Program-made: the position numbers and the translations under genes | Assembly: GCA_902798545.1 (NCBI GenBank) | Contig: CADBWQ010000011.1 | Coordinates: 62,001-126,000, forward strand | Source: Oscillospiraceae bacterium | GTDB taxonomy: Bacteria > Bacillota > Clostridia > Oscillospirales > Oscillospiraceae | Direction of reading: 5' to 3' | Length of the DNA: 64,000 nucleotides | Notes under the pieces: generated by a model | Told to the model about the DNA's origin: nothing | Database searches by the model: none | The model's input: the letters and a program-made list of their open reading frames with translations, nothing else | Part shown: piece after piece, positions 1 to 64,000 of the stretch | Numbering within the stretch: the stretch's first letter is position 1 | Layout of the letters: every line of letters begins with the position of its first letter

Positions 1-1655
1 AGGACAACGATCTTCTTCTTGTCCGTGAGACGGCTGTCATTCACTCCGCTGTAGGAGGAATACAGGTAGGCGATGTACTTACCCGTGTGGAGCGTATCGA
101 CCATACGGAACACTGGCGTGATGCCGAGTTTTTTACGCCGGGCATAGAGCTCGGTTTCCTCAAGATGCCAGACTTTCGAAATCCATCGGTCAGAGAATCC
201 CATTTTCTTGGCTTCCCGGAGAACGTCGATATCATTGACATGTGATGCAAGTGTTTCTTCCATACGGACGATCTTCTGAAGCGATTCCAGGAACAGCTCG
301 GTGATCATGGTGATCTCATGCAGCCTGTCAACGGAAACGCCTCTGCGCAGCAGCTCAATTATGGCAAAAATATTGTCATCCCGGAATTCCCCGATGTAGG
401 TCAGCAGTTCATCGTCAGACCACGTGTCGAACTTCGCACTGTGCAGATGATATACACCGGTCTCCAAAGAACGGACGGATTTGAGAAAGCACTCCTCAAG
501 ATTCGAACCGATTCCCATGACTTCACCGGTGGCTTTCATCTGCGTACCGAGGGTATTGGGGGCATCAGGAAACTTATCGAAGGGGAAGCGGGGAAACTTT
601 GCCACGATGTAGTCGAGGCTGGGCTCCATGGCAGCTGTACCGCCGGCGACAGGGATCTCTTCAAGGGCCATGCCCATGGCAATCTTGGCTGTCACGCGGG
701 CAATGGGATATCCGCTGGCTTTGGAGGCGAGGGCAGAGGAACGCGAGACGCGGGGGTTGACTTCGATGAGGAAGTACTCCGATGTCTCTGGATGCAGCGC
801 AAACTGCACATTGCAGCCACCTTCAATCTTCAGTTCACGGATGATCTTCAGCGCACTGTCGTTGAGCATCTTCATGTCGTGCTCATTCAGACTCAGAATG
901 GGGGCAACAACGATGGAGTCACCGGTGTGGACGCCCACTGGATCAACATTCTCCATACCACAGATTGTGATGGCGTGGTCGTTGGAGTCACGCATGACTT
1001 CAAATTCGATTTCCTTGTAACCCTTGACACTTTTCTCAATCAGAACCTGATGCACAGGGGAGAGACGGAAGGCGTTTGTGCCGATCTCAATCAGTTCCGC
1101 CTCGCTGTTGGCAAATCCACCCCCTGTACCGCCCAGGGTGAATGCGGGACGCAGCACAACCGGATAGCCGATCCGATCCGCAGCAGCTCTGGCTTCATCC
1201 AGATTATAGGTGATTTCTGATGGAATCACCGGTTCACCGATGGACTGGCACATCTCCTTGAAAAGCTCCCGGTCTTCGGCACGCTCAATGGAAGAGGAAC
1301 TGGTACCCAGAAGCTTTGTACCGCACTCCCGCAGAATGCCCTTTCGCTCCAGCTGCATGGCCAGGTTTAATCCGGTCTGGCCGCCGATGCCCGGAACGAT
1401 CGCATCCGGACGCTCATAGCGCAGAATCTTGGCAACATATTCCAGGGTGAGAGGCTCCATGTAGACCTTGTCTGCGATCACGGTATCGGTCATAATGGTA
1501 GCGGGATTGGAATTCACGAGAACAACTTCATATCCCTCTTCCCGCAATGCAAGGCATGCCTGTGTTCCCGCATAGTCGAACTCGGCCGCCTGACCGATCA
1601 CGATGGGACCGGAACCGATAATCAGAACTTTCTTTACATCAGTACGTTTTGCCAT
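1..1655 (-). CDS. carB: Carbamoyl-phosphate synthase large subunit, N-terminal part (runs off window)
   Basis: Makes carbamoyl phosphate from bicarbonate, ATP and ammonia for pyrimidine and arginine synthesis. About 551 residues are present; the rest lies beyond the left edge, so this is truncation by the window (family length about 1,060-1,070). The protein opens with the family signature IGSGPIVIGQAAEFDY, and the first ATP-grasp domain follows, with LRPAFTLGGTGGG near residue 168 and IEVNPRVSRSSALASK further on. The start ATG is preceded by AAGGAG and sits inside the last codons of pyrC (22-nt overlap), which implies co-transcription and coupled translation. carA is not visible between the two genes. 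Control is expected through the attenuator in front of pyrC. Confidence 0.96.
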   Translation of the reverse strand, partial: MAKRTDVKKVLIIGSGPIVIGQAAEFDYAGTQACLALREEGYEVVLVNSNPATIMTDTVIADKVYMEPLTLEYVAKILRYERPDAIVPGIGGQTGLNLAMQLERKGILRECGTKLLGTSSSSIERAEDRELFKEMCQSIGEPVIPSEITYNLDEARAAADRIGYPVVLRPAFTLGGTGGGFANSEAELIEIGTNAFRLSPVHQVLIEKSVKGYKEIEFEVMRDSNDHAITICGMENVDPVGVHTGDSIVVAPILSLNEHDMKMLNDSALKIIRELKIEGGCNVQFALHPETSEYFLIEVNPRVSRSSALASKASGYPIARVTAKIAMGMALEEIPVAGGTAAMEPSLDYIVAKFPRFPFDKFPDAPNTLGTQMKATGEVMGIGSNLEECFLKSVRSLETGVYHLHSAKFDTWSDDELLTYIGEFRDDNIFAIIELLRRGVSVDRLHEITMITELFLESLQKIVRMEETLASHVNDIDVLREAKKMGFSDRWISKVWHLEETELYARRKKLGITPVFRMVDTLHTGKYIAYLYSSYSGVNDSRLTDKKKIVV

Positions 1656-2806
1656 GTTTCATTCTCCTTCGAAAAGATAACATTATTGCGATGAACAGTC
1701 AGCAGGCAGGTGCCACAGACAGACCAGCCGTCGAATGGTGTTGATTTGCCCATGGATAGAAACCGGGACGGATCGATGGTGCGTTTATCCTCGAGATCCC
1801 AGACGGTAAAATCTCCGTTACTCGAGATGCCGAATCGTTTCTTTGGATGGTCGGACATCAGGGAAACCAGTTGTTCAAGAGATATCATATGATTAGTGAC
1901 AAGCCTGCTGTACAGCACGGGGAAAGCAGTCTCCAAACCGACAATACCGTTCAGGCTCTTCCTGAAACCACGGCTCTTTTCTTCTGCAGAGTGAGGTGCA
2001 TGATCTGTTGCGATCATGTCGATGGTACCGTCTGACAGTGCTTCAAGCAGAGCATCCTGGTCATCTGCGGAATGAATTGGAGGGTTCATCTTGAAACGAC
2101 CGTCATCCTCCAGAAGAGAATCATTCAGCAGAAGATAATGCGGAGCAGTCTCACAGGTGACGTCAATATGGGAGCGTTTTGCGTCCTGGATCAAAGAGAC
2201 AGATTCCTTTGTGGAAATGTGACAGATGTGCAGGGCACAGCCAGTTTCATCTGAAAGACGGATATTACGCTCAATCTCCCTCCACTCACGCTCCCGCGGA
2301 TCCTCATAGCGCATGTCTTCGCAATGGGCAGCAACGATTTTTCCAAGTGCTCTACAGCGCTGCATAGCCTCCCGCATGATACCATCGTCAGCTACGCCTG
2401 TTCCATCATCAGAAAATGCCACCACCCAGGGGGCGAGGTCTTCCAGATCTGAAAGCGCGGCGCCCTTCTCATCAACAGTGATCGAACCATAGGGGAGAAC
2501 TGCTACGGGGGCTTCGGCCGTTTTATTCAATTGAATACGAAGATGCTCAAGAGAATCCGGGACAGGGTTCAGATTTGGCATTGTACAGACAGCTGTGTAA
2601 CCGGAAGCGGCAGCTGCACGTGCTCCTGAGAGAATGGTCTCCTTATAAGAAAAACCCGGTTCGCGAAAATGCACATGCACATCACAGAAACCGGGAAACA
2701 TCACGTATTCGCTTTTATTGAAACGGGGAAAAAAACCGTCACAGCTCTCAACGAAGGGCTGTTCTGCCTCTATTCCGATTTTTTTGACCTGATCGAAAAC
2801 AAGCAT
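1634..2806 (-). CDS. pyrC: Dihydroorotase
   Basis: Zinc amidohydrolase that cyclises carbamoyl-aspartate to dihydroorotate, the third step of pyrimidine synthesis. The 390 residues fit the class I family. Visible metal and catalytic motifs are CDVHVHFREPG (His44, His46), SDDGTG (class I enzymes carry Asp here, where class II has a carboxylated Lys), AAHCED, HICHIS, and ATDHAPHS near residue 267. The start ATG at 2806 has GGAGG 8 nt upstream. The gene is first in a pyrC-carB operon and its end overlaps carB by 22 nt. Expression is probably set by uridine nucleotides through the leader at 2819-2910. Confidence 0.95.
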   Translation of the reverse strand: MLVFDQVKKIGIEAEQPFVESCDGFFPRFNKSEYVMFPGFCDVHVHFREPGFSYKETILSGARAAAASGYTAVCTMPNLNPVPDSLEHLRIQLNKTAEAPVAVLPYGSITVDEKGAALSDLEDLAPWVVAFSDDGTGVADDGIMREAMQRCRALGKIVAAHCEDMRYEDPREREWREIERNIRLSDETGCALHICHISTKESVSLIQDAKRSHIDVTCETAPHYLLLNDSLLEDDGRFKMNPPIHSADDQDALLEALSDGTIDMIATDHAPHSAEEKSRGFRKSLNGIVGLETAFPVLYSRLVTNHMISLEQLVSLMSDHPKKRFGISSNGDFTVWDLEDKRTIDPSRFLSMGKSTPFDGWSVCGTCLLTVHRNNVIFSKENETWQNVLM

Positions 2807-2818
2807 TCCAAATCCTCC

Positions 2819-2847
2819 AAAAAGAAAACCTTACCCAAACGGCAAGG
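2819..2847 (-). terminator. Attenuator terminator hairpin before pyrC
   Basis: Seven-pair stem with one G-U pair, CCTTGCC / GGGTAAGG, then TTTTCTTTTT on the minus strand, directly before the pyrC ribosome site. It is the off-state structure of the attenuator. Confidence 0.75.
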
Positions 2848-2910
2848 CAGAAACAGGCATGATATGCCCGGGAATATCCACTTTCTCTTGCCGATCTCAC
2901 AGGGTCGTCT
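2819..2910 (-). promoter_or_regulatory. PyrR-type transcription attenuator in the pyrC-carB leader
   Basis: On the minus strand the leader contains CCCTGTGAGATCGGCAAGAG (2886-2905), close to the PyrR binding-loop consensus of Firmicutes (CNGNGAG followed by NNCAAG). Further on, CCTTGCC (2841-2847) and GGGTAAGG (2829-2836) form a terminator stem followed by a T-rich run, ending just before the GGAGG of pyrC. CGGCAAG in the PyrR-like loop is the exact complement of CTTGCCG in the 5' arm of the terminator, so an antiterminator can replace the terminator. The two exclusive structures are visible; PyrR binding itself is inferred, and pyrR is not in the window. Confidence 0.78.
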
Positions 2911-2923
2911 TAAAGTTGTTCAG

Positions 2924-2952
2924 ATTATAAAGGTCGCAGTCTGATTTGTCAA
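2924..2952 (-). promoter_or_regulatory. Consensus sigma-A promoter of pyrC-carB
   Basis: TTGACA (2947-2952), a 17-nt spacer, then TATAAT (2924-2929) on the minus strand, matching the consensus at every position. The predicted transcript starts near 2917, a few bases before the PyrR-like loop. Confidence 0.9.
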
Positions 2953-3150
2953 CTGGCGTTTTGTACAGAATCCGGGAAACAGTGTGCCGAAGGATTTTCC
3001 ATTTCCAACCATGAAATGGAGAATACAAAGAACCTGAGATGCTCATACAGACAGAGTTCAGCCCGGGCAGGCGAAAGGACAAAAAAGAACAATAGAAAAA
3101 AGGGGAATCATGGCGAACAAAATGATATGGAACATCACCGGCAAAAAGAA
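2953..3150. other. Intergenic stretch with no recognised gene
   Basis: Divergent spacer between the pyrC promoter and the glycosylase promoter. Short open frames here have no ribosome site and no recognisable product. Confidence 0.6.
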
Positions 3151-3179
3151 TTGTCATAACGGAGCAAACCTGTTAAAAT
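3151..3179 (+). promoter_or_regulatory. Promoter of the DNA glycosylase gene
   Basis: TTGTCA (3151-3156), 17-nt spacer, TAAAAT (3174-3179), about 75 nt before the start codon. Confidence 0.7.
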
Positions 3180-3253
3180 AGAAACACCTGTAAACCCTTT
3201 GCTGTAAAACTGTGGTTCGTGTATTGCGGAACGAAAACACAGGAGGAGAACAT

Positions 3254-3760
3254 ATGATGAAAAAGTCCCGGGAGGCAGAGCACATTGTGCACCCCATTCC
3301 TCCGACCTGGAATGCCGACTCCAGAATTCTGGTCCTGGGGAGTTTCCCCTCGGTCAAGTCCCGTGAGGTGGCTTATTTTTATGGCCACCCGCAGAACCGC
3401 TTCTGGCAGGTTATTGCCGCGCTGTATAAGCAGGCTTTCCCGGAAACCGTAGATGAGCGCAGGGCCTTTTTGCTGAAGAACCGGATTGCAGCATGGGATG
3501 TGATTGGGGCCTGCACAATCAGAGGCTCGTCTGACAGCAGCATTCGGGATGTGAAAGTCAATGATCTGTCTCCAATCCTGGAAGGAGCGGACATTCGTCA
3601 GATTTTTGTGAATGGGAAAAAGGCGTTCCAGCTCTATACACAATACACGCAGCCGATGATCGGCCGTGAGGCATTTTGCCTGCCTTCTACCAGCCCTGCC
3701 AATGCTTCCTGGACGCTGGAGAAACTGATTGAAGCATGGTCAGTGATTCTGCAGTACTGA
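3254..3760 (+). CDS. DNA-deoxyinosine (family 6 uracil-DNA) glycosylase
   Basis: Base-excision repair enzyme of the UDG superfamily. The family-6 (HDG) members remove hypoxanthine from deaminated adenine. The 168 residues contain the first superfamily motif as LGSFPSVKSRE followed by YGHPQNRFW, AWDVIGAC in the middle, and LPSTSPANAS as the second motif near the C-terminus. The Asn in the GHPQNRFW segment is the usual catalytic position in this family. AGGAGG at 3241 lies 7 nt before the ATG at 3254; an ATG at 3257 is also possible. The frame is open further upstream (from 3212), but without a ribosome site. It appears monocistronic. Confidence 0.87.
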   Translation: MMKKSREAEHIVHPIPPTWNADSRILVLGSFPSVKSREVAYFYGHPQNRFWQVIAALYKQAFPETVDERRAFLLKNRIAAWDVIGACTIRGSSDSSIRDVKVNDLSPILEGADIRQIFVNGKKAFQLYTQYTQPMIGREAFCLPSTSPANASWTLEKLIEAWSVILQY

Positions 3761-3793
3761 ATGGGAAAATATTCTTATTTTTGCAAGAAAGTG

Positions 3794-3823
3794 TTGTAAT
3801 TCATAGTGGTGTTTTGATATAAT
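3794..3823 (+). promoter_or_regulatory. Promoter of the Trp-octad gene pair
   Basis: TTGTAA (3794-3799), 18-nt spacer, TATAAT (3818-3823), 73 nt before the chosen start at 3897. Confidence 0.7.
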
Positions 3824-3896
3824 AAATTATTCAATGGGACATTTTTGCCCGGTGGTTCATCCGGCTGTTTCGACGAAAGAGAGGATTATCAGAGTC

Positions 3897-4298
3897 ATGA
3901 GTGGACAGGACAATCTTCAGTTTGTATGGGATATCATGTTACAGAGTGAATGGTGGAAGCAGTATGGAGAGATGATCGAGAGGTCACAGGCGGACAAACC
4001 GGATCCGATGAGCAATGCAGGTTCTGACAATGCGGAAACATATATGTCGAGCGCATGGGTCGTGCCGGTCCCGAGTTCCTGGAGTGGGGCCGTACCATCT
4101 TCCTGGACTGGCCCTGTGCGGGAAGCCTTATTCGGATCATCCGCTGAGACCTGGTGGAACACTTCTTCCGAAACCTGGTGGATGGAGATTCCGGAAGCGT
4201 GGTGGAGCTCTTTCGGCGGAGTCTGGTGGAGCTCATTTCCCGGCTCCGAAGAGTTCGGAAGTGGATGCGGCCTTGGCTATGGCCTGCAACTGATCTGA
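3897..4298 (+). CDS. Tryptophan-octad repeat protein of unknown function
   Basis: Not recognised. The 133-residue reading frame contains 14 tryptophans (about 10%). From residue 54 the Trp residues keep an exact 8-residue register: AW, SSW, SSW, a gap of 16, then four WW pairs (ETWW, ETWW, EAWW, GVWW), each spaced by 8. The first ~50 residues are ordinary and charged, with one more WW in SEWWKQY; the end is Gly-rich (GSGCGLGYG). No signal peptide or membrane segment is evident. The ATG at 3897 follows a weak GAGG; the frame is open to 3834, but that stretch lacks a ribosome site. It ends 2 nt before the glycosyltransferase-like gene, so the two are probably coupled. The leader-plus-repeat layout could suit a peptide precursor or a repeat fold; both are speculation. 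Confidence 0.6.
   Translation: MSGQDNLQFVWDIMLQSEWWKQYGEMIERSQADKPDPMSNAGSDNAETYMSSAWVVPVPSSWSGAVPSSWTGPVREALFGSSAETWWNTSSETWWMEIPEAWWSSFGGVWWSSFPGSEEFGSGCGLGYGLQLI
4056..4247 (+). repeat. Eight tandem 24-nt units encoding Trp octads
   Basis: Seven of eight consecutive 24-nt units begin with TGG, and four begin with TGGTGG. The fourth begins TTATTC. Most units end in TCC, ACC or GCC. The units differ strongly at other positions, including synonymous serine codons, so the register looks kept by selection on the protein, not by recent duplication. Confidence 0.8.
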
Positions 4299-4300
4299 GT

Positions 4301-5179
4301 ATGGAAGCGTTTCATTCCTTCTGGTCCGCACCGAACAGGTGCAGGAACCAGGGTGAAATACTGTTTCCGGACTATGAGCAGCTCACTGCGATCCTGTCTG
4401 CGCTGGAATGGCGCAGACACAGCGGGAAAATCCGCATGATTACGGATCGTGCAGGGGCTGCTTGTTTCAGAGAAAAGAATATTACAGTTTTCTGGAATGA
4501 GACGGAAGAAGCCCTGGACAGCTTGGACGAAGTGGTCGATCCGTTTGCGTTCTGGGCGGCAGGAAAGCTTGCGGCGCTGAAAACAATGACGACTCCCTGT
4601 GTCATGCTGGATACGGATTTGATCCTCTGGGAGAGCGTTGAGCAGAAACTGACTGCCGACGTCGTGGCCGCCCATGCTGAGGCTTTGAATCCACGAACTT
4701 ATCCGGAACGGTCGGCCTTCCGAATGAAAAACGGATACCGGTTCCCTGAAAACTGGGATTTCAGAATTCGTCCGGCCAACACAGCCTTCCTGTACATTAA
4801 GAATGCCGGATTTCGTGATGCTTATGTCGATGCGGTATTTCAGTTCCTGGAGAATGTTGAGACAGATGGACTCACTCCTGTACAGACAATGTGTTTTGCC
4901 GAGCAAAGGATCCTGCCCATGTGCGCGGCAGCGGAAGGGCAGACAATGGCTTTCCTGATGGAGATGGAAGAAGTTTTCCGTCAGGATTATACAACACACA
5001 CCTGGGGGTTCAAGAACGTGCTGAGACAGAGCAGCAGAGCACGTGATGGCTTCTGTATTCGCTGTGTCACGAGGATCACAAGGGACTTCCCGGAAGAGGC
5101 AGAGATGCTGATGAACTGTCCGGATTTGAGGAATTATTATCTTCGTGTTCAGGACGCTGCAGCAGCGGGAGCGCGGTAA
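4301..5179 (+). CDS. Glycosyltransferase-like protein (resembles DUF6734)
   Basis: A 292-residue soluble protein that resembles uncharacterised glycosyltransferase-like proteins (DUF6734, assigned from memory). The supporting motif is PCVMLDTDLILWE near residue 100, a DxD-type metal/nucleotide-sugar segment preceded by hydrophobic residues, and a second region NTAFLYIKN that resembles the acceptor side of such folds. I chose the ATG at 4301 because it starts 2 nt after the stop of the octad gene and no ribosome site is visible, which suits reinitiation. The same frame is open back to 4154, but that part overlaps the repeat gene. A long hairpin follows the stop directly. The acceptor is unknown; the neighbouring Trp-rich protein is an obvious candidate. 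Confidence 0.6.
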   Translation: MEAFHSFWSAPNRCRNQGEILFPDYEQLTAILSALEWRRHSGKIRMITDRAGAACFREKNITVFWNETEEALDSLDEVVDPFAFWAAGKLAALKTMTTPCVMLDTDLILWESVEQKLTADVVAAHAEALNPRTYPERSAFRMKNGYRFPENWDFRIRPANTAFLYIKNAGFRDAYVDAVFQFLENVETDGLTPVQTMCFAEQRILPMCAAAEGQTMAFLMEMEEVFRQDYTTHTWGFKNVLRQSSRARDGFCIRCVTRITRDFPEEAEMLMNCPDLRNYYLRVQDAAAAGAR

Positions 5180-5228
5180 ACAAATACAACCGGAAATCGG
5201 CGTCTGCCGGTTTCCGGTTGTATTTGTT
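5179..5228. terminator. Long bidirectional terminator hairpin
   Basis: An 18-pair perfect stem (5179-5196 with 5211-5228) whose loop holds a further CGGC/GCCG pair. The outer stem is A-rich on the left and T-rich on the right. It lies between converging genes and begins on the stop codon of the glycosyltransferase-like gene. Confidence 0.85.
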
Positions 5229-5275
5229 CATAGCAGTATTTATGAATTGAAAGAGCAAGGGGCTGAAAGCTGCGG

Positions 5276-5989
5276 TCAGCTCAATACGGAAACCCAGAGA
5301 ATGGGGAGAAAAATGGCGGGAAGCATATTGGCTACTTTGATACGCTCCCTGCTGCATTCAAGCAGGTTCAGTGCCATACCCAGGAGAATCACACCGCCGA
5401 CCGCGCTCATCTCGGTGACTGCGGCCTCCGAGAGCGCGGAGCCGAGAACACCCGCCAGCAACGTCAGAGCGCCCTGAAAAACAAAAACAAGCACAAAAGC
5501 AGCAGAGCAGGTGACACCAAAGCCCATTGCGGCGCCAAAAGCCATGCTGGAAACAAAATCCATCATACTCTTGGCATAGATGATGCTGTAATCATGCCGG
5601 ATCCCAGCCTCGAGAGAGCCCATGATGGTCATGGAACCGATACAGAACAGAATGCTCGCGGATACAAAACCGTCCGTAAAATTCTCCATGGAACGGCTCT
5701 CACTGCTTCCTTTTCCCTTGAGCAGCTTTGCCTTGATGGCATCACCGGCGTGCTCAATACCATCATCGATCTTCAGAAGCTCCCCGATTACGGTACCAAC
5801 GACCATGCAAAGAATGACACAGAGCAGATTCTGCGTTGCAATCGCACTGGATATCCCGATCAGTATTGTACAGAGACCCAGCGCTTTCATCACGGCGTTC
5901 CGCAGACTCTCCCTGAGACGGTTGCGAAAAAGGATTCCGATCAGGCTTCCCACAAGAACCGTCGCTGTGTTTACAAGGACTGCCGGCAT
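5276..5989 (-). CDS. DUF554 family membrane protein
   Basis: Integral membrane protein of 237 residues, typical for DUF554 (YdfK/YqgA type). Several hydrophobic segments are visible: residues 1-20, 38-75 (in two parts), 110-130, 145-190 and 215-237. The conserved opening region VNTATVLVGSLIGILF and the Gly-rich segment FGAAMGFGVTCSAAFVL match the family. Its molecular role is unknown. It is the last gene of a minus-strand operon with the YmdB, YhaO-like and YhaN-like genes: it starts 7 nt after the stop of the YhaN-like gene and ends before the terminator at 5179-5228. Confidence 0.85.
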   Translation of the reverse strand: MPAVLVNTATVLVGSLIGILFRNRLRESLRNAVMKALGLCTILIGISSAIATQNLLCVILCMVVGTVIGELLKIDDGIEHAGDAIKAKLLKGKGSSESRSMENFTDGFVSASILFCIGSMTIMGSLEAGIRHDYSIIYAKSMMDFVSSMAFGAAMGFGVTCSAAFVLVFVFQGALTLLAGVLGSALSEAAVTEMSAVGGVILLGMALNLLECSRERIKVANMLPAIFLPILWVSVLS

Positions 5990-5996
5990 GATTCCA

Positions 5997-7901
5997 TCAC
6001 TCCCGTCTGCACGTGAACAGGATTACCTGCCTGGTCAGTGCGATTTTCTTTAAAAGGGACATGGCCTGTTCATAGCGCGTATTATCCAGATTCACAAGCG
6101 CATCGTCGATGATCAGAGGGCAGGGTTCTCCGGATGGCAGCGCAAGTTCGCAGACTGCCAGCCTGACAGCCAGATACATGAGGTCCATGGTCCCGGCGCT
6201 GAGATATTCTGCGTCATGTGCTTCGCTGTCGTCTTTGGAACGGGCCTTTGCGGAAAAGTCCTGTCCGATCATGACATCCTCATAACGCCCGCCGGTCATC
6301 TCACACATATACCGGGCGGCAAGGCTGCTGAGTTCGGGAGAAAAGCGGCTTTGAATCTCTGAATCCGCCTGACGCAGAGTTTCTTCCGCCAGGGTGATCG
6401 CCTCATATTCGGATTGCATGGTATCGTAACGTTCCCTCATGGTATACAGTGTACTGGAGAGAACCAGCGGATCTCCCATCGCGCTGAGCCTGCCATTGAT
6501 GCCGGAGATTCTTGCCGCAAGTTCCGAAGCGTCATTGCGACGGCGCTGAAGTTCGCGGCTCAAACAGGCAGCCTCGGTATCGCCGCTTGTGAAGTCCAGT
6601 TCATTGACGGCGGTCTCTTCCAGCTCGTGCAGCTGGCGGCCGGCGGTTTCCAGACTTTCCCGGCTGCGCTTTTCTTCTGCTTCCGCTTTTCGGACGTCCT
6701 CTTCCAACTGGAGATGTCTTCGAAGAATGCCATCCATGTCATCGGCTACAGAGATCTTGTATTTTCGCAAGATCATATCCCGCTGGGTGAGTACAGACTG
6801 GGATTCCTGCCGGCGCTGGGAATAGCGCATGAAAAAAAGAATTGCACCGATGCAGAAAAGGCCGGCGGCAAGAATCAGAGGCAGTTTGTTTGTCACACCG
6901 TAGAAGGCTGCCGTCAGAATTGCGAGAAATGAGCAGAGAATGGCAGGCAGCAGCCCGGTACGCGTACTGGGTTCCGGTACCAGCCCGTCCAGTGCTGTGC
7001 GGTCCATCTCCAATTCCGCTCTCAGCTCCTCGCCAGTCTTGTCGCCAAAGTCACTTCGGCGCAAAGCTTCTCGGGCCCTTGAGAGCTCGGCAAGCGCCGC
7101 GTCGTGACTGTCGCTGCGCTCCTGAACGAGAGCGCGCCCGTTCCTCAGCCGAGTCAGTGCGTCTGTACGTTGGCGGCGGCGCGCTTCTGTCACCTGGTTT
7201 TCCAGTTGTGCGCACTGGTGCTTGATCTCCTCCAGCTTGTTTTCCATCTCCTGCACGCTGTTGACGGAGCTCTCCATTTCATTCAGAAGATTCTGTGCGT
7301 CCGCCATCTCGCTCTCCAGCGCAGGCAGCATGCCTTTACGACCGTTGCGGCGCCGGTTCTGCCAAAGCTGAAGTCGCTCGTCCGCCTCGGAGAAGGAGGA
7401 CTGTTCCTCACCGCTGGATACGATGGTCTGGATCCGCTTTTCCAGCTCAGGACTTCCGCTCATGACTATGGCACCCTGTTCGATGAAGGCGGTTCTTCGA
7501 AAAACATCCTTGGTAACGCCTGTGAGCAGCTCACCACAGTTGCGCCCGTTCATCCCATCCACCGGAGCTCCGCTGGATGCGTAGACAGCGGAAAATTCCC
7601 GCATCGGGGCATTGTGTGCAACCGTCGTCCTGGTCAGGATCAGGTCGCAGTTGTCTGCCGTGACTTCCATCGTACCTTCCATCGGAGCGCCGGACCAGGG
7701 AGAATAGCGTGTCCTGTCAGGCAGCAGGTTTCCCCGGGGATTTTCTAATGTGTCAATCCCATAGAGCATGCTGCGGATAAAGGCACACCAGGTACTCTTT
7801 CCACTCTCGTTCGGGGCATAGATCACATTCAGCCCGCCGTGAAAAGACAGTGTTTCACCGTGAAGCTTACCGAAAGAGGCCTGCAACTTACGGATTTTCA
7901 T
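5997..7901 (-). CDS. YhaN/SbcC-like SMC-type ATPase with membrane hairpin
   Basis: P-loop ATPase of the Rad50/SbcC/YhaN group, expected to work with the nuclease-like protein encoded next to it on damaged DNA ends. The 634-residue protein has Walker A as NESGKST (residues 31-37), long coiled-coil stretches on both sides of the centre, and a C-terminal Walker B LIIDDALVNLDN near residue 597. Two hydrophobic segments near residues 317-360 interrupt the coiled coils, so the protein may be membrane-anchored. I took the ATG at 7901 because MKIRKLQASFGKL is the usual start of such ATPases; the open frame upstream (to 8006) lies inside the neighbouring gene. It overlaps that gene by 14 nt. Confidence 0.85.
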   Translation of the reverse strand: MKIRKLQASFGKLHGETLSFHGGLNVIYAPNESGKSTWCAFIRSMLYGIDTLENPRGNLLPDRTRYSPWSGAPMEGTMEVTADNCDLILTRTTVAHNAPMREFSAVYASSGAPVDGMNGRNCGELLTGVTKDVFRRTAFIEQGAIVMSGSPELEKRIQTIVSSGEEQSSFSEADERLQLWQNRRRNGRKGMLPALESEMADAQNLLNEMESSVNSVQEMENKLEEIKHQCAQLENQVTEARRRQRTDALTRLRNGRALVQERSDSHDAALAELSRAREALRRSDFGDKTGEELRAELEMDRTALDGLVPEPSTRTGLLPAILCSFLAILTAAFYGVTNKLPLILAAGLFCIGAILFFMRYSQRRQESQSVLTQRDMILRKYKISVADDMDGILRRHLQLEEDVRKAEAEEKRSRESLETAGRQLHELEETAVNELDFTSGDTEAACLSRELQRRRNDASELAARISGINGRLSAMGDPLVLSSTLYTMRERYDTMQSEYEAITLAEETLRQADSEIQSRFSPELSSLAARYMCEMTGGRYEDVMIGQDFSAKARSKDDSEAHDAEYLSAGTMDLMYLAVRLAVCELALPSGEPCPLIIDDALVNLDNTRYEQAMSLLKKIALTRQVILFTCRRE

Positions 7902-9003
7902 GCACCGCCACCTCCTCGCCGTTTTCCAGCGCAGCCAGACCCCAGCGGGCAGCCTGTTCAATTCTGAACCGGTCGGCATCGGTCTGTGATTTGTCATACA
8001 GAGCACGGAGTTTGCTCAGAAACAGACCGCGAAGGGTATCTTCGCCGATGCTGTTCCAGATGTCCTGGCTGGGACGGGTACGGTCCCTCAGCTGCAGGGA
8101 GAAAAACATCTCGTCCAGATTTTGATGCAGTTTTTGCAGGTTCGGAGCCTCAGGGGTATCTCCGGTCAGCGTGATACGATAGACATCTCTTACCGTGTCA
8201 TCCGGCAAAGAAGTGTGGATCAGGAGGAGAGGATCCTTTTCGGTAATATCCAGCGTCAGACTGTGATACTGCCGTGTTGCAATCTGGACAGGACGGAGTT
8301 GGCATTCTCCCTGCTGCAGTTCCACCACATAGAGGCTTTTTGATCCCGTTTCTTCAAATCCTCTGCCTTCCGGACAGCCGGGCCATGCATAGCGACATCC
8401 GCCGCTCTGCATCAGACCGCTTGCGCTGTGAACATGACCGAGCGCAGCATAGTCAATCCCGCTTGCAGCCAGATCCTCCTCGCTGATCGGATTATACGGG
8501 GAAGAGGGGTTACTGACTTCGCCATGGATACAGAGAAGGTTATACATACCGGGCTTCCTGTCCGCATGGAATCCCTTTAAAAGCGACGGGGACGTGGGAC
8601 CGGTAAAGGCAGCACCATAGATACGGGCATTTACAGAGGGAACTGAGACCAGATGCATGGCCCGATCTTTGAAAACTGTTACATTTTCCGGCAGCTCCAG
8701 CCTGGCCCAGGGGGAGCGGTCGCAGTACCAGTCCTGACTTCCCGGCGCAATAATCACCGGACAGGGAACCTGACCGAGCCAGTGAAGCAGTTCTTCTCCG
8801 GTTCCGGATCTGGTGTTCCCGGAATCCAGGAGATCTCCTGCGAGAAGCATCAGGTCGGCCCCTTCCCGCTGAGCCAACTCAGCGAGTCGACGCAGCATCT
8901 GGCGCTGCTCTTCGCGCCGCATTGACGCCTTGGCAGCAGTAAGTCCCTGGAAAGGGGAGTCAAGGTGAAAATCCGCCCCATGAATGAGCTTTAATGTTCT
9001 CAT
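7888..9003 (-). CDS. YhaO-like metallophosphoesterase (SbcD/Mre11 type), atypical GNHD motif
   Basis: Calcineurin-like phosphoesterase, partner of the SMC-type ATPase encoded downstream; the pair resembles YhaO/YhaN or SbcD/SbcC. In its 371 residues the metal-binding motifs are GADFHLDSP (residues 9-17), LLAGDLLDSG, CIHGE and ALGHVHSA. The fourth motif, usually GNHD, reads GSQD here, which removes the metal-binding Asn and the catalytic His. The enzyme may therefore be altered or inactive. Gene context: start overlaps the stop of ymdB by 4 nt (ATGA), and its end overlaps the ATPase gene by 14 nt. Confidence 0.83.
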   Translation of the reverse strand: MRTLKLIHGADFHLDSPFQGLTAAKASMRREEQRQMLRRLAELAQREGADLMLLAGDLLDSGNTRSGTGEELLHWLGQVPCPVIIAPGSQDWYCDRSPWARLELPENVTVFKDRAMHLVSVPSVNARIYGAAFTGPTSPSLLKGFHADRKPGMYNLLCIHGEVSNPSSPYNPISEEDLAASGIDYAALGHVHSASGLMQSGGCRYAWPGCPEGRGFEETGSKSLYVVELQQGECQLRPVQIATRQYHSLTLDITEKDPLLLIHTSLPDDTVRDVYRITLTGDTPEAPNLQKLHQNLDEMFFSLQLRDRTRPSQDIWNSIGEDTLRGLFLSKLRALYDKSQTDADRFRIEQAARWGLAALENGEEVAVHENP

Positions 9004-9776
9004 GTGAGTCTCACAGCCTCAGCCTCCAGACAGCGGCCGGTTTCCGTATCAATCGTAAAAATACAGCCTTCCATCTTACAGGGACCTTTCCCGGATTCAT
9101 AGCGCTGTGGAGGATCCCCCATGAACTTTCCGATGCTCTGCTCCGGATCAATACCAAGAACGGAGTGAATCGGCCCCGTCATGCCAAGATCGGTAATGTA
9201 TCCGGTCCCTTTCGGAAGAACAGCGGCATCCGAGGTCTGGACATGGGTGTGGGTACCCCACACAGCGGAAGCCTTACCGTCCAGAAGATACCCCATGGCG
9301 CGCTTCTCACTCGTCCCTTCCGCATGAAAGTCCACAAGGATTATCTTTTCCTGTATTTCTGCCATATACCCGTCTGCAATCGGAAAGGGATTGTCTGTGT
9401 TGTTGTCCAGTGTGAACCGCCCCAGCAGATTGAGTACGCATATATCGCCAAAAGATTTGTGATAGACTGCGATCCCTCTGCCTGGACACTGCGGGCCATA
9501 GTTGCCGGGGCGCAGAATCCGGGTGCGCTCATCCAGATAAGGGCGAAGTTCCGTCCTGGTCCAAGTGTGGTTTCCCAGAGTGATGACATCTGCACCGGCG
9601 CGCAGAATAAGGTCAGCCTGCTTCGGGGTAATGCCGACAACGTTGGCGTTCTCTCCGTTGACAACGGTAAAAGAGATGTCACGATCAGCGATGAACTGTT
9701 TCAGGCGGTTGGTGAGAAAACTCATCCCAGGCTCGCCGCAGACATCACCGACAGCCAGTATTTTAACTTCCATCAT
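9000..9776 (-). CDS. ymdB: YmdB family 2',3'-cyclic-nucleotide phosphodiesterase
   Basis: Binuclear-metal phosphodiesterase of the TIGR00282/YmdB family; the Bacillus protein hydrolyses 2',3'-cyclic nucleotides and affects biofilm/motility choice. The 258-residue length is typical. Motifs: GDVCGEPG near residue 10, VVNGENAN, ITLGNHTW, DFHAEGTSEK, WGTHTHVQT. The start may be the ATG at 9776 or 9773; an AGAGG precedes both. It is the first gene of the four-gene operon, whose promoter lies at 9810-9838, and its stop overlaps the next start as ATGA. Confidence 0.92.
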   Translation of the reverse strand: MMEVKILAVGDVCGEPGMSFLTNRLKQFIADRDISFTVVNGENANVVGITPKQADLILRAGADVITLGNHTWTRTELRPYLDERTRILRPGNYGPQCPGRGIAVYHKSFGDICVLNLLGRFTLDNNTDNPFPIADGYMAEIQEKIILVDFHAEGTSEKRAMGYLLDGKASAVWGTHTHVQTSDAAVLPKGTGYITDLGMTGPIHSVLGIDPEQSIGKFMGDPPQRYESGKGPCKMEGCIFTIDTETGRCLEAEAVRLT

Positions 9777-9809
9777 GATTTCCTCTGTGTATCAGAATAG
9801 AATGAACGT

Positions 9810-9838
9810 ATTCTATCATTTTCATACAGAATTCGCAA
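9810..9838 (-). promoter_or_regulatory. Promoter of the ymdB operon
   Basis: TTGCGA (9833-9838), 17-nt spacer, TAGAAT (9810-9815) on the minus strand, 34 nt before the ymdB start. Confidence 0.72.
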
Positions 9839-9888
9839 TGGGTCTTTCAAAAGCTTATTGAAATCTTGAGAAATTATATTGTTACGTA

Positions 9889-9918
9889 TTGTAAAAACCG
9901 GATTCTCTGTGCTATAAT
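9889..9918 (+). promoter_or_regulatory. Promoter of the GMP synthase gene
   Basis: TTGTAA (9889-9894), 18-nt spacer, TATAAT (9913-9918). Only 39 nt separate it from the start codon, which leaves no room for a purine riboswitch. Confidence 0.75.
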
Positions 9919-9957
9919 CTGCGGGAAAATGAAAACTATAAGTCGGAGGATAATCGA

Positions 9958-10938
9958 ATGGCTGAAAACAAACGCCCCGAAAGCATGCAGCGGATCACCA
10001 CCCCGGAACTGGCCCAGGCCTTCATCGATGAGCAGCTTGCGGCGCTGCGCGAGCAGATTGGTGACAAGAAGGTCCTGCTGGCTCTGTCCGGCGGCGTTGA
10101 CTCCTCTGTTGTGGCGGCTCTTCTGATCAAGGCAGTCGGCAAACAGCTGACCTGTGTGCATGTTAACCACGGCCTGCTCCGGAAAGGAGAGCCCGAGCAG
10201 GTGATTGAGGTCTTCAGGAACCAGATGGATGCCAACCTGATTTATGTGGATGCGGTCGACCGCTTCCTGGACAAGCTGGCGGGTGTTGCGGATCCCGAAA
10301 CCAAGCGCAAGATCATCGGCAAAGAATTCATCGATGTATTTGCAGAAGAGGCATACAAGCTCGACGGAATCAGCTTCCTCGCACAGGGCACCATCTATCC
10401 CGACATCCTGGAGAGCGGCCCGGTCAAGTCCCATCACAATGTTGGCGGCCTGCCGGAAGACTTGAAGTTTGAACTGGTTGAACCGGTCAAGTTCCTGTAT
10501 AAGGACGAGGTGCGCGTTGTCGGAAAGCAGCTGGGCCTGCCCGATAACATGGTCTATCGCCAGCCTTTCCCGGGTCCGGGTCTGGGCGTGCGCTGTGTGG
10601 GTGCGATCACCCGTGACCGGCTTGAAGCCGTCCGGGAATCCGATGCGATTCTGCGCGAGGAATTCAAAGCCAACGGTCTCGAAGGCAAAGTCTGGCAGTA
10701 CTTCACCATCGTGCCTGACTTTAAGTCCACCGGCATCTCTGACGGCCTGCGCACCTATGACTGGCCGGTTGTGATCCGTGCCGTCAACACGGTGGATGCC
10801 GTGACCGCAGATGTCGCCGAGCTTGACTTCCGTATGATGAGCCACATCGTCGACCGGATCACCCATGAGGTCAAGGGGGTCAACCGCGTCCTCTGGGATC
10901 TGACCCCGAAGCCAACCGGAACCATCGAGTGGGAATGA
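9958..10938 (+). CDS. guaA: GMP synthase ATP-pyrophosphatase subunit, no glutaminase domain
   Basis: Converts XMP to GMP. The 326-residue protein contains only the ATP-pyrophosphatase and dimerisation domains of GuaA: PP-loop LALSGGVDSS (residues 41-50), VHVNHGLLRKGE, LAQGTIYPDILES, HHNVGGLP, RQPFPGPGLG, and the usual C-terminus PTGTIEWE. The class I glutamine amidotransferase domain (about 190 residues) that starts canonical bacterial GuaA is absent. The start is well fixed, with GGAGG 8 nt before the ATG and a promoter just upstream, so this is not a truncated annotation. It resembles the split archaeal enzyme; a separate glutaminase subunit may exist outside the window, or the enzyme may use free ammonia. 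Confidence 0.93.
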   Translation: MAENKRPESMQRITTPELAQAFIDEQLAALREQIGDKKVLLALSGGVDSSVVAALLIKAVGKQLTCVHVNHGLLRKGEPEQVIEVFRNQMDANLIYVDAVDRFLDKLAGVADPETKRKIIGKEFIDVFAEEAYKLDGISFLAQGTIYPDILESGPVKSHHNVGGLPEDLKFELVEPVKFLYKDEVRVVGKQLGLPDNMVYRQPFPGPGLGVRCVGAITRDRLEAVRESDAILREEFKANGLEGKVWQYFTIVPDFKSTGISDGLRTYDWPVVIRAVNTVDAVTADVAELDFRMMSHIVDRITHEVKGVNRVLWDLTPKPTGTIEWE

Positions 10939-11037
10939 TTGCAGAACCGTCTGAAAGGCACATAAACACTGGATTTTTTCGGTGTGAAAATGCCTCGTGA
11001 CAACGTTTTGACAACACTTTAAGCATTACACATAAAG

Positions 11038-11080
11038 TAAAGAGCTAACTGATTTTTGTTGGATCAGTTAGCTCTTTTTT
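11038..11080. terminator. Bidirectional terminator after guaA
   Basis: Stem AAGAGCTAACTGAT / ATCAGTTAGCTCTT with a T tract on the plus strand and an A tract on the left side. It serves guaA and probably the convergent GH32 lipoprotein gene. Confidence 0.88.
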
Positions 11081-11142
11081 GGAAATGTTCTTCTTATTTC
11101 AGGTCTTTCTTCCACAGCCCAATGTGATATGGTCCATACCTT

Positions 11143-12723
11143 TTACCCCGGGATTTTGATGCTGATATTACTGAACGTCGCGCTGCAGCCGTCGGCAAAG
11201 ACGCCGATGTGCGCGCCGTCGATGGAGTGCGTGATACGGGAGCTGAGAGCTTTGGCGTCGTCGATGTAAAGGATCACGATCTCATTCTCGCACACCAGCT
11301 TCACGTGATGGGTCTCGCTCTTGGAAAAATCAAACTTTGTGATGGCGGCCGGCTCATAGCGGCGGAGTTCTTCGATCTCATAGCCCTCGTAGTGCAGCAG
11401 GTCTTCCCTCGCATCCAGGCAGAGCGCGGTGTAGGCCTCGTCGCTGCCGGCGCCGCCGAAGGCAAAGCCTGCGCAGGCGTCCTCAGTCAGCGTAACGTCA
11501 CACTCCAGCGTCATGGCGGCGGGACGGGTACCCATATCGGCCAGGGCGTAGGAATCCTCCTCTGCGGAGAGGAAGATGGTATTGTTTTCCACCTCCACCT
11601 GACCCTGCAGGCCTGCCGCGTGAACCAGTTTGTCGATGGTGAAGTAGTCTGCAAAGGTCTCCGGGGCTTTCAGCCCCAGGGTCTTGTCCGCGTGCTGAAC
11701 CAGCTGATGGTTGAGGACGCTACCGGCCCATTGATAGACGCCGGAATCCCCGCTGAGGCCCGCCCGGCCCAGCCAGCCGCACAGGTAGTGCCTGCCGTTG
11801 AGCTCAGCCGTTTTGCCCGCGTAGAAGATGAAGCCGTTGCCTTCCATCAGCCCCTTGCCGTCCAGGATATTGTCCCGGGGAGCCGCAAAAGGGCCATTCA
11901 TGGAGTCGCCGATGGCATAGTAGGTGACGCAGTCCCAGCTGTAAGTGAGATACCAGGTGTCCCCGATGCAGAACAGATCGGGACACTCCAGCATGTATTG
12001 GGACATGGGCGCGAAGATGGGGCCGATGAGGTTCCAGTTTTTCAGGTCAGCGGAGGTATACTTGACCACCACGCCGCCCAGGGTGTTCTCCCGGGCCGCC
12101 ATCAGCAGCCAGTAGCACTGCTCCTCTTCCACCCAAAAGACCTCGGGATCGCGGAAGTCATCCTTGGAATAGCCTTCGGGGGCAAAGAACAGCGGCTCCG
12201 GGTCCTTGACCCAATTCTCCCGGTCGGTGCTGGAAGCGTGCATCACGCACTCCCTGCCTTTTCCCCCGTTGCCGGTGTCATTGTGCCCGGTGTAGAAGAG
12301 ATGGTAGAGTCCATCGTTGTCCTGCATCACGGAGCCGGTGCCAAGCGCGGGGTCGGGATCGGACATCTGGCCGTAATTAAGCACCATGCCGTGATCCTTG
12401 TAGCCGCAGAGATCACCGGTGGAGTACTTGTAGATCGGGTGGTAGCCCTGGCCGTTGTGGTCCGTATCATAGAGATAGTACAGCTCCAGAGTGCCCTCGT
12501 CGGTCACGAAGGGCATCACGTCGCCCACATAGCCGCCCGCCGGCGCGGGATAAAGGCTGTACGGCACAGCCTCATAAGGCTCGTCCGGGATCACCGTGGA
12601 GACGCTGCTCTCCGCAGTTTCCTGCGCCAGATTCCCGCTGGTGCCCGCAGATCCATTGCCGCAGGCTGTCAGGAGCAGGGTCATCATCAGCAGAACAGCG
12701 AACAAGTATTTCCGATTGCGCAT
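11143..12723 (-). CDS. Secreted GH32-type glycoside hydrolase lipoprotein
   Basis: Predicted cell-surface hydrolase of the GH32 (clan J) type, likely to cut fructans or sucrose outside the cell. The 526 residues begin with a lipoprotein signal peptide, with lipobox LLLTAC (Cys21). The beta-propeller motifs FRDPEVFW (near residue 190) and ECPDLF (near 245) match GH32 positions of the transition-state stabiliser and acid/base; the C-terminal ~170 residues resemble the beta-sandwich module. The nucleophile block is less clear than in the intracellular GH32. I chose the ATG at 12723 (AAGGGG upstream, and signal peptide starts there); an in-frame ATG at 12741 lacks a ribosome site. It lies at the end of the sucrose locus. 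Confidence 0.8.
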   Translation of the reverse strand: MRNRKYLFAVLLMMTLLLTACGNGSAGTSGNLAQETAESSVSTVIPDEPYEAVPYSLYPAPAGGYVGDVMPFVTDEGTLELYYLYDTDHNGQGYHPIYKYSTGDLCGYKDHGMVLNYGQMSDPDPALGTGSVMQDNDGLYHLFYTGHNDTGNGGKGRECVMHASSTDRENWVKDPEPLFFAPEGYSKDDFRDPEVFWVEEEQCYWLLMAARENTLGGVVVKYTSADLKNWNLIGPIFAPMSQYMLECPDLFCIGDTWYLTYSWDCVTYYAIGDSMNGPFAAPRDNILDGKGLMEGNGFIFYAGKTAELNGRHYLCGWLGRAGLSGDSGVYQWAGSVLNHQLVQHADKTLGLKAPETFADYFTIDKLVHAAGLQGQVEVENNTIFLSAEEDSYALADMGTRPAAMTLECDVTLTEDACAGFAFGGAGSDEAYTALCLDAREDLLHYEGYEIEELRRYEPAAITKFDFSKSETHHVKLVCENEIVILYIDDAKALSSRITHSIDGAHIGVFADGCSATFSNISIKIPG

Positions 12724-12787
12724 CGTGTACGCCCCTTTCATTCGAGTAGCATACCGGTCTTTCGTGCAGTTGCAGATAATACACGTG

Positions 12788-12817
12788 GCGCCGCATGGCC
12801 TTTTTGCCATGCGGCGC
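12788..12817. terminator. Perfect 12-bp inverted repeat between sucrose-locus genes
   Basis: GCGCCGCATGGC and GCCATGCGGCGC around a 6-nt loop. There is no clear T tract on the minus strand, so it may act as an mRNA-stabilising or partial-termination hairpin separating the GH32 lipoprotein gene from the genes upstream. Confidence 0.6.
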
Positions 12818-12848
12818 TGCCGTTTTCCGGGGGAAACCTGAATCGGGA

Positions 12849-13238
12849 TCAGAACTCCAGGTTCTTGTCGGTCTCCTTGGAGAAGACGTGGGCGACTTTC
12901 CCGTCAAAGGTAAAGTGCACGGTATCTCCGAGGCTGTAGTTGCCTTCCATCTCAATGGTGGGGACAATGATGATGACGTCACGGCCCTCGGCGTTGACAT
13001 GCAGATGCACGGAGAAGCCCATCATCTCGGCGACCTCGACACGGGCAGTGATGCCCTTGTCGGCGACGTCGGTGTGCTCGGGACGAACGCCCAGCGTAAC
13101 CGGCTGGCTCTGGACATCGTTGGCCAGCAGGCGCGCTTCCTTTTCGGGAGCGAGCTCGACCTTGATGCCGCCGACCTCCACGAAGAACTTGCTGCCCTCG
13201 CGCTTGAGCTCGGCGTCAAAGAAGTTCATGACGGGCAT
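12849..13238 (-). pseudogene. C-terminal (TOBE) remnant of an MsmK/UgpC-type ABC ATPase
   Basis: The 129 residues match only the C-terminal TOBE region of the sugar-importer ATPases of the MsmK/UgpC/MalK family (PVMNFFDAEL at the start, TLGVRPEHT in the middle). The ~230-residue ATPase domain with Walker A, signature and Walker B is missing. The ATG overlaps the stop of the fructokinase gene (TAATG), so the piece could still be translated. It is most simply a remnant left by recombination with a full msmK gene. It sits exactly where the importer operon would be expected to hold an ATPase, which this operon otherwise lacks. Confidence 0.8.
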
Positions 13239-14206
13239 TATTGATTTGCCAGGACAGCAAGGACCTGCTCCCGCTCCGGCATGGAGCGGATCGCGCCCTT
13301 TTTCGTCGTTACGAGGTAGGCCGCCGCGTTTGCAAAGCGCAGCATTTCGGTGAGCTTCTTTTCGCCCAGTTTCTCGATGCAGTTTTCCAGAACGAAGTTC
13401 AGGACGCAGGCACAGAAGGTGTCCCCCGCGCCGGTGGTCTCGATCGTGCCGCCGAGGCGGAAGGCCGGGACGAACACGCGTTTATCGCCGTAATAGCTGT
13501 AGCTGCCCTCCGCACCGGCCGTGACATTGAGCAGCCGGATGTTGGGATAAAGCCTTTTCAGCGCCGCCGCTCCTCTGTCAAAATCCGTCTCGCCGGTCAT
13601 GAATTCCAGCTCGTTGTCCGCGATCTTGAGAATGTCGCAGCGGCTCAGGCCCCAGGCGATCTGATCCCGCGCCTCCTCCAGATCGTGCCAGAGCGGCGGG
13701 CGGAGATTCGGGTCAAAGGAGATCAGCGCCTTTGCCTCTTTTGCAAGGGTTACCGCTTTGCGTGTGGCAAAACGCACCTCCGGATGGGTCATAGAGAGCG
13801 TGCCGAAGTGGAAGATCCGGGTATCCGCAAGTGCCTCGGTCGGCAGCTCGTCCGCGCGGAGCATCATGTCCGCGCCGGGCTCACGGTAGAAGGAGAAGTC
13901 CCTGTCGCCGTTGGGGAAGGTCTTGACGAAGGCCAGCGTGGTGTGTACGACTTCATCCTCCAGCAGATAGTCCATGCAGATTCCGGCGTCTTCCGCCGCC
14001 TGGCGCAGCTGCGTGCCGAACATGTCCTTCCCCACCTTGCCGATGAAGGCCGTGTGTTTGCCGAGCTTCTGCAGCATGGCCAGCACGTTGCAGGGCGCGC
14101 CGCCGGGGTTGGCCTCCAGCAGAGGATTGCCCTGCTCGCTCTGCCCGTTCTCGGTAAAGTCGATCAGCAGCTCGCCCAGGGCGAGGACGTCAAAGCGTTT
14201 GTTCAT
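13238..14206 (-). CDS. scrK: Fructokinase (PfkB family)
   Basis: Phosphorylates fructose released from sucrose or fructan. The 322 residues carry the ribokinase-family features: ALGELLIDF at the start, the substrate-binding PGGAPCNVLAMLQKLG near residue 35, and the C-terminal signature ETTGAGDTFCACVL near residue 255 with the catalytic Asp in GAGD. Its start overlaps the stop of the upstream GH32 gene (ATGA), and its stop overlaps the start of the ATPase remnant (TAATG). This tight coupling with a GH32 hydrolase supports sucrose or fructo-oligosaccharide use. Confidence 0.92.
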   Translation of the reverse strand: MNKRFDVLALGELLIDFTENGQSEQGNPLLEANPGGAPCNVLAMLQKLGKHTAFIGKVGKDMFGTQLRQAAEDAGICMDYLLEDEVVHTTLAFVKTFPNGDRDFSFYREPGADMMLRADELPTEALADTRIFHFGTLSMTHPEVRFATRKAVTLAKEAKALISFDPNLRPPLWHDLEEARDQIAWGLSRCDILKIADNELEFMTGETDFDRGAAALKRLYPNIRLLNVTAGAEGSYSYYGDKRVFVPAFRLGGTIETTGAGDTFCACVLNFVLENCIEKLGEKKLTEMLRFANAAAYLVTTKKGAIRSMPEREQVLAVLANQ

Positions 14207-15693
14207 GCCTTCTCAATCTCCAGATCGTATTTCTCCACATCCACCAGCACGCTGCCGTCGGAAGAGAAGCTGACGGCGGCGGCCTCGGCGGGCGTGTACA
14301 GAACGAAGGACGCGGCCTGTTCCCCGTCGTTGACAAAGAGTTCCAGACTGTAGCGGTCCATGACCACGCGCAGCTTGAGCACGCCTCCATTGAAGCTGAC
14401 CGGGAATTCCCGGACGTTGACGATGTCGTGAGGGAAGCCGCTGTGCGTCCGGTCGACCTTGATGGTGCTGGTCTCGGGCTTGAAGCGGATCATGGTGAAG
14501 TGCTCGCCGTCGCGCGCCACATAGAGCCGGAACCACTTGTACATACTGCTCTCATTGCCCGGGCGCACCGTAACGGTCATGTCGAGGCAGCGCCCGTTGA
14601 TGCCGCGCAGGCTGGTCTCGCCGTTGATGAGCACATTGTGGTAGTCGATCTTCACGCCGCGACAGGCCTCCAGCTCCCGGACGGGATTCTGGTAAAGGCG
14701 GCCGTTTCGGATCGAGAGTTCGCGCGGCAGCGTCATCTGGCCGAAGAAGGGCATTTCCTGAGGCTTGCAGGAGGAGGTCTCCCAGTTCTGCATCCAGGCG
14801 ATCATCACGCGCCGTCCGTCCTCCGTCAGCAGGGTCTGGGGGGCATAGAAGTCAAGGCCGTAGTCGATGGCCTGCACGCGATCCCGGATCAGATGGTGCG
14901 TCTTGCGGTCGAGCTGACCGATCAGGCAGACGTTGGCGTTTCCGGGGTGGAACTCAAGCCCGATGGCCGTCATCTCCTGCGGGGAGACAAACAGCACGTC
15001 CTTCCCATCCAGTGGGAAGAGATCCGGGCACTCCCACATCCGCCCGTACTGGTTGTGGCAGGCGGCGACGACGCTGACGAATTCCCAGTGCTGCGCGTCC
15101 TCGCTGCGATAGAGGAGGATCGTGCCGCTGCCGTCGGCGCAGCGGTTGCCGATGACGGCATAGAAGCTGTCGCCGTCGCGCCAGATCTTCGGATCCCGGA
15201 AGTCGTGGACGCTGCCCCCTTCGGGGAGCTGGGAGGCGTCGATGACGGGATTGCAGGGCAGCTTTTCGTAGTCCACGCCATCGCCGATGGCGAGGCACTG
15301 GGTCTGATACTCGTCGATCTTGCCGTTGCGGCGGCGGGCACAGCGCACACCGGTGTACATCAGCAGATGACGGCCGTCCGGCAGTTCGACTGCGCCGCCG
15401 GAGAAGCAGCCGTTCCGGTCATATTCGCTGTCGGGCGCGAGCGCCGCGGGCAGCCGCTCCCAGTGGATGAAATCGCGGGTCTTGACGTGTCCCCAGTGCA
15501 TGGGGCCCCATTTGGTGTCGTAGGGGTGGTATTGGAAAAACAGATGATATTCGCCCTTGTAGGGGGCAAAGCCGTTGGGGTCGTTGATCCAGCCGATGCC
15601 GCCGGTCACATGGAATCGCGGCTGATCGGGCTGGGTATAAGGCAGATACTGTTTTTCAAAGTCGCGGGCCTTTTGCAGCATTTTGCTGATCAT
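14203..15693 (-). CDS. scrB: Intracellular GH32 sucrase / beta-fructosidase
   Basis: Hydrolyses sucrose, sucrose-6-phosphate or short fructans, releasing fructose. The 496 residues contain the full GH32 set: WINDPNG with the nucleophile Asp38, FRDPKIW near residue 168, and WECPDLF near residue 224 with the acid/base Glu. No signal peptide, so it acts in the cytoplasm on imported sugar. Because the importer here is an ABC system and not a PTS, the substrate is probably unphosphorylated. It overlaps scrK by 4 nt. Two tandem hairpins separate it from the binding-protein gene upstream. Confidence 0.92.
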   Translation of the reverse strand: MISKMLQKARDFEKQYLPYTQPDQPRFHVTGGIGWINDPNGFAPYKGEYHLFFQYHPYDTKWGPMHWGHVKTRDFIHWERLPAALAPDSEYDRNGCFSGGAVELPDGRHLLMYTGVRCARRRNGKIDEYQTQCLAIGDGVDYEKLPCNPVIDASQLPEGGSVHDFRDPKIWRDGDSFYAVIGNRCADGSGTILLYRSEDAQHWEFVSVVAACHNQYGRMWECPDLFPLDGKDVLFVSPQEMTAIGLEFHPGNANVCLIGQLDRKTHHLIRDRVQAIDYGLDFYAPQTLLTEDGRRVMIAWMQNWETSSCKPQEMPFFGQMTLPRELSIRNGRLYQNPVRELEACRGVKIDYHNVLINGETSLRGINGRCLDMTVTVRPGNESSMYKWFRLYVARDGEHFTMIRFKPETSTIKVDRTHSGFPHDIVNVREFPVSFNGGVLKLRVVMDRYSLELFVNDGEQAASFVLYTPAEAAAVSFSSDGSVLVDVEKYDLEIEKA

Positions 15694-15716
15694 AATTCAC
15701 GCTCCTGCTTGTATAT

Positions 15717-15789
15717 GGGCAGAGAGAAAGGCTCTCGGGGGAAAGCCCTTCTCTCTGCCCATTCGCGCCGTCGGAGCGGCGCGAATGGG
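15717..15789 (-). repeat. Two overlapping intercistronic hairpins
   Basis: First inverted repeat: GGGCAGAGAGAA (15717-15728) with TTCTCTCTGCCC (15749-15760), containing an inner GGCT/AGCC stem. Second: CCCATTCGCGCCG (15758-15770) with CGGCGCGAATGGG (15777-15789). They share the bases 15758-15760, so both cannot form completely at once. They lie between the binding-protein and GH32 genes and could lower transcription of, or protect, the two mRNA parts differently. Confidence 0.8.
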
Positions 15790-15799
15790 GCATTGCATG

Positions 15800-17489
15800 T
15801 TATTTCGCGAGCAGCGCTGCGTCAGAAGAGGCATCTACGTACTTCTGGAAGATGGCCAGGAGCTGATCCAGCTTGTAGGCCTGCAGATCGGTCTGGAGCT
15901 GATTCCAGTCAGCGTCGGAGAAGCCGTTCATGATCGCGTTGGCACGGGCGGTCTCGATGCACTTATCGATATCGGCAAGCAGGTTGGAGATCTGCTTGGT
16001 ATCGTCAGAGGACATCAGCACATTCGGGAAGACGTACTTGGTGTGCATGTCGGGCGTGTAGATGTCCTTGATCCAGTTGAGGCGGTAGAGCGCGTCGTCC
16101 GGGCAGGTGACGTAGACGCCGTAGTAGCTGTCGAGCACGGCCAGAGGACCGTCGACCATCTCGGCTTCACGGACCTCAACAGGAGAGTGGTCGCCCAGGT
16201 CGGCGTGCTGGAGCATGGGTTCGCCGTTGGCATTGGTGCCCATCACGAAGATGTCGAAGCCGTCATCCTCACCGTAGGTGCCCCAGTTGTTCTGCGGGGA
16301 CTGCAGCGGCGCGTACATCTGGTCAAGCCAGGCGCAGATCAGGGCGGGGTTCTTGGCGTTGGCGGTGATAACAGCGCCGCGGCCGCGGTCAAAACCGGAG
16401 GTGAGAGAGCCGGTATTGGGGGTAAGGTTCACGGTGTCAGCCTTCAGCATGGGCAGCGGAGCCCAGCCGGCGGTGCCGTTCTGGATGTCAGCCATGGTCA
16501 GGCCGACAATGTTGGCCACGTCCCAGGAGAAGCAGACGCCGTAGCGGCCGGACTTGCCCTTGGCGACATAAGTGCTCCACTCCTGCGTGAAGGCGTCGGG
16601 GTCAAACAGGTTCTCAGTGTAGAGCTTGTGGAGCCATTCCACGCCATCGCGCCAGCCCTGCGTGGTGGCAGCGCAGATGACCTGCTTGTCATCGGTGATG
16701 ACGATGTGGCGCCAGTCGTCAGGCGTTGCAGAGCACACGGCAATCCTCATTGCCGCCGTTGACGATGCAGGCCAGGGGGATGATGTCGCCGTCGATGTTG
16801 AATTCCTTCTTCAGGGCATCGGCATTGTCGCGGAAGGCAATCAGAACTGCCTCAAACTCGTCGACGGTGGTGGGCATCTCAAGGCCCAGAAAGTCAAGCC
16901 ACGCGGTGTTGATGAAAGGCATGTTGCCGATGGTCTGGATAGCAGTCTTGCCAACGCCCAGCTGCTCGATCCAGGGCAGGGTCCAGATGTGGCCGTTCTC
17001 ATCGGTGCACATGTCCTTGTATTCAGGAGCCTGCTCAAAGACCTTGCACAGGTTCGGCATGAGCTCGGGAGTGATGTAGTCTTCCAGCGGGATGATGACG
17101 CCCTGCTTGGCATACTTCAGGATATCGGCGTCGCTGAGACCGGCGGGAGAGATGAACTCGGGCAGGGTCTTGATGTTCGCCATCTCGAGCGCGATCTTGT
17201 CGCCCCACTGGTCGCTCTGGATCGATTTCCAGTTGACGTGGACGTTGGTCGCCTCTTCGAGACGCTTGTAGATGGTACGGTTGTTGGGGTCGGACTCGGT
17301 GTTGGCAGGGAATCTGGTCAGGCCGGAGATCTCAGCCTTTTCCGCCAGGGGGAAGGTATAGCCGCCTTCGGGCACTTCCACAGGAGCGGAAGCAGTGCCG
17401 CCGGTCTTGCCGGAACCGCCGCAGCCGGCCAGAAGAGACGTCGCCATGACGAGAGCCAGGATCATTGCCATGATTTTGCGAAGCTTCAT
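15800..17489 (-). pseudogene. Sugar ABC transporter substrate-binding lipoprotein, frameshifted
   Basis: Extracellular solute-binding protein (family 1) of the sucrose importer. The N-terminal frame (17489 to about 16737) starts with signal peptide and lipobox SLLAGC and runs for about 250 residues to NGGNED, then hits a stop at 16719. The rest continues in another frame (16750 to 15800), beginning around PDDWRHIVITDD and ending with the expected C-terminal helices. Together the two parts make about 560 residues, the usual family length, so a single 1-nt insertion (or a 2-nt deletion) near 16720-16750 explains the break. It may be a true mutation or a sequencing indel. AAAAGGAG precedes the ATG at 17489. 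Confidence 0.85.
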
Positions 17490-17542
17490 GTTGTTTCTCC
17501 TTTTCATTTTGTATTGTTCAGCGTATTCACGCGTGAGCACAC

Positions 17543-18448
17543 TCAGCCTTTGACCGCGCCAGCCATGATGCCGTTGTCAAAGTACTTCTGGAAGAAGGGG
17601 TACATGATCATCAGGGGCAGAGAGGAGATAATGATGGTCGCGTACTTCAAGAGCTCGGCCAGCTGGGCGCGGGCGGCGGTGGACTGCATGTCGGACACCA
17701 TGCCGGGCTGAGGCTGGCTCTGGATCAGGATGGAACGCAGCACCAGCTGCAGGGGCTGCTTGGAGGCGCTGTTGAGGTAGATCATCGCGTCGAAGTAGCT
17801 GTTCCACATGCCGACGAACTGCCACATGGCAATGGTGGCGATGATGGGCGTGCAGACGGGCAGCAGGATCTTGAAGAAGTAAACCATCTCGGTGGCGCCG
17901 TCGATCTCGGCGGCCTCCTGCAGGTCGCGCGGGATACCCATGTAGTAGGTGCGGGCGATGATCATGTTCCATACGCTGAAGGCGCCGGGCAGCAGGATCG
18001 CCCAGATGGTGTCCAGCATGCCGAGGTTCGAGATCAGCAGGTAGGTCGGGATCAGACCGCCGCCGAAGAACATGGTGATGACGAAGATCGTGTTGAAGAA
18101 GCCGCGGCCCTTGAAGTCCGCGCGGGACATCGGATAGGCGGCGAGCAGCGTCACGACGACGGAGAGGATCGTGAAGAGGATGGAGTAGATCAGGGCGTTT
18201 TTGAAGCCGACCCAGATCTGGGAGTTGCCCAGAACACGCGTGTACGCCATGGTCGTCCACTGCGAGAAGTCGAAGGTCAGGCCCTTGTTCTGCAGCGTGA
18301 CCGGATCGACGAAGGACGCGAGGATGATGTAGATGACCGGCAGGATGATAGCCACGAGGAACAGGCCCAGGATGATGTAGCAGATGGTCAGCAGGACTTT
18401 GTCGCCGGCGGGAAGCTTGGCGAATTCGCTTTTCTTTTTGGTCTTCAT
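17543..18448 (-). CDS. Sugar ABC transporter permease, LplC/YtcP type
   Basis: Inner-membrane permease of a carbohydrate ABC importer (MalG-like superfamily). The 301 residues show six hydrophobic segments and the cytoplasmic EAA loop EAAEIDGATEMVYFF near residue 190, which contacts the ATPase. The C-terminus KYFDNGIMAGAVKG is typical of the LplC/YtcP group. The ATG at 18448 has GGAGG 9 nt upstream; the GTG at 18457 overlaps the ribosome site and is less likely. It lies between the other permease and the binding protein. No ATPase gene is in the operon, so a shared MsmK-like ATPase is expected from elsewhere. Confidence 0.93.
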   Translation of the reverse strand: MKTKKKSEFAKLPAGDKVLLTICYIILGLFLVAIILPVIYIILASFVDPVTLQNKGLTFDFSQWTTMAYTRVLGNSQIWVGFKNALIYSILFTILSVVVTLLAAYPMSRADFKGRGFFNTIFVITMFFGGGLIPTYLLISNLGMLDTIWAILLPGAFSVWNMIIARTYYMGIPRDLQEAAEIDGATEMVYFFKILLPVCTPIIATIAMWQFVGMWNSYFDAMIYLNSASKQPLQLVLRSILIQSQPQPGMVSDMQSTAARAQLAELLKYATIIISSLPLMIMYPFFQKYFDNGIMAGAVKG

Positions 18449-18462
18449 TTTCCTCACCCTCC

Positions 18463-19374
18463 TTAAATGCCTTTGCCTTCGTTCATCTTCTTGACGAGGG
18501 CGTTCATGGAGATCAGAAGAATGACGTTGATGACGGTGTTGAACAGGCCGACCGCAGTGGAGAAGCCGTAGTCGCCGTCGAGAAGACCCTTCTTGTACAC
18601 GTAGGTGGAGATGATTTCGGAAGCGTTCTCAAAGCCGACGGACATGATGTTGCCGACAGACATGATGAACTGGATCAGGACCGTGTCCTTGATGGCGGGC
18701 CATTCAACGGCCTTGATCTGCTGGATGATGTTGGCGCCGTCGATGACGGCGGCTTCCTTCAATTCCTTGCTGGCGTTGGAGAGGGCGGCCGTGTAGATGA
18801 TGGAGGCCCAGCCTGCGCCCTGCCAGATGCCGGAGGCGATGTAGATGGTGCGGAAGGCCTCGGGCATGGTCATGAAGTTGGAGCTGGTGCCGAGCAGGGA
18901 GTTGATCATGCCGGTGGGCGCCAGCATGATGCGGACGATACCGCAGAGCACGATGACAGAGATGAAGTTCGGCATGTACAGCACGAGCTGGATCTTCTGC
19001 TTGGCGCTCTTGGAGAGGATGCGGTTGAGCAGGAAGGCCAGCAGGATGGGCGCCGGGAAGCCCCAGAGCAGGCCGTACACGCTCAGCTTTAGCGTGTTCA
19101 TCAGATACCGCAGGAAGTCAGGCGAGGACAGGAAGCGCTGGAAATGCTCGAAGCCGACCCACTCACTTCCGAGAATGCCGCGGATGGGGTTGTACTCCGT
19201 GAAGGCGATCGCGATGCCGCCCATCGGTATGTAGCGGAAGATGACCGTCAACAGGAATGCGGGCAGCATGAAAAGCACGTAGAGTTGCCAATGCTGCCGA
19301 AGATACACCATGGTGTTGTGCATCTTCGAGCCTCCGCCGCTGCTTCCGGTGGCCGGCGATAAGGCTTTTTTCAT
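18463..19374 (-). CDS. Sugar ABC transporter permease, LplB/YtcQ-partner type
   Basis: Second inner-membrane permease of the importer. The 303 residues have six hydrophobic segments, the segment RYIPMGGIAIAFTEYNP near the N-terminus that is typical of the LplB group, and the EAA loop EAAVIDGANIIQQI near residue 200. The start at 19374 follows AAGGAGGAG; the upstream open frame (to 19470) runs through the leader with its operators and is unlikely to be translated. First gene of the minus-strand importer operon, directly behind the operator-rich promoter region. Confidence 0.93.
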   Translation of the reverse strand: MKKALSPATGSSGGGSKMHNTMVYLRQHWQLYVLFMLPAFLLTVIFRYIPMGGIAIAFTEYNPIRGILGSEWVGFEHFQRFLSSPDFLRYLMNTLKLSVYGLLWGFPAPILLAFLLNRILSKSAKQKIQLVLYMPNFISVIVLCGIVRIMLAPTGMINSLLGTSSNFMTMPEAFRTIYIASGIWQGAGWASIIYTAALSNASKELKEAAVIDGANIIQQIKAVEWPAIKDTVLIQFIMSVGNIMSVGFENASEIISTYVYKKGLLDGDYGFSTAVGLFNTVINVILLISMNALVKKMNEGKGI

Positions 19375-19421
19375 GAAACTCCTCCTTCTTTTTTTTCTCC
19401 ATCGGTCATGTGCACGTCGAT

Positions 19422-19435
19422 TGTGCATTTGCACA
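19422..19435. promoter_or_regulatory. LacI-type operator, perfect palindrome
   Basis: TGTGCATTTGCACA, a 14-nt perfect palindrome, lies downstream of the -10 element of the importer operon promoter, where a bound repressor would block initiation or elongation. Confidence 0.7.
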
Positions 19436-19460
19436 CAGGCTTCAGGGGTTTTACAGCCTG

Positions 19461-19489
19461 ATTCTACCATCGCTATAGGGCATTGTCAA
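19461..19489 (-). promoter_or_regulatory. Promoter of the sucrose importer operon
   Basis: TTGACA (19484-19489), 17-nt spacer, TAGAAT (19461-19466) on the minus strand. It lies between operators on both sides. Confidence 0.88.
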
Positions 19490-19495
19490 CAAATT

Positions 19496-19537
19496 ATTTT
19501 ACATTTGCACCCCATATTAAGGAGGCAAATGTAAAAT
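19496..19537. promoter_or_regulatory. Inverted operator pair between the divergent promoters
   Basis: ATTTTACATTTGCAC (19496-19510) and its inverted copy GCAAATGTAAAAT (19525-19537). A third direct copy, ATTTTACATTTGCAC, is at 19570-19584 and a weaker one, GACATCTGCAC, overlaps the lacI -35 element (19608-19618). The spacing suggests looping or cooperative binding by the adjacent LacI protein. Confidence 0.75.
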
Positions 19538-19569
19538 CTTACAATTCCGCGCGTCCCCCCTTTTCTCCC

Positions 19570-19584
19570 ATTTTACATTTGCAC
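19570..19584 (+). promoter_or_regulatory. Third copy of the operator half-site
   Basis: Identical 15-mer to the one at 19496-19510, placed 22 nt upstream of the lacI -35 element. It suggests that the regulator also controls its own gene. Confidence 0.65.
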
Positions 19585-19605
19585 ATTTTTTGGTCTGCTT
19601 TCTGT

Positions 19606-19635
19606 TTGACATCTGCACGGAAACTGTGATAAAAT
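19606..19635 (+). promoter_or_regulatory. Promoter of the lacI-type gene
   Basis: TTGACA (19606-19611), 18-nt spacer, TAAAAT (19630-19635). A degenerate operator (GACATCTGCAC) begins in the -35 element. Confidence 0.8.
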
Positions 19636-19665
19636 TCCACTGTGAAACAGAATTGAGGTTTTTCC

Positions 19666-20709
19666 ATGAAGAAAGTTACGATCCAGGATATTGCAGACGC
19701 GCTGGGCGTGTCGCGCAACACGGTCTCCAAGGCCATCAACAACGCGGACGGTCTGGCCGACGCCACGCGGGAGAAGATCCTGCAAAAGGCCGTTGAGATG
19801 GGCTACAAGCAGTTTTCCTATTTCAACGCATTTTCCGCCGTCTCCGCCGACTCGGAAAGCCGCCGCACGAGTCCCGGCTATCAGGGGGAGATCGCCCTCT
19901 TCACCGGTGCCTTCCTGAACCAGTCGCATTTTGCCTCCCTGATACTGGACAAGTTCCAGCGCGAGATCTCTCAGCTCGGCTACACGCTCAACACCCACCG
20001 CGTCACGCCGGAAGAAATGGCAGACAAACGGCTGCCCATCACCTTCGTCCCGGAGCGCACCAGCGCCATCCTCTGTATCGAGATGTTCGACTACGCCTAT
20101 GACGAGATGCTCTGCTCGCTCGGCCTGCCGGTGCTGTTTGTGGACGGGCCGATCAAGCGCTTCGGCCGGACACTCAATGCCGATCAGCTCTATATGGACA
20201 ACACGGCCGGGATCGTCCTCTTTGTGCATGAGTTGCTTGAGCGCGGCTGCAGACGTCTGGGCTTTATCGGAGATTATGAGCACTGCCAGTCCTTCTTTGA
20301 GCGCTACGCCGCCTTCCGCGGGGCCATGCTCATGGCCGGCGTCCCGGTGGAGGATCGCTTCCTGATCAAGGCGAACAAGCCCGATACCCTGCGCGCGCCG
20401 CTGGAGGCGCTGACGGAGCTGCCGGACGCCTTCCTCTGCGCCAACGACTTTATCGCGCTCGACTCCATGCAGATCCTCTCCGAGCGCGGCATCTCCGTGC
20501 CGCGGGATCTGCTGATGTGCGGCTTCGATGATTCCGCGGAATCCCGCAACAGCCGTCCCCCGCTGACGACGATCCACATCCACACGCAGGTGATGGCTTT
20601 TTCTGCGGTGCAGCTTCTGATGACCCGCATCAAGGAGCCCTCGCTGGACTACCGCATCGTACACACGCAGACGGATCTGATCCGTCGGGAATCCACCACC
20701 CGGGAGTAA
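19666..20709 (+). CDS. LacI family transcriptional regulator of the sucrose locus
   Basis: DNA-binding repressor of 347 residues. The N-terminal LacI helix-turn-helix reads TIQDIADALGVSRNTVSKAI (residues 4-23) with the hinge near GYKQF. The remainder is a periplasmic-binding-protein-like effector domain ending with LLMTRIKEPSLDYR, as in the family. Divergent from the importer genes and separated from them by several operator copies, it very likely represses both until a sugar (sucrose or a fructan product) binds. It lies 3 nt before the DUF624 gene, so the three plus-strand genes form one operon. Confidence 0.92.
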   Translation: MKKVTIQDIADALGVSRNTVSKAINNADGLADATREKILQKAVEMGYKQFSYFNAFSAVSADSESRRTSPGYQGEIALFTGAFLNQSHFASLILDKFQREISQLGYTLNTHRVTPEEMADKRLPITFVPERTSAILCIEMFDYAYDEMLCSLGLPVLFVDGPIKRFGRTLNADQLYMDNTAGIVLFVHELLERGCRRLGFIGDYEHCQSFFERYAAFRGAMLMAGVPVEDRFLIKANKPDTLRAPLEALTELPDAFLCANDFIALDSMQILSERGISVPRDLLMCGFDDSAESRNSRPPLTTIHIHTQVMAFSAVQLLMTRIKEPSLDYRIVHTQTDLIRRESTTRE

Positions 20710-20712
20710 ACG

Positions 20713-21354
20713 ATGAAGTTTTTTTCCTATGAAAGCCGCTTTTCCCAGCTGCTGCTGAAGCTCTGCTACGCCTGCTATCTGAATCTGCTGTGGCTGGTCT
20801 GTTCCCTGCCGATCTTCACGATGGGCGCCGCCACCACGGCCCTGTACTACACCTGTCTGAAGGTCATCCGGAATGAGGAGGGCCATGTGGCCGCCGCCTT
20901 CTTCCGCTCCTTCAGGGAGAACTTCAAACAGGCCACGGTGCTCTGGCTGATGATGCTCGGCGCGGGGCTCTTCCTCGGCTTTGACGTGTATACCGTATGG
21001 CACCTGCGCGCAGGCTCTGCCGGAAACCTCGCCGTGATGTGGACGCTCGTGCTCGCGGTGCTGTTCGCAGCCACGGTCGTGTATGTTATCGTGCTGGAAA
21101 TCATCTTTCCGCTGCTGGCCAGCGTGGAGAACACCAACCGCGCCATGCTGAAAAACGCCCTGCTCATCGGCACACATTACCTCTTCGCGACGATCCTGGT
21201 TTTCGCCGTCCACTTTGCCATGTTCTATGCCGTTGTCGCGATCTTCACCCCGCTGATCATGTTTGGGGAGGGCCTCTGCGCGATGATCAGCGCCTGGCTT
21301 TTAAACAACATCCTGATCTCAGTCTCCGGTACGCCGGACGAGGAAGAAGCATGA
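20713..21354 (+). CDS. DUF624 (YesL-like) membrane protein
   Basis: Integral membrane protein of 213 residues with about five hydrophobic segments and the conserved N-terminal LLWLVCSLPIFTMGAATTAL, followed by the family's TCLKVIRNEEGHV segment. DUF624 genes usually sit beside LplB/LplC-type sugar transporters, as here. Molecular role unknown. Its stop overlaps the start of the next gene (ATGA). Confidence 0.9.
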   Translation: MKFFSYESRFSQLLLKLCYACYLNLLWLVCSLPIFTMGAATTALYYTCLKVIRNEEGHVAAAFFRSFRENFKQATVLWLMMLGAGLFLGFDVYTVWHLRAGSAGNLAVMWTLVLAVLFAATVVYVIVLEIIFPLLASVENTNRAMLKNALLIGTHYLFATILVFAVHFAMFYAVVAIFTPLIMFGEGLCAMISAWLLNNILISVSGTPDEEEA

Positions 21355-22082
21355 AGCTTACAAAAGAACAAAAAGCCGCCCATAAGGCGGCTTTTCGTAC
21401 GATGAGCCCGGCGGATAAGCTGGACTATATCATGAGTTATTACAAATGGCCCATCCTGCTCGCGGCAATTCTCCTGCTGATCCTCGGCTCCGCGGCGCAT
21501 CGGCAGCTCACGAAAAAAGAGCCGGTCATCTATCTCGCCCTCGCGGACGTCGTGGCGGGCGAGGATCTGGAAAATGCGCTGACGGAGGGCTTTCTCCGGG
21601 CAGAGGGCGCCAATCCCGGGCGGCAGGAGGTCTATCTCTACCGGGATCTCTATCTGTCCGATGAGGCCGACGTGCTCAACCATGAATACGCCTACGCCTC
21701 CCGCATGAAGCTGATGGGTGCGGTACAGGCGCAAAAGCTGGACGTGGTGCTGATGAACCGGGAGGCATACGATCTGCTCTCCGCAAGCGGCTATCTGCTG
21801 AATCTCGGCGAGTTTGTGCCAGACAGCGATCCGATCCGGGCACTTCTTACGGCCAACGCAGTCGTCGTCTCCGACAATGCGATCGAGTGGCAGCTGAATG
21901 TGGCCTCCTCCCATGAGCGCGTCACAGAAACGGTTCAGAACGGGCTTGCGCTGTCCGGTTGTCCGCTGTTTCTGACGGCCGGTTTTAAAGAGGACGTTTA
22001 TGCCGGCGTCATTGCCAACAGCCCCCGGCCGGCGGAAGCGCTGCGGTACCTGCAGTATCTCTCATCGGATGTCCGGCCTTGA
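21351..22082 (+). CDS. Membrane-anchored protein of unknown function
   Basis: Not recognised as a characterised family. The 243-residue protein has a cytoplasmic basic N-terminus (KLTKEQKAAHKAAFRTMSP), one membrane segment near residues 33-51 (WPILLAAILLLILGSA), and an outside domain that resembles a periplasmic-binding-protein lobe by its pattern. The ATG at 21351 overlaps the DUF624 stop, so I take it instead of the much longer upstream frame. The association with a sugar locus suggests a role in transport or signalling; this is inference. Confidence 0.75.
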   Translation: MKLTKEQKAAHKAAFRTMSPADKLDYIMSYYKWPILLAAILLLILGSAAHRQLTKKEPVIYLALADVVAGEDLENALTEGFLRAEGANPGRQEVYLYRDLYLSDEADVLNHEYAYASRMKLMGAVQAQKLDVVLMNREAYDLLSASGYLLNLGEFVPDSDPIRALLTANAVVVSDNAIEWQLNVASSHERVTETVQNGLALSGCPLFLTAGFKEDVYAGVIANSPRPAEALRYLQYLSSDVRP

Positions 22083-22094
22083 ATCCTCTTCTGA

Positions 22095-22289
22095 ACAGGC
22101 AGCGGTATCTTTTCATGCTGTTCTGTATGGGGGGATGGCCCCGCAGTCACGGCAGATGAGACCAGTGTTTTCACCGTACTGGACAAGGTTGAGGAGAAGC
22201 GCCGTGGGATGGGAGCAATCATCTGCACCTGCCCGCAGCCAGATTTGCTTAGGGATAATCTGCTGCAGCTGCCGGTGTGGTATGTATGA
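22095..22289 (+). pseudogene. Possible decayed gene fragment
   Basis: A 64-codon open frame with no start codon near its beginning, running from just after a TGA to TGA at 22287. The translation looks protein-like, with segments DETSVFTVLDKVEEKRRGMG and CTCPQPDLLRDNLLQLPVW, though I do not recognise the family. No ribosome site. It may be the tail of a lost gene between the sugar locus and the nitrilase operon. Confidence 0.3.
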
Positions 22290-22394
22290 TTATCTATCGA
22301 GTTGCGCAATGAAAAATATTATCTAAAATCAAATGGTGAAGATGTGCCGCCCACCAGCGCAGCTTTTCTCGAATGCAGCTTTCATGGCCTCTCC
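22290..22394. other. Intergenic stretch with no recognised element
   Basis: AT-rich spacer upstream of the nitrilase promoter; nothing recognisable was seen. Confidence 0.5.
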
Positions 22395-22434
22395 AAACCA
22401 ACCTATTGACATAATAGGTTGGTTTGCATATACT
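22395..22434 (+). promoter_or_regulatory. Promoter embedded in a perfect inverted repeat
   Basis: Arms AAACCAACCTATT (22395-22407) and AATAGGTTGGTTT (22413-22425) surround GACAT. The centre supplies TTGACA (22406-22411); 17 nt later is TATACT (22429-22434). A regulator bound to the palindrome would cover the -35 element and most of the spacer, so repression by a TetR- or MarR-like dimer is a plausible reading. No such regulator gene is adjacent. Confidence 0.75.
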
Positions 22435-22478
22435 GCAATTGTTATCTTTTGTCAAGAGACAAAAATGGGGGGTTAAAC

Positions 22479-23276
22479 ATGAAGCTTGCACTTGCACAGA
22501 TGAAAATGGCGAAAGATTTAGAGCTTAACCTTTTCAAGTCGCTGGGGTTAATCCGTGAGGCCGGGGCACACGGAGCCGATCTGATCCTGTTTCCGGAGAT
22601 CCAGCTGACGCCTTTTTTCCCGCAGTACCCGGGGATGGACGTCTCAAACTATGTCTTGCGGGAAGAGGATGCGGCGGTTCATGCGGTCTGCGAGGCGTGC
22701 CGGAGCTCCCGGATTTTTGCTGCCCCCAATTTTTATCTGCGTTATGATGGAAAGCAATACGATACCAGCCTCCTGATCGATCGAGACGGTCAGATCGTCG
22801 GACGTCAGAAAATGGTACACGTTGCGCAATGCCCCTGTTTTTACGAACAGGACTACTATACGCCTTCTGATGAAGGATTTCAGATATTTGACACGGAACT
22901 CGGAAAGCTGGGGATCGTGGTTTGCTTTGACCGCCACTATCCGGAGAGCGTACGCACTGAAGCACTGCGAGGTGCCGACCTGATTCTTATCCCCACAGCC
23001 AATACGAGCGCGGAGCCCTCGGAGCTGTTCCAATGGGAGATCAAGATCCAGGCCTTTCAGAACAGTGTTTTTATCGCAATGTGCAACCGCGTGGGGCAGG
23101 AAGGCGATATGCATTTCTCGGGGGAGTCCATTCTTTGCGGGCCTGATGGAGCGACACTGGCGCTGGCCGGCGGAGAGGAAGAGCTGCTGCTGTGTGAAGT
23201 GGATCTGCCTTCTGCCAGCAGGCTACGGACTGCAAAGCCGTACACACAGCTGCGCAGACCGGAGTGTTATGAATAG
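22479..23276 (+). CDS. Carbon-nitrogen hydrolase (nitrilase superfamily)
   Basis: Cytoplasmic amidohydrolase of 265 residues with the Glu-Lys-Cys triad visible as LFPE (Glu40), GRQKMVH (Lys111) and VVCFDRHYPES (Cys149). It resembles N-carbamoylputrescine amidase and beta-ureidopropionase branches. The next intact gene downstream encodes a PreA-like dihydropyrimidine dehydrogenase, so hydrolysis of N-carbamyl-beta-alanine in pyrimidine breakdown is a reasonable guess; a dihydropyrimidinase was not seen. The ATG at 22479 follows a G-rich stretch (GGGGGG). Upstream in-frame residues (from 22419) lack a start with a ribosome site. Confidence 0.85.
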   Translation: MKLALAQMKMAKDLELNLFKSLGLIREAGAHGADLILFPEIQLTPFFPQYPGMDVSNYVLREEDAAVHAVCEACRSSRIFAAPNFYLRYDGKQYDTSLLIDRDGQIVGRQKMVHVAQCPCFYEQDYYTPSDEGFQIFDTELGKLGIVVCFDRHYPESVRTEALRGADLILIPTANTSAEPSELFQWEIKIQAFQNSVFIAMCNRVGQEGDMHFSGESILCGPDGATLALAGGEEELLLCEVDLPSASRLRTAKPYTQLRRPECYE

Positions 23277-23300
23277 GTGGAAGGAACCGGAGACCTGACA

Positions 23301-23430
23301 ATGAACGAAAACTGAATCAACTAAAAGAATATCTGCTGTCTCAGGGCAGCATGGCCAACGGGGAAAACGTCTCCCCGGAGGAACTGGAGGAAAAGAGAGG
23401 ATCGTGAACGGCATGCTGAGGGACGACTGA
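23301..23430 (+). pseudogene. Short reading frame broken by two frameshifts
   Basis: An ATG at 23301 begins MNE and reaches a stop after 5 codons, but a one-base shift at the AAAA run (23307-23311) opens a 32-codon frame reading KLNQLKEYLLSQ, then MANGENVSPEELEEKR, ending at 23407. A second shift near 23398 would continue as RIVNGMLRDD to a stop at 23430. The composite would be a ~43-residue soluble protein, family not recognised. It lies between two genes of pyrimidine-type catabolism. Confidence 0.4.
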
Positions 23431-23470
23431 ACGAAGCAGGAAAGAATGACTCAGGAAAGGAAGGGTAAAA

Positions 23471-24967
23471 ATGCATTATTCCACTCTGCTCGGACGAAAA
23501 GACATGATCGGCTGTGTTCTGTGCAAAGATGCTCCCTGCACGGCAGCCTGCGGAAAGCTGGATGCGGCAGAGATCCTTCGCAGCATCTGGTTTGACAACG
23601 AGGCATCCGCAGCGGAAAAGCTCAGCGGGGATTTTCCGTGCCGCGAATGTCCGGCCCCCTGTGAGTCCGCCTGCCTGGCTCCGGCGAAAGTCGGCATCCG
23701 GTCCCTGATGCTCCGGCTGCATGATGAGGTCCTTCCCGAAGTCGAGCCGCTTTCCGATGAGGACAGGCTGAAAACCGACCTCTGCGGCGTGCCCCTGGAG
23801 AACCCCTTCCTGCTCTCGTCTTCGGTTGTTGCAAGTACCTATGACATGTGTGCGCGCGCCTTTGACGCCGGCTGGGGCGGGGCCTGTTTCAAGACGATCT
23901 GCAACTTTGAGATCCATGAGGCTTCGCCGCGCTTCTCCGCCGTCAAAGGGGACAACGGGACGATCATCGGCTTCAAGAATATCGAGCAGCTGTCCGACCA
24001 CAGTGTTGCGGAAAACATGAAGATCTTCCGGGATCTGAAAAAGAACTATCCAAACAAGTTCATCCTTGCCTCCATCATGGGGCAGAATGAACGGGAATGG
24101 GCGGATCTCGCACGGCAGTGTGAGGAAAACGGCGCAGATGCCATCGAGCTGAACTTCTCCTGCCCCAACATGGCAAGCGACGGACTGGGTTCGGACATCG
24201 GACAGATTCCCGAACTGGTAGAACGCTATACGGCGGCGGCCAAAAGCGGCTGCAGCATTCCGGTCCTGGCAAAGCTGACGCCGAATGTTCAGAGTCTTGT
24301 ACCGGCCGCGCTTGCCGCAAAACGCGGGGGAGCCGACGGGCTTGCGGCAATCAATACCATTAAGAGCATCCTGGGAGAAAACCTTCATACCTATGTGTCC
24401 GCTCCGGCCGTCCACGGGATGAGCGCGGTCGGGGGCTACAGCGGCAATGCCGTGAAACCGATTGCCCTCAGGATGATCGCCGAACTCGGCTGGGAAGAGG
24501 AACTGAAGCCCCTTCATATCAGTGGTATGGGGGGAATTGAGACGTGGCAGGATGCGATGGAGTATATCCTGCTCGGCTGCGGCAGCGTTCAGGTAACCAC
24601 GGCGGTCATGCAGTACGGATACCGCATCATCGACGATCTGAAATCGGGCATGAACCGGTATCTGCTGGAGAAGGGCTTCAACAGCATCCGGGATGCGAGG
24701 GGACTCGGCCTTTCCACGGTAAATGCCTCGACGGATGTGCTGGAGCGGGGCACGGTGGTCTATCCCCGCTTTCAGCGGGACGGCTGCATCGGCTGCGGAC
24801 GCTGTGTCATATCCTGCGCCGACGGAGGCCATCAGGCCATTTCCATGGACCGGGACCGGAAACCGGTCCTGAACCTGCGCAACTGTGTGGGGTGCCATCT
24901 CTGTGTCCTGGTCTGTCCCACGGACAGCATTCTGCCCTATAACAGAAGGCGTACACCCCTGGTCTGA
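23471..24967 (+). CDS. preA: PreA-like dihydropyrimidine dehydrogenase subunit with extra N-terminal Fe-S domain
   Basis: FMN enzyme of the dihydroorotate/dihydropyrimidine dehydrogenase family, expected to reduce uracil and thymine with electrons from NAD(P)H. The 498 residues comprise an N-terminal Cys-rich segment (CVLCKDAPCTAAC, then CRECPAPCESAC) like the Fe-S domain of PreT/GltD, a TIM-barrel with the active-site NFSCPN (Cys231), and a C-terminal pair of [4Fe-4S] motifs CIGCGRCVISC and CVGCHLCVLVC from residue 438. PreA proteins usually lack the N-terminal part, which belongs to PreT or to mammalian DPYD. No preT gene is visible. Downstream lies a strong bidirectional terminator. Confidence 0.88.
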   Translation: MHYSTLLGRKDMIGCVLCKDAPCTAACGKLDAAEILRSIWFDNEASAAEKLSGDFPCRECPAPCESACLAPAKVGIRSLMLRLHDEVLPEVEPLSDEDRLKTDLCGVPLENPFLLSSSVVASTYDMCARAFDAGWGGACFKTICNFEIHEASPRFSAVKGDNGTIIGFKNIEQLSDHSVAENMKIFRDLKKNYPNKFILASIMGQNEREWADLARQCEENGADAIELNFSCPNMASDGLGSDIGQIPELVERYTAAAKSGCSIPVLAKLTPNVQSLVPAALAAKRGGADGLAAINTIKSILGENLHTYVSAPAVHGMSAVGGYSGNAVKPIALRMIAELGWEEELKPLHISGMGGIETWQDAMEYILLGCGSVQVTTAVMQYGYRIIDDLKSGMNRYLLEKGFNSIRDARGLGLSTVNASTDVLERGTVVYPRFQRDGCIGCGRCVISCADGGHQAISMDRDRKPVLNLRNCVGCHLCVLVCPTDSILPYNRRRTPLV

Positions 24968-25003
24968 GCATCCGGGGAACGTACAGTTGTCGGATGAAGA
25001 ATA

Positions 25004-25068
25004 AACTGACTGCCGGGGGAGGATCCCGATGAGCATTTCGCTCAAAGGCTTCCCCGGCAGTCAGTTGT
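25004..25068. terminator. Bidirectional terminator between preA and the TlpA-like gene
   Basis: AACTGACTGCCGGGGGA pairs with TCCCCGGCAGTCAGTT (one extra G bulged) around a ~30-nt loop; T-rich on the right, A-rich on the left. Confidence 0.85.
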
Positions 25069-25089
25069 TTATTGATTCTTCCGGTTGTG

Positions 25090-26058
25090 TTATTCTTCTC
25101 TGACGTATCCGGCTTTCCCCACGCCGAGGCAGAAGCGGCTGATATTCCGCAGCAGCACCAGCAGGATTCCAGTGCCGGCTCCCTTGCCAAAGGCCTTTGC
25201 CAGGCGGAAGCTCTCCATCACGTGCAGCACAAAGGAGGCAAGTCCGAAGGCAATCATGAGCAGGGCCGAGGCGTTGGTCTGTCCAAAAAGCCTGTAGCTC
25301 GCGGATACTCCCACACCGAACAGTACGGAAAGAAGCCCGATCCAGCCCTTCCAGCTGATGGCGTACTCCTGATACGTGCTCAGGATCGGGATGATGCTGT
25401 GCCAGCCGGGCCTGCCGGCCTTGCGGAAGAGGCGCCATCTGCCGATCACCAGCAGGATGACGGCAATGACGGCGAGCGCGGCGGCAACAAGCAGATAGAT
25501 CGAGAAGCTGCCGGAGGCCACTTCCGATCCGAGGGGCGTTCCGTCATAATCCGCGGAGAGGAAGGTGTTCACCCTGGCATCAAAATCACCCTCCTGTACA
25601 AAGGCGCCGACCTTGTAGAAGCCGACCTTTCCGTTGCGGTCAATAAACACGGTGGTCGGGAATGCGGTGACGTTCAGGAAGTCCAGCGCATCGCCGGCCA
25701 TGCCCATCGGGAAGCTCAGCCCGTTTTCTTCCTTATAGGCCGCGATCATCTCCGCGGTGTCAGCGGGGTCGCCGGACACCGAGAGAATCATCATCCGGTC
25801 ACGGTTCGCCTGGTACGTCTTCTCCATCTCAGGAAACTCCACCTTGCAGGGGCCGCACCAGGTGGCAAAGACGTTCAGGACGACAAGGTCATTCTCCTTC
25901 AGAAGCCCGGAGAGCGTGGCGTTGGTCCCGTCTGAGAGAGCCACGGTGAAGTCCGGCATGGTGTCACCGGGCTGGATGCCGTCCTGGGCGGCAAAAGCCG
26001 TGCAGCCCAGACCCGCCAGCATCAGAAGCGCAAGGAGAATACAAACAAGTTTTTTCAT
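25090..26058 (-). CDS. TlpA/ResA-like thioredoxin fused to a C-terminal membrane domain
   Basis: Exported thiol-disulfide oxidoreductase. The 322 residues start with a signal peptide (to about residue 23), then a redoxin domain with WCGPC (Cys68, Cys71) and the cis-Pro segment AFPTTVFID. After residue 175 come hydrophobic segments (YLLVAAALAVIAVILLVI and three more) with the sequence GRPGWHSIIPILSTYQ, which resembles DUF5684-type membrane proteins. The fusion anchors the redox domain and may be involved in electron or signal transfer; this is inference. It appears monocistronic and ends at the shared terminator. Confidence 0.82.
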   Translation of the reverse strand: MKKLVCILLALLMLAGLGCTAFAAQDGIQPGDTMPDFTVALSDGTNATLSGLLKENDLVVLNVFATWCGPCKVEFPEMEKTYQANRDRMMILSVSGDPADTAEMIAAYKEENGLSFPMGMAGDALDFLNVTAFPTTVFIDRNGKVGFYKVGAFVQEGDFDARVNTFLSADYDGTPLGSEVASGSFSIYLLVAAALAVIAVILLVIGRWRLFRKAGRPGWHSIIPILSTYQEYAISWKGWIGLLSVLFGVGVSASYRLFGQTNASALLMIAFGLASFVLHVMESFRLAKAFGKGAGTGILLVLLRNISRFCLGVGKAGYVREE

Positions 26059-26399
26059 AATTATTCGTCCTTTCTTTCTGCCGAATGATTGCAGAATGCT
26101 TCATTGGTTTGCCCTTTTCACTCATTGATCAGATTGTATCACCGGATCTGTCACACTCCAGTCACACGGACGGGCAGACCGATGCCGGAGGGGACAGAGA
26201 CAGGGTCGGGGGATCCTGTCCGGTCGCGCAAGAGGGCTTTTTCTTTCGACTCATTTATGCTAAACTTGTAAAAACGAGATATTTGCCGGGAGCATGCAGC
26301 GGACACAATCATCGCGGGATCTGAGAGAATATGCCGCGAGACTGTGAGAATGGAAATGTACAGGAAAAGCAAATCATCATACAGGAGGTACCCAGGAAA
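26059..26399. other. Divergent intergenic region, 341 nt
   Basis: Separates the TlpA-like gene (minus) from the secreted protein gene (plus) and should hold both promoters. I could not identify a pair of convincing -35/-10 elements. The plus-strand leader has AGGAGG at 26383. Confidence 0.5.
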
Positions 26400-28124
26400 A
26401 TGAAAAAAACACTGATTGCACTGACGGTCGCACTTGCACTGCTCTTCTGCATGGGAATACTGCCTGCCGGAGCAGTTGCTGCCGCAGAGACACACGCGGA
26501 TCTCACGCAGCCGTTTTCCCCGGACGGCAGCGTCATTTTTGAGAAAGACGGTATCAAAGTGACCACTGCCGGCCTGGATCAGGACCCGACAGACGGCGAC
26601 GACCAGCCGATCATATGGCTTGAGATCGAAAACACCGGGAAGGAGGATGCATTTCTCGGCACCTCCGGCGGCTCCGTCAACGGCTTTATGACCGATGTGC
26701 TTCTGGTCAGCTTCTATGAAGAAGACGGAGAGATCTATGGAGCGGATTACGCGGCCTGCCTCACGCTGCCGGCGGAAAGCAGCGGGAAATATGCCCTCGG
26801 CTATTATAAGGTGAAAGCGCCCGGCATTGACACGGATACACCGGGCGAGATCGAATGCTGCTTCACCCTGGCAGAGGACGAATTCACCTGGCCGGACTAT
26901 GTCTCTGCACCGGTAAGAATCGTGACAGGCCTTGATCCTCAGCCGGCGGACATTCTTTCCACCGGCACGGCGGTCATTGACAGCGACAGCCTGCTGGTTG
27001 TGCTCGGTGAGCAGGATTATGACGACTGGTTCGGACCGGAAATCTGTGTTACTGTTGAAAACAGAACGGAGCATTACATCGGACTCTATGCGGAGACAGC
27101 CAGTGCGGACGGGCACGACTGTGATTATATTTACTACGGCACAGAGATTGCCCCGGGAAAATGCAGTGCCGGCTTCATGTCCTTTGAGGGGGAGATCAGA
27201 GACCTGAAAGGCATTGAAAATCTGACGGTCACCTTCAGCATGAAAGAAGCGGCTGCGCTGGACGACCTGAACGAAACGCAGCCGGTCACCCTAGACCCGG
27301 TATCTGCAGAGTACCCGCGGCAGGAATGGGGCGAATATGAAAACGGCGGCCTGAGCCTTGAGATCAAACCACAGTATAACAGGCTGATCACCGTAGAGAC
27401 CCCCGAAGACGATGCCGACGGGATCCTGTTTGCCGTATCTGAGACAGCCTCCGTCGAAGCGGAAACATCTGACGGCGCGGGATGGCTCTTTTCCATCGGA
27501 ACAGTCAGCGAGGCGCGGCTCCATGAGATGATGTGTACGGACATGTCCGGCGCGCGTGTATTCGCAAAGGACGGCGACGGTATGTATTATATGTATTATC
27601 ATCCCACGGATGTCCGCTTTGCTCGGGCCACCCAGGAAGAATTCGAGAGCGGGATGGAGCAGTGGTCCATGCTCTGTGAGTGGGCAGAGGGCGTACCGGA
27701 CAGTATCGCAGAGAAGAACGGTCTTGAGACGGTGGCCTACGGCAACAGCGAAGTGGATATTCTCGTTGCCCGCGCAGCGTATATGGATGGGGTAAATGCA
27801 ACGCTCAGCACCACGGAATACGGACCGGTCAGTATCACAGGGACAGACGGAGCTCCATACGCAGAAATCATCATGCAGGGCTGGTTCATGCCGGCTGACG
27901 GGGATGAGGCGCCGGATGGAGAATATGTTGTTCTCAATTTCGAAGATGAGGATATGCGCCTAGACTTCTTCTTTGCACCGGGGGGCTATGCCCGGATCAC
28001 TTCAGGAGACCGGACGACGCTCTATCAGGCTATGTGGAGCGATGATGATACCAGTTACGCCGAGACCATGCAGCAGTGGTACTACGCAGCCCTTGATGCC
28101 AACGGCGTCAGACCGCAGATGTGA
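26400..28124 (+). CDS. Secreted protein of unknown function
   Basis: Not recognised. The 574 residues begin with a signal peptide (LIALTVALALLFCMGILPAG) cut near AVAAA. The rest is acidic (many Asp and Glu) with features of surface proteins: beta-rich segments with repeated aromatic residues, such as IIWLEIENTGKEDAFLG and ICVTVENRTEHYIGLY, which look like two related immunoglobulin-like units of an uncharacterised type. The C-terminal ~200 residues form a different region with SEARLHEMMC and MYYMYYHPTD. The ATG at 26400 follows AGGAGG; the frame upstream to 26331 precedes the signal peptide and is unlikely. No cell-wall sorting signal. Confidence 0.75.
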   Translation: MKKTLIALTVALALLFCMGILPAGAVAAAETHADLTQPFSPDGSVIFEKDGIKVTTAGLDQDPTDGDDQPIIWLEIENTGKEDAFLGTSGGSVNGFMTDVLLVSFYEEDGEIYGADYAACLTLPAESSGKYALGYYKVKAPGIDTDTPGEIECCFTLAEDEFTWPDYVSAPVRIVTGLDPQPADILSTGTAVIDSDSLLVVLGEQDYDDWFGPEICVTVENRTEHYIGLYAETASADGHDCDYIYYGTEIAPGKCSAGFMSFEGEIRDLKGIENLTVTFSMKEAAALDDLNETQPVTLDPVSAEYPRQEWGEYENGGLSLEIKPQYNRLITVETPEDDADGILFAVSETASVEAETSDGAGWLFSIGTVSEARLHEMMCTDMSGARVFAKDGDGMYYMYYHPTDVRFARATQEEFESGMEQWSMLCEWAEGVPDSIAEKNGLETVAYGNSEVDILVARAAYMDGVNATLSTTEYGPVSITGTDGAPYAEIIMQGWFMPADGDEAPDGEYVVLNFEDEDMRLDFFFAPGGYARITSGDRTTLYQAMWSDDDTSYAETMQQWYYAALDANGVRPQM

Positions 28125-28142
28125 GCCCTGTTATGACCGGGA

Positions 28143-28841
28143 TTATTTTAGAAACTTACTGAGCTTTTTCTCGGGAACCGAGGGGAAAAGCGAAATCAGA
28201 TGCTCCAGCAGCCGGTCGTGAGACTCCAGAGGTGAACGCTGATATACCTTCTCGGTAAATGGAGCGCCGAACCATTTCTCCGGCGTACTGTACTGTGCAA
28301 CTCCCCAGCCGCGTTTCCGGCCGCTGCGATCCGTTGTATAAACAAAGTCGGTCGTGGTTACATAGCACAGTTCCTGGAGACGGGCCAGAGAGGTATCAAA
28401 GCCTTTCTTCCCCTCGACCTTCTGCCAGCGGCCGCTGTATGCGTAACCGCCGTCTGTGCGCAGTTCTTTTGACAGAACCGGAGCCTTTCGGTCAATCATT
28501 TCAAAGAGCTCTTTATCCGAGTATTTTGCCAGGCCGTCATCATACCGCGCATCGAAATCGTACCCGTCCCGGCGGTAATTTGCCAGATCGAGAAACCAGT
28601 CAGAACTCACATAGGCGGCTTTTTTCTCAAAGAATTTCCCATAGGCACAATGGGATTGCCGGATCACCGGCCCCTTCCATTCCCACGTGTTGTTGTCGTC
28701 ATCAGACCAGAGAACGGAAGGCGAGCAGTGCTCCTCAAGCGAGAACCCGGGAACAGAGGTGGCGAAATAGGGAATGATACCGAAGGTCTCAATGGCATCG
28801 ACCAGGTCCTGCCTGCTGCGCACATAAAAATCGAAAGACAT
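28143..28841 (-). CDS. AlkZ-related protein (tentative)
   Basis: A 232-residue soluble protein beginning SFDFYVRSRQDLVDAIETFG, a start I associate with the AlkZ-related proteins of Clostridia, thought to derive from the AlkZ/YcaQ DNA glycosylase fold. It has many aromatic residues and a WEWKGPVIRQ segment near residue 50. The function is not established and the catalytic Gln-x-Gln motif of AlkZ (QxQ) is not evident. I chose the ATG at 28841; the open frame continues to 28973 into the terminator-like repeat, which makes a longer protein unlikely. It ends 18 nt after the convergent secreted-protein gene. Confidence 0.6.
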   Translation of the reverse strand: MSFDFYVRSRQDLVDAIETFGIIPYFATSVPGFSLEEHCSPSVLWSDDDNNTWEWKGPVIRQSHCAYGKFFEKKAAYVSSDWFLDLANYRRDGYDFDARYDDGLAKYSDKELFEMIDRKAPVLSKELRTDGGYAYSGRWQKVEGKKGFDTSLARLQELCYVTTTDFVYTTDRSGRKRGWGVAQYSTPEKWFGAPFTEKVYQRSPLESHDRLLEHLISLFPSVPEKKLSKFLK

Positions 28842-28932
28842 GGATAAAACAAACCTCAAATTCTGTAATATACCTGACGTTAAACATGTTATAATCATCA
28901 GGTCATCAAACCCGGAAGTAAATACACAGAAT

Positions 28933-28979
28933 AATAACATGAAGCAGGATGTTTGGCAACAGTCCCGCTTCATGTTATT
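28933..28979 (-). terminator. Terminator of the AEC transporter gene
   Basis: AATAACATGAAGC (28933-28945) and GCTTCATGTTATT (28967-28979) form a 13-pair stem between the AEC gene and the AlkZ-like gene. Confidence 0.78.
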
Positions 28980-29000
28980 TCTTTATGCGCATGCTGCGAA

Positions 29001-29939
29001 TTAATGTACGAACAGTGCCTGGAAAAGCACAAGCATGAGAGGCATGGTGACAATACAGAGCAGCATGCTCAGAACGCTGTAAACACTGGATTCGTAAGCT
29101 TTCCTGTCATACAGAACAGCAAGCTGTGATACGGTCGAACCGGGGGGTGTGCACAGTGCAATAAAGCAGACCTGAAAAACAGGTGTCAGCTGCGGATGCC
29201 GTGTGAGAATGCCGGAAACAGCGATGAGAAGCAGCAGACTCGCCGGCATGACGATCAGCCTGCCCAGGGAAATTCCATATGCCCGCTTATCCGTGATGAT
29301 CTTCCGGAGATCATTCCCGGAGATTACGATCCCGATCACGAGCATGGAGCAGGGACCGACCATGTTCCCCAGACCTTCCATCGCCGTACCGATCGCGTCA
29401 GGCAGACGGATCTGCAGAAGGACCAGCAGCAGGCCGGTCAGAAGGGCAATAATATTCGGGTTCAGGAGGATCTTCCGGATATGAAGGCGCCTTTCTCCGC
29501 TGATGATGCTGTTGCCATGCGTCCAGATCAGAAGATTGAAGGGAATCTGCAGGGCGCTGGCATAGAAAACATATTCACTTCCGAGGATCATGCTGATCAG
29601 GGGCAGCGCCAGATTCCCGACGTTGCTGTAGATCAGGCTGCAGCGGTCAACGGCGTCCAGATGAAGCGGCTTCTTCAGTAGACCAAGTGCCGCAATCCAG
29701 AAGATATAGGTCGTAATGCCGAAGGCAAGCGCGCAAAGAAACCCGCTCAGCCTCTCCGGTGTCAGGTCGATCTGGACGGAGCGGCAGATCAGGCATGGCT
29801 GAAGAATATACACAATCAGCCTTGAAAGCGTCACGCTGTCTTTTGTTTCAACCACGCGAAATCTGACGGCCGCATAGCCGGTCACCACCATGACCGTCAT
29901 TGCCATCAGCTTGCTCATCAGGATGAGCCCGGTATTCAT
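29001..29939 (-). CDS. AEC family transporter
   Basis: Membrane transporter of the auxin efflux carrier/AEC family, which moves organic acids or amino-acid-like solutes. The 312 residues contain about ten hydrophobic segments in the family's two-fold arrangement, with the conserved NVGNLALPL near residue 110 and FIALCTPPGST in the second half. I chose the ATG at 29939; a GTG at 29951 is also possible, since GAGG precedes both. It is divergent from the zinc-ribbon operon and has its own promoter at 29975-30003, overlapped by TTGATG repeats. Substrate not predictable. Confidence 0.87.
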   Translation of the reverse strand: MNTGLILMSKLMAMTVMVVTGYAAVRFRVVETKDSVTLSRLIVYILQPCLICRSVQIDLTPERLSGFLCALAFGITTYIFWIAALGLLKKPLHLDAVDRCSLIYSNVGNLALPLISMILGSEYVFYASALQIPFNLLIWTHGNSIISGERRLHIRKILLNPNIIALLTGLLLVLLQIRLPDAIGTAMEGLGNMVGPCSMLVIGIVISGNDLRKIITDKRAYGISLGRLIVMPASLLLLIAVSGILTRHPQLTPVFQVCFIALCTPPGSTVSQLAVLYDRKAYESSVYSVLSMLLCIVTMPLMLVLFQALFVH

Positions 29940-29960
29940 TCTCGCTTGCACCTCGTCAGA

Positions 29961-30003
29961 TTTGATGTCAGGTGATCATACATCAACCGGGGTTTGATGT
30001 CAA
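29961..30003. promoter_or_regulatory. TTGATG repeats over the AEC promoter
   Basis: TTGATGTCA occurs at 29962 and, nearly repeated, at 29994 (TTGATGTCAA); an inverted CATCAA lies at 29981. The AEC promoter is TTGACA (29998-30003), 17-nt spacer, TATGAT (29975-29980) on the minus strand, so the repeats cover the -35 and -10 elements and may be a regulator binding site. Confidence 0.65.
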
Positions 30004-30012
30004 CAGAGACTA

Positions 30013-30041
30013 TTGCCATTCCGGGAAATTCCGCATATAAT
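30013..30041 (+). promoter_or_regulatory. Promoter of the zinc-ribbon operon
   Basis: TTGCCA (30013-30018), 17-nt spacer, TATAAT (30036-30041), 46 nt before the first start codon. Confidence 0.78.
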
Positions 30042-30087
30042 ACGTTCAGGACAAAACGCTTCAGCATATGAACGGAAAGGATGCCGG

Positions 30088-30921
30088 ATGGCGGGCATGA
30101 AAGAGGCAGAACAAAAACGAATCTACTGTACCAGCTGCGGGGCATATGTGGGAGAGAGCGAAGAGAAGTGCCCGTACTGCGGCGCGATCAATCCGACGGG
30201 GGCAGAGGCCGCCCATATGCGGCGCCTCAACCGGATTCGCAGCGACATGGCGCAGATGGAAGACGATCTGGAAGAGACCTATGTCAGAGAACTGAAGTCG
30301 CGGGGATCGCGGATTGCGAAAACCACAGTCTGCATTATTCTTGCTGTTGCAGCGATTGCTGCCGCCGGATTTCTCATGAACAGAATATCCGAATCAAGGT
30401 ACAGCCGGCAGCTGGAGCAGGAGCTCGCGTTCGAGAGGGCGTATTTTCCTCAGCTCAACCGCATCTATGAGGAGGGCGACGACGATGCGACGCTGGAGTA
30501 TCTCTACTCGCTGTACAGCCTGGACGGTGCGTCTGTCCTCTGGTCCTGGCCGCACCACGACTACTTCCAATACTATTCCACATACCGTCAGCTTCAGGAA
30601 GCCGGAAAAATGATGGCCGGTGAGACAGAGAAGAACGAAGATCTTCTCACATGGCTCGTATACGACATCCTGACGGATCAGAGAGCGGAATACAGGACAG
30701 TCGATGACGCACATCTCGATGATGACGAGCGGGAGAAGGTTCTGACCTGGCAGGAAGAGGAAGAGATTTTTCTTACAGAGCGTCTGGGACTGACAGAGCC
30801 GGAGCTCGATGAGATCTGGCAGAAGAGTCTGCACCGGTCAGGCAGTTTTGCCGACTATGAAAAGATGAAGAAAGCGCTTGCCCCATATCTGAAGCGCTGG
30901 ACAGGAGATGAGCAGTCATGA
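30088..30921 (+). CDS. Zinc-ribbon membrane protein, first of three
   Basis: Not a characterised family. The 277-residue protein has an N-terminal zinc ribbon (YCTSCGAYVGESEEKCPYCG, four Cys, near residues 13-32), a short charged coiled region, one membrane segment near 76-95 (TVCIILAVAAIAAAGF), and an outside alpha-helical domain rich in Tyr, Trp and acidic residues. The ATG at 30088 follows AAAGG; in-frame residues upstream are inside the leader. Its stop overlaps the start of the next gene (ATGA), and that gene encodes a similar arrangement. Confidence 0.75.
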   Translation: MAGMKEAEQKRIYCTSCGAYVGESEEKCPYCGAINPTGAEAAHMRRLNRIRSDMAQMEDDLEETYVRELKSRGSRIAKTTVCIILAVAAIAAAGFLMNRISESRYSRQLEQELAFERAYFPQLNRIYEEGDDDATLEYLYSLYSLDGASVLWSWPHHDYFQYYSTYRQLQEAGKMMAGETEKNEDLLTWLVYDILTDQRAEYRTVDDAHLDDDEREKVLTWQEEEEIFLTERLGLTEPELDEIWQKSLHRSGSFADYEKMKKALAPYLKRWTGDEQS

Positions 30922-31715
30922 AATGCCCTGGTTGCGGAGCGAATCTGGGACTGGAAGATCAATTCTGCCCGTATTGCGGAACCGCCAATCCACACGCGCG
31001 GCAGCATCAGGCGGAGATGCAGAACTTCCGGCATGAATTTGAAAAAACGAGAGACCGGGTGGAAGAGCGGGCCAATCGCTTTGCCGGCTTTGCGGTCCCG
31101 CTTACCATTCTCGGAATCGCGGTGGCGCTTCTGATTGCGTCTTTGGTTTTCACCATGAACGCGTATCAGATCGGAAAGTCCATACGGACAAAACAGCTTG
31201 CCGCTCAGGGTGCCGAGCTTCGCGCAAGAATTGAGAACGCTCTGGATGAAAGGGATTACGGCTTCATCGAGGCGCTTTACACCAATCAGGATCTCTATCT
31301 CCTCACGTCTTCTTACGGAAACAATCAGGTTCTGAAGGACTATGACATGATCTTCCGGGCATGCGAGTATTATGAATGGGCGGAGGCCACGATCGCCGAT
31401 CTGCCCGGGCGAAGCGGGTACCGGTTTTCCGCCGAGAGAATCAGGGAAACCTGCGAATACCTCGCGGATAATCTCCACTCACTCTACACGCTGGAGAACA
31501 AAAACTGGTACGATGAGAGCTGCCGGACTGCAGATAAGCTGGAACAGCTGCACATGATCCAGGGACAGATGTCTGCGCTGCTGATGACCTATGCGGGTTT
31601 TTCCGAGGAGGAAACCGCAAGGATTCCTGACCAGTCGGAAGAAAAACTGCAGGAAATCCTGATCGGAAAGCTCTCTCAGGGGGAAGCCGCACAGACTGAG
31701 GAGGGCGCAGAATGA
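30918..31715 (+). CDS. Zinc-ribbon membrane protein, second of three
   Basis: A 265-residue protein with the same layout as the preceding one: zinc ribbon CPGCGANLGLEDQFCPYCG (residues 3-21), a charged helical linker, one membrane segment near 54-74 (VPLTILGIAVALLIASLVF), and an extracytoplasmic helical domain. The two outside domains align only loosely but share long helices with Tyr and Glu. Function unknown. Starts with ATGA overlap and ends with ATGA overlap to the third gene. Confidence 0.75.
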   Translation: MKCPGCGANLGLEDQFCPYCGTANPHARQHQAEMQNFRHEFEKTRDRVEERANRFAGFAVPLTILGIAVALLIASLVFTMNAYQIGKSIRTKQLAAQGAELRARIENALDERDYGFIEALYTNQDLYLLTSSYGNNQVLKDYDMIFRACEYYEWAEATIADLPGRSGYRFSAERIRETCEYLADNLHSLYTLENKNWYDESCRTADKLEQLHMIQGQMSALLMTYAGFSEEETARIPDQSEEKLQEILIGKLSQGEAAQTEEGAE

Positions 31716-32137
31716 AAAAGAAAAGGAAGATGTCCGCCGGAAAGGTCCTTGTTGGTGTCGCCACGGTGCTGATTCTCCTGATTGCAGCCACGGCTGTGAT
31801 CGGAAGTGTGTCCGAGATCCGGGACGTTGTGGATGCCCGGCGATACCTGCCGAGAGAGGAATCCATCCGTTACAGTATAGCCAGAGGGGAATACTACACC
31901 GCGCTCGGCAATGTCCGCGAACTGGAAGCTTGCGATGTGCAGCTGACCGGAGCAACAGAGGAAGCGAAAGCGGTCGCGTACTATTATGATGCTGCGGTTC
32001 TGTGTAAAGCCTATGAAAAAACGGGTGATACAGAGCAGGCGGAGCTTCAGCGCCTGCGGATGCAGCGCTTTGCCGCAGCTGCCGGAACGCTCCGGGACCA
32101 TCTGAGCAAAATCGATGCGCTTCTGGAAGACTATTAA
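31712..32137 (+). CDS. Small membrane protein, third of the operon
   Basis: A 141-residue protein with basic start (KKKRKMSAGK), one membrane segment near 12-32 (VLVGVATVLILLIAATAVIG) and an outside helical domain (residues 35-141) that resembles those of the two genes before it, but with no zinc ribbon. The translational overlap (ATGA) suggests fixed ratios in a common complex. Function unknown. A terminator follows at 32168. Confidence 0.72.
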   Translation: MKKKRKMSAGKVLVGVATVLILLIAATAVIGSVSEIRDVVDARRYLPREESIRYSIARGEYYTALGNVRELEACDVQLTGATEEAKAVAYYYDAAVLCKAYEKTGDTEQAELQRLRMQRFAAAAGTLRDHLSKIDALLEDY

Positions 32138-32167
32138 AAGGGATACAGGACGGAACAAGGGAAATAA

Positions 32168-32201
32168 AAAGGGACTGCCTCCGAAGCGAGACGGTCCCTT
32201 T
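32168..32201 (+). terminator. Terminator of the zinc-ribbon operon
   Basis: AAAGGGAC / GTCCCTTT with an inner CTC/GAG pairing, AT-rich on both sides, between converging genes. Confidence 0.78.
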
Positions 32202-32257
32202 GCCCTTAAATATGCAGAAATTGTCCGGATGGGAAGAATCGCGGCGGTGCTCCGCGC

Positions 32258-32842
32258 TTATCCCAGCAGGCCGATGATCTCCTCAACGCATTTTTCCAGC
32301 CCCAGCGACGAGGTGCAGATCATCCGGTCATAATTATGGCGGTCGGCCCACTTCCGTCCGGTAACGTACTCATAGCTGGTCCTGCGGCGCTTGTCGGTTT
32401 CGCTGATCTTCTGAAGGGCTTCCTCTCTGGAACAGTTCAGCTCTCTGCAGACCCGGTCAATTTTGAAGTCCGTATCCGCATAGAAGAAGAGATGGAGCGC
32501 GTTCGGGTTGTCCTTCAGATAGTAGTCCGCGCGGCGCCCGGCGATGACACAGTTTCCTTCCTCTACCAGCTGGACGATGAATTTTCCCTGCTCACGAAAG
32601 ATATAGTCGGCATCCTCGTTCTCGGTTTTTGCAAGCACGGGGAAAACTTCGTGGAAAATGTTCCTGCGAATCGGCTTGTCCTCGGTGGCGGCGACATAGG
32701 ACTCGGAAATCATGAATTTATCCGCAATGTGCGCGATCAGTTCCTTGTCATAGAATTTATAATTCATGGCGGCAGCGACCAGTCTGCCGACTTCGTACCC
32801 TCCGCTTCCGTATTCGCGGCTGATCGTCACAATGTTTTTCAT
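32258..32842 (-). CDS. Cytidylate kinase-like family protein
   Basis: P-loop protein of 194 residues beginning MKNIVTISREYGSGGYEVGR, in which the glycine-rich SREYGSGG replaces the normal Walker A as in the cytidylate kinase-like family of Clostridia and Bacteroidetes. The lid region CSREEALQKISETDKRRRTSYEYVTGRKW is family-typical. Its substrate is unclear; a nucleoside or nucleotide kinase activity is inferred. Promoter at 32892-32920. Appears monocistronic. Confidence 0.85.
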   Translation of the reverse strand: MKNIVTISREYGSGGYEVGRLVAAAMNYKFYDKELIAHIADKFMISESYVAATEDKPIRRNIFHEVFPVLAKTENEDADYIFREQGKFIVQLVEEGNCVIAGRRADYYLKDNPNALHLFFYADTDFKIDRVCRELNCSREEALQKISETDKRRRTSYEYVTGRKWADRHNYDRMICTSSLGLEKCVEEIIGLLG

Positions 32843-32891
32843 ATGGCGACATCTCCTTTTCCTGTTTTAATCATTGACTGATGTTAATCTG

Positions 32892-32920
32892 ATTTTATCA
32901 GGAAACTGCGCATTGGTAAA
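32892..32920 (-). promoter_or_regulatory. Promoter of the cytidylate-kinase-like gene
   Basis: TTTACC (32915-32920), 17-nt spacer, TAAAAT (32892-32897) on the minus strand. Confidence 0.68.
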
Positions 32921-32946
32921 GGGTGTTTTTGTTCACATCTGAAATA

Positions 32947-32975
32947 TTGTACAAAAGCAGTATTCATGATAAAAT
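32947..32975 (+). promoter_or_regulatory. Promoter of the rhodanese-addBA operon
   Basis: TTGTAC (32947-32952), 17-nt spacer, TAAAAT (32970-32975), 36 nt before the rhodanese start. Confidence 0.7.
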
Positions 32976-33010
32976 GCTGAAAAAGACAGAAAACGGCAGG
33001 AGGAAAACGA

Positions 33011-33454
33011 ATGATTTACAGAAGAGTGATCGCTGCGGGCCTTGCCCTGGTTGGCAGCGCCGTCAGCCTGGTCCTGTCAGCCGCCCATACCAAGAAGGAT
33101 CTGATCGATGTCCGGCGTGAACAGCTTGATGCCCTGACAAAAATGAAGGAACGCAGAATGTCCAGGCTCGCTCATGGACTGGAAGAATATCGGAATACTC
33201 CGGGCGCGGTGCTGCTGGATGTCCGTGAGAAGGAAGACTACGACGAGGGTCATATCCCGGGGAGCGTCCACGCGGATCTGCGTACGGTACAGTTTCGTCA
33301 CGAATCGCTGGACACACCGATTTTCCTCTACTGCTACCGCGGCACCAGAAGCGCCATGGCCGCCGGAATACTGCGTGAGCACGGTTTCATGAACGTGAAG
33401 GACATCGGCGGGATCGACTGGTATACGGGCGACCTGGAGCGCTGCGACCCATGA
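33011..33454 (+). CDS. Membrane-anchored rhodanese-like protein
   Basis: Sulfur-transfer or redox protein of 147 residues: hydrophobic N-terminus (VIAAGLALVGSAVSLVLSA), linker rich in Arg/Lys, then a rhodanese domain with VLLDVREKEDYDEGHIPGS and the active loop CYRGTRS (Cys108). The GGIDWYTG end is usual for single-domain rhodaneses. The ATG at 33011 follows AGGAGG. Its stop overlaps the addB start (ATGA); the pairing with recombination genes is odd and may only be positional. Confidence 0.87.
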   Translation: MIYRRVIAAGLALVGSAVSLVLSAAHTKKDLIDVRREQLDALTKMKERRMSRLAHGLEEYRNTPGAVLLDVREKEDYDEGHIPGSVHADLRTVQFRHESLDTPIFLYCYRGTRSAMAAGILREHGFMNVKDIGGIDWYTGDLERCDP

Positions 33455-36400
33455 GCCTGCGCTTCATAACCGGAAAGGTCAGGAGCGGCAAAACCTCCGT
33501 TATCATTTCGGAAATCCGCGAGACAGTCATACACGGGAGCGGCAAAGCCCTTCTGCTGATCCCGGAACAGTACAGCCACGAAGCGGAGAGGGAACTGTGT
33601 GAAGCCTGTGGAGACAGGCTTTCTCTCTTTGCCGAGGTCATGAGCTTCAGCGGATTTGCGCGCTGGAGCATGGGGCTGCACGGCGGCGGAGCGGAAGTGA
33701 GAATGGACCAGGGAGGGAAGCTCCTCTGCATGGCGCTCGCACTCAGGGAGCTGCAGCCGATGCTGAAGACCTATGGGCGCGCGGCCGACAATACCGACCT
33801 ACAGGCGATGATGGTGCGGGAAGCAGAGCGTCTGCGTGCGGCCGACTGCGACACCGATCTGCTCCGGACGGTCTCAGAATCCCTGGACGGGGAACTCAGG
33901 GAAAAACTGAAAGAGTTCGCGCTGATCATGGATACCTACCGGACGGAGATTGAGAGAGCAGGGGCGGTCGCAGAAGATGCCATCCAGCTCCTGGCGCAGC
34001 AGATTGAGCTGTACGGCCTCGCGGAGTTCGACCGCGTCTATGTGGATGGCTTCATCGACTTTACGGGGCTGGAGATGCGTGTGCTGCGCGCGCTGCTGCG
34101 ACGCGGTGTCGACCTGACGGTGTGTCTCCCGCTTGAGGAAAAGAATCGCGGGGAGGAGTTCTTCCTGCCCTCCAGAATTGCGATGGAGACCCTGGAGGAG
34201 ATCGCGGCTTCGACCGAGACGGATGTGAGCGTACAGCGTGTGGATGCGCTGAGCCGAGAAGGGACGCTGGCTTATTTCACAGACCACATGTTTGATTACG
34301 GCGCTGCTGCGGCAGAGCCGGAAGAGGGCAGAATCCGTCTGATCAATGCGGATAATCCGCGCGTCGAATGTGAGTTCGCCGCGGCGGAAATCCTGCGTAC
34401 CGTGCGCGAAGAAGGATGCCGCTGGCGGGACATCGCGGTTGCGGTCCGGGGCTTTGAAGAATACCGGGGAATTCTGGAAAGCACTTTTGGCAGATACGGA
34501 ATCCCGCTGTTCGTAACACGCAGGGACACGCTTTTAGAGAAGCCGCTGCCGATGTGGATCGAAGCCGCCTATGACATCATTCTGGGCGACTGGGACAGTG
34601 AGGATGTGATTGCCTGGCTGCGAAGCGGACTTTGCGAGCTGGAGGAAGACAGCTGCGACGAGCTGTGCCGCTATCTTTTCAAATGGCAGCTGAAAGCCGG
34701 GGCCTGGCTGCACGCCGAGCCCTGGCGTCAGCATCCGGACGGCTATGGAAAACCGTGGACAGTGGAGGCGCAGAACCGCCTTGAACGGATCAATCGGGCA
34801 CGCAAAAAAATCGTCGGACCGCTTCTGAACCTCAGAGAGCGGGCTGCCGGCGCCCAAACAGCGCGTGAACAGGCAGAAGCCCTCGCCGCCTTCCTGAAAG
34901 AGACGCACGCGGCCGCGCTGCTGGAAAAACGTGTCAGCAGACTGGAGAAACAGGGCAGCCTGGAACTGCGGGATGCGTATACCCAGCTCTGGGAACTGTG
35001 CCTTGGCGCGCTGAATCAGATCGCCGCCGTCCTCGACGACACGCGGCTTGATGCCGCCGGTTTTTCTGAGATGTTCCATGCCGTCCTGGCCCAGTACGAT
35101 ATCGGACTCATCCCGGTGGCGTTGGACCGCGTGTCGGCCGGTGACTTCGACCGGATGCGCCGGCGGAATATACGCAAGCTGATCGTGCTCGGCTGCGGCG
35201 ACGACCGCCTGCCGCAGGCGCGGGGCGGAGACGGGATCTTCAACATGGAGGAGCGGGATATCCTCGCGGCGCACAGGGTGATGATCGGCGGCGGGGAAGC
35301 GGAGCTTTGGCGTGAATACGCCCTGATTTATCATACTCTGGCCCTGCCGCATGAAAAACTGATTCTCTCCTGTCCGTCAACCGGATTTCGCGGGGAGCTT
35401 GTCGTGCCGTCGCTGGTCTATGCCCACGCAGAGAGAATGTTCTCACTGCAGCCGGAGCCGGTGAACAGGGACAGACTGCGTCTCTCTGCGCGGGAACCGG
35501 CGCTGTCGCTCGCGGTATCCGCCGGGAGGCCCGGAGCAGGCGGGGAAGCGCGCGCCGCTGCCGTCTGGTTTGGGAAAACAGAGCCGCAGCGCCTGTCAAA
35601 ACTGCTTCAGGATTCCGTGATCCGGCGCGAAAACCTCAGCCCGCAGGCGGTGTCGGCCCTCTACGGCAGCAGAATACGCATCAGCCCGTCCCGGCTGGAG
35701 CGTTTTTCCGCCTGCCGCTACAGCTATTACTGCAGCTACGGGCTGAAGGCCGAAGAGGACGAACCCGCAGGTTTCCGTGCGCCGGAAATCGGGACCTTCG
35801 TCCATGCCGTGCTGGAACAGACCGCGCGGGAAGTGGCACAGCGCGGCGGCTTTCGCACGGTTTCCGATGAGGAGCTGCAGGAAATCACGAGGGCGGTTGT
35901 GTCGGACTATATCCATACCGAACTTGCGGATTTCAGGGAGAAGTCCACCCGCTTCCGTTATCTCTTTGAACGGGTATGCACGGATGTCTTCAGGATCGTC
36001 GCAGACACGGCGGAGGAGCTGCGGAAATCCGACTTTGTGCCGCTGAGCTTCGAACTGGATATTTCGAAGCTCCCCAATGAGATCCCCGAAGAAGCGCCGG
36101 ACCGGGAAGAGACACCTGGTCTCACCGGCATCGCAGACCGTGTGGACGGGTGGATCCATGGGGACAGTCTGTGGCTGCGTGTGGTGGACTACAAAACCGG
36201 CCGAAAAAAGTTCAGTCTCTCGGATGTCTGGTACGGGCGGAACATGCAGATGCTGATGTATCTTTTCGCTGTCAGCGATCACGCGGAGGCGCTCTACGGC
36301 AGGCCGGGTGTTCCGGCCGGAATCCTCTATCTTCCGGCCCGGGAGGATCTGCTGCAGTTTGACCGGCAGCCGGACGACGAACAGACCGCCAGACAGCGCA

Positions 36401-36765
36401 TGAAAGGCAAACGACGCTCCGGACTGGTACTGGATGATCCGGCGCTGATCGAGGCCTGGGAACAGGGGAGCGAAAAACAGTATATCCCGGTACGTGTGCC
36501 CTCAGCCGATCCGCTTGTGAACCTTGAGCAGATGGGAATGCTTCGCCGGCATGTGGAAAAGAGCCTTCAGGAGATGGCCGATGAGATCCGCGCCGGAAGC
36601 ATCCGCGTCAGCCCCAGTTATGTTTCTGAGAGCGAAAACGCCTGCAGACTATGCCCCTACCACAGCATCTGCCGGTTTGAAGAAGGAGAGAACGGGGAGT
36701 TCAGCTGCCCCACACCCAGACTCAGTGATGAGAAGGTCTGGGAACAGCTGAGGGAGGAAGCGTGA
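33451..36765 (+). CDS. addB: AddB subunit of the AddAB helicase-nuclease
   Basis: Second subunit of the AddAB complex that resects double-strand breaks and reads Chi for RecA loading. The 1,104 residues begin with an intact-looking Walker A (ITGKVRSGKTSVI). The C-terminal nuclease domain has the Fe-S cluster cysteines FSACRYSYYC (near residue 755) and CRLCPYHSIC (near 1065-1075), and the nuclease motif RVVDYKTGRKKF near residue 912. The start overlaps the rhodanese stop (ATGA), and addA starts on the stop codon (TGATG). Order addB-addA is standard for Firmicutes. Confidence 0.95.
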   Translation: MSLRFITGKVRSGKTSVIISEIRETVIHGSGKALLLIPEQYSHEAERELCEACGDRLSLFAEVMSFSGFARWSMGLHGGGAEVRMDQGGKLLCMALALRELQPMLKTYGRAADNTDLQAMMVREAERLRAADCDTDLLRTVSESLDGELREKLKEFALIMDTYRTEIERAGAVAEDAIQLLAQQIELYGLAEFDRVYVDGFIDFTGLEMRVLRALLRRGVDLTVCLPLEEKNRGEEFFLPSRIAMETLEEIAASTETDVSVQRVDALSREGTLAYFTDHMFDYGAAAAEPEEGRIRLINADNPRVECEFAAAEILRTVREEGCRWRDIAVAVRGFEEYRGILESTFGRYGIPLFVTRRDTLLEKPLPMWIEAAYDIILGDWDSEDVIAWLRSGLCELEEDSCDELCRYLFKWQLKAGAWLHAEPWRQHPDGYGKPWTVEAQNRLERINRARKKIVGPLLNLRERAAGAQTAREQAEALAAFLKETHAAALLEKRVSRLEKQGSLELRDAYTQLWELCLGALNQIAAVLDDTRLDAAGFSEMFHAVLAQYDIGLIPVALDRVSAGDFDRMRRRNIRKLIVLGCGDDRLPQARGGDGIFNMEERDILAAHRVMIGGGEAELWREYALIYHTLALPHEKLILSCPSTGFRGELVVPSLVYAHAERMFSLQPEPVNRDRLRLSAREPALSLAVSAGRPGAGGEARAAAVWFGKTEPQRLSKLLQDSVIRRENLSPQAVSALYGSRIRISPSRLERFSACRYSYYCSYGLKAEEDEPAGFRAPEIGTFVHAVLEQTAREVAQRGGFRTVSDEELQEITRAVVSDYIHTELADFREKSTRFRYLFERVCTDVFRIVADTAEELRKSDFVPLSFELDISKLPNEIPEEAPDREETPGLTGIADRVDGWIHGDSLWLRVVDYKTGRKKFSLSDVWYGRNMQMLMYLFAVSDHAEALYGRPGVPAGILYLPAREDLLQFDRQPDDEQTARQRMKGKRRSGLVLDDPALIEAWEQGSEKQYIPVRVPSADPLVNLEQMGMLRRHVEKSLQEMADEIRAGSIRVSPSYVSESENACRLCPYHSICRFEEGENGEFSCPTPRLSDEKVWEQLREEA

Positions 36766-39700
36766 TGGAGTTTACAAAAACTCAGCTTGAGGCAATTGAC
36801 TGCCGCGGTGGGAGCGTGCTGGTCTCTGCGGGGGCCGGCTCCGGAAAGACCCGTGTTCTGACGGAGCGTCTCATGGAGTATATGGACCCTCAGCGCACCG
36901 ACACCCTGCCGGAGAACATCGACCGCTTCCTGGTGATTACCTTCACCCGTGCCGCGGCAGGAGAGCTTCGCGCCCGCATTGCGGACGCGATCGCTGCACG
37001 GCTTCGGGAAAACCCGGCCAATGCGCACCTTCGCAGACAAATCCTTCTCTGCCGAAGCGCGCAGATCGGCACCATCCACTCGTTCTGTGCCACGATCCTG
37101 CGCGAGTACGCCGGAAGTCTTGGAATTTCTCCTGCGTTTCGGATTCTGGAAGAAGAAAAAAGCGAACGCCTTCGTGCGTCCGCGCTGGAGCGTGTGCTGG
37201 AGCGCCTGTATTCCGAAGGATCGGAGGACTTCCTGAGACTGGCAGACCGCGTCGGGGCCGGACGCGACGACACACGCCTTGCAGATCTGATCCTGAAATT
37301 ACATGCCAGTATGCAGAGCCACGCACGGCCTGAGAACTGGGCAAGGGAACAGACGGAAGAACTGCTGAACGCACCCGGTGATGCCGGGGAAACGGCCTGG
37401 GGCAGGGAGCTGCTTCAGGATGCCGCGGAGGAGGCGGCCTTCTGGCACGGAAGGATGGACGAGGCGCTGCTTGCGATGCAGGCGGAAGAGAAAGTATGCC
37501 GCGCATACGAAAGCAGCTTCTCACAGACCGCCGCCGCCCTGGAGACATTTACAAAGGCGCTGGAAAAAGGCTGGGACGAGGCTGCAGCCTGTCTCCCGAT
37601 CCCGTTCCCGAGAATATCCGGAATCAGGAACAACCCTGCTCCCGAGCTGGCGGAGGAGCTGAAAGCAGGCCGCGAGGGCTGTAAGAAGGCGATGGAAAAA
37701 CTCGCCGCGGTGTTTTCCTCTTCTTCGCGTGAAATCCTGGACGAACTCCGTGATACGGCACCTGAAATGGGAACGCTTCTCTCTGTCGTGCAGGCGCTGG
37801 AGGATGAGTTTCAACGGGCGAAGGCGCGGACGAATTCTCTGGACTTTTCCGATCTGGAGCACCTTGCCATCCGGCTCCTGACCGGAGAGAACGGTGTGCC
37901 GACGGAGGCGGCGCGGGAGATCTCCGGCCGCTTTACCGAAGTGATGGTAGACGAATACCAGGATGTCAGCCGCGTTCAGGATGAGATCTTCCGTGCGGTG
38001 AGCCGGGAGGGAAACAATCTGTTCTTTGTCGGCGACCTCAAGCAGTCCATCTATCGCTTCCGTCTGGCAGATCCGGAGATCTTCAACGAGAAAAGCCGCA
38101 GCTACGCCATGAGCGACAGGGGAGCGCGCGTCATCCGGCTCCAGGAAAATTTCCGCTCCAGACCGGAGATCCTGAATGCGGTGAACGCGGTCTTCTGCAA
38201 AAGCATGTCCGCAAAGCTTGGAAATCTGGATTACGGAGCCGAGGATATGCTGATCCCCGGCAATCCGCCGACGGATGCGGGCACGGTGCCCGAGCTCCTT
38301 CTGCTGCCCAGGGAGGAAGCGGAGAATACAGACCTGGAGGAGGAAGCGGCGCGCACGGCGGCAGAAATCCTGCGTCTGGTGAAAGATGCCACAGTCCGGG
38401 ACGGGGAAGCGGAGAGACCGGTCCGATTCGGGGATGTTGCCATCCTGCTTCGCTCGGCCAATGCGGTGGGCGGCGTGTTTCGCCGTGTCCTGCTCACACA
38501 CGGCATCCCGGTGAGTGCGGGAGCCGGAAGCGACTTTTACGGCAGTGTTGAAGTCTCAATGGTTTATTCCATGCTCTCTGTGATGGACAATCCCCATCGG
38601 GATATTCCGCTGCTGTCTCTGCTGCGCTCGCCGGCATATGGTTTCAGCGAAGAAAAGCTCAGTCTGATCCGGGCAGCCCGGCCTGACGAGGATTACTATT
38701 CCGCGCTCTGTGCCTCCGATGACGAAGACGCGCAGGCTTTCCTTCTGCAGCTGCGAATGCTGCGGGAAGAGGCGCCGGACCTGAATCCCGTTGCCCTGAT
38801 TGACCGGGTGGTGGATACGCTCGATCTGTACGCGCTCGTGGCCGCCATGCCGGACGGGGAACAGCGGGTCCAGAGACTGATGGATCTGAGCGCCATGGCC
38901 GAAACGTTCCGAAACACCGGAGAATACGGCCTCCACCGTTTCGTGACCTGGCTGAGAAGTATGGAAAAGAAGAGCCGGGATCCGGAGACATGCACCGATT
39001 CGGACAATGCGGTACGCATTCTATCCATTCACCGCTCCAAAGGCCTGGAATTTCCGGTGGTGTTTGTCTGTGGTGTGGGGAGGGCGTTCAACCGGCAGGA
39101 TACGCGCGATGCCGTCTTGATTCATCCGGAGCTGGGCCTGGGTCCCAGGTACACCGACCCCGAGCGGAAGATCGAGTATCCGACAGCGGCGCGGCGCGCC
39201 ATCGAGCGCCGCATCACCAGAGATCTGCTGTCGGAGGAGCTGCGCCTTCTGTATGTCGCCATGACCAGAGCCAGAGACCGCCTGTTCCTGACGGCATGTG
39301 TACGAAAGATCGATGAGCAGCTGGAGAAAGCGTCTGCCCTGAGCGGGTATGAAAAGATCCCCGCGCCGCTGCTGCTGAACTCGGGCAGTATGCTGCAGTG
39401 GCTGCTGCCGACGGCACTTGGGGGGCGGGAGCTGCGGTACCGGATCTGCATGCCGGAGAAGGAAGATCGCGGAGAGGATCTTGCGGAAGAACAAACGGAC
39501 GGAGCGGCGGATCCGGAACTGCTTGAATACCTGGAAGGGTGTCTGAACTACGTATACCCCCATCAGAGAGCCGAATTCCTGCCCTCCAAGCTGACAGCGA
39601 CGGAGCTGAAGGAAGCGGATCCGGATGCCGTGCCGCTGATCGCCCGTCACCGCGATTTTCCCGAACCGGATCTGAGCCGGGAAATACTCTCAGCCACAAG

Positions 39701-40205
39701 GCTCGGTACAGCGACCCATCTGGTGCTGCAGCAGATCAACATCAGCAAAACCGCGTCGACGGAGGAAATCCGGGAGGAAATCCTTCGTCTGGAAAACCAG
39801 CGCTTTCTGACCGGAGAGGAGGCTGAGGCGGTTGATCCGGAAAAGATCAGGGCATTCTTCGCGTCCGATGTGGGGCGGAGAATTCGCAGCGCCGAAAAGC
39901 TCTGGCGGGAATTCAGATTCTCCCTGCTGACAGATGTGAGGGCGCTGCTGCCCTCCGAGCTCGATGAGGAGAAAGTGCTCCTGCAGGGTGTTGTGGACTG
40001 CTGTTTCCTCGAAAACGACGCGCTGGTTGTGGTAGACTATAAGACAGACCGCGTGCAAACCGAAGACGAGATCAGACAGAGGGCGGAACACTACAGAATT
40101 CAGCTGGAAACCTACGCCGGCGCACTGGAACGGATCTTCCGGCGTCCCGTGAAGGAAAAGATCCTCTATTTTCTTTGCCCGGCAGTTGCCGTATCTCTGG
40201 CATAA
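36765..40205 (+). CDS. addA: AddA subunit of the AddAB helicase-nuclease
   Basis: UvrD-type 3'-5' helicase with a C-terminal RecB-type nuclease domain; partner of AddB. The 1,146 residues start with FTKTQLEAIDCRGGSVLVSA and Walker A AGAGSGKTRVL, and show the helicase motifs FTRAAAGELRARI, VDEYQDVSRVQDEIF, DLKQSIYRFRLADP, NFRSRPEIL, IHRSKGLEFPVVFVCG and LLYVAMTRARDRL. The nuclease motif VVVDYKTDRV is near residue 1090. I chose the ATG at 36765 (GGAGG upstream) over the GTG at 36762. The gene ends 16 nt before a strong terminator. Confidence 0.96.
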   Translation: MEFTKTQLEAIDCRGGSVLVSAGAGSGKTRVLTERLMEYMDPQRTDTLPENIDRFLVITFTRAAAGELRARIADAIAARLRENPANAHLRRQILLCRSAQIGTIHSFCATILREYAGSLGISPAFRILEEEKSERLRASALERVLERLYSEGSEDFLRLADRVGAGRDDTRLADLILKLHASMQSHARPENWAREQTEELLNAPGDAGETAWGRELLQDAAEEAAFWHGRMDEALLAMQAEEKVCRAYESSFSQTAAALETFTKALEKGWDEAAACLPIPFPRISGIRNNPAPELAEELKAGREGCKKAMEKLAAVFSSSSREILDELRDTAPEMGTLLSVVQALEDEFQRAKARTNSLDFSDLEHLAIRLLTGENGVPTEAAREISGRFTEVMVDEYQDVSRVQDEIFRAVSREGNNLFFVGDLKQSIYRFRLADPEIFNEKSRSYAMSDRGARVIRLQENFRSRPEILNAVNAVFCKSMSAKLGNLDYGAEDMLIPGNPPTDAGTVPELLLLPREEAENTDLEEEAARTAAEILRLVKDATVRDGEAERPVRFGDVAILLRSANAVGGVFRRVLLTHGIPVSAGAGSDFYGSVEVSMVYSMLSVMDNPHRDIPLLSLLRSPAYGFSEEKLSLIRAARPDEDYYSALCASDDEDAQAFLLQLRMLREEAPDLNPVALIDRVVDTLDLYALVAAMPDGEQRVQRLMDLSAMAETFRNTGEYGLHRFVTWLRSMEKKSRDPETCTDSDNAVRILSIHRSKGLEFPVVFVCGVGRAFNRQDTRDAVLIHPELGLGPRYTDPERKIEYPTAARRAIERRITRDLLSEELRLLYVAMTRARDRLFLTACVRKIDEQLEKASALSGYEKIPAPLLLNSGSMLQWLLPTALGGRELRYRICMPEKEDRGEDLAEEQTDGAADPELLEYLEGCLNYVYPHQRAEFLPSKLTATELKEADPDAVPLIARHRDFPEPDLSREILSATRLGTATHLVLQQINISKTASTEEIREEILRLENQRFLTGEEAEAVDPEKIRAFFASDVGRRIRSAEKLWREFRFSLLTDVRALLPSELDEEKVLLQGVVDCCFLENDALVVVDYKTDRVQTEDEIRQRAEHYRIQLETYAGALERIFRRPVKEKILYFLCPAVAVSLA

Positions 40206-40220
40206 GCCATAAGCATGGAA

Positions 40221-40256
40221 ACAACCCCGCCGCAGGCGGGGTTGTGGTTTTTGTTT
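40221..40256 (+). terminator. Terminator of the addBA operon
   Basis: ACAACCCCGCC / GGCGGGGTTGT around GCA, followed by GGTTTTTGTTT. Confidence 0.93.
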
Positions 40257-40316
40257 CGATTCAGTTTATGAAAAAGTAATAGGATATCCCGGAAAACCGG
40301 GGCGGAAGGCGAGGAA

Positions 40317-41165
40317 TCAGTGCTTCCCTTTATAAGCGCCGGAAGAGGGGGAAGCGCTGCGTTTTGCACGCCGGGACTCCGTTGAGGCGGCAGCATGCCG
40401 GGCAGCGGTATGCCGGGCGGCAGGCACCTTGTCAGCAGAAGGAGCCCCGTGGGACCCGCCGTGTCTGGAAGAGGAGGCGCCGGACTTCACGGAACCGGCC
40501 AGCGCTTTCACATCCGAGAGATCTTCAAAGCCGGTGTACAGCAGAAAGTCATAGAACTTCCCTTCGCCGGCGTGATTTTCAAGGAAGCGGAAGATAAGCT
40601 GCGTGATGACCGCCGCGACGAAGGCGGAGAAAACACCGATCAGCAGCGCGAAGAGAACGTCCGAGGGATAGTGCGCCATGAGATAGTTCCTGGAGAACAT
40701 CATCAGGAGAACCCAGACCGCGCCGGGAATAAACCAGCGCTTTCCGCGCATCAGACAGAGACTGGTTGCGCCGGCAGCAGCGGCGGTGACATGACCGGAG
40801 GGGAAGGAAAAGCCCTCTTCACCGGGTGCGCCGATAAACTGCCACCACTGGCGAAACTGATCCACCGTCTCAAACGGACGCGGTCTCGCGACATGGTCTT
40901 TCAGAATAATGTTGGTGATCAGCGCACCGCAGCAGACCGCACCAAAGATGCAGACGCCGGTCCGGCGGTAGCGCGGGAAGAGCATCAGAACGACGGCCAG
41001 CAGGAAAAAAAGAATGCCTTTCTCGCCGAGCAGGGTGATCAGCCTGTTAAACGGAGTCAGGACGGTTCCGGCGATCTCGGCCAGCCTGTGCGCGAAAGAG
41101 AGAATCGCCATATCATAGCCGGCAAAGAAACTGTTCAGCCAGATGGCTTCAGCGGTCAGAGTCAT
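40317..41165 (-). CDS. PAP2 family phosphatase with basic low-complexity tail
   Basis: Membrane phosphatase of the PAP2 family, acting on phosphatidate, undecaprenyl pyrophosphate or similar lipids. The 282 residues contain the three motifs: KDHVARPRPF, FPSGHVTAAAAG and SRNYLMAHYPSDV with the catalytic His pair. Six membrane segments lie between residues 25 and 215. After residue ~220 comes a cytoplasmic tail of about 60 residues rich in Ser, Ala, His, Arg and Lys (ASSSRHGGSHGAPSADKVPA and similar), absent in ordinary members. Its role is unknown. No partner gene is nearby. Confidence 0.88.
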   Translation of the reverse strand: MTLTAEAIWLNSFFAGYDMAILSFAHRLAEIAGTVLTPFNRLITLLGEKGILFFLLAVVLMLFPRYRRTGVCIFGAVCCGALITNIILKDHVARPRPFETVDQFRQWWQFIGAPGEEGFSFPSGHVTAAAAGATSLCLMRGKRWFIPGAVWVLLMMFSRNYLMAHYPSDVLFALLIGVFSAFVAAVITQLIFRFLENHAGEGKFYDFLLYTGFEDLSDVKALAGSVKSGASSSRHGGSHGAPSADKVPAARHTAARHAAASTESRRAKRSASPSSGAYKGKH

Positions 41166-41347
41166 GAATACACCTTCTTCATTGAAAAGTCTGGCGATAA
41201 TACAGAATCAAGCTTATGGAGATAACATTGGTGATATTATACAGTTTTTAGAAGGAATACGCAAGATGAAAATTAGATTCCGCCAAATCCATGAAAATAC
41301 TTCATAGTCAAATGCAAAACTGATGAATTCTCATAGGTAAAAAATAT
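41166..41347. other. AT-rich intergenic stretch
   Basis: Part of the 432-nt gap before the V-ATPase operon. Apart from the two promoters listed separately at 41348-41376 and 41482-41510, I found no gene or RNA element. Confidence 0.5.
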
Positions 41348-41376
41348 TTGACGTTATTTTAACAGCGACTTATAAT
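41348..41376 (+). promoter_or_regulatory. Distal promoter upstream of the V-ATPase operon
   Basis: TTGACG (41348-41353), 17-nt spacer, TATAAT (41371-41376). It would give a leader of about 215 nt or a separate small RNA. Confidence 0.75.
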
Positions 41377-41481
41377 AACCAAGGTTTTCCTGGAGAAGAA
41401 GCTTCCGTTTTTTTGTATATTCTGCCACCGAAATACAGTCGGAGTGTAAGTTTTTTGTCTAAGGTGTTCCGGTATTTTGCC

Positions 41482-41510
41482 TTGCATGAATATGGAAAGC
41501 ATAGTATAAT
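41482..41510 (+). promoter_or_regulatory. Proximal promoter of the V-ATPase operon
   Basis: TTGCAT (41482-41487), 17-nt spacer, TATAAT (41505-41510), 87 nt before the first start codon. Confidence 0.8.
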
Positions 41511-41597
41511 AGTAAGGTAAAACATACAAATCCTGCCGGAATAAATCCGTCAGGCTCCTGATTTTACAGGAAATATGTACAAAAGGGAGGTGTGTCC

Positions 41598-41912
41598 ATG
41601 TCATTTGAAGCAATCAAAGGGATCAGCGATGCGGAAGTTCTTGGCAAAGCGCAGATTGCTGAAGCGGAAGCGAAGGCAAAGCAGATGCTTGCCGATGCGG
41701 AAACCGTCGGAAAGGCCGCGCTTGACGCCGCCGCTGCGAGAGCAGACAGCGAACTGAAAGCGCTGAAGGAGAAGGCGGAGAAACAGACCGCGGAGAAGAC
41801 CGCGGCGATGGATGAGGAAATCCGCACGGAAGCGGAACGGCTGCGCAAGACTGCGGAACAGAAGCTCGAAGATGCCGCAGCATTGGTCGTGGAAAGGATT
41901 GTGGGCAGCTGA
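41598..41912 (+). CDS. ntpG: V-type ATP synthase subunit G/H (peripheral stalk)
   Basis: Peripheral-stalk coiled-coil subunit, 104 residues, nearly all predicted helix with many Ala, Glu and Lys and a heptad pattern; the start SFEAIKGISDAEV and the helical layout fit subunit G/H of A/V-type ATPases. The ATG at 41598 has AAGGGAGG 7 nt upstream; the in-frame GTG at 41592 is too close to that site. First gene of the operon, directly followed by subunit I (1-nt gap between stop and ATG). It pairs with subunit E to form the stalk. Confidence 0.85.
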   Translation: MSFEAIKGISDAEVLGKAQIAEAEAKAKQMLADAETVGKAALDAAAARADSELKALKEKAEKQTAEKTAAMDEEIRTEAERLRKTAEQKLEDAAALVVERIVGS

Positions 41913-41913
41913 T

Positions 41914-44381
<2,468 letters not shown>

Positions 44382-44419
44382 GCCCTCTCCGGACGGAATC
44401 TGAGCGAAGGGAGGACACC

Positions 44420-45001
44420 ATGAAGGGAACAGAAAAAATCATCGCACACATCCAGGCGGACGCGAAAGCACAGGCGGATGCCGTGATCGCGGCGGCGGAA
44501 CAGAAGTGTGCAGAAGTCAAAGCAAAATATGAAGAACAGGCCTCCCGCCTTTACAGCGACAGGATCCGTGACGGTGTCAAAGCCTGTCAGGATCAGGAGG
44601 ACGGCGCGCTGCGCATCGCCAGAATGGAAGCGAGAAAGAGCGTGCTGGCCGTTAAGCAGGAAATGGTGGAGAAGAGCTTTGCGCTCGCGGCAGATAAGAT
44701 CATTGCCCTGCCGGAGGACCGCTATGTCGCGTTCCTCGCGGATCTGGTCAAAGGTGCTTCCGTGACCGGGGATGAGGAACTGATCCTCAACCGGCGCGAC
44801 CGTGAGGCAATCGGTGCGAAGCTCCTGAAGACAGTCAATGCCGGGGGCGCGCATATGACGCTCTCGGATGAGACCCGTGATATCACCGGCGGCCTGATTC
44901 TGCGCCGCGGGAATATCGAAGCAAACTGCAGCGTTGAGCTGCTGGTGGAGCTTTGCAAAGGGGAACTCTCCTCCAGGCTTGCCGACATCCTGTTCAAGTA
45001 A
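44420..45001 (+). CDS. ntpE: V-type ATP synthase subunit E (peripheral stalk)
   Basis: Peripheral-stalk subunit of 193 residues: an N-terminal helix of about 80 residues rich in Ala, Glu, Lys and Gln and a compact C-terminal domain with SDETRDITGGLILRRGNIEANC, the typical segment GGLVLxxGxIExN of subunit E. It binds the catalytic head and subunit G. The ATG at 44420 follows GGGAGG. Confidence 0.92.
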   Translation: MKGTEKIIAHIQADAKAQADAVIAAAEQKCAEVKAKYEEQASRLYSDRIRDGVKACQDQEDGALRIARMEARKSVLAVKQEMVEKSFALAADKIIALPEDRYVAFLADLVKGASVTGDEELILNRRDREAIGAKLLKTVNAGGAHMTLSDETRDITGGLILRRGNIEANCSVELLVELCKGELSSRLADILFK

Positions 45002-45026
45002 GTGTCCGACGAAAGGAGGACCTGAA

Positions 45027-46019
45027 TTGGCTATCAATAAAGAGGACTATCTGTACATCTCCTCGCTTCTGCGCGCGAGGGAGCCCCGCATGCTCTCCAG
45101 GGACAAGGCCGAGCGCATGCTGGATGCCCCGAACGTGGAAGATGCGGCAAAGATGCTGACCGACAGCGGTTATGAGGACATGTCGCAGATGGGTGTGAAA
45201 CAGATCGAGACCGCGCTCGCCAGGCGTCGTGCGGATGTGTTCCGCGAGCTGGAATCGCTGGTTCCGAACGCCGCCGTGCTGGATCTGTTCCGCCTGAAGT
45301 ATGATTACCACAACGCCAAGGTGCTGATCAAGTCCGATGCGATGCATCGTGACGAAGCGGAGCTTCTCTCCGCTTCCGGACGGATCGCTCCGGAGCTGAT
45401 GCGGCGGCGTTACAACGAAGACCGGCTGCGCGATCTTCCCGGTGAACTCGGCAGTGCCGCGGAAAACGCCAGAGCCCTGCTGAATCGCAGTGCGAATCCG
45501 CAGCTTTCGGACTTCATGCTGGATAAGGCCTATTTCCGTGAGATGCAGGCGCTGGCAGAGGCGCTGGACAGTGACTTTGCCCGCGGCTATGTCGCATTGC
45601 TGGCGGACAGCACAAACCTGCGCTCTGCCGTCCGTATTCTCCGTATGGGAAAGGACATCGGCTATCTGCAGGAGGCGCTGGTCTCCGGCGGCAGCATCAG
45701 CGAAGAGCGTCTGATCTCCGGAATTGCCGGAGAGGGGATCGCGACGGTGTTTGCCGGAAGCGCCCTCGCCGGGGCGGCACAGCTCGGCGCCGACGCGGTT
45801 TCGGGCGGAACGCTCACGGCCTTCGAACTCGCCTGTGATAACGCGGTTGCCTCGTACCTCGCGGACGCGAAGCTCTGCTCCTTCGGCGAAGAGAGCGTCA
45901 TCGCGTATCTCGCCGGTACGGAGAATGAGCTCACCGCTGTACGGATGATCCTGACCGGACGCCTCGCCGGGGTCCCGTCCGACACCATCCGGGAAAGGCT
46001 GCGTGATCTGTATGCTTAA
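45027..46019 (+). CDS. ntpC: V-type ATP synthase subunit C (d-type, rotor connector), TTG start
   Basis: Central-rotor subunit linking the c-ring to the F/D shaft, 330 residues, all-helical, with LYISSLLRAREPRML at the start and the typical tail LTAVRMILTGRLAGVP. I chose TTG at 45027: AAGGAGG is 7 nt upstream and LAINKEDY is the usual type of beginning. The in-frame extension to 44934 overlaps subunit E. Its stop overlaps subunit F by 8 nt. Confidence 0.9.
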   Translation: MAINKEDYLYISSLLRAREPRMLSRDKAERMLDAPNVEDAAKMLTDSGYEDMSQMGVKQIETALARRRADVFRELESLVPNAAVLDLFRLKYDYHNAKVLIKSDAMHRDEAELLSASGRIAPELMRRRYNEDRLRDLPGELGSAAENARALLNRSANPQLSDFMLDKAYFREMQALAEALDSDFARGYVALLADSTNLRSAVRILRMGKDIGYLQEALVSGGSISEERLISGIAGEGIATVFAGSALAGAAQLGADAVSGGTLTAFELACDNAVASYLADAKLCSFGEESVIAYLAGTENELTAVRMILTGRLAGVPSDTIRERLRDLYA

Positions 46020-46332
46020 AATTGCGGTTATCGGCGGAAACGACACCGTCATTGGCTTCAAAGCCGTCGGACTGGAAGCGTGCCCCGCATCCAATGCGGC
46101 CGAGGCGCTGCAGGTGCTGCGCGACCTGACAAGGGAAGGCAGCGAGTATGCCATCATCTATATCGAAGAAAAGCTTGCCCAGCAGATCTCCCATGAGATC
46201 GATAAGCACAAGGACAGCCCCACCCCCGCCATCATTCTGATCCCCGGACGCGAGGGGAGCCTCGGCCTCGGACAGAACGCCCTGAAAGAAGCGGTGGAAC
46301 GCGCTGTCGGCACGAATATTCTGGGTGATTAA
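46012..46332 (+). CDS. ntpF: V-type ATP synthase subunit F
   Basis: Small shaft subunit of 106 residues with the family beginning LKIAVIGGNDTVIGFKAVG and the segment AIIYIEEKLAQQI. I chose the ATG at 46012 because the family starts there; the GTG at 46003 in the same frame is an alternative. Overlaps the end of subunit C by 8 nt. Confidence 0.9.
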   Translation: MLKIAVIGGNDTVIGFKAVGLEACPASNAAEALQVLRDLTREGSEYAIIYIEEKLAQQISHEIDKHKDSPTPAIILIPGREGSLGLGQNALKEAVERAVGTNILGD

Positions 46333-46349
46333 GAGAGGAAGTTTGATAA

Positions 46350-48119
46350 ATGAGCGGAAAAATTACCAAAGTATCCGGACCGCTTGTCGTGGCGGAGGGC
46401 CTGGCGGATGCCAATGTCTCGGACGTTGTGCGCGTCGGCGCTAGCCGCCTGATCGGTGAGATCCTGAATATGACAGGGGACCAGGCTTCCATCCAGGTTT
46501 ATGAAGAGACCTCCGGCCTCGGCCCCGGAGCGGAAGTTGTCACCACCGGAATGCCGATGTCCGTGGAGCTCGGACCCGGCATGTTGGATAACATCTACGA
46601 CGGTATCCAGCGCCCGCTGCCCGAGATGCGCGCCCTGACCGGCGACAGCATCACCCGCGGCACGGATGTTCCGGCACTGAACCGTGAGAAAAAGTGGGAC
46701 TTTGTTCCGGTTGCAAAGGCCGGCGACAGGCTGATTGCCGGTGATGTGCTCGGCACGGTCCAGGAGACCAGCGCCATCCTGCACAAGATCATGGTCCCGC
46801 CCGGACTGAGCGGGGAACTCAAAAGCATTCAGGGCGGCAGCTTTACCGTCACCGACACCGTCGCCGTTCTGGTCGACGGCAAGGGCAAGGAGCATGAGCT
46901 CAGCCTGATGCAGCGCTGGCCCGTGCGTATTGCGAGACCCTATCAGAGAAAGTATGTCCCTGCCCGCCCCATGAACAGCGGCCAGCGTATCATCGACACG
47001 CTCTTCCCGATTGCAAAGGGCGGCACCGCGGCCGTGCCCGGACCCTTCGGCTCCGGCAAGACCGTCGTACAGCACCAGCTGGCAAAGTGGTCTGACGTCG
47101 ACATCGTGATCTACATCGGCTGCGGCGAGCGCGGCAACGAGATGACCGACGTTCTGATGGAGTTCCCCGAACTGAAGGACCCGCGCAACGGGGAGCCGCT
47201 GATGAAGCGTACCGTTCTGATCGCGAACACCTCGGACATGCCGGTGGCGGCGCGTGAGGCCTCCATCTATACCGGTATCACCATTGCCGAGTACTTCCGC
47301 GACATGGGCTATGACGTCGCCGTTCTGGCCGACTCCACCTCCCGCTGGGCCGAGGCCCTTCGTGAGATGTCCGGCCGTCTGGAAGAGATGCCCGGTGAAG
47401 AAGGCTATCCCGCCTACCTCGCGTCCCGTCTGGCGCAGTTTTATGAGCGTGCCGGCGTCATTGAGTGCCTCGGCTCCGACGAGCGCCGCGGCTCCGTTAC
47501 CGCCATCGGCGCCGTGTCGCCTCCGGGCGGCGATATCTCCGAACCCGTCTCCCAGGCGACCATGCGTATTGTCAAGGTCTTCTGGGCGCTGGATTCCTCG
47601 CTGGCCTATGCCCGCCACTTCCCGGCCATCAACTGGCTGACCTCCTATTCGCTGTATATGGATACCCTGGCACCCTGGTATACCGAGCAGTTTGGCGAGG
47701 CCTACATGAAGAACCGCACCCGCGCCATGCACATCCTGCAGGAGGAGTCCGAACTCCAGGAAATCGTCCGTCTGGTCGGACAGGATGCCCTGTCCCCGGA
47801 TGACCGTCTCACCATGGAGACGGCCAAGATGATCCGTGAAGACTTCCTGCAGCAGAACGCCTTCGTGGACGAGGATGCCTATTCCTCCTACGAAAAGCAG
47901 TTCCGTCTGCTGGACATGGTCCTGAAGTATGATGTGCTGTGCCGCGACGCGCTGTCAAAGGGCGCCGACATGAACGGCCTCTTCGCCATCGATGCCCGTG
48001 AGAAGATCGGCCGTGCCAAGATGGCCGACCCGAATTCCTTTAACGAAGCCTATGACGCCATTGAGGCGCAGATGAAAGCCGAAATTGACGAAGTGATCGC
48101 CGGGGGTGAGGAAGCATGA
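46350..48119 (+). CDS. ntpA: V-type ATP synthase subunit A (catalytic)
   Basis: Catalytic nucleotide-binding subunit of 589 residues. The P-loop [13 protein letters not shown] lies near residue 231; the family insertion is between it and the N-terminal barrel; [11 protein letters not shown] and [18 protein letters not shown] follow. Forms the A3B3 head with subunit B, translating ATP hydrolysis or synthesis to rotor movement. The last codon overlaps the start of subunit B (ATGA). Confidence 0.97.
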
Positions 48120-49489
48120 TTAAAGAATACAAAACCATAAAGGAAATCGCGAGCCCCCTGATGATCGTCGAACACGTCGAGGGCGTCACCTATGACGAGC
48201 TGGGCGAAATCGAACTTCCCAACGGTGAAGTCCGCCGCTGCAAGGTGCTTGAGGTCGAGAACGACCGCGCCGTTGTGCAGCTGTTCGAATCGGCCCAGGG
48301 CATTAACCTGGCCGAATCCAAGGTCCGTTTCCTTGGCCACCCGCAGCAGCTGGCCGTTTCTGAGGATATGCTTGGCCGTGTCTTCAACGGCATGGGCAAT
48401 CCCATCGACGGCGGCCCCGACATTCTGGCGGAGGATCACCGTGACATCAACGGCCTGCCCATGAACCCGGCGGCCCGTGCCTATCCGGCCGAATTCATCC
48501 AGACCGGCGTCTCGACCATTGACGGCCTGAACACCCTGGTCCGCGGCCAGAAGCTTCCGATTTTCTCCGGCTCCGGCCTGCCGCACGCCGCCCTGGCGGC
48601 GCAGATCGCCCGTCAGGCCCGTGTTCTCGGCGATGACGAGACCTTCGCCGTCGTCTTTGCCGCCATCGGCATCACCTTTGAGGAGTCCGAGTATTTCATC
48701 AATGACTTCCGCCGCACCGGCGCCATTGACCGTACCGTGGTCTTCTCCAACCTTGCAAACGATCCCGCTGTTGAGCGTATCGCCACCCCGCGCATGGCGC
48801 TGACCGCCGCGGAGTATCTCGCCTTTGACAAAGGAATGCAGGTCCTGGTCATTCTGACCGACATCACCAACTATGCCGAAGCGCTCCGTGAAATCTCCGC
48901 CGCCAAGAAGGAAGTCCCCGGCCGCCGCGGCTATCCCGGCTATCTGTACACCGACCTTGCGACCATGTATGAACGCGCCGGCCGCCGCCAGGGCAAAAAG
49001 GGCTCGATCACCATGATCCCGATCCTGACCATGCCGGAAGACGACAAGACCCACCCGATCCCTGACCTGACCGGCTACATCACCGAGGGCCAGATCATCC
49101 TCTCCCGTGAACTGCACCGCAAGGGCATCGTTCCTCCCGTGGACGTGCTCCCGTCTCTGAGCCGTCTGAAGGACAAGGGCATCGGCGTCGGCAAGACCCG
49201 TGAGGACCACGCCGGAACCATGAACCAGCTCTTTGCGGCATACTCCCGCGGCAAGGACGCCAAGGAACTCATGACGATTCTGGGCGAGGCGGCCCTGTCG
49301 GAGGACGACAAGCTCTTCGCCAAGTTCGCCGATGAGTTTGAAAAACGCTATGTCAGCCAGGGCAACACCACCAACCGCAGCATCGAGGAGACGCTGAACA
49401 TCGGCTGGGAACTCCTGAGCATTCTGCCGAAACGTGAACTCAAGCGCATCAAGCCCGAGTTCATCGAAAAGTATCTGCCCAAGGCATGA
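48116..49489 (+). CDS. ntpB: V-type ATP synthase subunit B (non-catalytic)
   Basis: Regulatory nucleotide-binding subunit of 457 residues. It lacks the GKT Walker A, having instead [19 protein letters not shown] near residue 145, and shows the B-type [35 protein letters not shown] segments. Together with A it forms the hexameric head. ATGA overlap with subunit A suggests matched translation. Confidence 0.97.
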
Positions 49490-49531
49490 GCCTCTGATAC
49501 CGGCGGAATGATTACAAGGAGGTGATTTGAC

Positions 49532-50182
49532 TTGGCAGGGACTGCCGTAACACCCACCAGAATGGTCCTGAATCAGCTGAAGGGCCGTCTGAAAACCGCC
49601 AGACGCGGTCACAAGCTGCTCAAGGACAAGCGCGATGAGCTGATGCGTCAGTTCATGGACGTTGTGAAGGAGAACAAGGTCCTGCGCGAACGCGTGGAAG
49701 AGGGCCTGACCGGCGCCTTCGCATCGCTGCAGGTCGCAAGCGCCATCATGTCCCCGGAGATGCTGGAGCAGGCGCTGCTCTATCCGCGGCAGAGCGTGGA
49801 GCTGGATATGAAGTTCAGGAACATCATGTCCGTGAACGTCCCGCAGTACAGCTTTACGACCCGCAACAACGACCCGTCGGAGATCTATCCCTACGGCTTC
49901 GCGCAGACCTCCGGCGAGCTGGACGACGCGCTGGACAAGATGGGGAGGGTCTTTGAGGATATGCTGAAGCTGGCCCAGGTTGAAAAGACCATGCAGCTGC
50001 TGGCCGAGGAGATCGAGAAGACGCGAAGACGCGTGAATGCGCTTGAATATGTCATGATTCCGGAACTGGAACAGAACATCAAGTACATCACCATGAAGCT
50101 GGAGGAGAACGAAAACTCCACCAAGGTGCGTCTGCTGAAGGTGAAGGAAATGGTCCTCCAGGACGCCCACAACTTTAAATAG
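49532..50182 (+). CDS. ntpD: V-type ATP synthase subunit D (central shaft), TTG start
   Basis: Central-shaft coiled-coil subunit, 216 residues, with the family's PTRMVLNQLKGRLKTARRGH at the start and long helices at both ends. The start TTG at 49532 follows an unusually complete ribosome site, AAGGAGGTGAT (49516-49526). Last gene of the operon; a terminator follows at 50219. Confidence 0.94.
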   Translation: MAGTAVTPTRMVLNQLKGRLKTARRGHKLLKDKRDELMRQFMDVVKENKVLRERVEEGLTGAFASLQVASAIMSPEMLEQALLYPRQSVELDMKFRNIMSVNVPQYSFTTRNNDPSEIYPYGFAQTSGELDDALDKMGRVFEDMLKLAQVEKTMQLLAEEIEKTRRRVNALEYVMIPELEQNIKYITMKLEENENSTKVRLLKVKEMVLQDAHNFK

Positions 50183-50218
50183 ACCGCGATCTGAAAAACT
50201 GAAAAAGGCATAAAAACA

Positions 50219-50242
50219 GCCCGCTCCGTGTTCGGAGCGGGC
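50219..50242. terminator. Bidirectional terminator between ntpD and cdsA
   Basis: GCCCGCTCCG / CGGAGCGGGC around TGTT. The T tract is good on the minus strand (TTTTTA), moderate on the plus strand (ATATTTAC). Confidence 0.9.
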
Positions 50243-50279
50243 ATATTTACATCTATGGGACTTGCGGCGATGGGGCGGA

Positions 50280-51077
50280 TCAGATACCGATGCCGGCGTA
50301 ATGGAGGCAGATATAGGCGGAGGGGATCGCAAACATCAGGCTGTCTGCCCGGTCGAACATGCCGCCGTGCCCGGGGATCAGGTTGCTGAAATCCTTCAGG
50401 CCCATCATGCGCTTGAGCATCGATTCGGCCAGGTCGCCGATCTGCCCCAGCGAGGACGAGACCAGCGCCGTAATCATACAGACCGGAAGAGAGATGGCGG
50501 GAAAGATCTTCAGCGCCCAGATCACAATGCCCGCGACCACCGAGGCCAGAGCGCCGCAGATGCTGCCTTCGATGGACTTGTTCGGGCTGACATTCGGCGC
50601 AAGCTTGTGCTTCCCGAAGCGCAGTCCGCCGAAGAGGGCGAAGCTGTCGCAGGACCAGCAGGAGATGGCGCCCAGAACCAGGGCTTCCTTCCAGATCGTG
50701 CCCACGCTGATCATCATCAGCACACCGAACACAACGCCCGGATAGGCAAGTCCGGCGACCGTATAGATGGCGCCGTGACCGGAGACCTTGTGGTGGACAA
50801 TCCCGGAGAACATGGCCAGGAAGATTCCGCCGGTAAAGCAGGCAATATAGCTGACCGCGCCGGCATGAATGAGCGCAAGCACGGCCTGCACCGCGATATA
50901 GACATACATGACCCAGGCCGCACAGTAGACGTCGATCTTCTCCAGACCGCGGCTGTATTCATAGGCGCACAGGATTCCCGCCACCCCGAAAAACAGCACC
51001 CTGGTCACATAGGAGAGAAACACGCAGCTGAGGACAATGGCCAGCAGGATGACAGCTGATATGACTCTCTGCTTCAA
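50280..51077 (-). CDS. cdsA: Phosphatidate cytidylyltransferase
   Basis: Makes CDP-diacylglycerol from CTP and phosphatidate. The 265 residues have about eight membrane segments and the signature SMLKRMMGLKDFSNLIPGHG with following GMFDRADS near residue 225. Length matches the family. Promoter at 51157-51185. It is not next to uppS or dxr, which often accompany it. Confidence 0.93.
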   Translation of the reverse strand: MKQRVISAVILLAIVLSCVFLSYVTRVLFFGVAGILCAYEYSRGLEKIDVYCAAWVMYVYIAVQAVLALIHAGAVSYIACFTGGIFLAMFSGIVHHKVSGHGAIYTVAGLAYPGVVFGVLMMISVGTIWKEALVLGAISCWSCDSFALFGGLRFGKHKLAPNVSPNKSIEGSICGALASVVAGIVIWALKIFPAISLPVCMITALVSSSLGQIGDLAESMLKRMMGLKDFSNLIPGHGGMFDRADSLMFAIPSAYICLHYAGIGI

Positions 51078-51156
51078 TAGGATTCCGCCCCTCTGATTTC
51101 AGACTGAAAAGACAGTCAGAATACTATACTTCCATAAAATATACGGAATGTATTAA

Positions 51157-51185
51157 ATATTATCACAATTCCGTTCCTTCAACAA
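51157..51185 (-). promoter_or_regulatory. Promoter of cdsA
   Basis: TTGTTG (51180-51185), 17-nt spacer, TAATAT (51157-51162) on the minus strand. Confidence 0.55.
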
Positions 51186-51241
51186 TACGCAAAAAGGACG
51201 GATTGTATGAAAACCCGTCAGGAAAATGCTTTGTTAACGGA

Positions 51242-52069
51242 TTATTTACCGGTATCCCTGCCAGCGGACGGTTCCTGCGGGCGTGGCTTTTCGTTCGGAA
51301 ACTTCTGCAGTCCGTTGGCAAAGAGATAGTATCTCCGCTTGCCCCTGGTGCGATGTCCGAATTCGATCGCATCCACGGGGCACACGGCAATGCAGGACTG
51401 GCACTGAGTACAGTTGCCCATCCACACCGGACGGGAGTCCCTCATGCGGATGTTCGCCATCGGGCAGAGCCTGGCGCAGGCGGAGCAGCCGATGCAGCTG
51501 TCTTTCACGCGAAATCGCCGGTCATGCACAAAAAGCTTATAAAAAAGCTTATAGAGCGGCGCCGGCATGGCGGGACCCGCGTAGCTGTCCCGGATCGTGT
51601 GGTGGATCAGAATCTGCTGGGCAATGTTCTCCACCTGCGGCCTGGCGGCCCGGATGATCCCGACGGCATCGTCCGGCTCCGGCGCACGGAACAGCGTGAT
51701 GTAATTCTCCGGCATCAGGACCGCGGTGAGTCCCATGAACTCCATGGAGAGTTTCCCGCAGATCTCCTCGGCATGCCTTGCCGCCTGACCCGTGCCGGAG
51801 CCGCAGGTCAGAAGGAAGTACATCTCCCGGCAGCCGAGAAAACGGCTGTCCAGCAGAAACTCCTCCAGCACTTTCGGAATGTGCCAGCAATATGTCGGAC
51901 AGACGATCACAAAGGGCGTTTCGGAAGAAAAGGCATACTGCGCCGTGTAAGGCTCAAGCCTGCGCTGGCGCATGTGCCGGTTGAGGGAAACCAGTTCATC
52001 GGAGCAGTATTCCGAGAGAAGCTGGGCAATATAGCGGCTGTTGCCGGTACCTGAAAAATAAAGTATCAT
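51242..52069 (-). CDS. EFR1-like flavodoxin/ferredoxin protein
   Basis: Soluble electron-transfer protein of 275 residues: an N-terminal flavodoxin-like domain with FSGTGNSRYIAQLL (FMN phosphate loop) and a C-terminal pair of [4Fe-4S] motifs, CIGCSACARLCP and CTQCQSCIAVCP. This is the EFR1-type arrangement. Its partner is unknown. Divergent from the HerA-like gene; the two start codons are 227 nt apart. Confidence 0.9.
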   Translation of the reverse strand: MILYFSGTGNSRYIAQLLSEYCSDELVSLNRHMRQRRLEPYTAQYAFSSETPFVIVCPTYCWHIPKVLEEFLLDSRFLGCREMYFLLTCGSGTGQAARHAEEICGKLSMEFMGLTAVLMPENYITLFRAPEPDDAVGIIRAARPQVENIAQQILIHHTIRDSYAGPAMPAPLYKLFYKLFVHDRRFRVKDSCIGCSACARLCPMANIRMRDSRPVWMGNCTQCQSCIAVCPVDAIEFGHRTRGKRRYYLFANGLQKFPNEKPRPQEPSAGRDTGK

Positions 52070-52191
52070 AACGAAGCTCTCGTTTCCGGTGATATAAGGG
52101 TGATCTGCTTAAACCCTGCATGCAGCAAACAGGATATATCATAGCACAGTTTCATTTCGCGGGCAATGGAGTGAATTTGAAAATTTTTTCA

Positions 52192-52220
52192 TTGTCTTGA
52201 GAGAAAACCTGTGATATAGT
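52192..52220 (+). promoter_or_regulatory. Promoter of the HerA-like gene
   Basis: TTGTCT (52192-52197), 17-nt spacer, TATAGT (52215-52220). Confidence 0.65.
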
Positions 52221-52296
52221 AGGAAGCACAGGATATTGGGATGCAGCCGCAGTGTCCCGGGATAATATAGTATGCGGCAGATGGGAGAATCGATTT

Positions 52297-53964
52297 ATGT
52301 ACAGAGACGGTAAAATCTATTTGGCAAAATCCGAAGACAAAGAGCTTTATCTTCTTCCCGGCATGGCCAACCGGCACGGCCTCATCGCCGGTGCGACCGG
52401 TACCGGCAAGACGGTCACCATGAAGGTCATGGCTGAGTCTTTCTCCGAAATGGGCGTCCCGGTGTTCCTGGCGGATATCAAGGGCGACCTCTCCGGCATG
52501 TGCATGCCCGGCGTCGACTCCGAGAATATGCAGGAGCGGATCCACCGCTTCGGCCTGGAGGAGGATTTCGAATACCGTTCCTTCCCGACCAGGTTCTGGG
52601 ATATCTTCGGTGAGACCGGCCATCCGGTCCGCGTGACGGTGTCCTCCATGGGCCCGACTCTGTTCGCGCGCCTCCTCGGCCTGACGGAGATCCAGGCCGG
52701 CGTCCTGAACATCGTCTTCCGCGTCGCGGATGACCACGGTCTGCTTTTGCTGGACCTGAAGGACCTGCGCGCCATGCTGCAGTTTGTCGGTGAGAACCGC
52801 GCGGAGTTCACCACCATGTACGGCAATGTCTCCGCCGCCAGCGTCGGCGCGATCCAGCGCGCGCTCCTGGCCTTTGAAGAAGAGGGCGGTGAGCAGTTCT
52901 TCGGCGAGCCGGAGCTCGACATCCGCGACTGGATGCGCACCGGGAAAGAGGGCAGGGGATACATCAACATCCTCTCCTCGAAGCGCCTGATCCAGAGCCC
53001 CACGGTGTACGCGACCTTCCTGCTCTGGATGATGTCCGACCTGTACGAGAAGCTGCCGGAGGTCGGCGATCTCGACAAGCCGAGAATGATCTTCTTCTTT
53101 GACGAAGCGCATCTGCTCTTCACCGACTGCCCGAAGGCTCTCGTGCAGAAGATCACCCAGATCGTGAAGCTGATCCGCTCGAAGGGTGTCGGCATTTACT
53201 TCGTCACCCAGAGCCCCTCGGATATTCCGAACGAAGTCCTCGCACAGCTCTCCAACCGCGTCCAGCATGCCCTGCGCGCCTATACGCCGGCCGAGCAGAA
53301 GGCCATTACGGCCGCGGCCAAGGGCTTCCGCGTGAATCCGGCTTTTGACACCAAGACGGCCCTGACCGAGCTCGGCGTCGGTGAAGCTTTGGTCAGCTTC
53401 CTGGACGACGAGGGCATCCCCAACATCGTCGAGCGCGCCTTTGTCCTTCCGCCGCAGAGCCTCATGGGCATGGCCGATGCCAACGCCGTGAACACCTATA
53501 TCCTCTCCGACGAATTCGATCTCAAGTATCGCGAGAGCTATGACCGGGAGTCCGCCTTCGAGGTCATCACCAAGGCCAACGAAGAACTCGCCGCGCTCCG
53601 GGAGCGCGAGGCGCAGGAAGCCTTGGAGGAGGCCGCGCGCAAGAAGGCCGAGTCCGAGGCCGAGAAGCAGCGCCTCAAGGAAGAGGCGGCCGCCCAGAAA
53701 GCCGCCGAGAAGGAAGCCGCCGCCGCCGAAAAAGCCGCCCAGAAAGAGGCGGAGAAGAAAAAGAAAGCCGTCGAGAGAGCGGCAACCGCCGCCACCTCCT
53801 CGGTCATGCGCTCGGTCAGCACCAACATCGTCAATACCGTCCTCGGCGGGAAGAAGACCGATGTCAAGACCATCGCCAAGCGCGCCGCCACGAACGCCCT
53901 GAGCTCCGCCATGAGAAACGGCAGCAGCTCGATCATCCGCGGCCTCTTCGGCAACATCAAGTGA
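52297..53964 (+). CDS. HerA-like (DUF853) ATPase with coiled-coil tail
   Basis: Predicted hexameric motor ATPase of the HerA/FtsK group, DUF853 type. The 555 residues start with the ATPase: Walker A AGATGTGKTVTM near residue 27, DIKGDLSGM, Walker B MIFFFDEAHLLF near 266, and a sensor-type YFVTQSPSDIP. The last ~130 residues hold an Ala/Glu/Lys-rich coiled coil followed by a conserved VMRSVSTNIVNTVLG and ending SIIRGLFGNIK. The ATG at 52297 follows GGGAG; the frame is open to 52252 with no ribosome site. Function uncertain. Confidence 0.9.
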   Translation: MYRDGKIYLAKSEDKELYLLPGMANRHGLIAGATGTGKTVTMKVMAESFSEMGVPVFLADIKGDLSGMCMPGVDSENMQERIHRFGLEEDFEYRSFPTRFWDIFGETGHPVRVTVSSMGPTLFARLLGLTEIQAGVLNIVFRVADDHGLLLLDLKDLRAMLQFVGENRAEFTTMYGNVSAASVGAIQRALLAFEEEGGEQFFGEPELDIRDWMRTGKEGRGYINILSSKRLIQSPTVYATFLLWMMSDLYEKLPEVGDLDKPRMIFFFDEAHLLFTDCPKALVQKITQIVKLIRSKGVGIYFVTQSPSDIPNEVLAQLSNRVQHALRAYTPAEQKAITAAAKGFRVNPAFDTKTALTELGVGEALVSFLDDEGIPNIVERAFVLPPQSLMGMADANAVNTYILSDEFDLKYRESYDRESAFEVITKANEELAALREREAQEALEEAARKKAESEAEKQRLKEEAAAQKAAEKEAAAAEKAAQKEAEKKKKAVERAATAATSSVMRSVSTNIVNTVLGGKKTDVKTIAKRAATNALSSAMRNGSSSIIRGLFGNIK

Positions 53965-53985
53965 GAGATCTCTGAAGATACAGCA

Positions 53986-54011
53986 CATCCCCCGCCATAC
54001 GGCGGGGGATG
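53986..54011 (+). terminator. Terminator after the HerA-like gene
   Basis: CATCCCCCGCC / GGCGGGGGATG with a 4-nt loop, between converging genes. Confidence 0.83.
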
Positions 54012-54018
54012 CCTGTCT

Positions 54019-54345
54019 TTATGCCGGCTCGTAGCTTTTTCCGGTCTGGTTGCCTTCCGCGTCATAGTCGATGTCCTCCATCAGGGCGGGATCGACCCTG
54101 CTGCGCTTTTTGACGGTCATGCCCTTGCCCTGCAGGTTGAAGACCCAGATTTTATACCCTGGATAGTCCGGGTCCGGCTTGCGGAAGACGCCGGTTTCGT
54201 TCAGACGGCAGAATTTGGCCCGCCCCTCCGGCGTGTCCAGCAGATCGCCGGGACCGTTGTAATAGAGCGGGTCGCTGGCGGCCTGCTTTTTGAACTCCTC
54301 CCAGTTCTCGTCCAGGGCCTTCATGACATCGTTTGGCTGTATCAT
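54019..54345 (-). CDS. Small conserved hypothetical protein
   Basis: Not recognised. A soluble 108-residue protein starting IQPNDVMKALDENWEEFKK, with Pro/Gly/Asp-rich turns and a basic patch KKRSRVDP. No membrane segment or known motif. The frame is clean and has a normal composition; a ribosome site is not obvious. It ends just after the terminator of the converging HerA-like gene. Confidence 0.55.
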   Translation of the reverse strand: MIQPNDVMKALDENWEEFKKQAASDPLYYNGPGDLLDTPEGRAKFCRLNETGVFRKPDPDYPGYKIWVFNLQGKGMTVKKRSRVDPALMEDIDYDAEGNQTGKSYEPA

Positions 54346-54466
54346 CGCTTTGCTGCGCTCCTTTGTCTGGTTTCAGATAAGGCTATTATCATGGATGCCG
54401 GAGGAAAATGCAAGCTTTTCTTTCGCTGTTCCATGCGTTTGTTTACAAATCCTTTCAAAATGAGAA

Positions 54467-54495
54467 TGGACAGAAGGAAACAGGCATGATATAAT
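54467..54495 (+). promoter_or_regulatory. Promoter of the first degV gene
   Basis: TGGACA (54467-54472), 17-nt spacer, TATAAT (54490-54495), 56 nt before the start codon. Confidence 0.65.
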
Positions 54496-54551
54496 CCTGT
54501 CGTTTTAATGCAGATGGATTATCCGCCTTATGATTGTGAGGAAAGATTGCT

Positions 54552-55400
54552 ATGACGAAACCTGTGGTAATTACCGCCGACAGCACCTGTGACCTGTCCA
54601 GGGATCTGCTGGAGCGTTATGATATTCATGTGATTCCGCTGACCATCACGCTGGGTGAAGACACCTTCCTGGACGGTCAGGGCTTCACGCCGCTGGACAT
54701 GTACGCCCGCTACCGCAAGGACGGCACGCTGCCGAAGACCTCGGCCGTGGGGGTGCAGGAGTTTATCGACTTCTTCTCCGCGTTTACGGAGAAGGGATAC
54801 GCGGTGGTCCATCTGGATATCAGCGCGGAGCTCTCCAACTCCTACAATGCCGCATGCATGGCGGCGGCGGAGCTGGGCGGGGTCCAGGTCGTGGACACCC
54901 GTATGCTCTCCACCGGCGTCGGCCTGCTGGCCATCGAGGGGGCGGTCTGCCGCGACAGGGGGATGGCCGCCAGAGACATTGCCCAGCACCTGCGTTATCT
55001 GACCGAAAAGGTCCAGACCAGCTTCGTCCTGGACACGCTGGAATTCATGTGGAAGGGCGGCCGATGCACCGGCGTCACCGCGCTGGGGGCCAATCTTCTG
55101 CGCCTGAAGCCGGCCCTGGAGATGAAGGACGGGAAGCTCGGCGTGTACAAAAAGTACCGCGGCAGCATCGAGCATGTCTATAAGCAGTATATCCGGGAGC
55201 GCGTCGAAGGGCGGAAGATCCGCCCGGAGCATATCTTTGTCACGGAATCCGGTGAGATCGACGAGCGTGTCCTGGAGGAGATCTATGCCCTGGTCAGGGA
55301 GCTGATCCCCGGTGCCGAGATCCACCACACCGTGGCGGGATGCACCATCTCCACACACTGCGGTCCCAAAACGCTCGGGATCCTCTTCATGGAGGAATGA
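54552..55400 (+). CDS. DegV family protein, first copy
   Basis: Fatty-acid-binding protein of 282 residues with the N-terminal signature VITADSTCDLSRDLLERYDI, the Ser-rich LDISAELSNSYNAA, and WKGGRCTGVTALGANLLRLKP, as in FakB/DegV proteins that present fatty acids to a kinase. It is followed after 34 nt by the XRE-membrane gene. No fakA is seen. Confidence 0.92.
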   Translation: MTKPVVITADSTCDLSRDLLERYDIHVIPLTITLGEDTFLDGQGFTPLDMYARYRKDGTLPKTSAVGVQEFIDFFSAFTEKGYAVVHLDISAELSNSYNAACMAAAELGGVQVVDTRMLSTGVGLLAIEGAVCRDRGMAARDIAQHLRYLTEKVQTSFVLDTLEFMWKGGRCTGVTALGANLLRLKPALEMKDGKLGVYKKYRGSIEHVYKQYIRERVEGRKIRPEHIFVTESGEIDERVLEEIYALVRELIPGAEIHHTVAGCTISTHCGPKTLGILFMEE

Positions 55401-55434
55401 CCGATTCAGAACCATAGAACAGTGAGATCATCGC

Positions 55435-56085
55435 ATGCAACTGGAAGAACTCAAGCTGATCACCGCCAGCAACATCATCAATCTGCGCACCCGCGCAGGG
55501 CTCACCCAGGCGGAACTCGGCGCAAAGCTGAACTATTCGGATAAGACCATCTCCAAGTGGGAACGCGCCGAGGCCATCCCGGACGCCTTCGTTCTGAAGC
55601 AGATGGGCGAGATTTTCGGCGTCACGGTGGACAACCTCCTCAGCTCCCATGACGAGTGGAAGCCGATCCCGACCGAAGAGCCGGAGACCGTGGAGGTCTC
55701 CTACAGCACGAACCGCATCATCGCCATCACCGTCATCGGTGTCTGGACCCTGGCGCTCACGGCCTTCGTGGCCCTGTGGCTCGCGGATCTCATCCTGTGG
55801 CAGGTCTTTGTCGTGGCGCTGCCGGTCTCGATCCTGGTGTATATGATCCTGATCTGCTGCTTCCACCGGAAGCGCTATCTCCAGTATGTGATCGCGGCCT
55901 TTGTGCTGTCGCTGTTTGTCACGGCATACCTCCTGTGTTATCCGCGCTATAACCCCTGGCAGGTCTTCCTGATCGCGATACCGGCGGAGATCATCGTTTT
56001 TCTCAGCTGCAATCTCAAAACACGCCAGAAGCGCCGTAACAGCGGGCATTCTACAATTCGTAGAGAGAAAGAGAACAACGGGTAG
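55435..56085 (+). CDS. XRE-type regulator tethered to the membrane
   Basis: A 216-residue protein with an N-terminal helix-turn-helix (RAGLTQAELGAKLNYSDKTI, residues 20-39) and four predicted membrane segments after residue 97 (IIAITVIGVWTLALTAFVAL and others). Members of this type (HTH_XRE plus membrane part) are thought to sense the membrane or lipids; here it is between two DegV genes. The last codons lie in the left arm of its own terminator. Target unknown. Confidence 0.88.
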   Translation: MQLEELKLITASNIINLRTRAGLTQAELGAKLNYSDKTISKWERAEAIPDAFVLKQMGEIFGVTVDNLLSSHDEWKPIPTEEPETVEVSYSTNRIIAITVIGVWTLALTAFVALWLADLILWQVFVVALPVSILVYMILICCFHRKRYLQYVIAAFVLSLFVTAYLLCYPRYNPWQVFLIAIPAEIIVFLSCNLKTRQKRRNSGHSTIRREKENNG

Positions 56086-56108
56086 AGTGAAAACTGCCCG
56101 TTGTTTTT
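56075..56108 (+). terminator. Terminator overlapping the XRE gene end
   Basis: ACAACGGG / CCCGTTGT with a 14-nt loop, then TTTTG; the stop codon of the XRE gene lies at 56083-56085. Confidence 0.75.
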
Positions 56109-56183
56109 GTTCTGTAGAGTGTCAAACTGTCCCTTCTGTGTTAGGATTGGCTCATTCAGAGAGAAAAGAAAGGACGTTTTCCC

Positions 56184-57068
56184 ATGAGCTACATCCTCAG
56201 CTGCTGCTCCACCGCGGATCTGAGCAAGGAGCACTTTGAACAGCGTGACATCCATTACGTCTGCTTCCACTTTGCCATCGACGGCGTCGAATACCCCGAC
56301 GACCTCGGCCAGAGCATCCCCTTCGACGAATTCTATTCCCGCATGTCCAAGGGGGCGGAAACCCGCACCGCCCAGGTGAACGTCGCGGAGTACGTCGACT
56401 TCTTCACCCCCTTCCTTGAAGCGGGGCAGGACATCATCCATGTGAGTCTGTCCTCCGGCATCTCCGGCACCATCAACGCGGCGCGCAACGCCGCCGCCAT
56501 CCTTCGCGAGCGCTATCCCGGACGCAGGATCCATGTGATCGACTCGCTGGGCGCGTCCTCGGGCTACGGCCTGCTGATGGACACGGCAGCGACGCTCCGG
56601 GACGGGGGCATGGGTGTGGACGAACTTGCAAAGTGGATCGAGGACAACCGTCTGAAGGTGCACCACTGGTTCTTCTCCACGGATCTGACCTTCTTCGTCA
56701 GGGGCGGCCGCATCTCCAAGACGGCCGGCGTCTTCGGCGGCATGCTGGAGATCTGCCCCCTGATGAACATGGACAACCTCGGCCGTCTGATCCCGCGCTT
56801 CAAGATCCGCACCAAGAAAAAGGTTATCCGCGAGATCGTGAAGAAGATGGAGGAATATGCCGAGGGCGGCCTCGACTACAGCGGCAAGTGCTTCATCTCC
56901 ATGTCCGCCTGCTATAACGACGCCAGAGCCGTCGCGGACCTGGTGGAGGCCCGCTTCCCGAAGCTGAACGGGAAGGTCGTCATCAACAACATCGGCACCA
57001 CCATCGGCTCGCACACCGGGCCGGGCACCGTAGCCCTGTTCTTCTGGGGCTCGGAGCGCGTCGACTGA
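56184..57068 (+). CDS. DegV family protein, second copy
   Basis: A 294-residue DegV protein with ILSCCSTADLSKEHFEQRDI at the start, SLSSGISGTINAARNA near residue 92, and FVRGGRISKTAG. It is only moderately like the first copy, so the two are likely to carry different fatty acids. It has its own leader after the XRE terminator. Confidence 0.92.
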   Translation: MSYILSCCSTADLSKEHFEQRDIHYVCFHFAIDGVEYPDDLGQSIPFDEFYSRMSKGAETRTAQVNVAEYVDFFTPFLEAGQDIIHVSLSSGISGTINAARNAAAILRERYPGRRIHVIDSLGASSGYGLLMDTAATLRDGGMGVDELAKWIEDNRLKVHHWFFSTDLTFFVRGGRISKTAGVFGGMLEICPLMNMDNLGRLIPRFKIRTKKKVIREIVKKMEEYAEGGLDYSGKCFISMSACYNDARAVADLVEARFPKLNGKVVINNIGTTIGSHTGPGTVALFFWGSERVD

Positions 57069-57083
57069 TCCCTGAAAAACATG

Positions 57084-57106
57084 CAGCCTCCCAAAACGGG
57101 AGGCTG
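57084..57106. terminator. Bidirectional terminator between the second degV and gntR
   Basis: CAGCCTCCC / GGGAGGCTG, loop AAAAC; the T-rich run is strong on the minus strand and short on the plus. Confidence 0.85.
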
Positions 57107-57111
57107 TTTCA

Positions 57112-57840
57112 CTATTTCAGAGAGGCAAACGGGTCGATGCTTTCGCCGGAGAGACTGGTGAAGCTCAGACTTGAGGCGATGTGGTCGGTCATGGACTGGC
57201 GCGCCAGATCCGGCAGCCGCATGCGGATCGCCGAGACCACCGCCGTGTGGTTGTACTTGACGTTGGAGAGCCAGGGGTTGTTGTCGTTGGACTTCCTCCC
57301 GATGAATTCCAGCATCGAGGCCTGGTACCTCGTGAGGTAGGGACGGATCTGCTCATACGAGCGCTTGAGATAGGAATTCCCGCAGGAGTCGATGATCAGC
57401 AGGTGAAAGGGCATGTCCGTATCCTTCATGCCGCGGATGTCGTGCATGGTCACGCTGTCCATAAAGGCGCTGGCAAGGCGGGTGAGTTCGCGCACGGTGG
57501 CGTCGTCCGCGTTGTAGGCGCAGAGGAATGCGGCCTCGCTCTCGACGGCGTCCCGCACCTGGTACAGGCTGATCATGTCCGGGAGACTCAGCTCCAGGAC
57601 GAAGCTGCCCGCCTGTTCGGGCCGGTTCACCACAAAGCCGGTCTCCGCGAGGCCGGCCACGGCCTCCGCCACCGGGGTGCGCGAAATCCCGAGGAGCGAG
57701 GCAAGCTGGTTCACGTTGAGCCTGCTGCCCGGGGCGATCCTCAGGCTGATGATGTCGTCAAAGAGAAGCTGCATGACCAGGTCCTTCAGCTTTGCCTCCG
57801 GGTGGTCTGCGATCATTTTCTGCAGCTGGTATCGATCCAT
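57112..57840 (-). CDS. GntR family regulator with FCD domain
   Basis: Transcription factor of 242 residues: winged-helix DNA-binding domain with GSRLNVNQLASLLGISRTPV near residues 37-56, then an all-helical FCD ligand domain with the metal-binding pattern (His in MPFHLLIIDSCGN and in TDHIASS). FCD regulators bind organic acids or sugar acids. No adjacent operon target is visible, except the divergent DUF975 gene. Confidence 0.9.
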   Translation of the reverse strand: MDRYQLQKMIADHPEAKLKDLVMQLLFDDIISLRIAPGSRLNVNQLASLLGISRTPVAEAVAGLAETGFVVNRPEQAGSFVLELSLPDMISLYQVRDAVESEAAFLCAYNADDATVRELTRLASAFMDSVTMHDIRGMKDTDMPFHLLIIDSCGNSYLKRSYEQIRPYLTRYQASMLEFIGRKSNDNNPWLSNVKYNHTAVVSAIRMRLPDLARQSMTDHIASSLSFTSLSGESIDPFASLK

Positions 57841-57950
57841 TCCGCGTCACCGTCCTTGTGAAAGCATTTTACAACGAAATCGGAAACGCCGCAAGACGAA
57901 TCTCAGGAAGAATTCATAATTAGGCCCTTTTTCTAGAAGGAGAAAGAAGA

Positions 57951-57956
57951 TATAAT
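57951..57956 (+). promoter_or_regulatory. Probable -10 element of the DUF975 gene
   Basis: TATAAT at 57951-57956, with AAGAAGA before it, but no good -35 at the usual distance. Confidence 0.45.
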
Positions 57957-58009
57957 CCCATAAGAAACAGCAGTCCGGATTCCGGACAGAACAGGGAAGT
58001 GCTTAGCTT

Positions 58010-58732
58010 ATGTTGATCGACCGTATTGCCGTCAAGCAGCAGTCCAGAGAGATCCTCCGGACCTCAAGACCCAGCATGATCACCGCGGGGCTCATCTATA
58101 CACTGCTTGCCATGCTTATCAGCTATCTGTCGCTGCGCCTCACCGGCGTCAGTCTTGAGACCATGAACAGCATCATGCAGGCCGCCTCAAGCGGACAGAG
58201 CGAAGCCGCGATGAACCTTCTGGCCAGGGCCACGCCCGGCCCCGGCGAGAGTCTGATCGACCTGCTGCTGCAGCTCGCGCTGTCGGTGGTCTCCGTCGGC
58301 TTCACGATCTTCACCCTCAATACCATCCGGAGGACCGGCCCGGTGTTTGCAAACCTGCTGGACGGCTTCGGCATGATGCCGCGGCTTCTCTGGCTCATCA
58401 TCCTGCAGTATTTCTTTATCGCCCTCTGGTCCCTGCTCTTCGTGATTCCGGGGATCGTGGCCGCCTACCGCTACAGCATGGCCGTATATATCATGATCGA
58501 CCACCCGGAGCTCAGCGCCATGGACTGCATTCGGGAATCCAAACGGATGACGTACGGCTATAAGAGCCAGCTCTTTCAGCTGGACCTCTCCTTCATCCTG
58601 TGGCTGCTCCTGAGCGGTATGCCGGTGATCGGCTATGCGGTCCAGGTGTATCTCACGCCCTACATGGAGACGGCCCGCGCGCTCTACTATGAACGGATTC
58701 GCGGCCCCGAGAATGAGTGGCAGCCAGCGTAA
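58010..58732 (+). CDS. DUF975 family membrane protein
   Basis: Integral membrane protein of 240 residues with about five hydrophobic segments, including SMITAGLIYTLLAMLISYLS and LLWLIILQYFFIALWSLLFV. The family's mid region YRYSMAVYIMIDHPE and DCIRESKRMTYGYK is visible, and the end is typical of DUF975 proteins. Function unknown. Terminator at 58756. Confidence 0.87.
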   Translation: MLIDRIAVKQQSREILRTSRPSMITAGLIYTLLAMLISYLSLRLTGVSLETMNSIMQAASSGQSEAAMNLLARATPGPGESLIDLLLQLALSVVSVGFTIFTLNTIRRTGPVFANLLDGFGMMPRLLWLIILQYFFIALWSLLFVIPGIVAAYRYSMAVYIMIDHPELSAMDCIRESKRMTYGYKSQLFQLDLSFILWLLLSGMPVIGYAVQVYLTPYMETARALYYERIRGPENEWQPA

Positions 58733-58755
58733 AGCAGAATCAGATAATATAGGAT

Positions 58756-58786
58756 AAGACTTCCGGAAACGGAGGTCTTTTTTTCG
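58756..58786 (+). terminator. Terminator of the DUF975 gene
   Basis: AAGACTTCCG / CGGAGGTCTT, GAAA loop, followed by TTTTT. Confidence 0.9.
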
Positions 58787-58899
58787 TTTATTGATGCTTT
58801 TATTGACGCCCGTAGATTTATAATAAACGGGAGAATGGCAGACCGTCAAAAGTGCCGTAAAAAGGTGCCCGGAAATATCTTAAGGATAATTAAAAAAAG

Positions 58900-58928
58900 T
58901 TGAAAAAAGGGCACAAAAATGGTATACT
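58900..58928 (+). promoter_or_regulatory. Promoter of the giant surface-protein gene
   Basis: TTGAAA (58900-58905), 17-nt spacer, TATACT (58923-58928), about 77 nt before the start codon, in an AT-rich region. Confidence 0.75.
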
Positions 58929-59004
58929 GCAAGTTGTATTACTATGTCAAAATAGCATTTTCCATATGTGGTGTAGTAAACCTTTGAAAGGACGATATGT
59001 AGTC

Positions 59005-62000
59005 ATGATGGAGTCTCTTCTAAAGCGGATCGAAAGAAACAGAAAGGAACACACCCGATTGATCGCACTGATTCTGTGTCTGTCAATCATTGTGTCCCTG
59101 GGGGTCTTCAATGGCTTCCGCAAGAATGCGGTGGCGAAGACCTACACCAAGACAGTTCTGGACTGTCCATATGCGGCGGATGGCGCGGAGCCTGTGGCGC
59201 ACACCCACAGCACCGACTGTTTTGATGAGAACAGAAATCTCATCTGCAAGCTGCCGGAGCTGGAAGCCCACGAGCACAGCGACGCGTGCTGGTCCGAGAG
59301 CACCACACTGGTGTGCGACCTGGAGGAAAATCCCGGCCATGTCCACACCGAGGAGTGCTACACGGCGGAAACCGCACTGGTCTGCAACCTGGAAGAGAGC
59401 GAAGGGCATCAGCATTCGGAAGACTGCTATATCCTGGAGCGCGGAGACCTCATCTGTGAGAATACCGATGAGAATCACCAGCACACCGACGAGTGCTACA
59501 CCTGGAACGAAGTCCTGTCCTGCGGCATGAAAGCAGGGGAGGGCGCGCACGTGCATTCCGACGACTGCTACCAGACGGAACAGGTCCTGACCTGCGGCAT
59601 GGAAGCAGGGGAGGGCGCCCATACCCATACCGACGACTGCTACCTGACAGAAAAGATCCTGACCTGCGGGAAGGAAGAGCTCCCGGTCCATGTCCATGAT
59701 GAGAACTGCTTCCGCGAGGAAGAGATCACCGTGGAAGACGAACCGGAAGCACCCGTCGTCCCCGAGATGCCCGTCGGCGATCCGAACGCGGACCTCGAGA
59801 CCGCGGAAGCCTGGGAGCGTGACTTTGACGATCTGGAGCTCAGCGGCAACTGGGCCGCGGATCTGATCACCGTCGCCGCCACCCAGGAGGGCAACGGCGA
59901 GAGCGGACTGAACTTCATCGCAACGCTGAACGACGCAGGCGACGCCTGGGTCACGGACGGCTATACCCGTTACGGCGCCTGGTACGGCACCCCGTATGCC
60001 GAGTGGAGCGCGCTGTTCGTCTCCTTCTGCCTGCGGTATGCCGGTATCCCGACCGAGAATGTCCCGAATAATCCCACCGCAGCCCTTATGGCCGAGAGCT
60101 TCTCCAAGGGGAACCTCTTCGCCGGTGCCGACTACACACCGGCGGCAGGTGACCTGATCTTCTTCGACACCGACGAGGAAGAGGGCATCGACAACATGGG
60201 TATCGTCTGCAGCGTGGACACAGAGGAGAACACCGTCAGCACCATCGAAGGCGACCGCACGGATGAGGTCGCGACCTTCGACTATGCCATGGACGACGAG
60301 GAAATCGTCGGCTACGGCATCCTGCCACAGAACCCCGACTACGTCCCGACAGAAGAGAACAACAATAACACCGATGAAACCGACGGCCTCATCGTCAAGC
60401 CGGAAGAAACCGCCGACCCCGAAAAGCCCGCCGAGGTGACGGAGCTCACCGCGGACGGCCTCACCATCAAAGCCCTGGATGGCACCGCACTGCCGGAGGA
60501 CGCGGCCCCCAGCATCGCGGTTGTGGAAGACAAGGAAGCCGTCTGGAACCAGCTGCAGGACCTCCTGCTCCAGCAGGCGCAGCGCAGCACACTGAAGAAG
60601 GCACCGAGGATGCTCATGAACGCCGCCCCCGCGGCGAGCAACACCGGCAGCATCTCCGACTACGCCGTCTTTGACATCGGCCTCGGCACCGAGGAAACCC
60701 TGGACGGCATGGTCCAGGTCACCGTGGACGGACTGAACATCGACACCCTGGCCAATGTGCCGGAGAACGCGATTGTCACCCGGGTGAACTATACCCTTTA
60801 CCACATCCATGACGACGCGGTCAGCACCCCCGCTGTAGAGGTCACGGAAGAAAACGGCATCGTCACCGCCTTTACCTTCGAGACCGACAACTTCAGCCAG
60901 TTTGTCCTCAGCTACACGGTGGACTTCCATTATGAGGTGGATGGCAAAGTATATGATTTCAGTATCCCTGGCGGAGGGTTTGTGAGCTTTACAAACCTCG
61001 TAGAAGTGCTGGGTATAACTGATGATACGAAGAAGTTTGTGGCGGATGTGGAGAATGTGGAGTTCAGTACACCAAGCCTTGTAGATATCAGCAAGGTTGA
61101 AGACAATACCACAGTTGGTCAGATCAAGGAGAATCGCGGGCTTACGTGTGAATACAGTACAGAGCTGACGGAAGAGCAGATTGCAGAGATTAATGCGCAA
61201 ACGGTTGAAAGCGGAGACTGGGCTCTGATTAGTTTATTGCCGTTTACGAGTGAAGAAGAGCTGAAAGTCACCATGAAGACAGGTGAAGTTTTTACAGTCA
61301 AGGTGACAGACATGCAGATCACAAAGAAAGTGATGACGGCAGCAGGGGAAACCTATGTGATCACGGTAACCTGTCCTGAGGATTCCGGTATTCCAAAGAC
61401 CGCTGATCTTGCGGTTTCTGAGATCACTGAGGACCATCCGGCGCAGGACAGGAGCTATGCGGAGTACGTATCTGATGCAGAGGCTGCCCTGGGGGCAGAA
61501 GAAGGCAGTGCAGGATATGTCCGCCTGTTTGACATCAAGATTGTCGATGAGAATGATCCGGAAATAAGATATCAGCCTGCACCGGGTACTTCCGTTGACG
61601 TGAAGATCGAGCTGGCTGATACGGAAAGCAGTGATCTTAGTGTAGTGCACTTTGCGGATGGAAGCGAAACCGGTGATGTCATAGAGAACGTGAATGCAGA
61701 CGGTGAGGCAATTCTTTTTGCGGCAGAAGGCTTCTCGGTCTATGCTGTCGTACAGCTGGGAGATCCTGCAGGGCCAATGTTCAAAACCCTGGCAGAATTA
61801 GACAATGCGATTGAAGAAGGTAAATCTTTTAAGCTGTCACTCTTCAGAGAGAGCACAAATCAGTATTTTACCTCAGCCTTGAATAACGAAGGTTGTTATA
61901 CGGTGACCACAAATTCACAGAATGCCGCTGAATGGACTATAGAAAAGGCGGATGGTGAAAACTGCTATATCATTTACTCTGACGGTAATGGATACATGAA

Positions 62001-64000
62001 GAACACAGAAGGCAATATGATGGGTTACACACAGAACCGTGCCGAAGCAACAGTGTTTGAATTATCCCCGAAAAATCAGCGCTTCTATTTTAAAGTGAAA
62101 GATGAGAGCAAATGGTTACAGTATTCCAACGGCGGAAAAGGAATCCGACTCTACAAGGATAATACAAATGCGACCAACAGCCAGATTGCCATCCTGGATG
62201 CCACGGTAACTGGCGATCCCAATCATCTCGACAGGAATTCTTATGGCATCATGCTATGGAATGGAGGCGTTACAGGTAAAGCTATGATGGCTGAGGAAAA
62301 TACGCAGAATTCAGGCAGCCTGCTCCCCAAAGTCCTGACCGTGGTGACAAATGAAGATGACCATAATGATAAGCTGTATGCTCCGAGCAATGTTGCCGAT
62401 CCTATCACGGATTGGACATTCCATTGGAATCCCGATACCGGCAATTACACTCTGTCCGCAAATACATCCGATGGGGAAAAATACCTCAAGATCAGTAACG
62501 ACGGGTTGACGTTGGTAGAGGAAAGCGATGCGAGCGAGATCCAGGTGATTCGTGGAAGCGGAAATTACGCCAATCAGCTCTGCCTGAAGTGCAACGGAAA
62601 AACGCTGGCATACAGCGGAAATGTACATGACGGCTTTGGCATTGCTACAGATGCGACAGCTGTCGGAAATGACTGGCTGTACCTTGTCGAAACACACAGC
62701 AATAACATCCCGCCGGAGTATGGCAGAACATATGTCGCTGAAAAGATCAGCGTGTCCGATGCCAGCCTGAGCGTCGACCACATCAACCAGTATGGTGACC
62801 CGAAAGATACTCTTGAGGGAAAATATGTCATTATATATACGCGTTCATGGAACGGGAGCGGTTACGATTACTTCGCTGTCAACGGAGAAGGGAAACTGAT
62901 CCCCTGTCACGAAAACGGAAATGTCATTGAGTGGGTAGGAAGCAGCCAGGACGATATGCTGTGGAAGTTTATCGAATACAAGGGTGCCGACGGAAAAGTG
63001 ACGCATTATTATGATCTTTACAATGAGGCAACCCAAAAATGGCTTGCACCTCAGCTCACTCCCGAGAGTCATTTGGCGGATGATCCTGTCGGTCTTATTA
63101 TGAGCGGCAGAAGGTATGGTGAATACTATACCCCTATCCTGGCGTGGGACCACTCGAGCTATGCCTATTCCAGCCTGAAGGTTGACAGAACAGCCAATAA
63201 CAATGCAAATGATGAGAGTATCGTTTCCTGCAGAAGAACGGATCCGGAATCCGCTGACTTTTACTTCGCCCTTGTCCAGGAGCTGAACGTGGACGACACC
63301 CTGCATGGTGTTCCGACCATAGATAACGATACTTACGGCATATCCATGAAAATGGTTAATCTCGATAATAAACCCGGTGACTATGGATATATGAATAGTT
63401 TCTTTGGAAGTTCAGCCGGCGGTCTCGGCTTAACACTCCAGCAGGGTTTAGTGTCAACCGGACTGGCAGAGAACGGCTATCCGGATGTCATAAAGAAGCC
63501 GGGTAATAATCTTGGGACTCTCTTCAGTGCTAACGGTGCAGCAAAGGCCAACCATCTGTTCATAGAGAGCACCTATCGGGAAACCGGGTATTATGTGTAT
63601 GACAGTACGCAGAACTTTGCCACACTCAATACGACTACCGGTAATTTTACGGTTTATGACCAGCTGGGAACCCATGACGCTACCAGCAAAGAGACGTTAA
63701 AACACGGACAGTTTTTCCCGTATAACGATCTGCAACCGGGCGTATTCTCAGAGAAGAACAGGCAGAATCTTTACCAAATTGATGGCAAACATCAGCTGGA
63801 TGAAGACGATCCCCGAAAATATGAGCAGTTGTATTTGATAGAGGATCCGGATTACTATTTCGGCATGGAACTGGAAGCATCCTTTGAGCAGACACCTAGT
63901 GGTTTGGATGCCTGGGGTCATGATATTATCTTTGAATTCTCCGGAGACGATGACTTCTGGCTCTATGTGGATGGCGAACTGGTCATTGATCTCGGCGGTA
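59005..64000 (+). CDS. Giant secreted surface protein with His/Cys repeats and a degenerate CHAP domain (runs off window)
   Basis: At least 1,665 residues; the 3' end is outside. After a basic N-terminus comes a signal-anchor (LIALILCLSIIVSLGVFNGF). Residues 65-233 hold eight repeats of H-x-H-[S/T]-x-x-C-aromatic, seven with a second Cys 8-10 residues on, probably metal-binding or disulfide modules. Residues 325-438 resemble a CHAP cysteine-peptidase domain, but the motif usually reading EWCAMFVSF is EWSALFVSF (Ser335) and the His is Asn397 (IDNMGIV), so it should be inactive. Long beta-rich segments follow; the last residues (FSGDDDFWLYVDGELVIDLGG) match the start of a fibro-slime/PA14-like domain. 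Composition changes from high GC to lower GC near 60940. Confidence 0.85.
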   Translation, partial: MMESLLKRIERNRKEHTRLIALILCLSIIVSLGVFNGFRKNAVAKTYTKTVLDCPYAADGAEPVAHTHSTDCFDENRNLICKLPELEAHEHSDACWSESTTLVCDLEENPGHVHTEECYTAETALVCNLEESEGHQHSEDCYILERGDLICENTDENHQHTDECYTWNEVLSCGMKAGEGAHVHSDDCYQTEQVLTCGMEAGEGAHTHTDDCYLTEKILTCGKEELPVHVHDENCFREEEITVEDEPEAPVVPEMPVGDPNADLETAEAWERDFDDLELSGNWAADLITVAATQEGNGESGLNFIATLNDAGDAWVTDGYTRYGAWYGTPYAEWSALFVSFCLRYAGIPTENVPNNPTAALMAESFSKGNLFAGADYTPAAGDLIFFDTDEEEGIDNMGIVCSVDTEENTVSTIEGDRTDEVATFDYAMDDEEIVGYGILPQNPDYVPTEENNNNTDETDGLIVKPEETADPEKPAEVTELTADGLTIKALDGTALPEDAAPSIAVVEDKEAVWNQLQDLLLQQAQRSTLKKAPRMLMNAAPAASNTGSISDYAVFDIGLGTEETLDGMVQVTVDGLNIDTLANVPENAIVTRVNYTLYHIHDDAVSTPAVEVTEENGIVTAFTFETDNFSQFVLSYTVDFHYEVDGKVYDFSIPGGGFVSFTNLVEVLGITDDTKKFVADVENVEFSTPSLVDISKVEDNTTVGQIKENRGLTCEYSTELTEEQIAEINAQTVESGDWALISLLPFTSEEELKVTMKTGEVFTVKVTDMQITKKVMTAAGETYVITVTCPEDSGIPKTADLAVSEITEDHPAQDRSYAEYVSDAEAALGAEEGSAGYVRLFDIKIVDENDPEIRYQPAPGTSVDVKIELADTESSDLSVVHFADGSETGDVIENVNADGEAILFAAEGFSVYAVVQLGDPAGPMFKTLAELDNAIEEGKSFKLSLFRESTNQYFTSALNNEGCYTVTTNSQNAAEWTIEKADGENCYIIYSDGNGYMKNTEGNMMGYTQNRAEATVFELSPKNQRFYFKVKDESKWLQYSNGGKGIRLYKDNTNATNSQIAILDATVTGDPNHLDRNSYGIMLWNGGVTGKAMMAEENTQNSGSLLPKVLTVVTNEDDHNDKLYAPSNVADPITDWTFHWNPDTGNYTLSANTSDGEKYLKISNDGLTLVEESDASEIQVIRGSGNYANQLCLKCNGKTLAYSGNVHDGFGIATDATAVGNDWLYLVETHSNNIPPEYGRTYVAEKISVSDASLSVDHINQYGDPKDTLEGKYVIIYTRSWNGSGYDYFAVNGEGKLIPCHENGNVIEWVGSSQDDMLWKFIEYKGADGKVTHYYDLYNEATQKWLAPQLTPESHLADDPVGLIMSGRRYGEYYTPILAWDHSSYAYSSLKVDRTANNNANDESIVSCRRTDPESADFYFALVQELNVDDTLHGVPTIDNDTYGISMKMVNLDNKPGDYGYMNSFFGSSAGGLGLTLQQGLVSTGLAENGYPDVIKKPGNNLGTLFSANGAAKANHLFIESTYRETGYYVYDSTQNFATLNTTTGNFTVYDQLGTHDATSKETLKHGQFFPYNDLQPGVFSEKNRQNLYQIDGKHQLDEDDPRKYEQLYLIEDPDYYFGMELEASFEQTPSGLDAWGHDIIFEFSGDDDFWLYVDGELVIDLGG

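Follow-up and report, generated by a model that had tools for sequence, protein, structure and literature searches.

The locus examined here raises the question of what a small protein with tryptophan at regular eight-residue intervals might do, and why its gene is followed so closely by one for a predicted glycosyltransferase. Both genes lie on the + strand of a 64,000-nucleotide stretch of an Oscillospiraceae genome (contig CADBWQ010000011.1), and this whole stretch is called the window below. A sigma-70-type promoter, TTGTAA-18-TATAAT (3794..3823, +), precedes the gene for a Ser/Trp repeat protein of 133 residues (3897..4298, stop included), which was defined by its translation and by matching upstream ORFs in related loci. 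The gene for a 292-residue DUF6734 protein (4301..5179) starts 2 nt past its stop. Downstream of the pair is a stem of 23 bp with a 4-nt loop (5179..5228, +; -38.1 kcal/mol, z -11.35), a probable terminator that sits between converging genes, the next ORF (5276-5989) being on the - strand. The close spacing, the promoter and the long terminator all agree with the initial annotation.

The tryptophan pattern is real and is not a product of chance. Tryptophan occupies positions 11, 19, 20, 54, 62, 70, 86, 87, 94, 95, 102, 103, 110 and 111, which include an exact spacing-8 series (54-62-70, an empty slot at 78, then 86-94-102-110) whose last four members are WW pairs. The repeat core (residues 51-117; 4047..4247, +), with 16 serines and no tyrosine, holds eight lag-8 Trp pairs, a count that none of 20,000 shuffles reached at any lag from 2 to 20; when the WW pairs were kept as units, 2 of 20,000 did. 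It was also correctly noted that the units share little else and that their serine codons vary synonymously: the eight 24-nt units have a mean DNA identity of 44% (range 25-67%) and use all six Ser codons. The further proposal that the eight-residue register is under selection was not confirmed, as three related loci (L003, L004 and L005) lack the octad; in the closest locus, L002, the upstream gene is cut by the contig end. Among relatives both the spacing and the aromatic residue shift by lineage, which rules out tryptophan as the conserved feature and makes a new, specific Trp-octad fold unlikely. Judged from these sequences, the octad pattern is the window species' own version of the repeat. 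No stops or frameshifts were seen in the relatives, whose frame stays open and runs to the same C-terminus. Other ORFs are present across the core, yet the tagged frame is the one kept in relatives. A repeat solenoid was also considered and rejected, given that the window protein matched DUF3432 only below the cut-off; Pentapeptide_2 was passed by one protein (L056) among 10 relatives scanned for repeat families.

The conserved element, which had been overlooked, is by sequence comparison a C-terminal tag, GYGLxLI (consensus GYG[LI]x[LI][IV]), found in the window as GYGLQLI plus stop (4275..4298, +). We compared 63 tagged proteins, of which 54 came from long loci, 4 from loci named in a genome-collection scan and 5 from unlinked genes. 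Their tag columns read G (63), Y (62), G (63), L/I (62), E/H/N/D/Q/R, L/I (61) and I/V (63), and the codons vary. The tag pattern has a single match in the window's genome, at the C-terminus of the 133-residue protein. Among sampled genomes of the window's class, 20/20 with DUF6734 had tag sites versus 23/371 without it, and a reversed control pattern matched 22/391 class genomes, so that the non-enzyme matches are near chance; one site fetched per genome in 22 of those 23 revealed no Ser-rich tagged ORF. Second tag sites in two genomes (G790 and G774) were read and judged to be chance. The idea that the tag merely reflects the ribosome site downstream was rejected because the tag persists where the stop begins 12-53 nt ahead of the enzyme start, and also where the gene is on a separate contig.

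A look for the same pair in related genomes had been suggested, and the pair is there. Four named loci came from the genome-collection scan; their enzymes are 49-56% identical to the window's, and each has a tagged gene upstream. Apart from these, 63 different genomes, including the window's own, carry this type of DUF6734 enzyme. It was found in 46/394 genomes of the window's order and 20/391 of its class. A set of 60 genomes that included the window's own yielded one further DUF6734 genome, with 36 other genomes of the same genus lacking the enzyme, and a phylum sample gave 4/398 (two already known, one weak at E 5e-8 and one interrupted). An upstream Ser-rich tagged repeat protein is present in 57 of the 63 genomes (54 among the 60 read as long loci, plus three more). 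In 55 it is directly upstream, its stop overlapping the enzyme start or beginning at most 53 nt before it, and in two genomes of genus g137 the tagged gene is 0.7 and 1.4 kb from the enzyme and ends in GYGIHNI. In five g254 genomes a methyltransferase-like gene adjoins the enzyme, and a separate contig carries the Ser-rich tagged gene. The search of G107, where the enzyme has its own TTGACA/TATAAT just upstream, turned up no tagged gene. We consider the partnership of the tagged protein and the DUF6734 enzyme close to certain.

Only this pair recurs widely within about 6 kb (64 loci, 17 of them viewed by eye); no third gene is widespread, and the next-commonest neighbours are histidine-kinase-like ORFs at 7 loci and ABC ATPase-like ORFs at 5, in scattered positions. 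In the enzyme tree, the window sequence pairs with L002 (100/93) in a clade where family f1 is intermingled with Lachnospiraceae- and Eubacterium-named loci, and the remaining clades largely track host family; transfer of the pair into the window species appears likely. Spread by phage was considered as well, and one scan of viral contigs found no phage-borne copy. A literature search found nothing published on DUF6734 or the pair, and searches with the repeat and tag strings returned unrelated papers only.

Several local features were recorded in passing. Outside the window's class, in G1169 (L161 and L163), the DUF6734 gene yields two matches separated by about 1.1 kb; the stretch contains a transposase ORF, which we take to be IS30-like, and no tag was seen in the stretches read. 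In family f13 (L059, L072, L075-L078 and others) a divergent gene (YGMGDGADKIL...) recurs at about -1.7 kb, counted as 16 ORFs across four genera; it may encode an FkbM-type methyltransferase. One Lachnospiraceae locus has a radical-SAM gene upstream of the pair (L005:1520-2752), which to our eye resembles anaerobic sulfatase maturases, and in both Eubacterium loci (L003 and L004, the latter from Eubacterium oxidoreducens DSM 3217) the pair is preceded by the same two genes, whose products are presumably GH3-like and C45 acyltransferase-like.

The assignment of the downstream gene was borne out. The window enzyme matches Pfam PF20508 (DUF6734) at E 2.4e-16, with 60.4 bits against a gathering score of 27, and each of the 24 members scanned gives a match at E <= 1, the strongest being 1.3e-16. 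The DxD metal motif, D104-T-D106, has both aspartates in 63/63 aligned enzymes. A structural model predicts a GT-A fold, with solved glycogenin structures as the nearest matches and LgtC, a Porphyromonas glycosyltransferase and GlmU within one Z unit of them; TM-scores are only about 0.4, and the model was built from an alignment of 5 sequences. No Pfam glycosyltransferase family matched any of the 24 members (Pfam-A, E <= 1), which otherwise gave three single weak matches to unrelated families. A PDB sequence search returned no meaningful match, and nothing scored above cut-off in NCBIfam for the pair and 10 relatives; a weak match of L101, of the low-complexity kind, scored 23.4 bits against a cut-off of 250. 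We regard the DUF6734 protein as a predicted GT-A-fold glycosyltransferase. A read-through fusion model of the tagged protein and enzyme (pLDDT 41.9) was uninformative on tag docking.

Ahead of the tag, the proteins (about 60-330 residues) have dissimilar N-terminal parts and cores whose commonest repeat spacing is 2, 3-4, 5, 6-7 or 8, depending on lineage. Steps between serine and an aromatic residue most often span 4 residues in the majority of f13 and some f36 genera; the commonest value is 3 for L097, mainly 6-7 for g118, 5 for f26 and 8 for the window, and f76 cores most often show a Ser-Gly spacing of 2. Such Ser-aromatic steps fall in the top 5% of shuffles for 45 of 63 cores; the other 18 include the window (4 steps, 3.0 expected), all six f76 cores and four of five from g254. 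Over the 60 residues that precede the tag, mean serine content is 8-29% by group (unlinked g254 proteins set aside), one short protein (L089) has only 8%, and some members are nearly devoid of aromatics there. Column agreement in g108 averages 92% for Ser- or Tyr-majority positions, 62% for Val and 56% for Leu. Serine is not always the best-kept residue, as Leu (96%) is kept as well as Ser (93%) in four g13 proteins and Phe (74%) as well as Ser (71%) in seven f26 proteins. Because both spacing and aromatic residue shift, we infer that the core is a flexible multi-site chain and not one repeat fold. As a separate observation, HEYEYEYE-like internal motifs lie near GSF/GSY repeats in tagged proteins of three bacterial families (L055-L058, L060-L062, L064, L066-L068, L070, L073, L091, L095, L097, L111, L128 and L130); a YEYEYE-like form occurs in the majority of f26 members, in several from f36 and in two from f13.

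Our best reading, to which we give about an even chance of being correct, is that DUF6734 O-glycosylates serine in its partner. The module as a whole, a cytosolic protein-glycosylation system with the Ser-rich core as acceptor and the tag for docking, seems to us as apt to be right as wrong. The DUF6734 enzyme would be a metal-dependent GT-A nucleotide-sugar glycosyltransferase dedicated to the small upstream protein, GYGLxLI would dock this substrate onto the enzyme, and the flexible core would be modified at multiple Ser (and Thr) sites. The lineage-specific aromatic beside serine (Trp here, Tyr or Phe elsewhere) might position acceptor sites or be a sticky spacer, and growing cells would make, as the product, an intracellular scaffold glycosylated at many sites. 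Of the two acceptors proposed initially, serine is retained as the likely one, and tryptophan is unlikely because its spacing is not kept in relatives. The computed basis comprises the partnership, the tag, the predicted fold, a growth-type promoter and the lack of membrane-like segments. Specifically, sigma-A-type promoters precede 39 of 50 tagged genes (shuffle mean 3.1, maximum 8; the set excludes the four named loci, L137 and eight f26 genes lacking an assigned start). Among 62 tagged proteins with automatically assigned starts, no hydrophobic 19-mer was found, and by this measure they lack the secretion signal and membrane or wall anchor of serine-rich repeat adhesins. Points against the module are the G107 enzyme with no tagged gene found, the absence of Pfam glycosyltransferase matches, the low TM-scores, the 18 cores (the window's among them) in which Ser-aromatic steps are not enriched, the lineages in which another residue is kept as well as serine, and the short, low-serine L089 protein.

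Precedents exist for parts of this proposal. Serine-rich repeat adhesins have Ser-rich repeats that are O-glycosylated in the cytosol by dedicated Gtf enzymes, as we propose for the pair. Unlike them, the tagged proteins are small and C-terminally tagged, without a membrane-like segment, and are served by one enzyme of another family. FG nucleoporins, which are O-GlcNAc-modified, and FUS-type low-complexity proteins likewise have aromatics spaced by Ser and Gly, but the tagged proteins are bacterial, have a single dedicated enzyme and include those members nearly lacking aromatics.

The glycogenin-like fold suggests another role, in which the enzyme primes the separate tagged low-complexity scaffold with the first glucose units and GlgA then extends a glycogen or starch-like storage polysaccharide, seeding intracellular granules. 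The order of invariant DUF6734 motifs (DxD, N-x-A, EQR, H-x-W-G-x-K) resembles what we take to be the GT8 order, and the growth-type promoters would suit this role. FUS-type proteins condense, and by analogy the aromatic/Ser repeats could let such a scaffold do so as well. We nevertheless judge a two-part bacterial glycogenin unlikely. GT-A folds are alike, identity to glycogenin is about 10% with no Pfam GT8 match among DUF6734 members, the candidate acceptor is a separate protein whose core in the window lacks Tyr, and no glycogen gene recurs beside the pair at the 64 loci. Furthermore, two reviews (PMC8116748, PMC11046441) describe bacterial glycogen synthase as self-priming and state that bacteria have yielded no homologue of glycogenin. 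A spore-surface glycoprotein with its own glycosyltransferase would be another explanation, BclA being a protein of this type. Compared with 80 control genomes, picked for completeness from 371 class genomes without the enzyme, GlgA exceeded its curated cut-off in 63/63 DUF6734 genomes versus 59/80 (p 1.5e-6) and SpoIVA was found in 62/63 versus 64/80 (p 5e-4), but neither comparison, being uncorrected for kinship, can decide a role, and GlgA is common anyway. Scored with what we take to be the Bacillus consensuses, the 50 upstream regions contain no clear spore promoter. There are weak excesses over shuffles for sigma-K-like (2 vs 0.55), sigma-K -10 alone (4 vs 2.2) and sigma-F/G-like patterns (8 vs 5.7), against none for sigma-E or sigma-G and the strong sigma-A signal given above. 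Neither SpoIVA nor SpoVAA was found in the window's genome (assembly 92% complete), the sole DUF6734 genome in which SpoIVA was missing, and a spore role seems very improbable.

A small gene adjoining one modifying enzyme, with a variable core and a fixed C-terminus, also resembles the precursor of a RiPP or glycocin, from which the core would be excised for export. Sublancin, with its enzyme SunS, and other glycocins share the small substrate beside a dedicated enzyme but have a Cys-based core. Here the core is Ser-rich, the proteins can be as long as about 300 residues and differ in their N-terminal parts, and no transporter or protease recurs within about 6 kb, ABC ATPase-like ORFs occurring at 5/64 loci in scattered positions; we find this explanation quite unlikely. 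Similarly doubtful is the tag tyrosine as sole acceptor, with the Ser-rich core a mere linker. Tyrosine is present in 62 of 63 tags, and glycogenin is described as using Tyr, but in L078, where the enzyme gene is open, the adjacent tag reads GFGLELI, and the long Ser repeats would be left unexplained.

For DUF6734, or at least this branch of it, the partnership supplies a probable substrate that can be searched for by a seven-residue tag. The pair points to an undescribed intracellular protein-glycosylation system in several families of the window's class, and were the sugar to prove to be glucose, the way in which bacteria initiate storage polysaccharide would again be in question.
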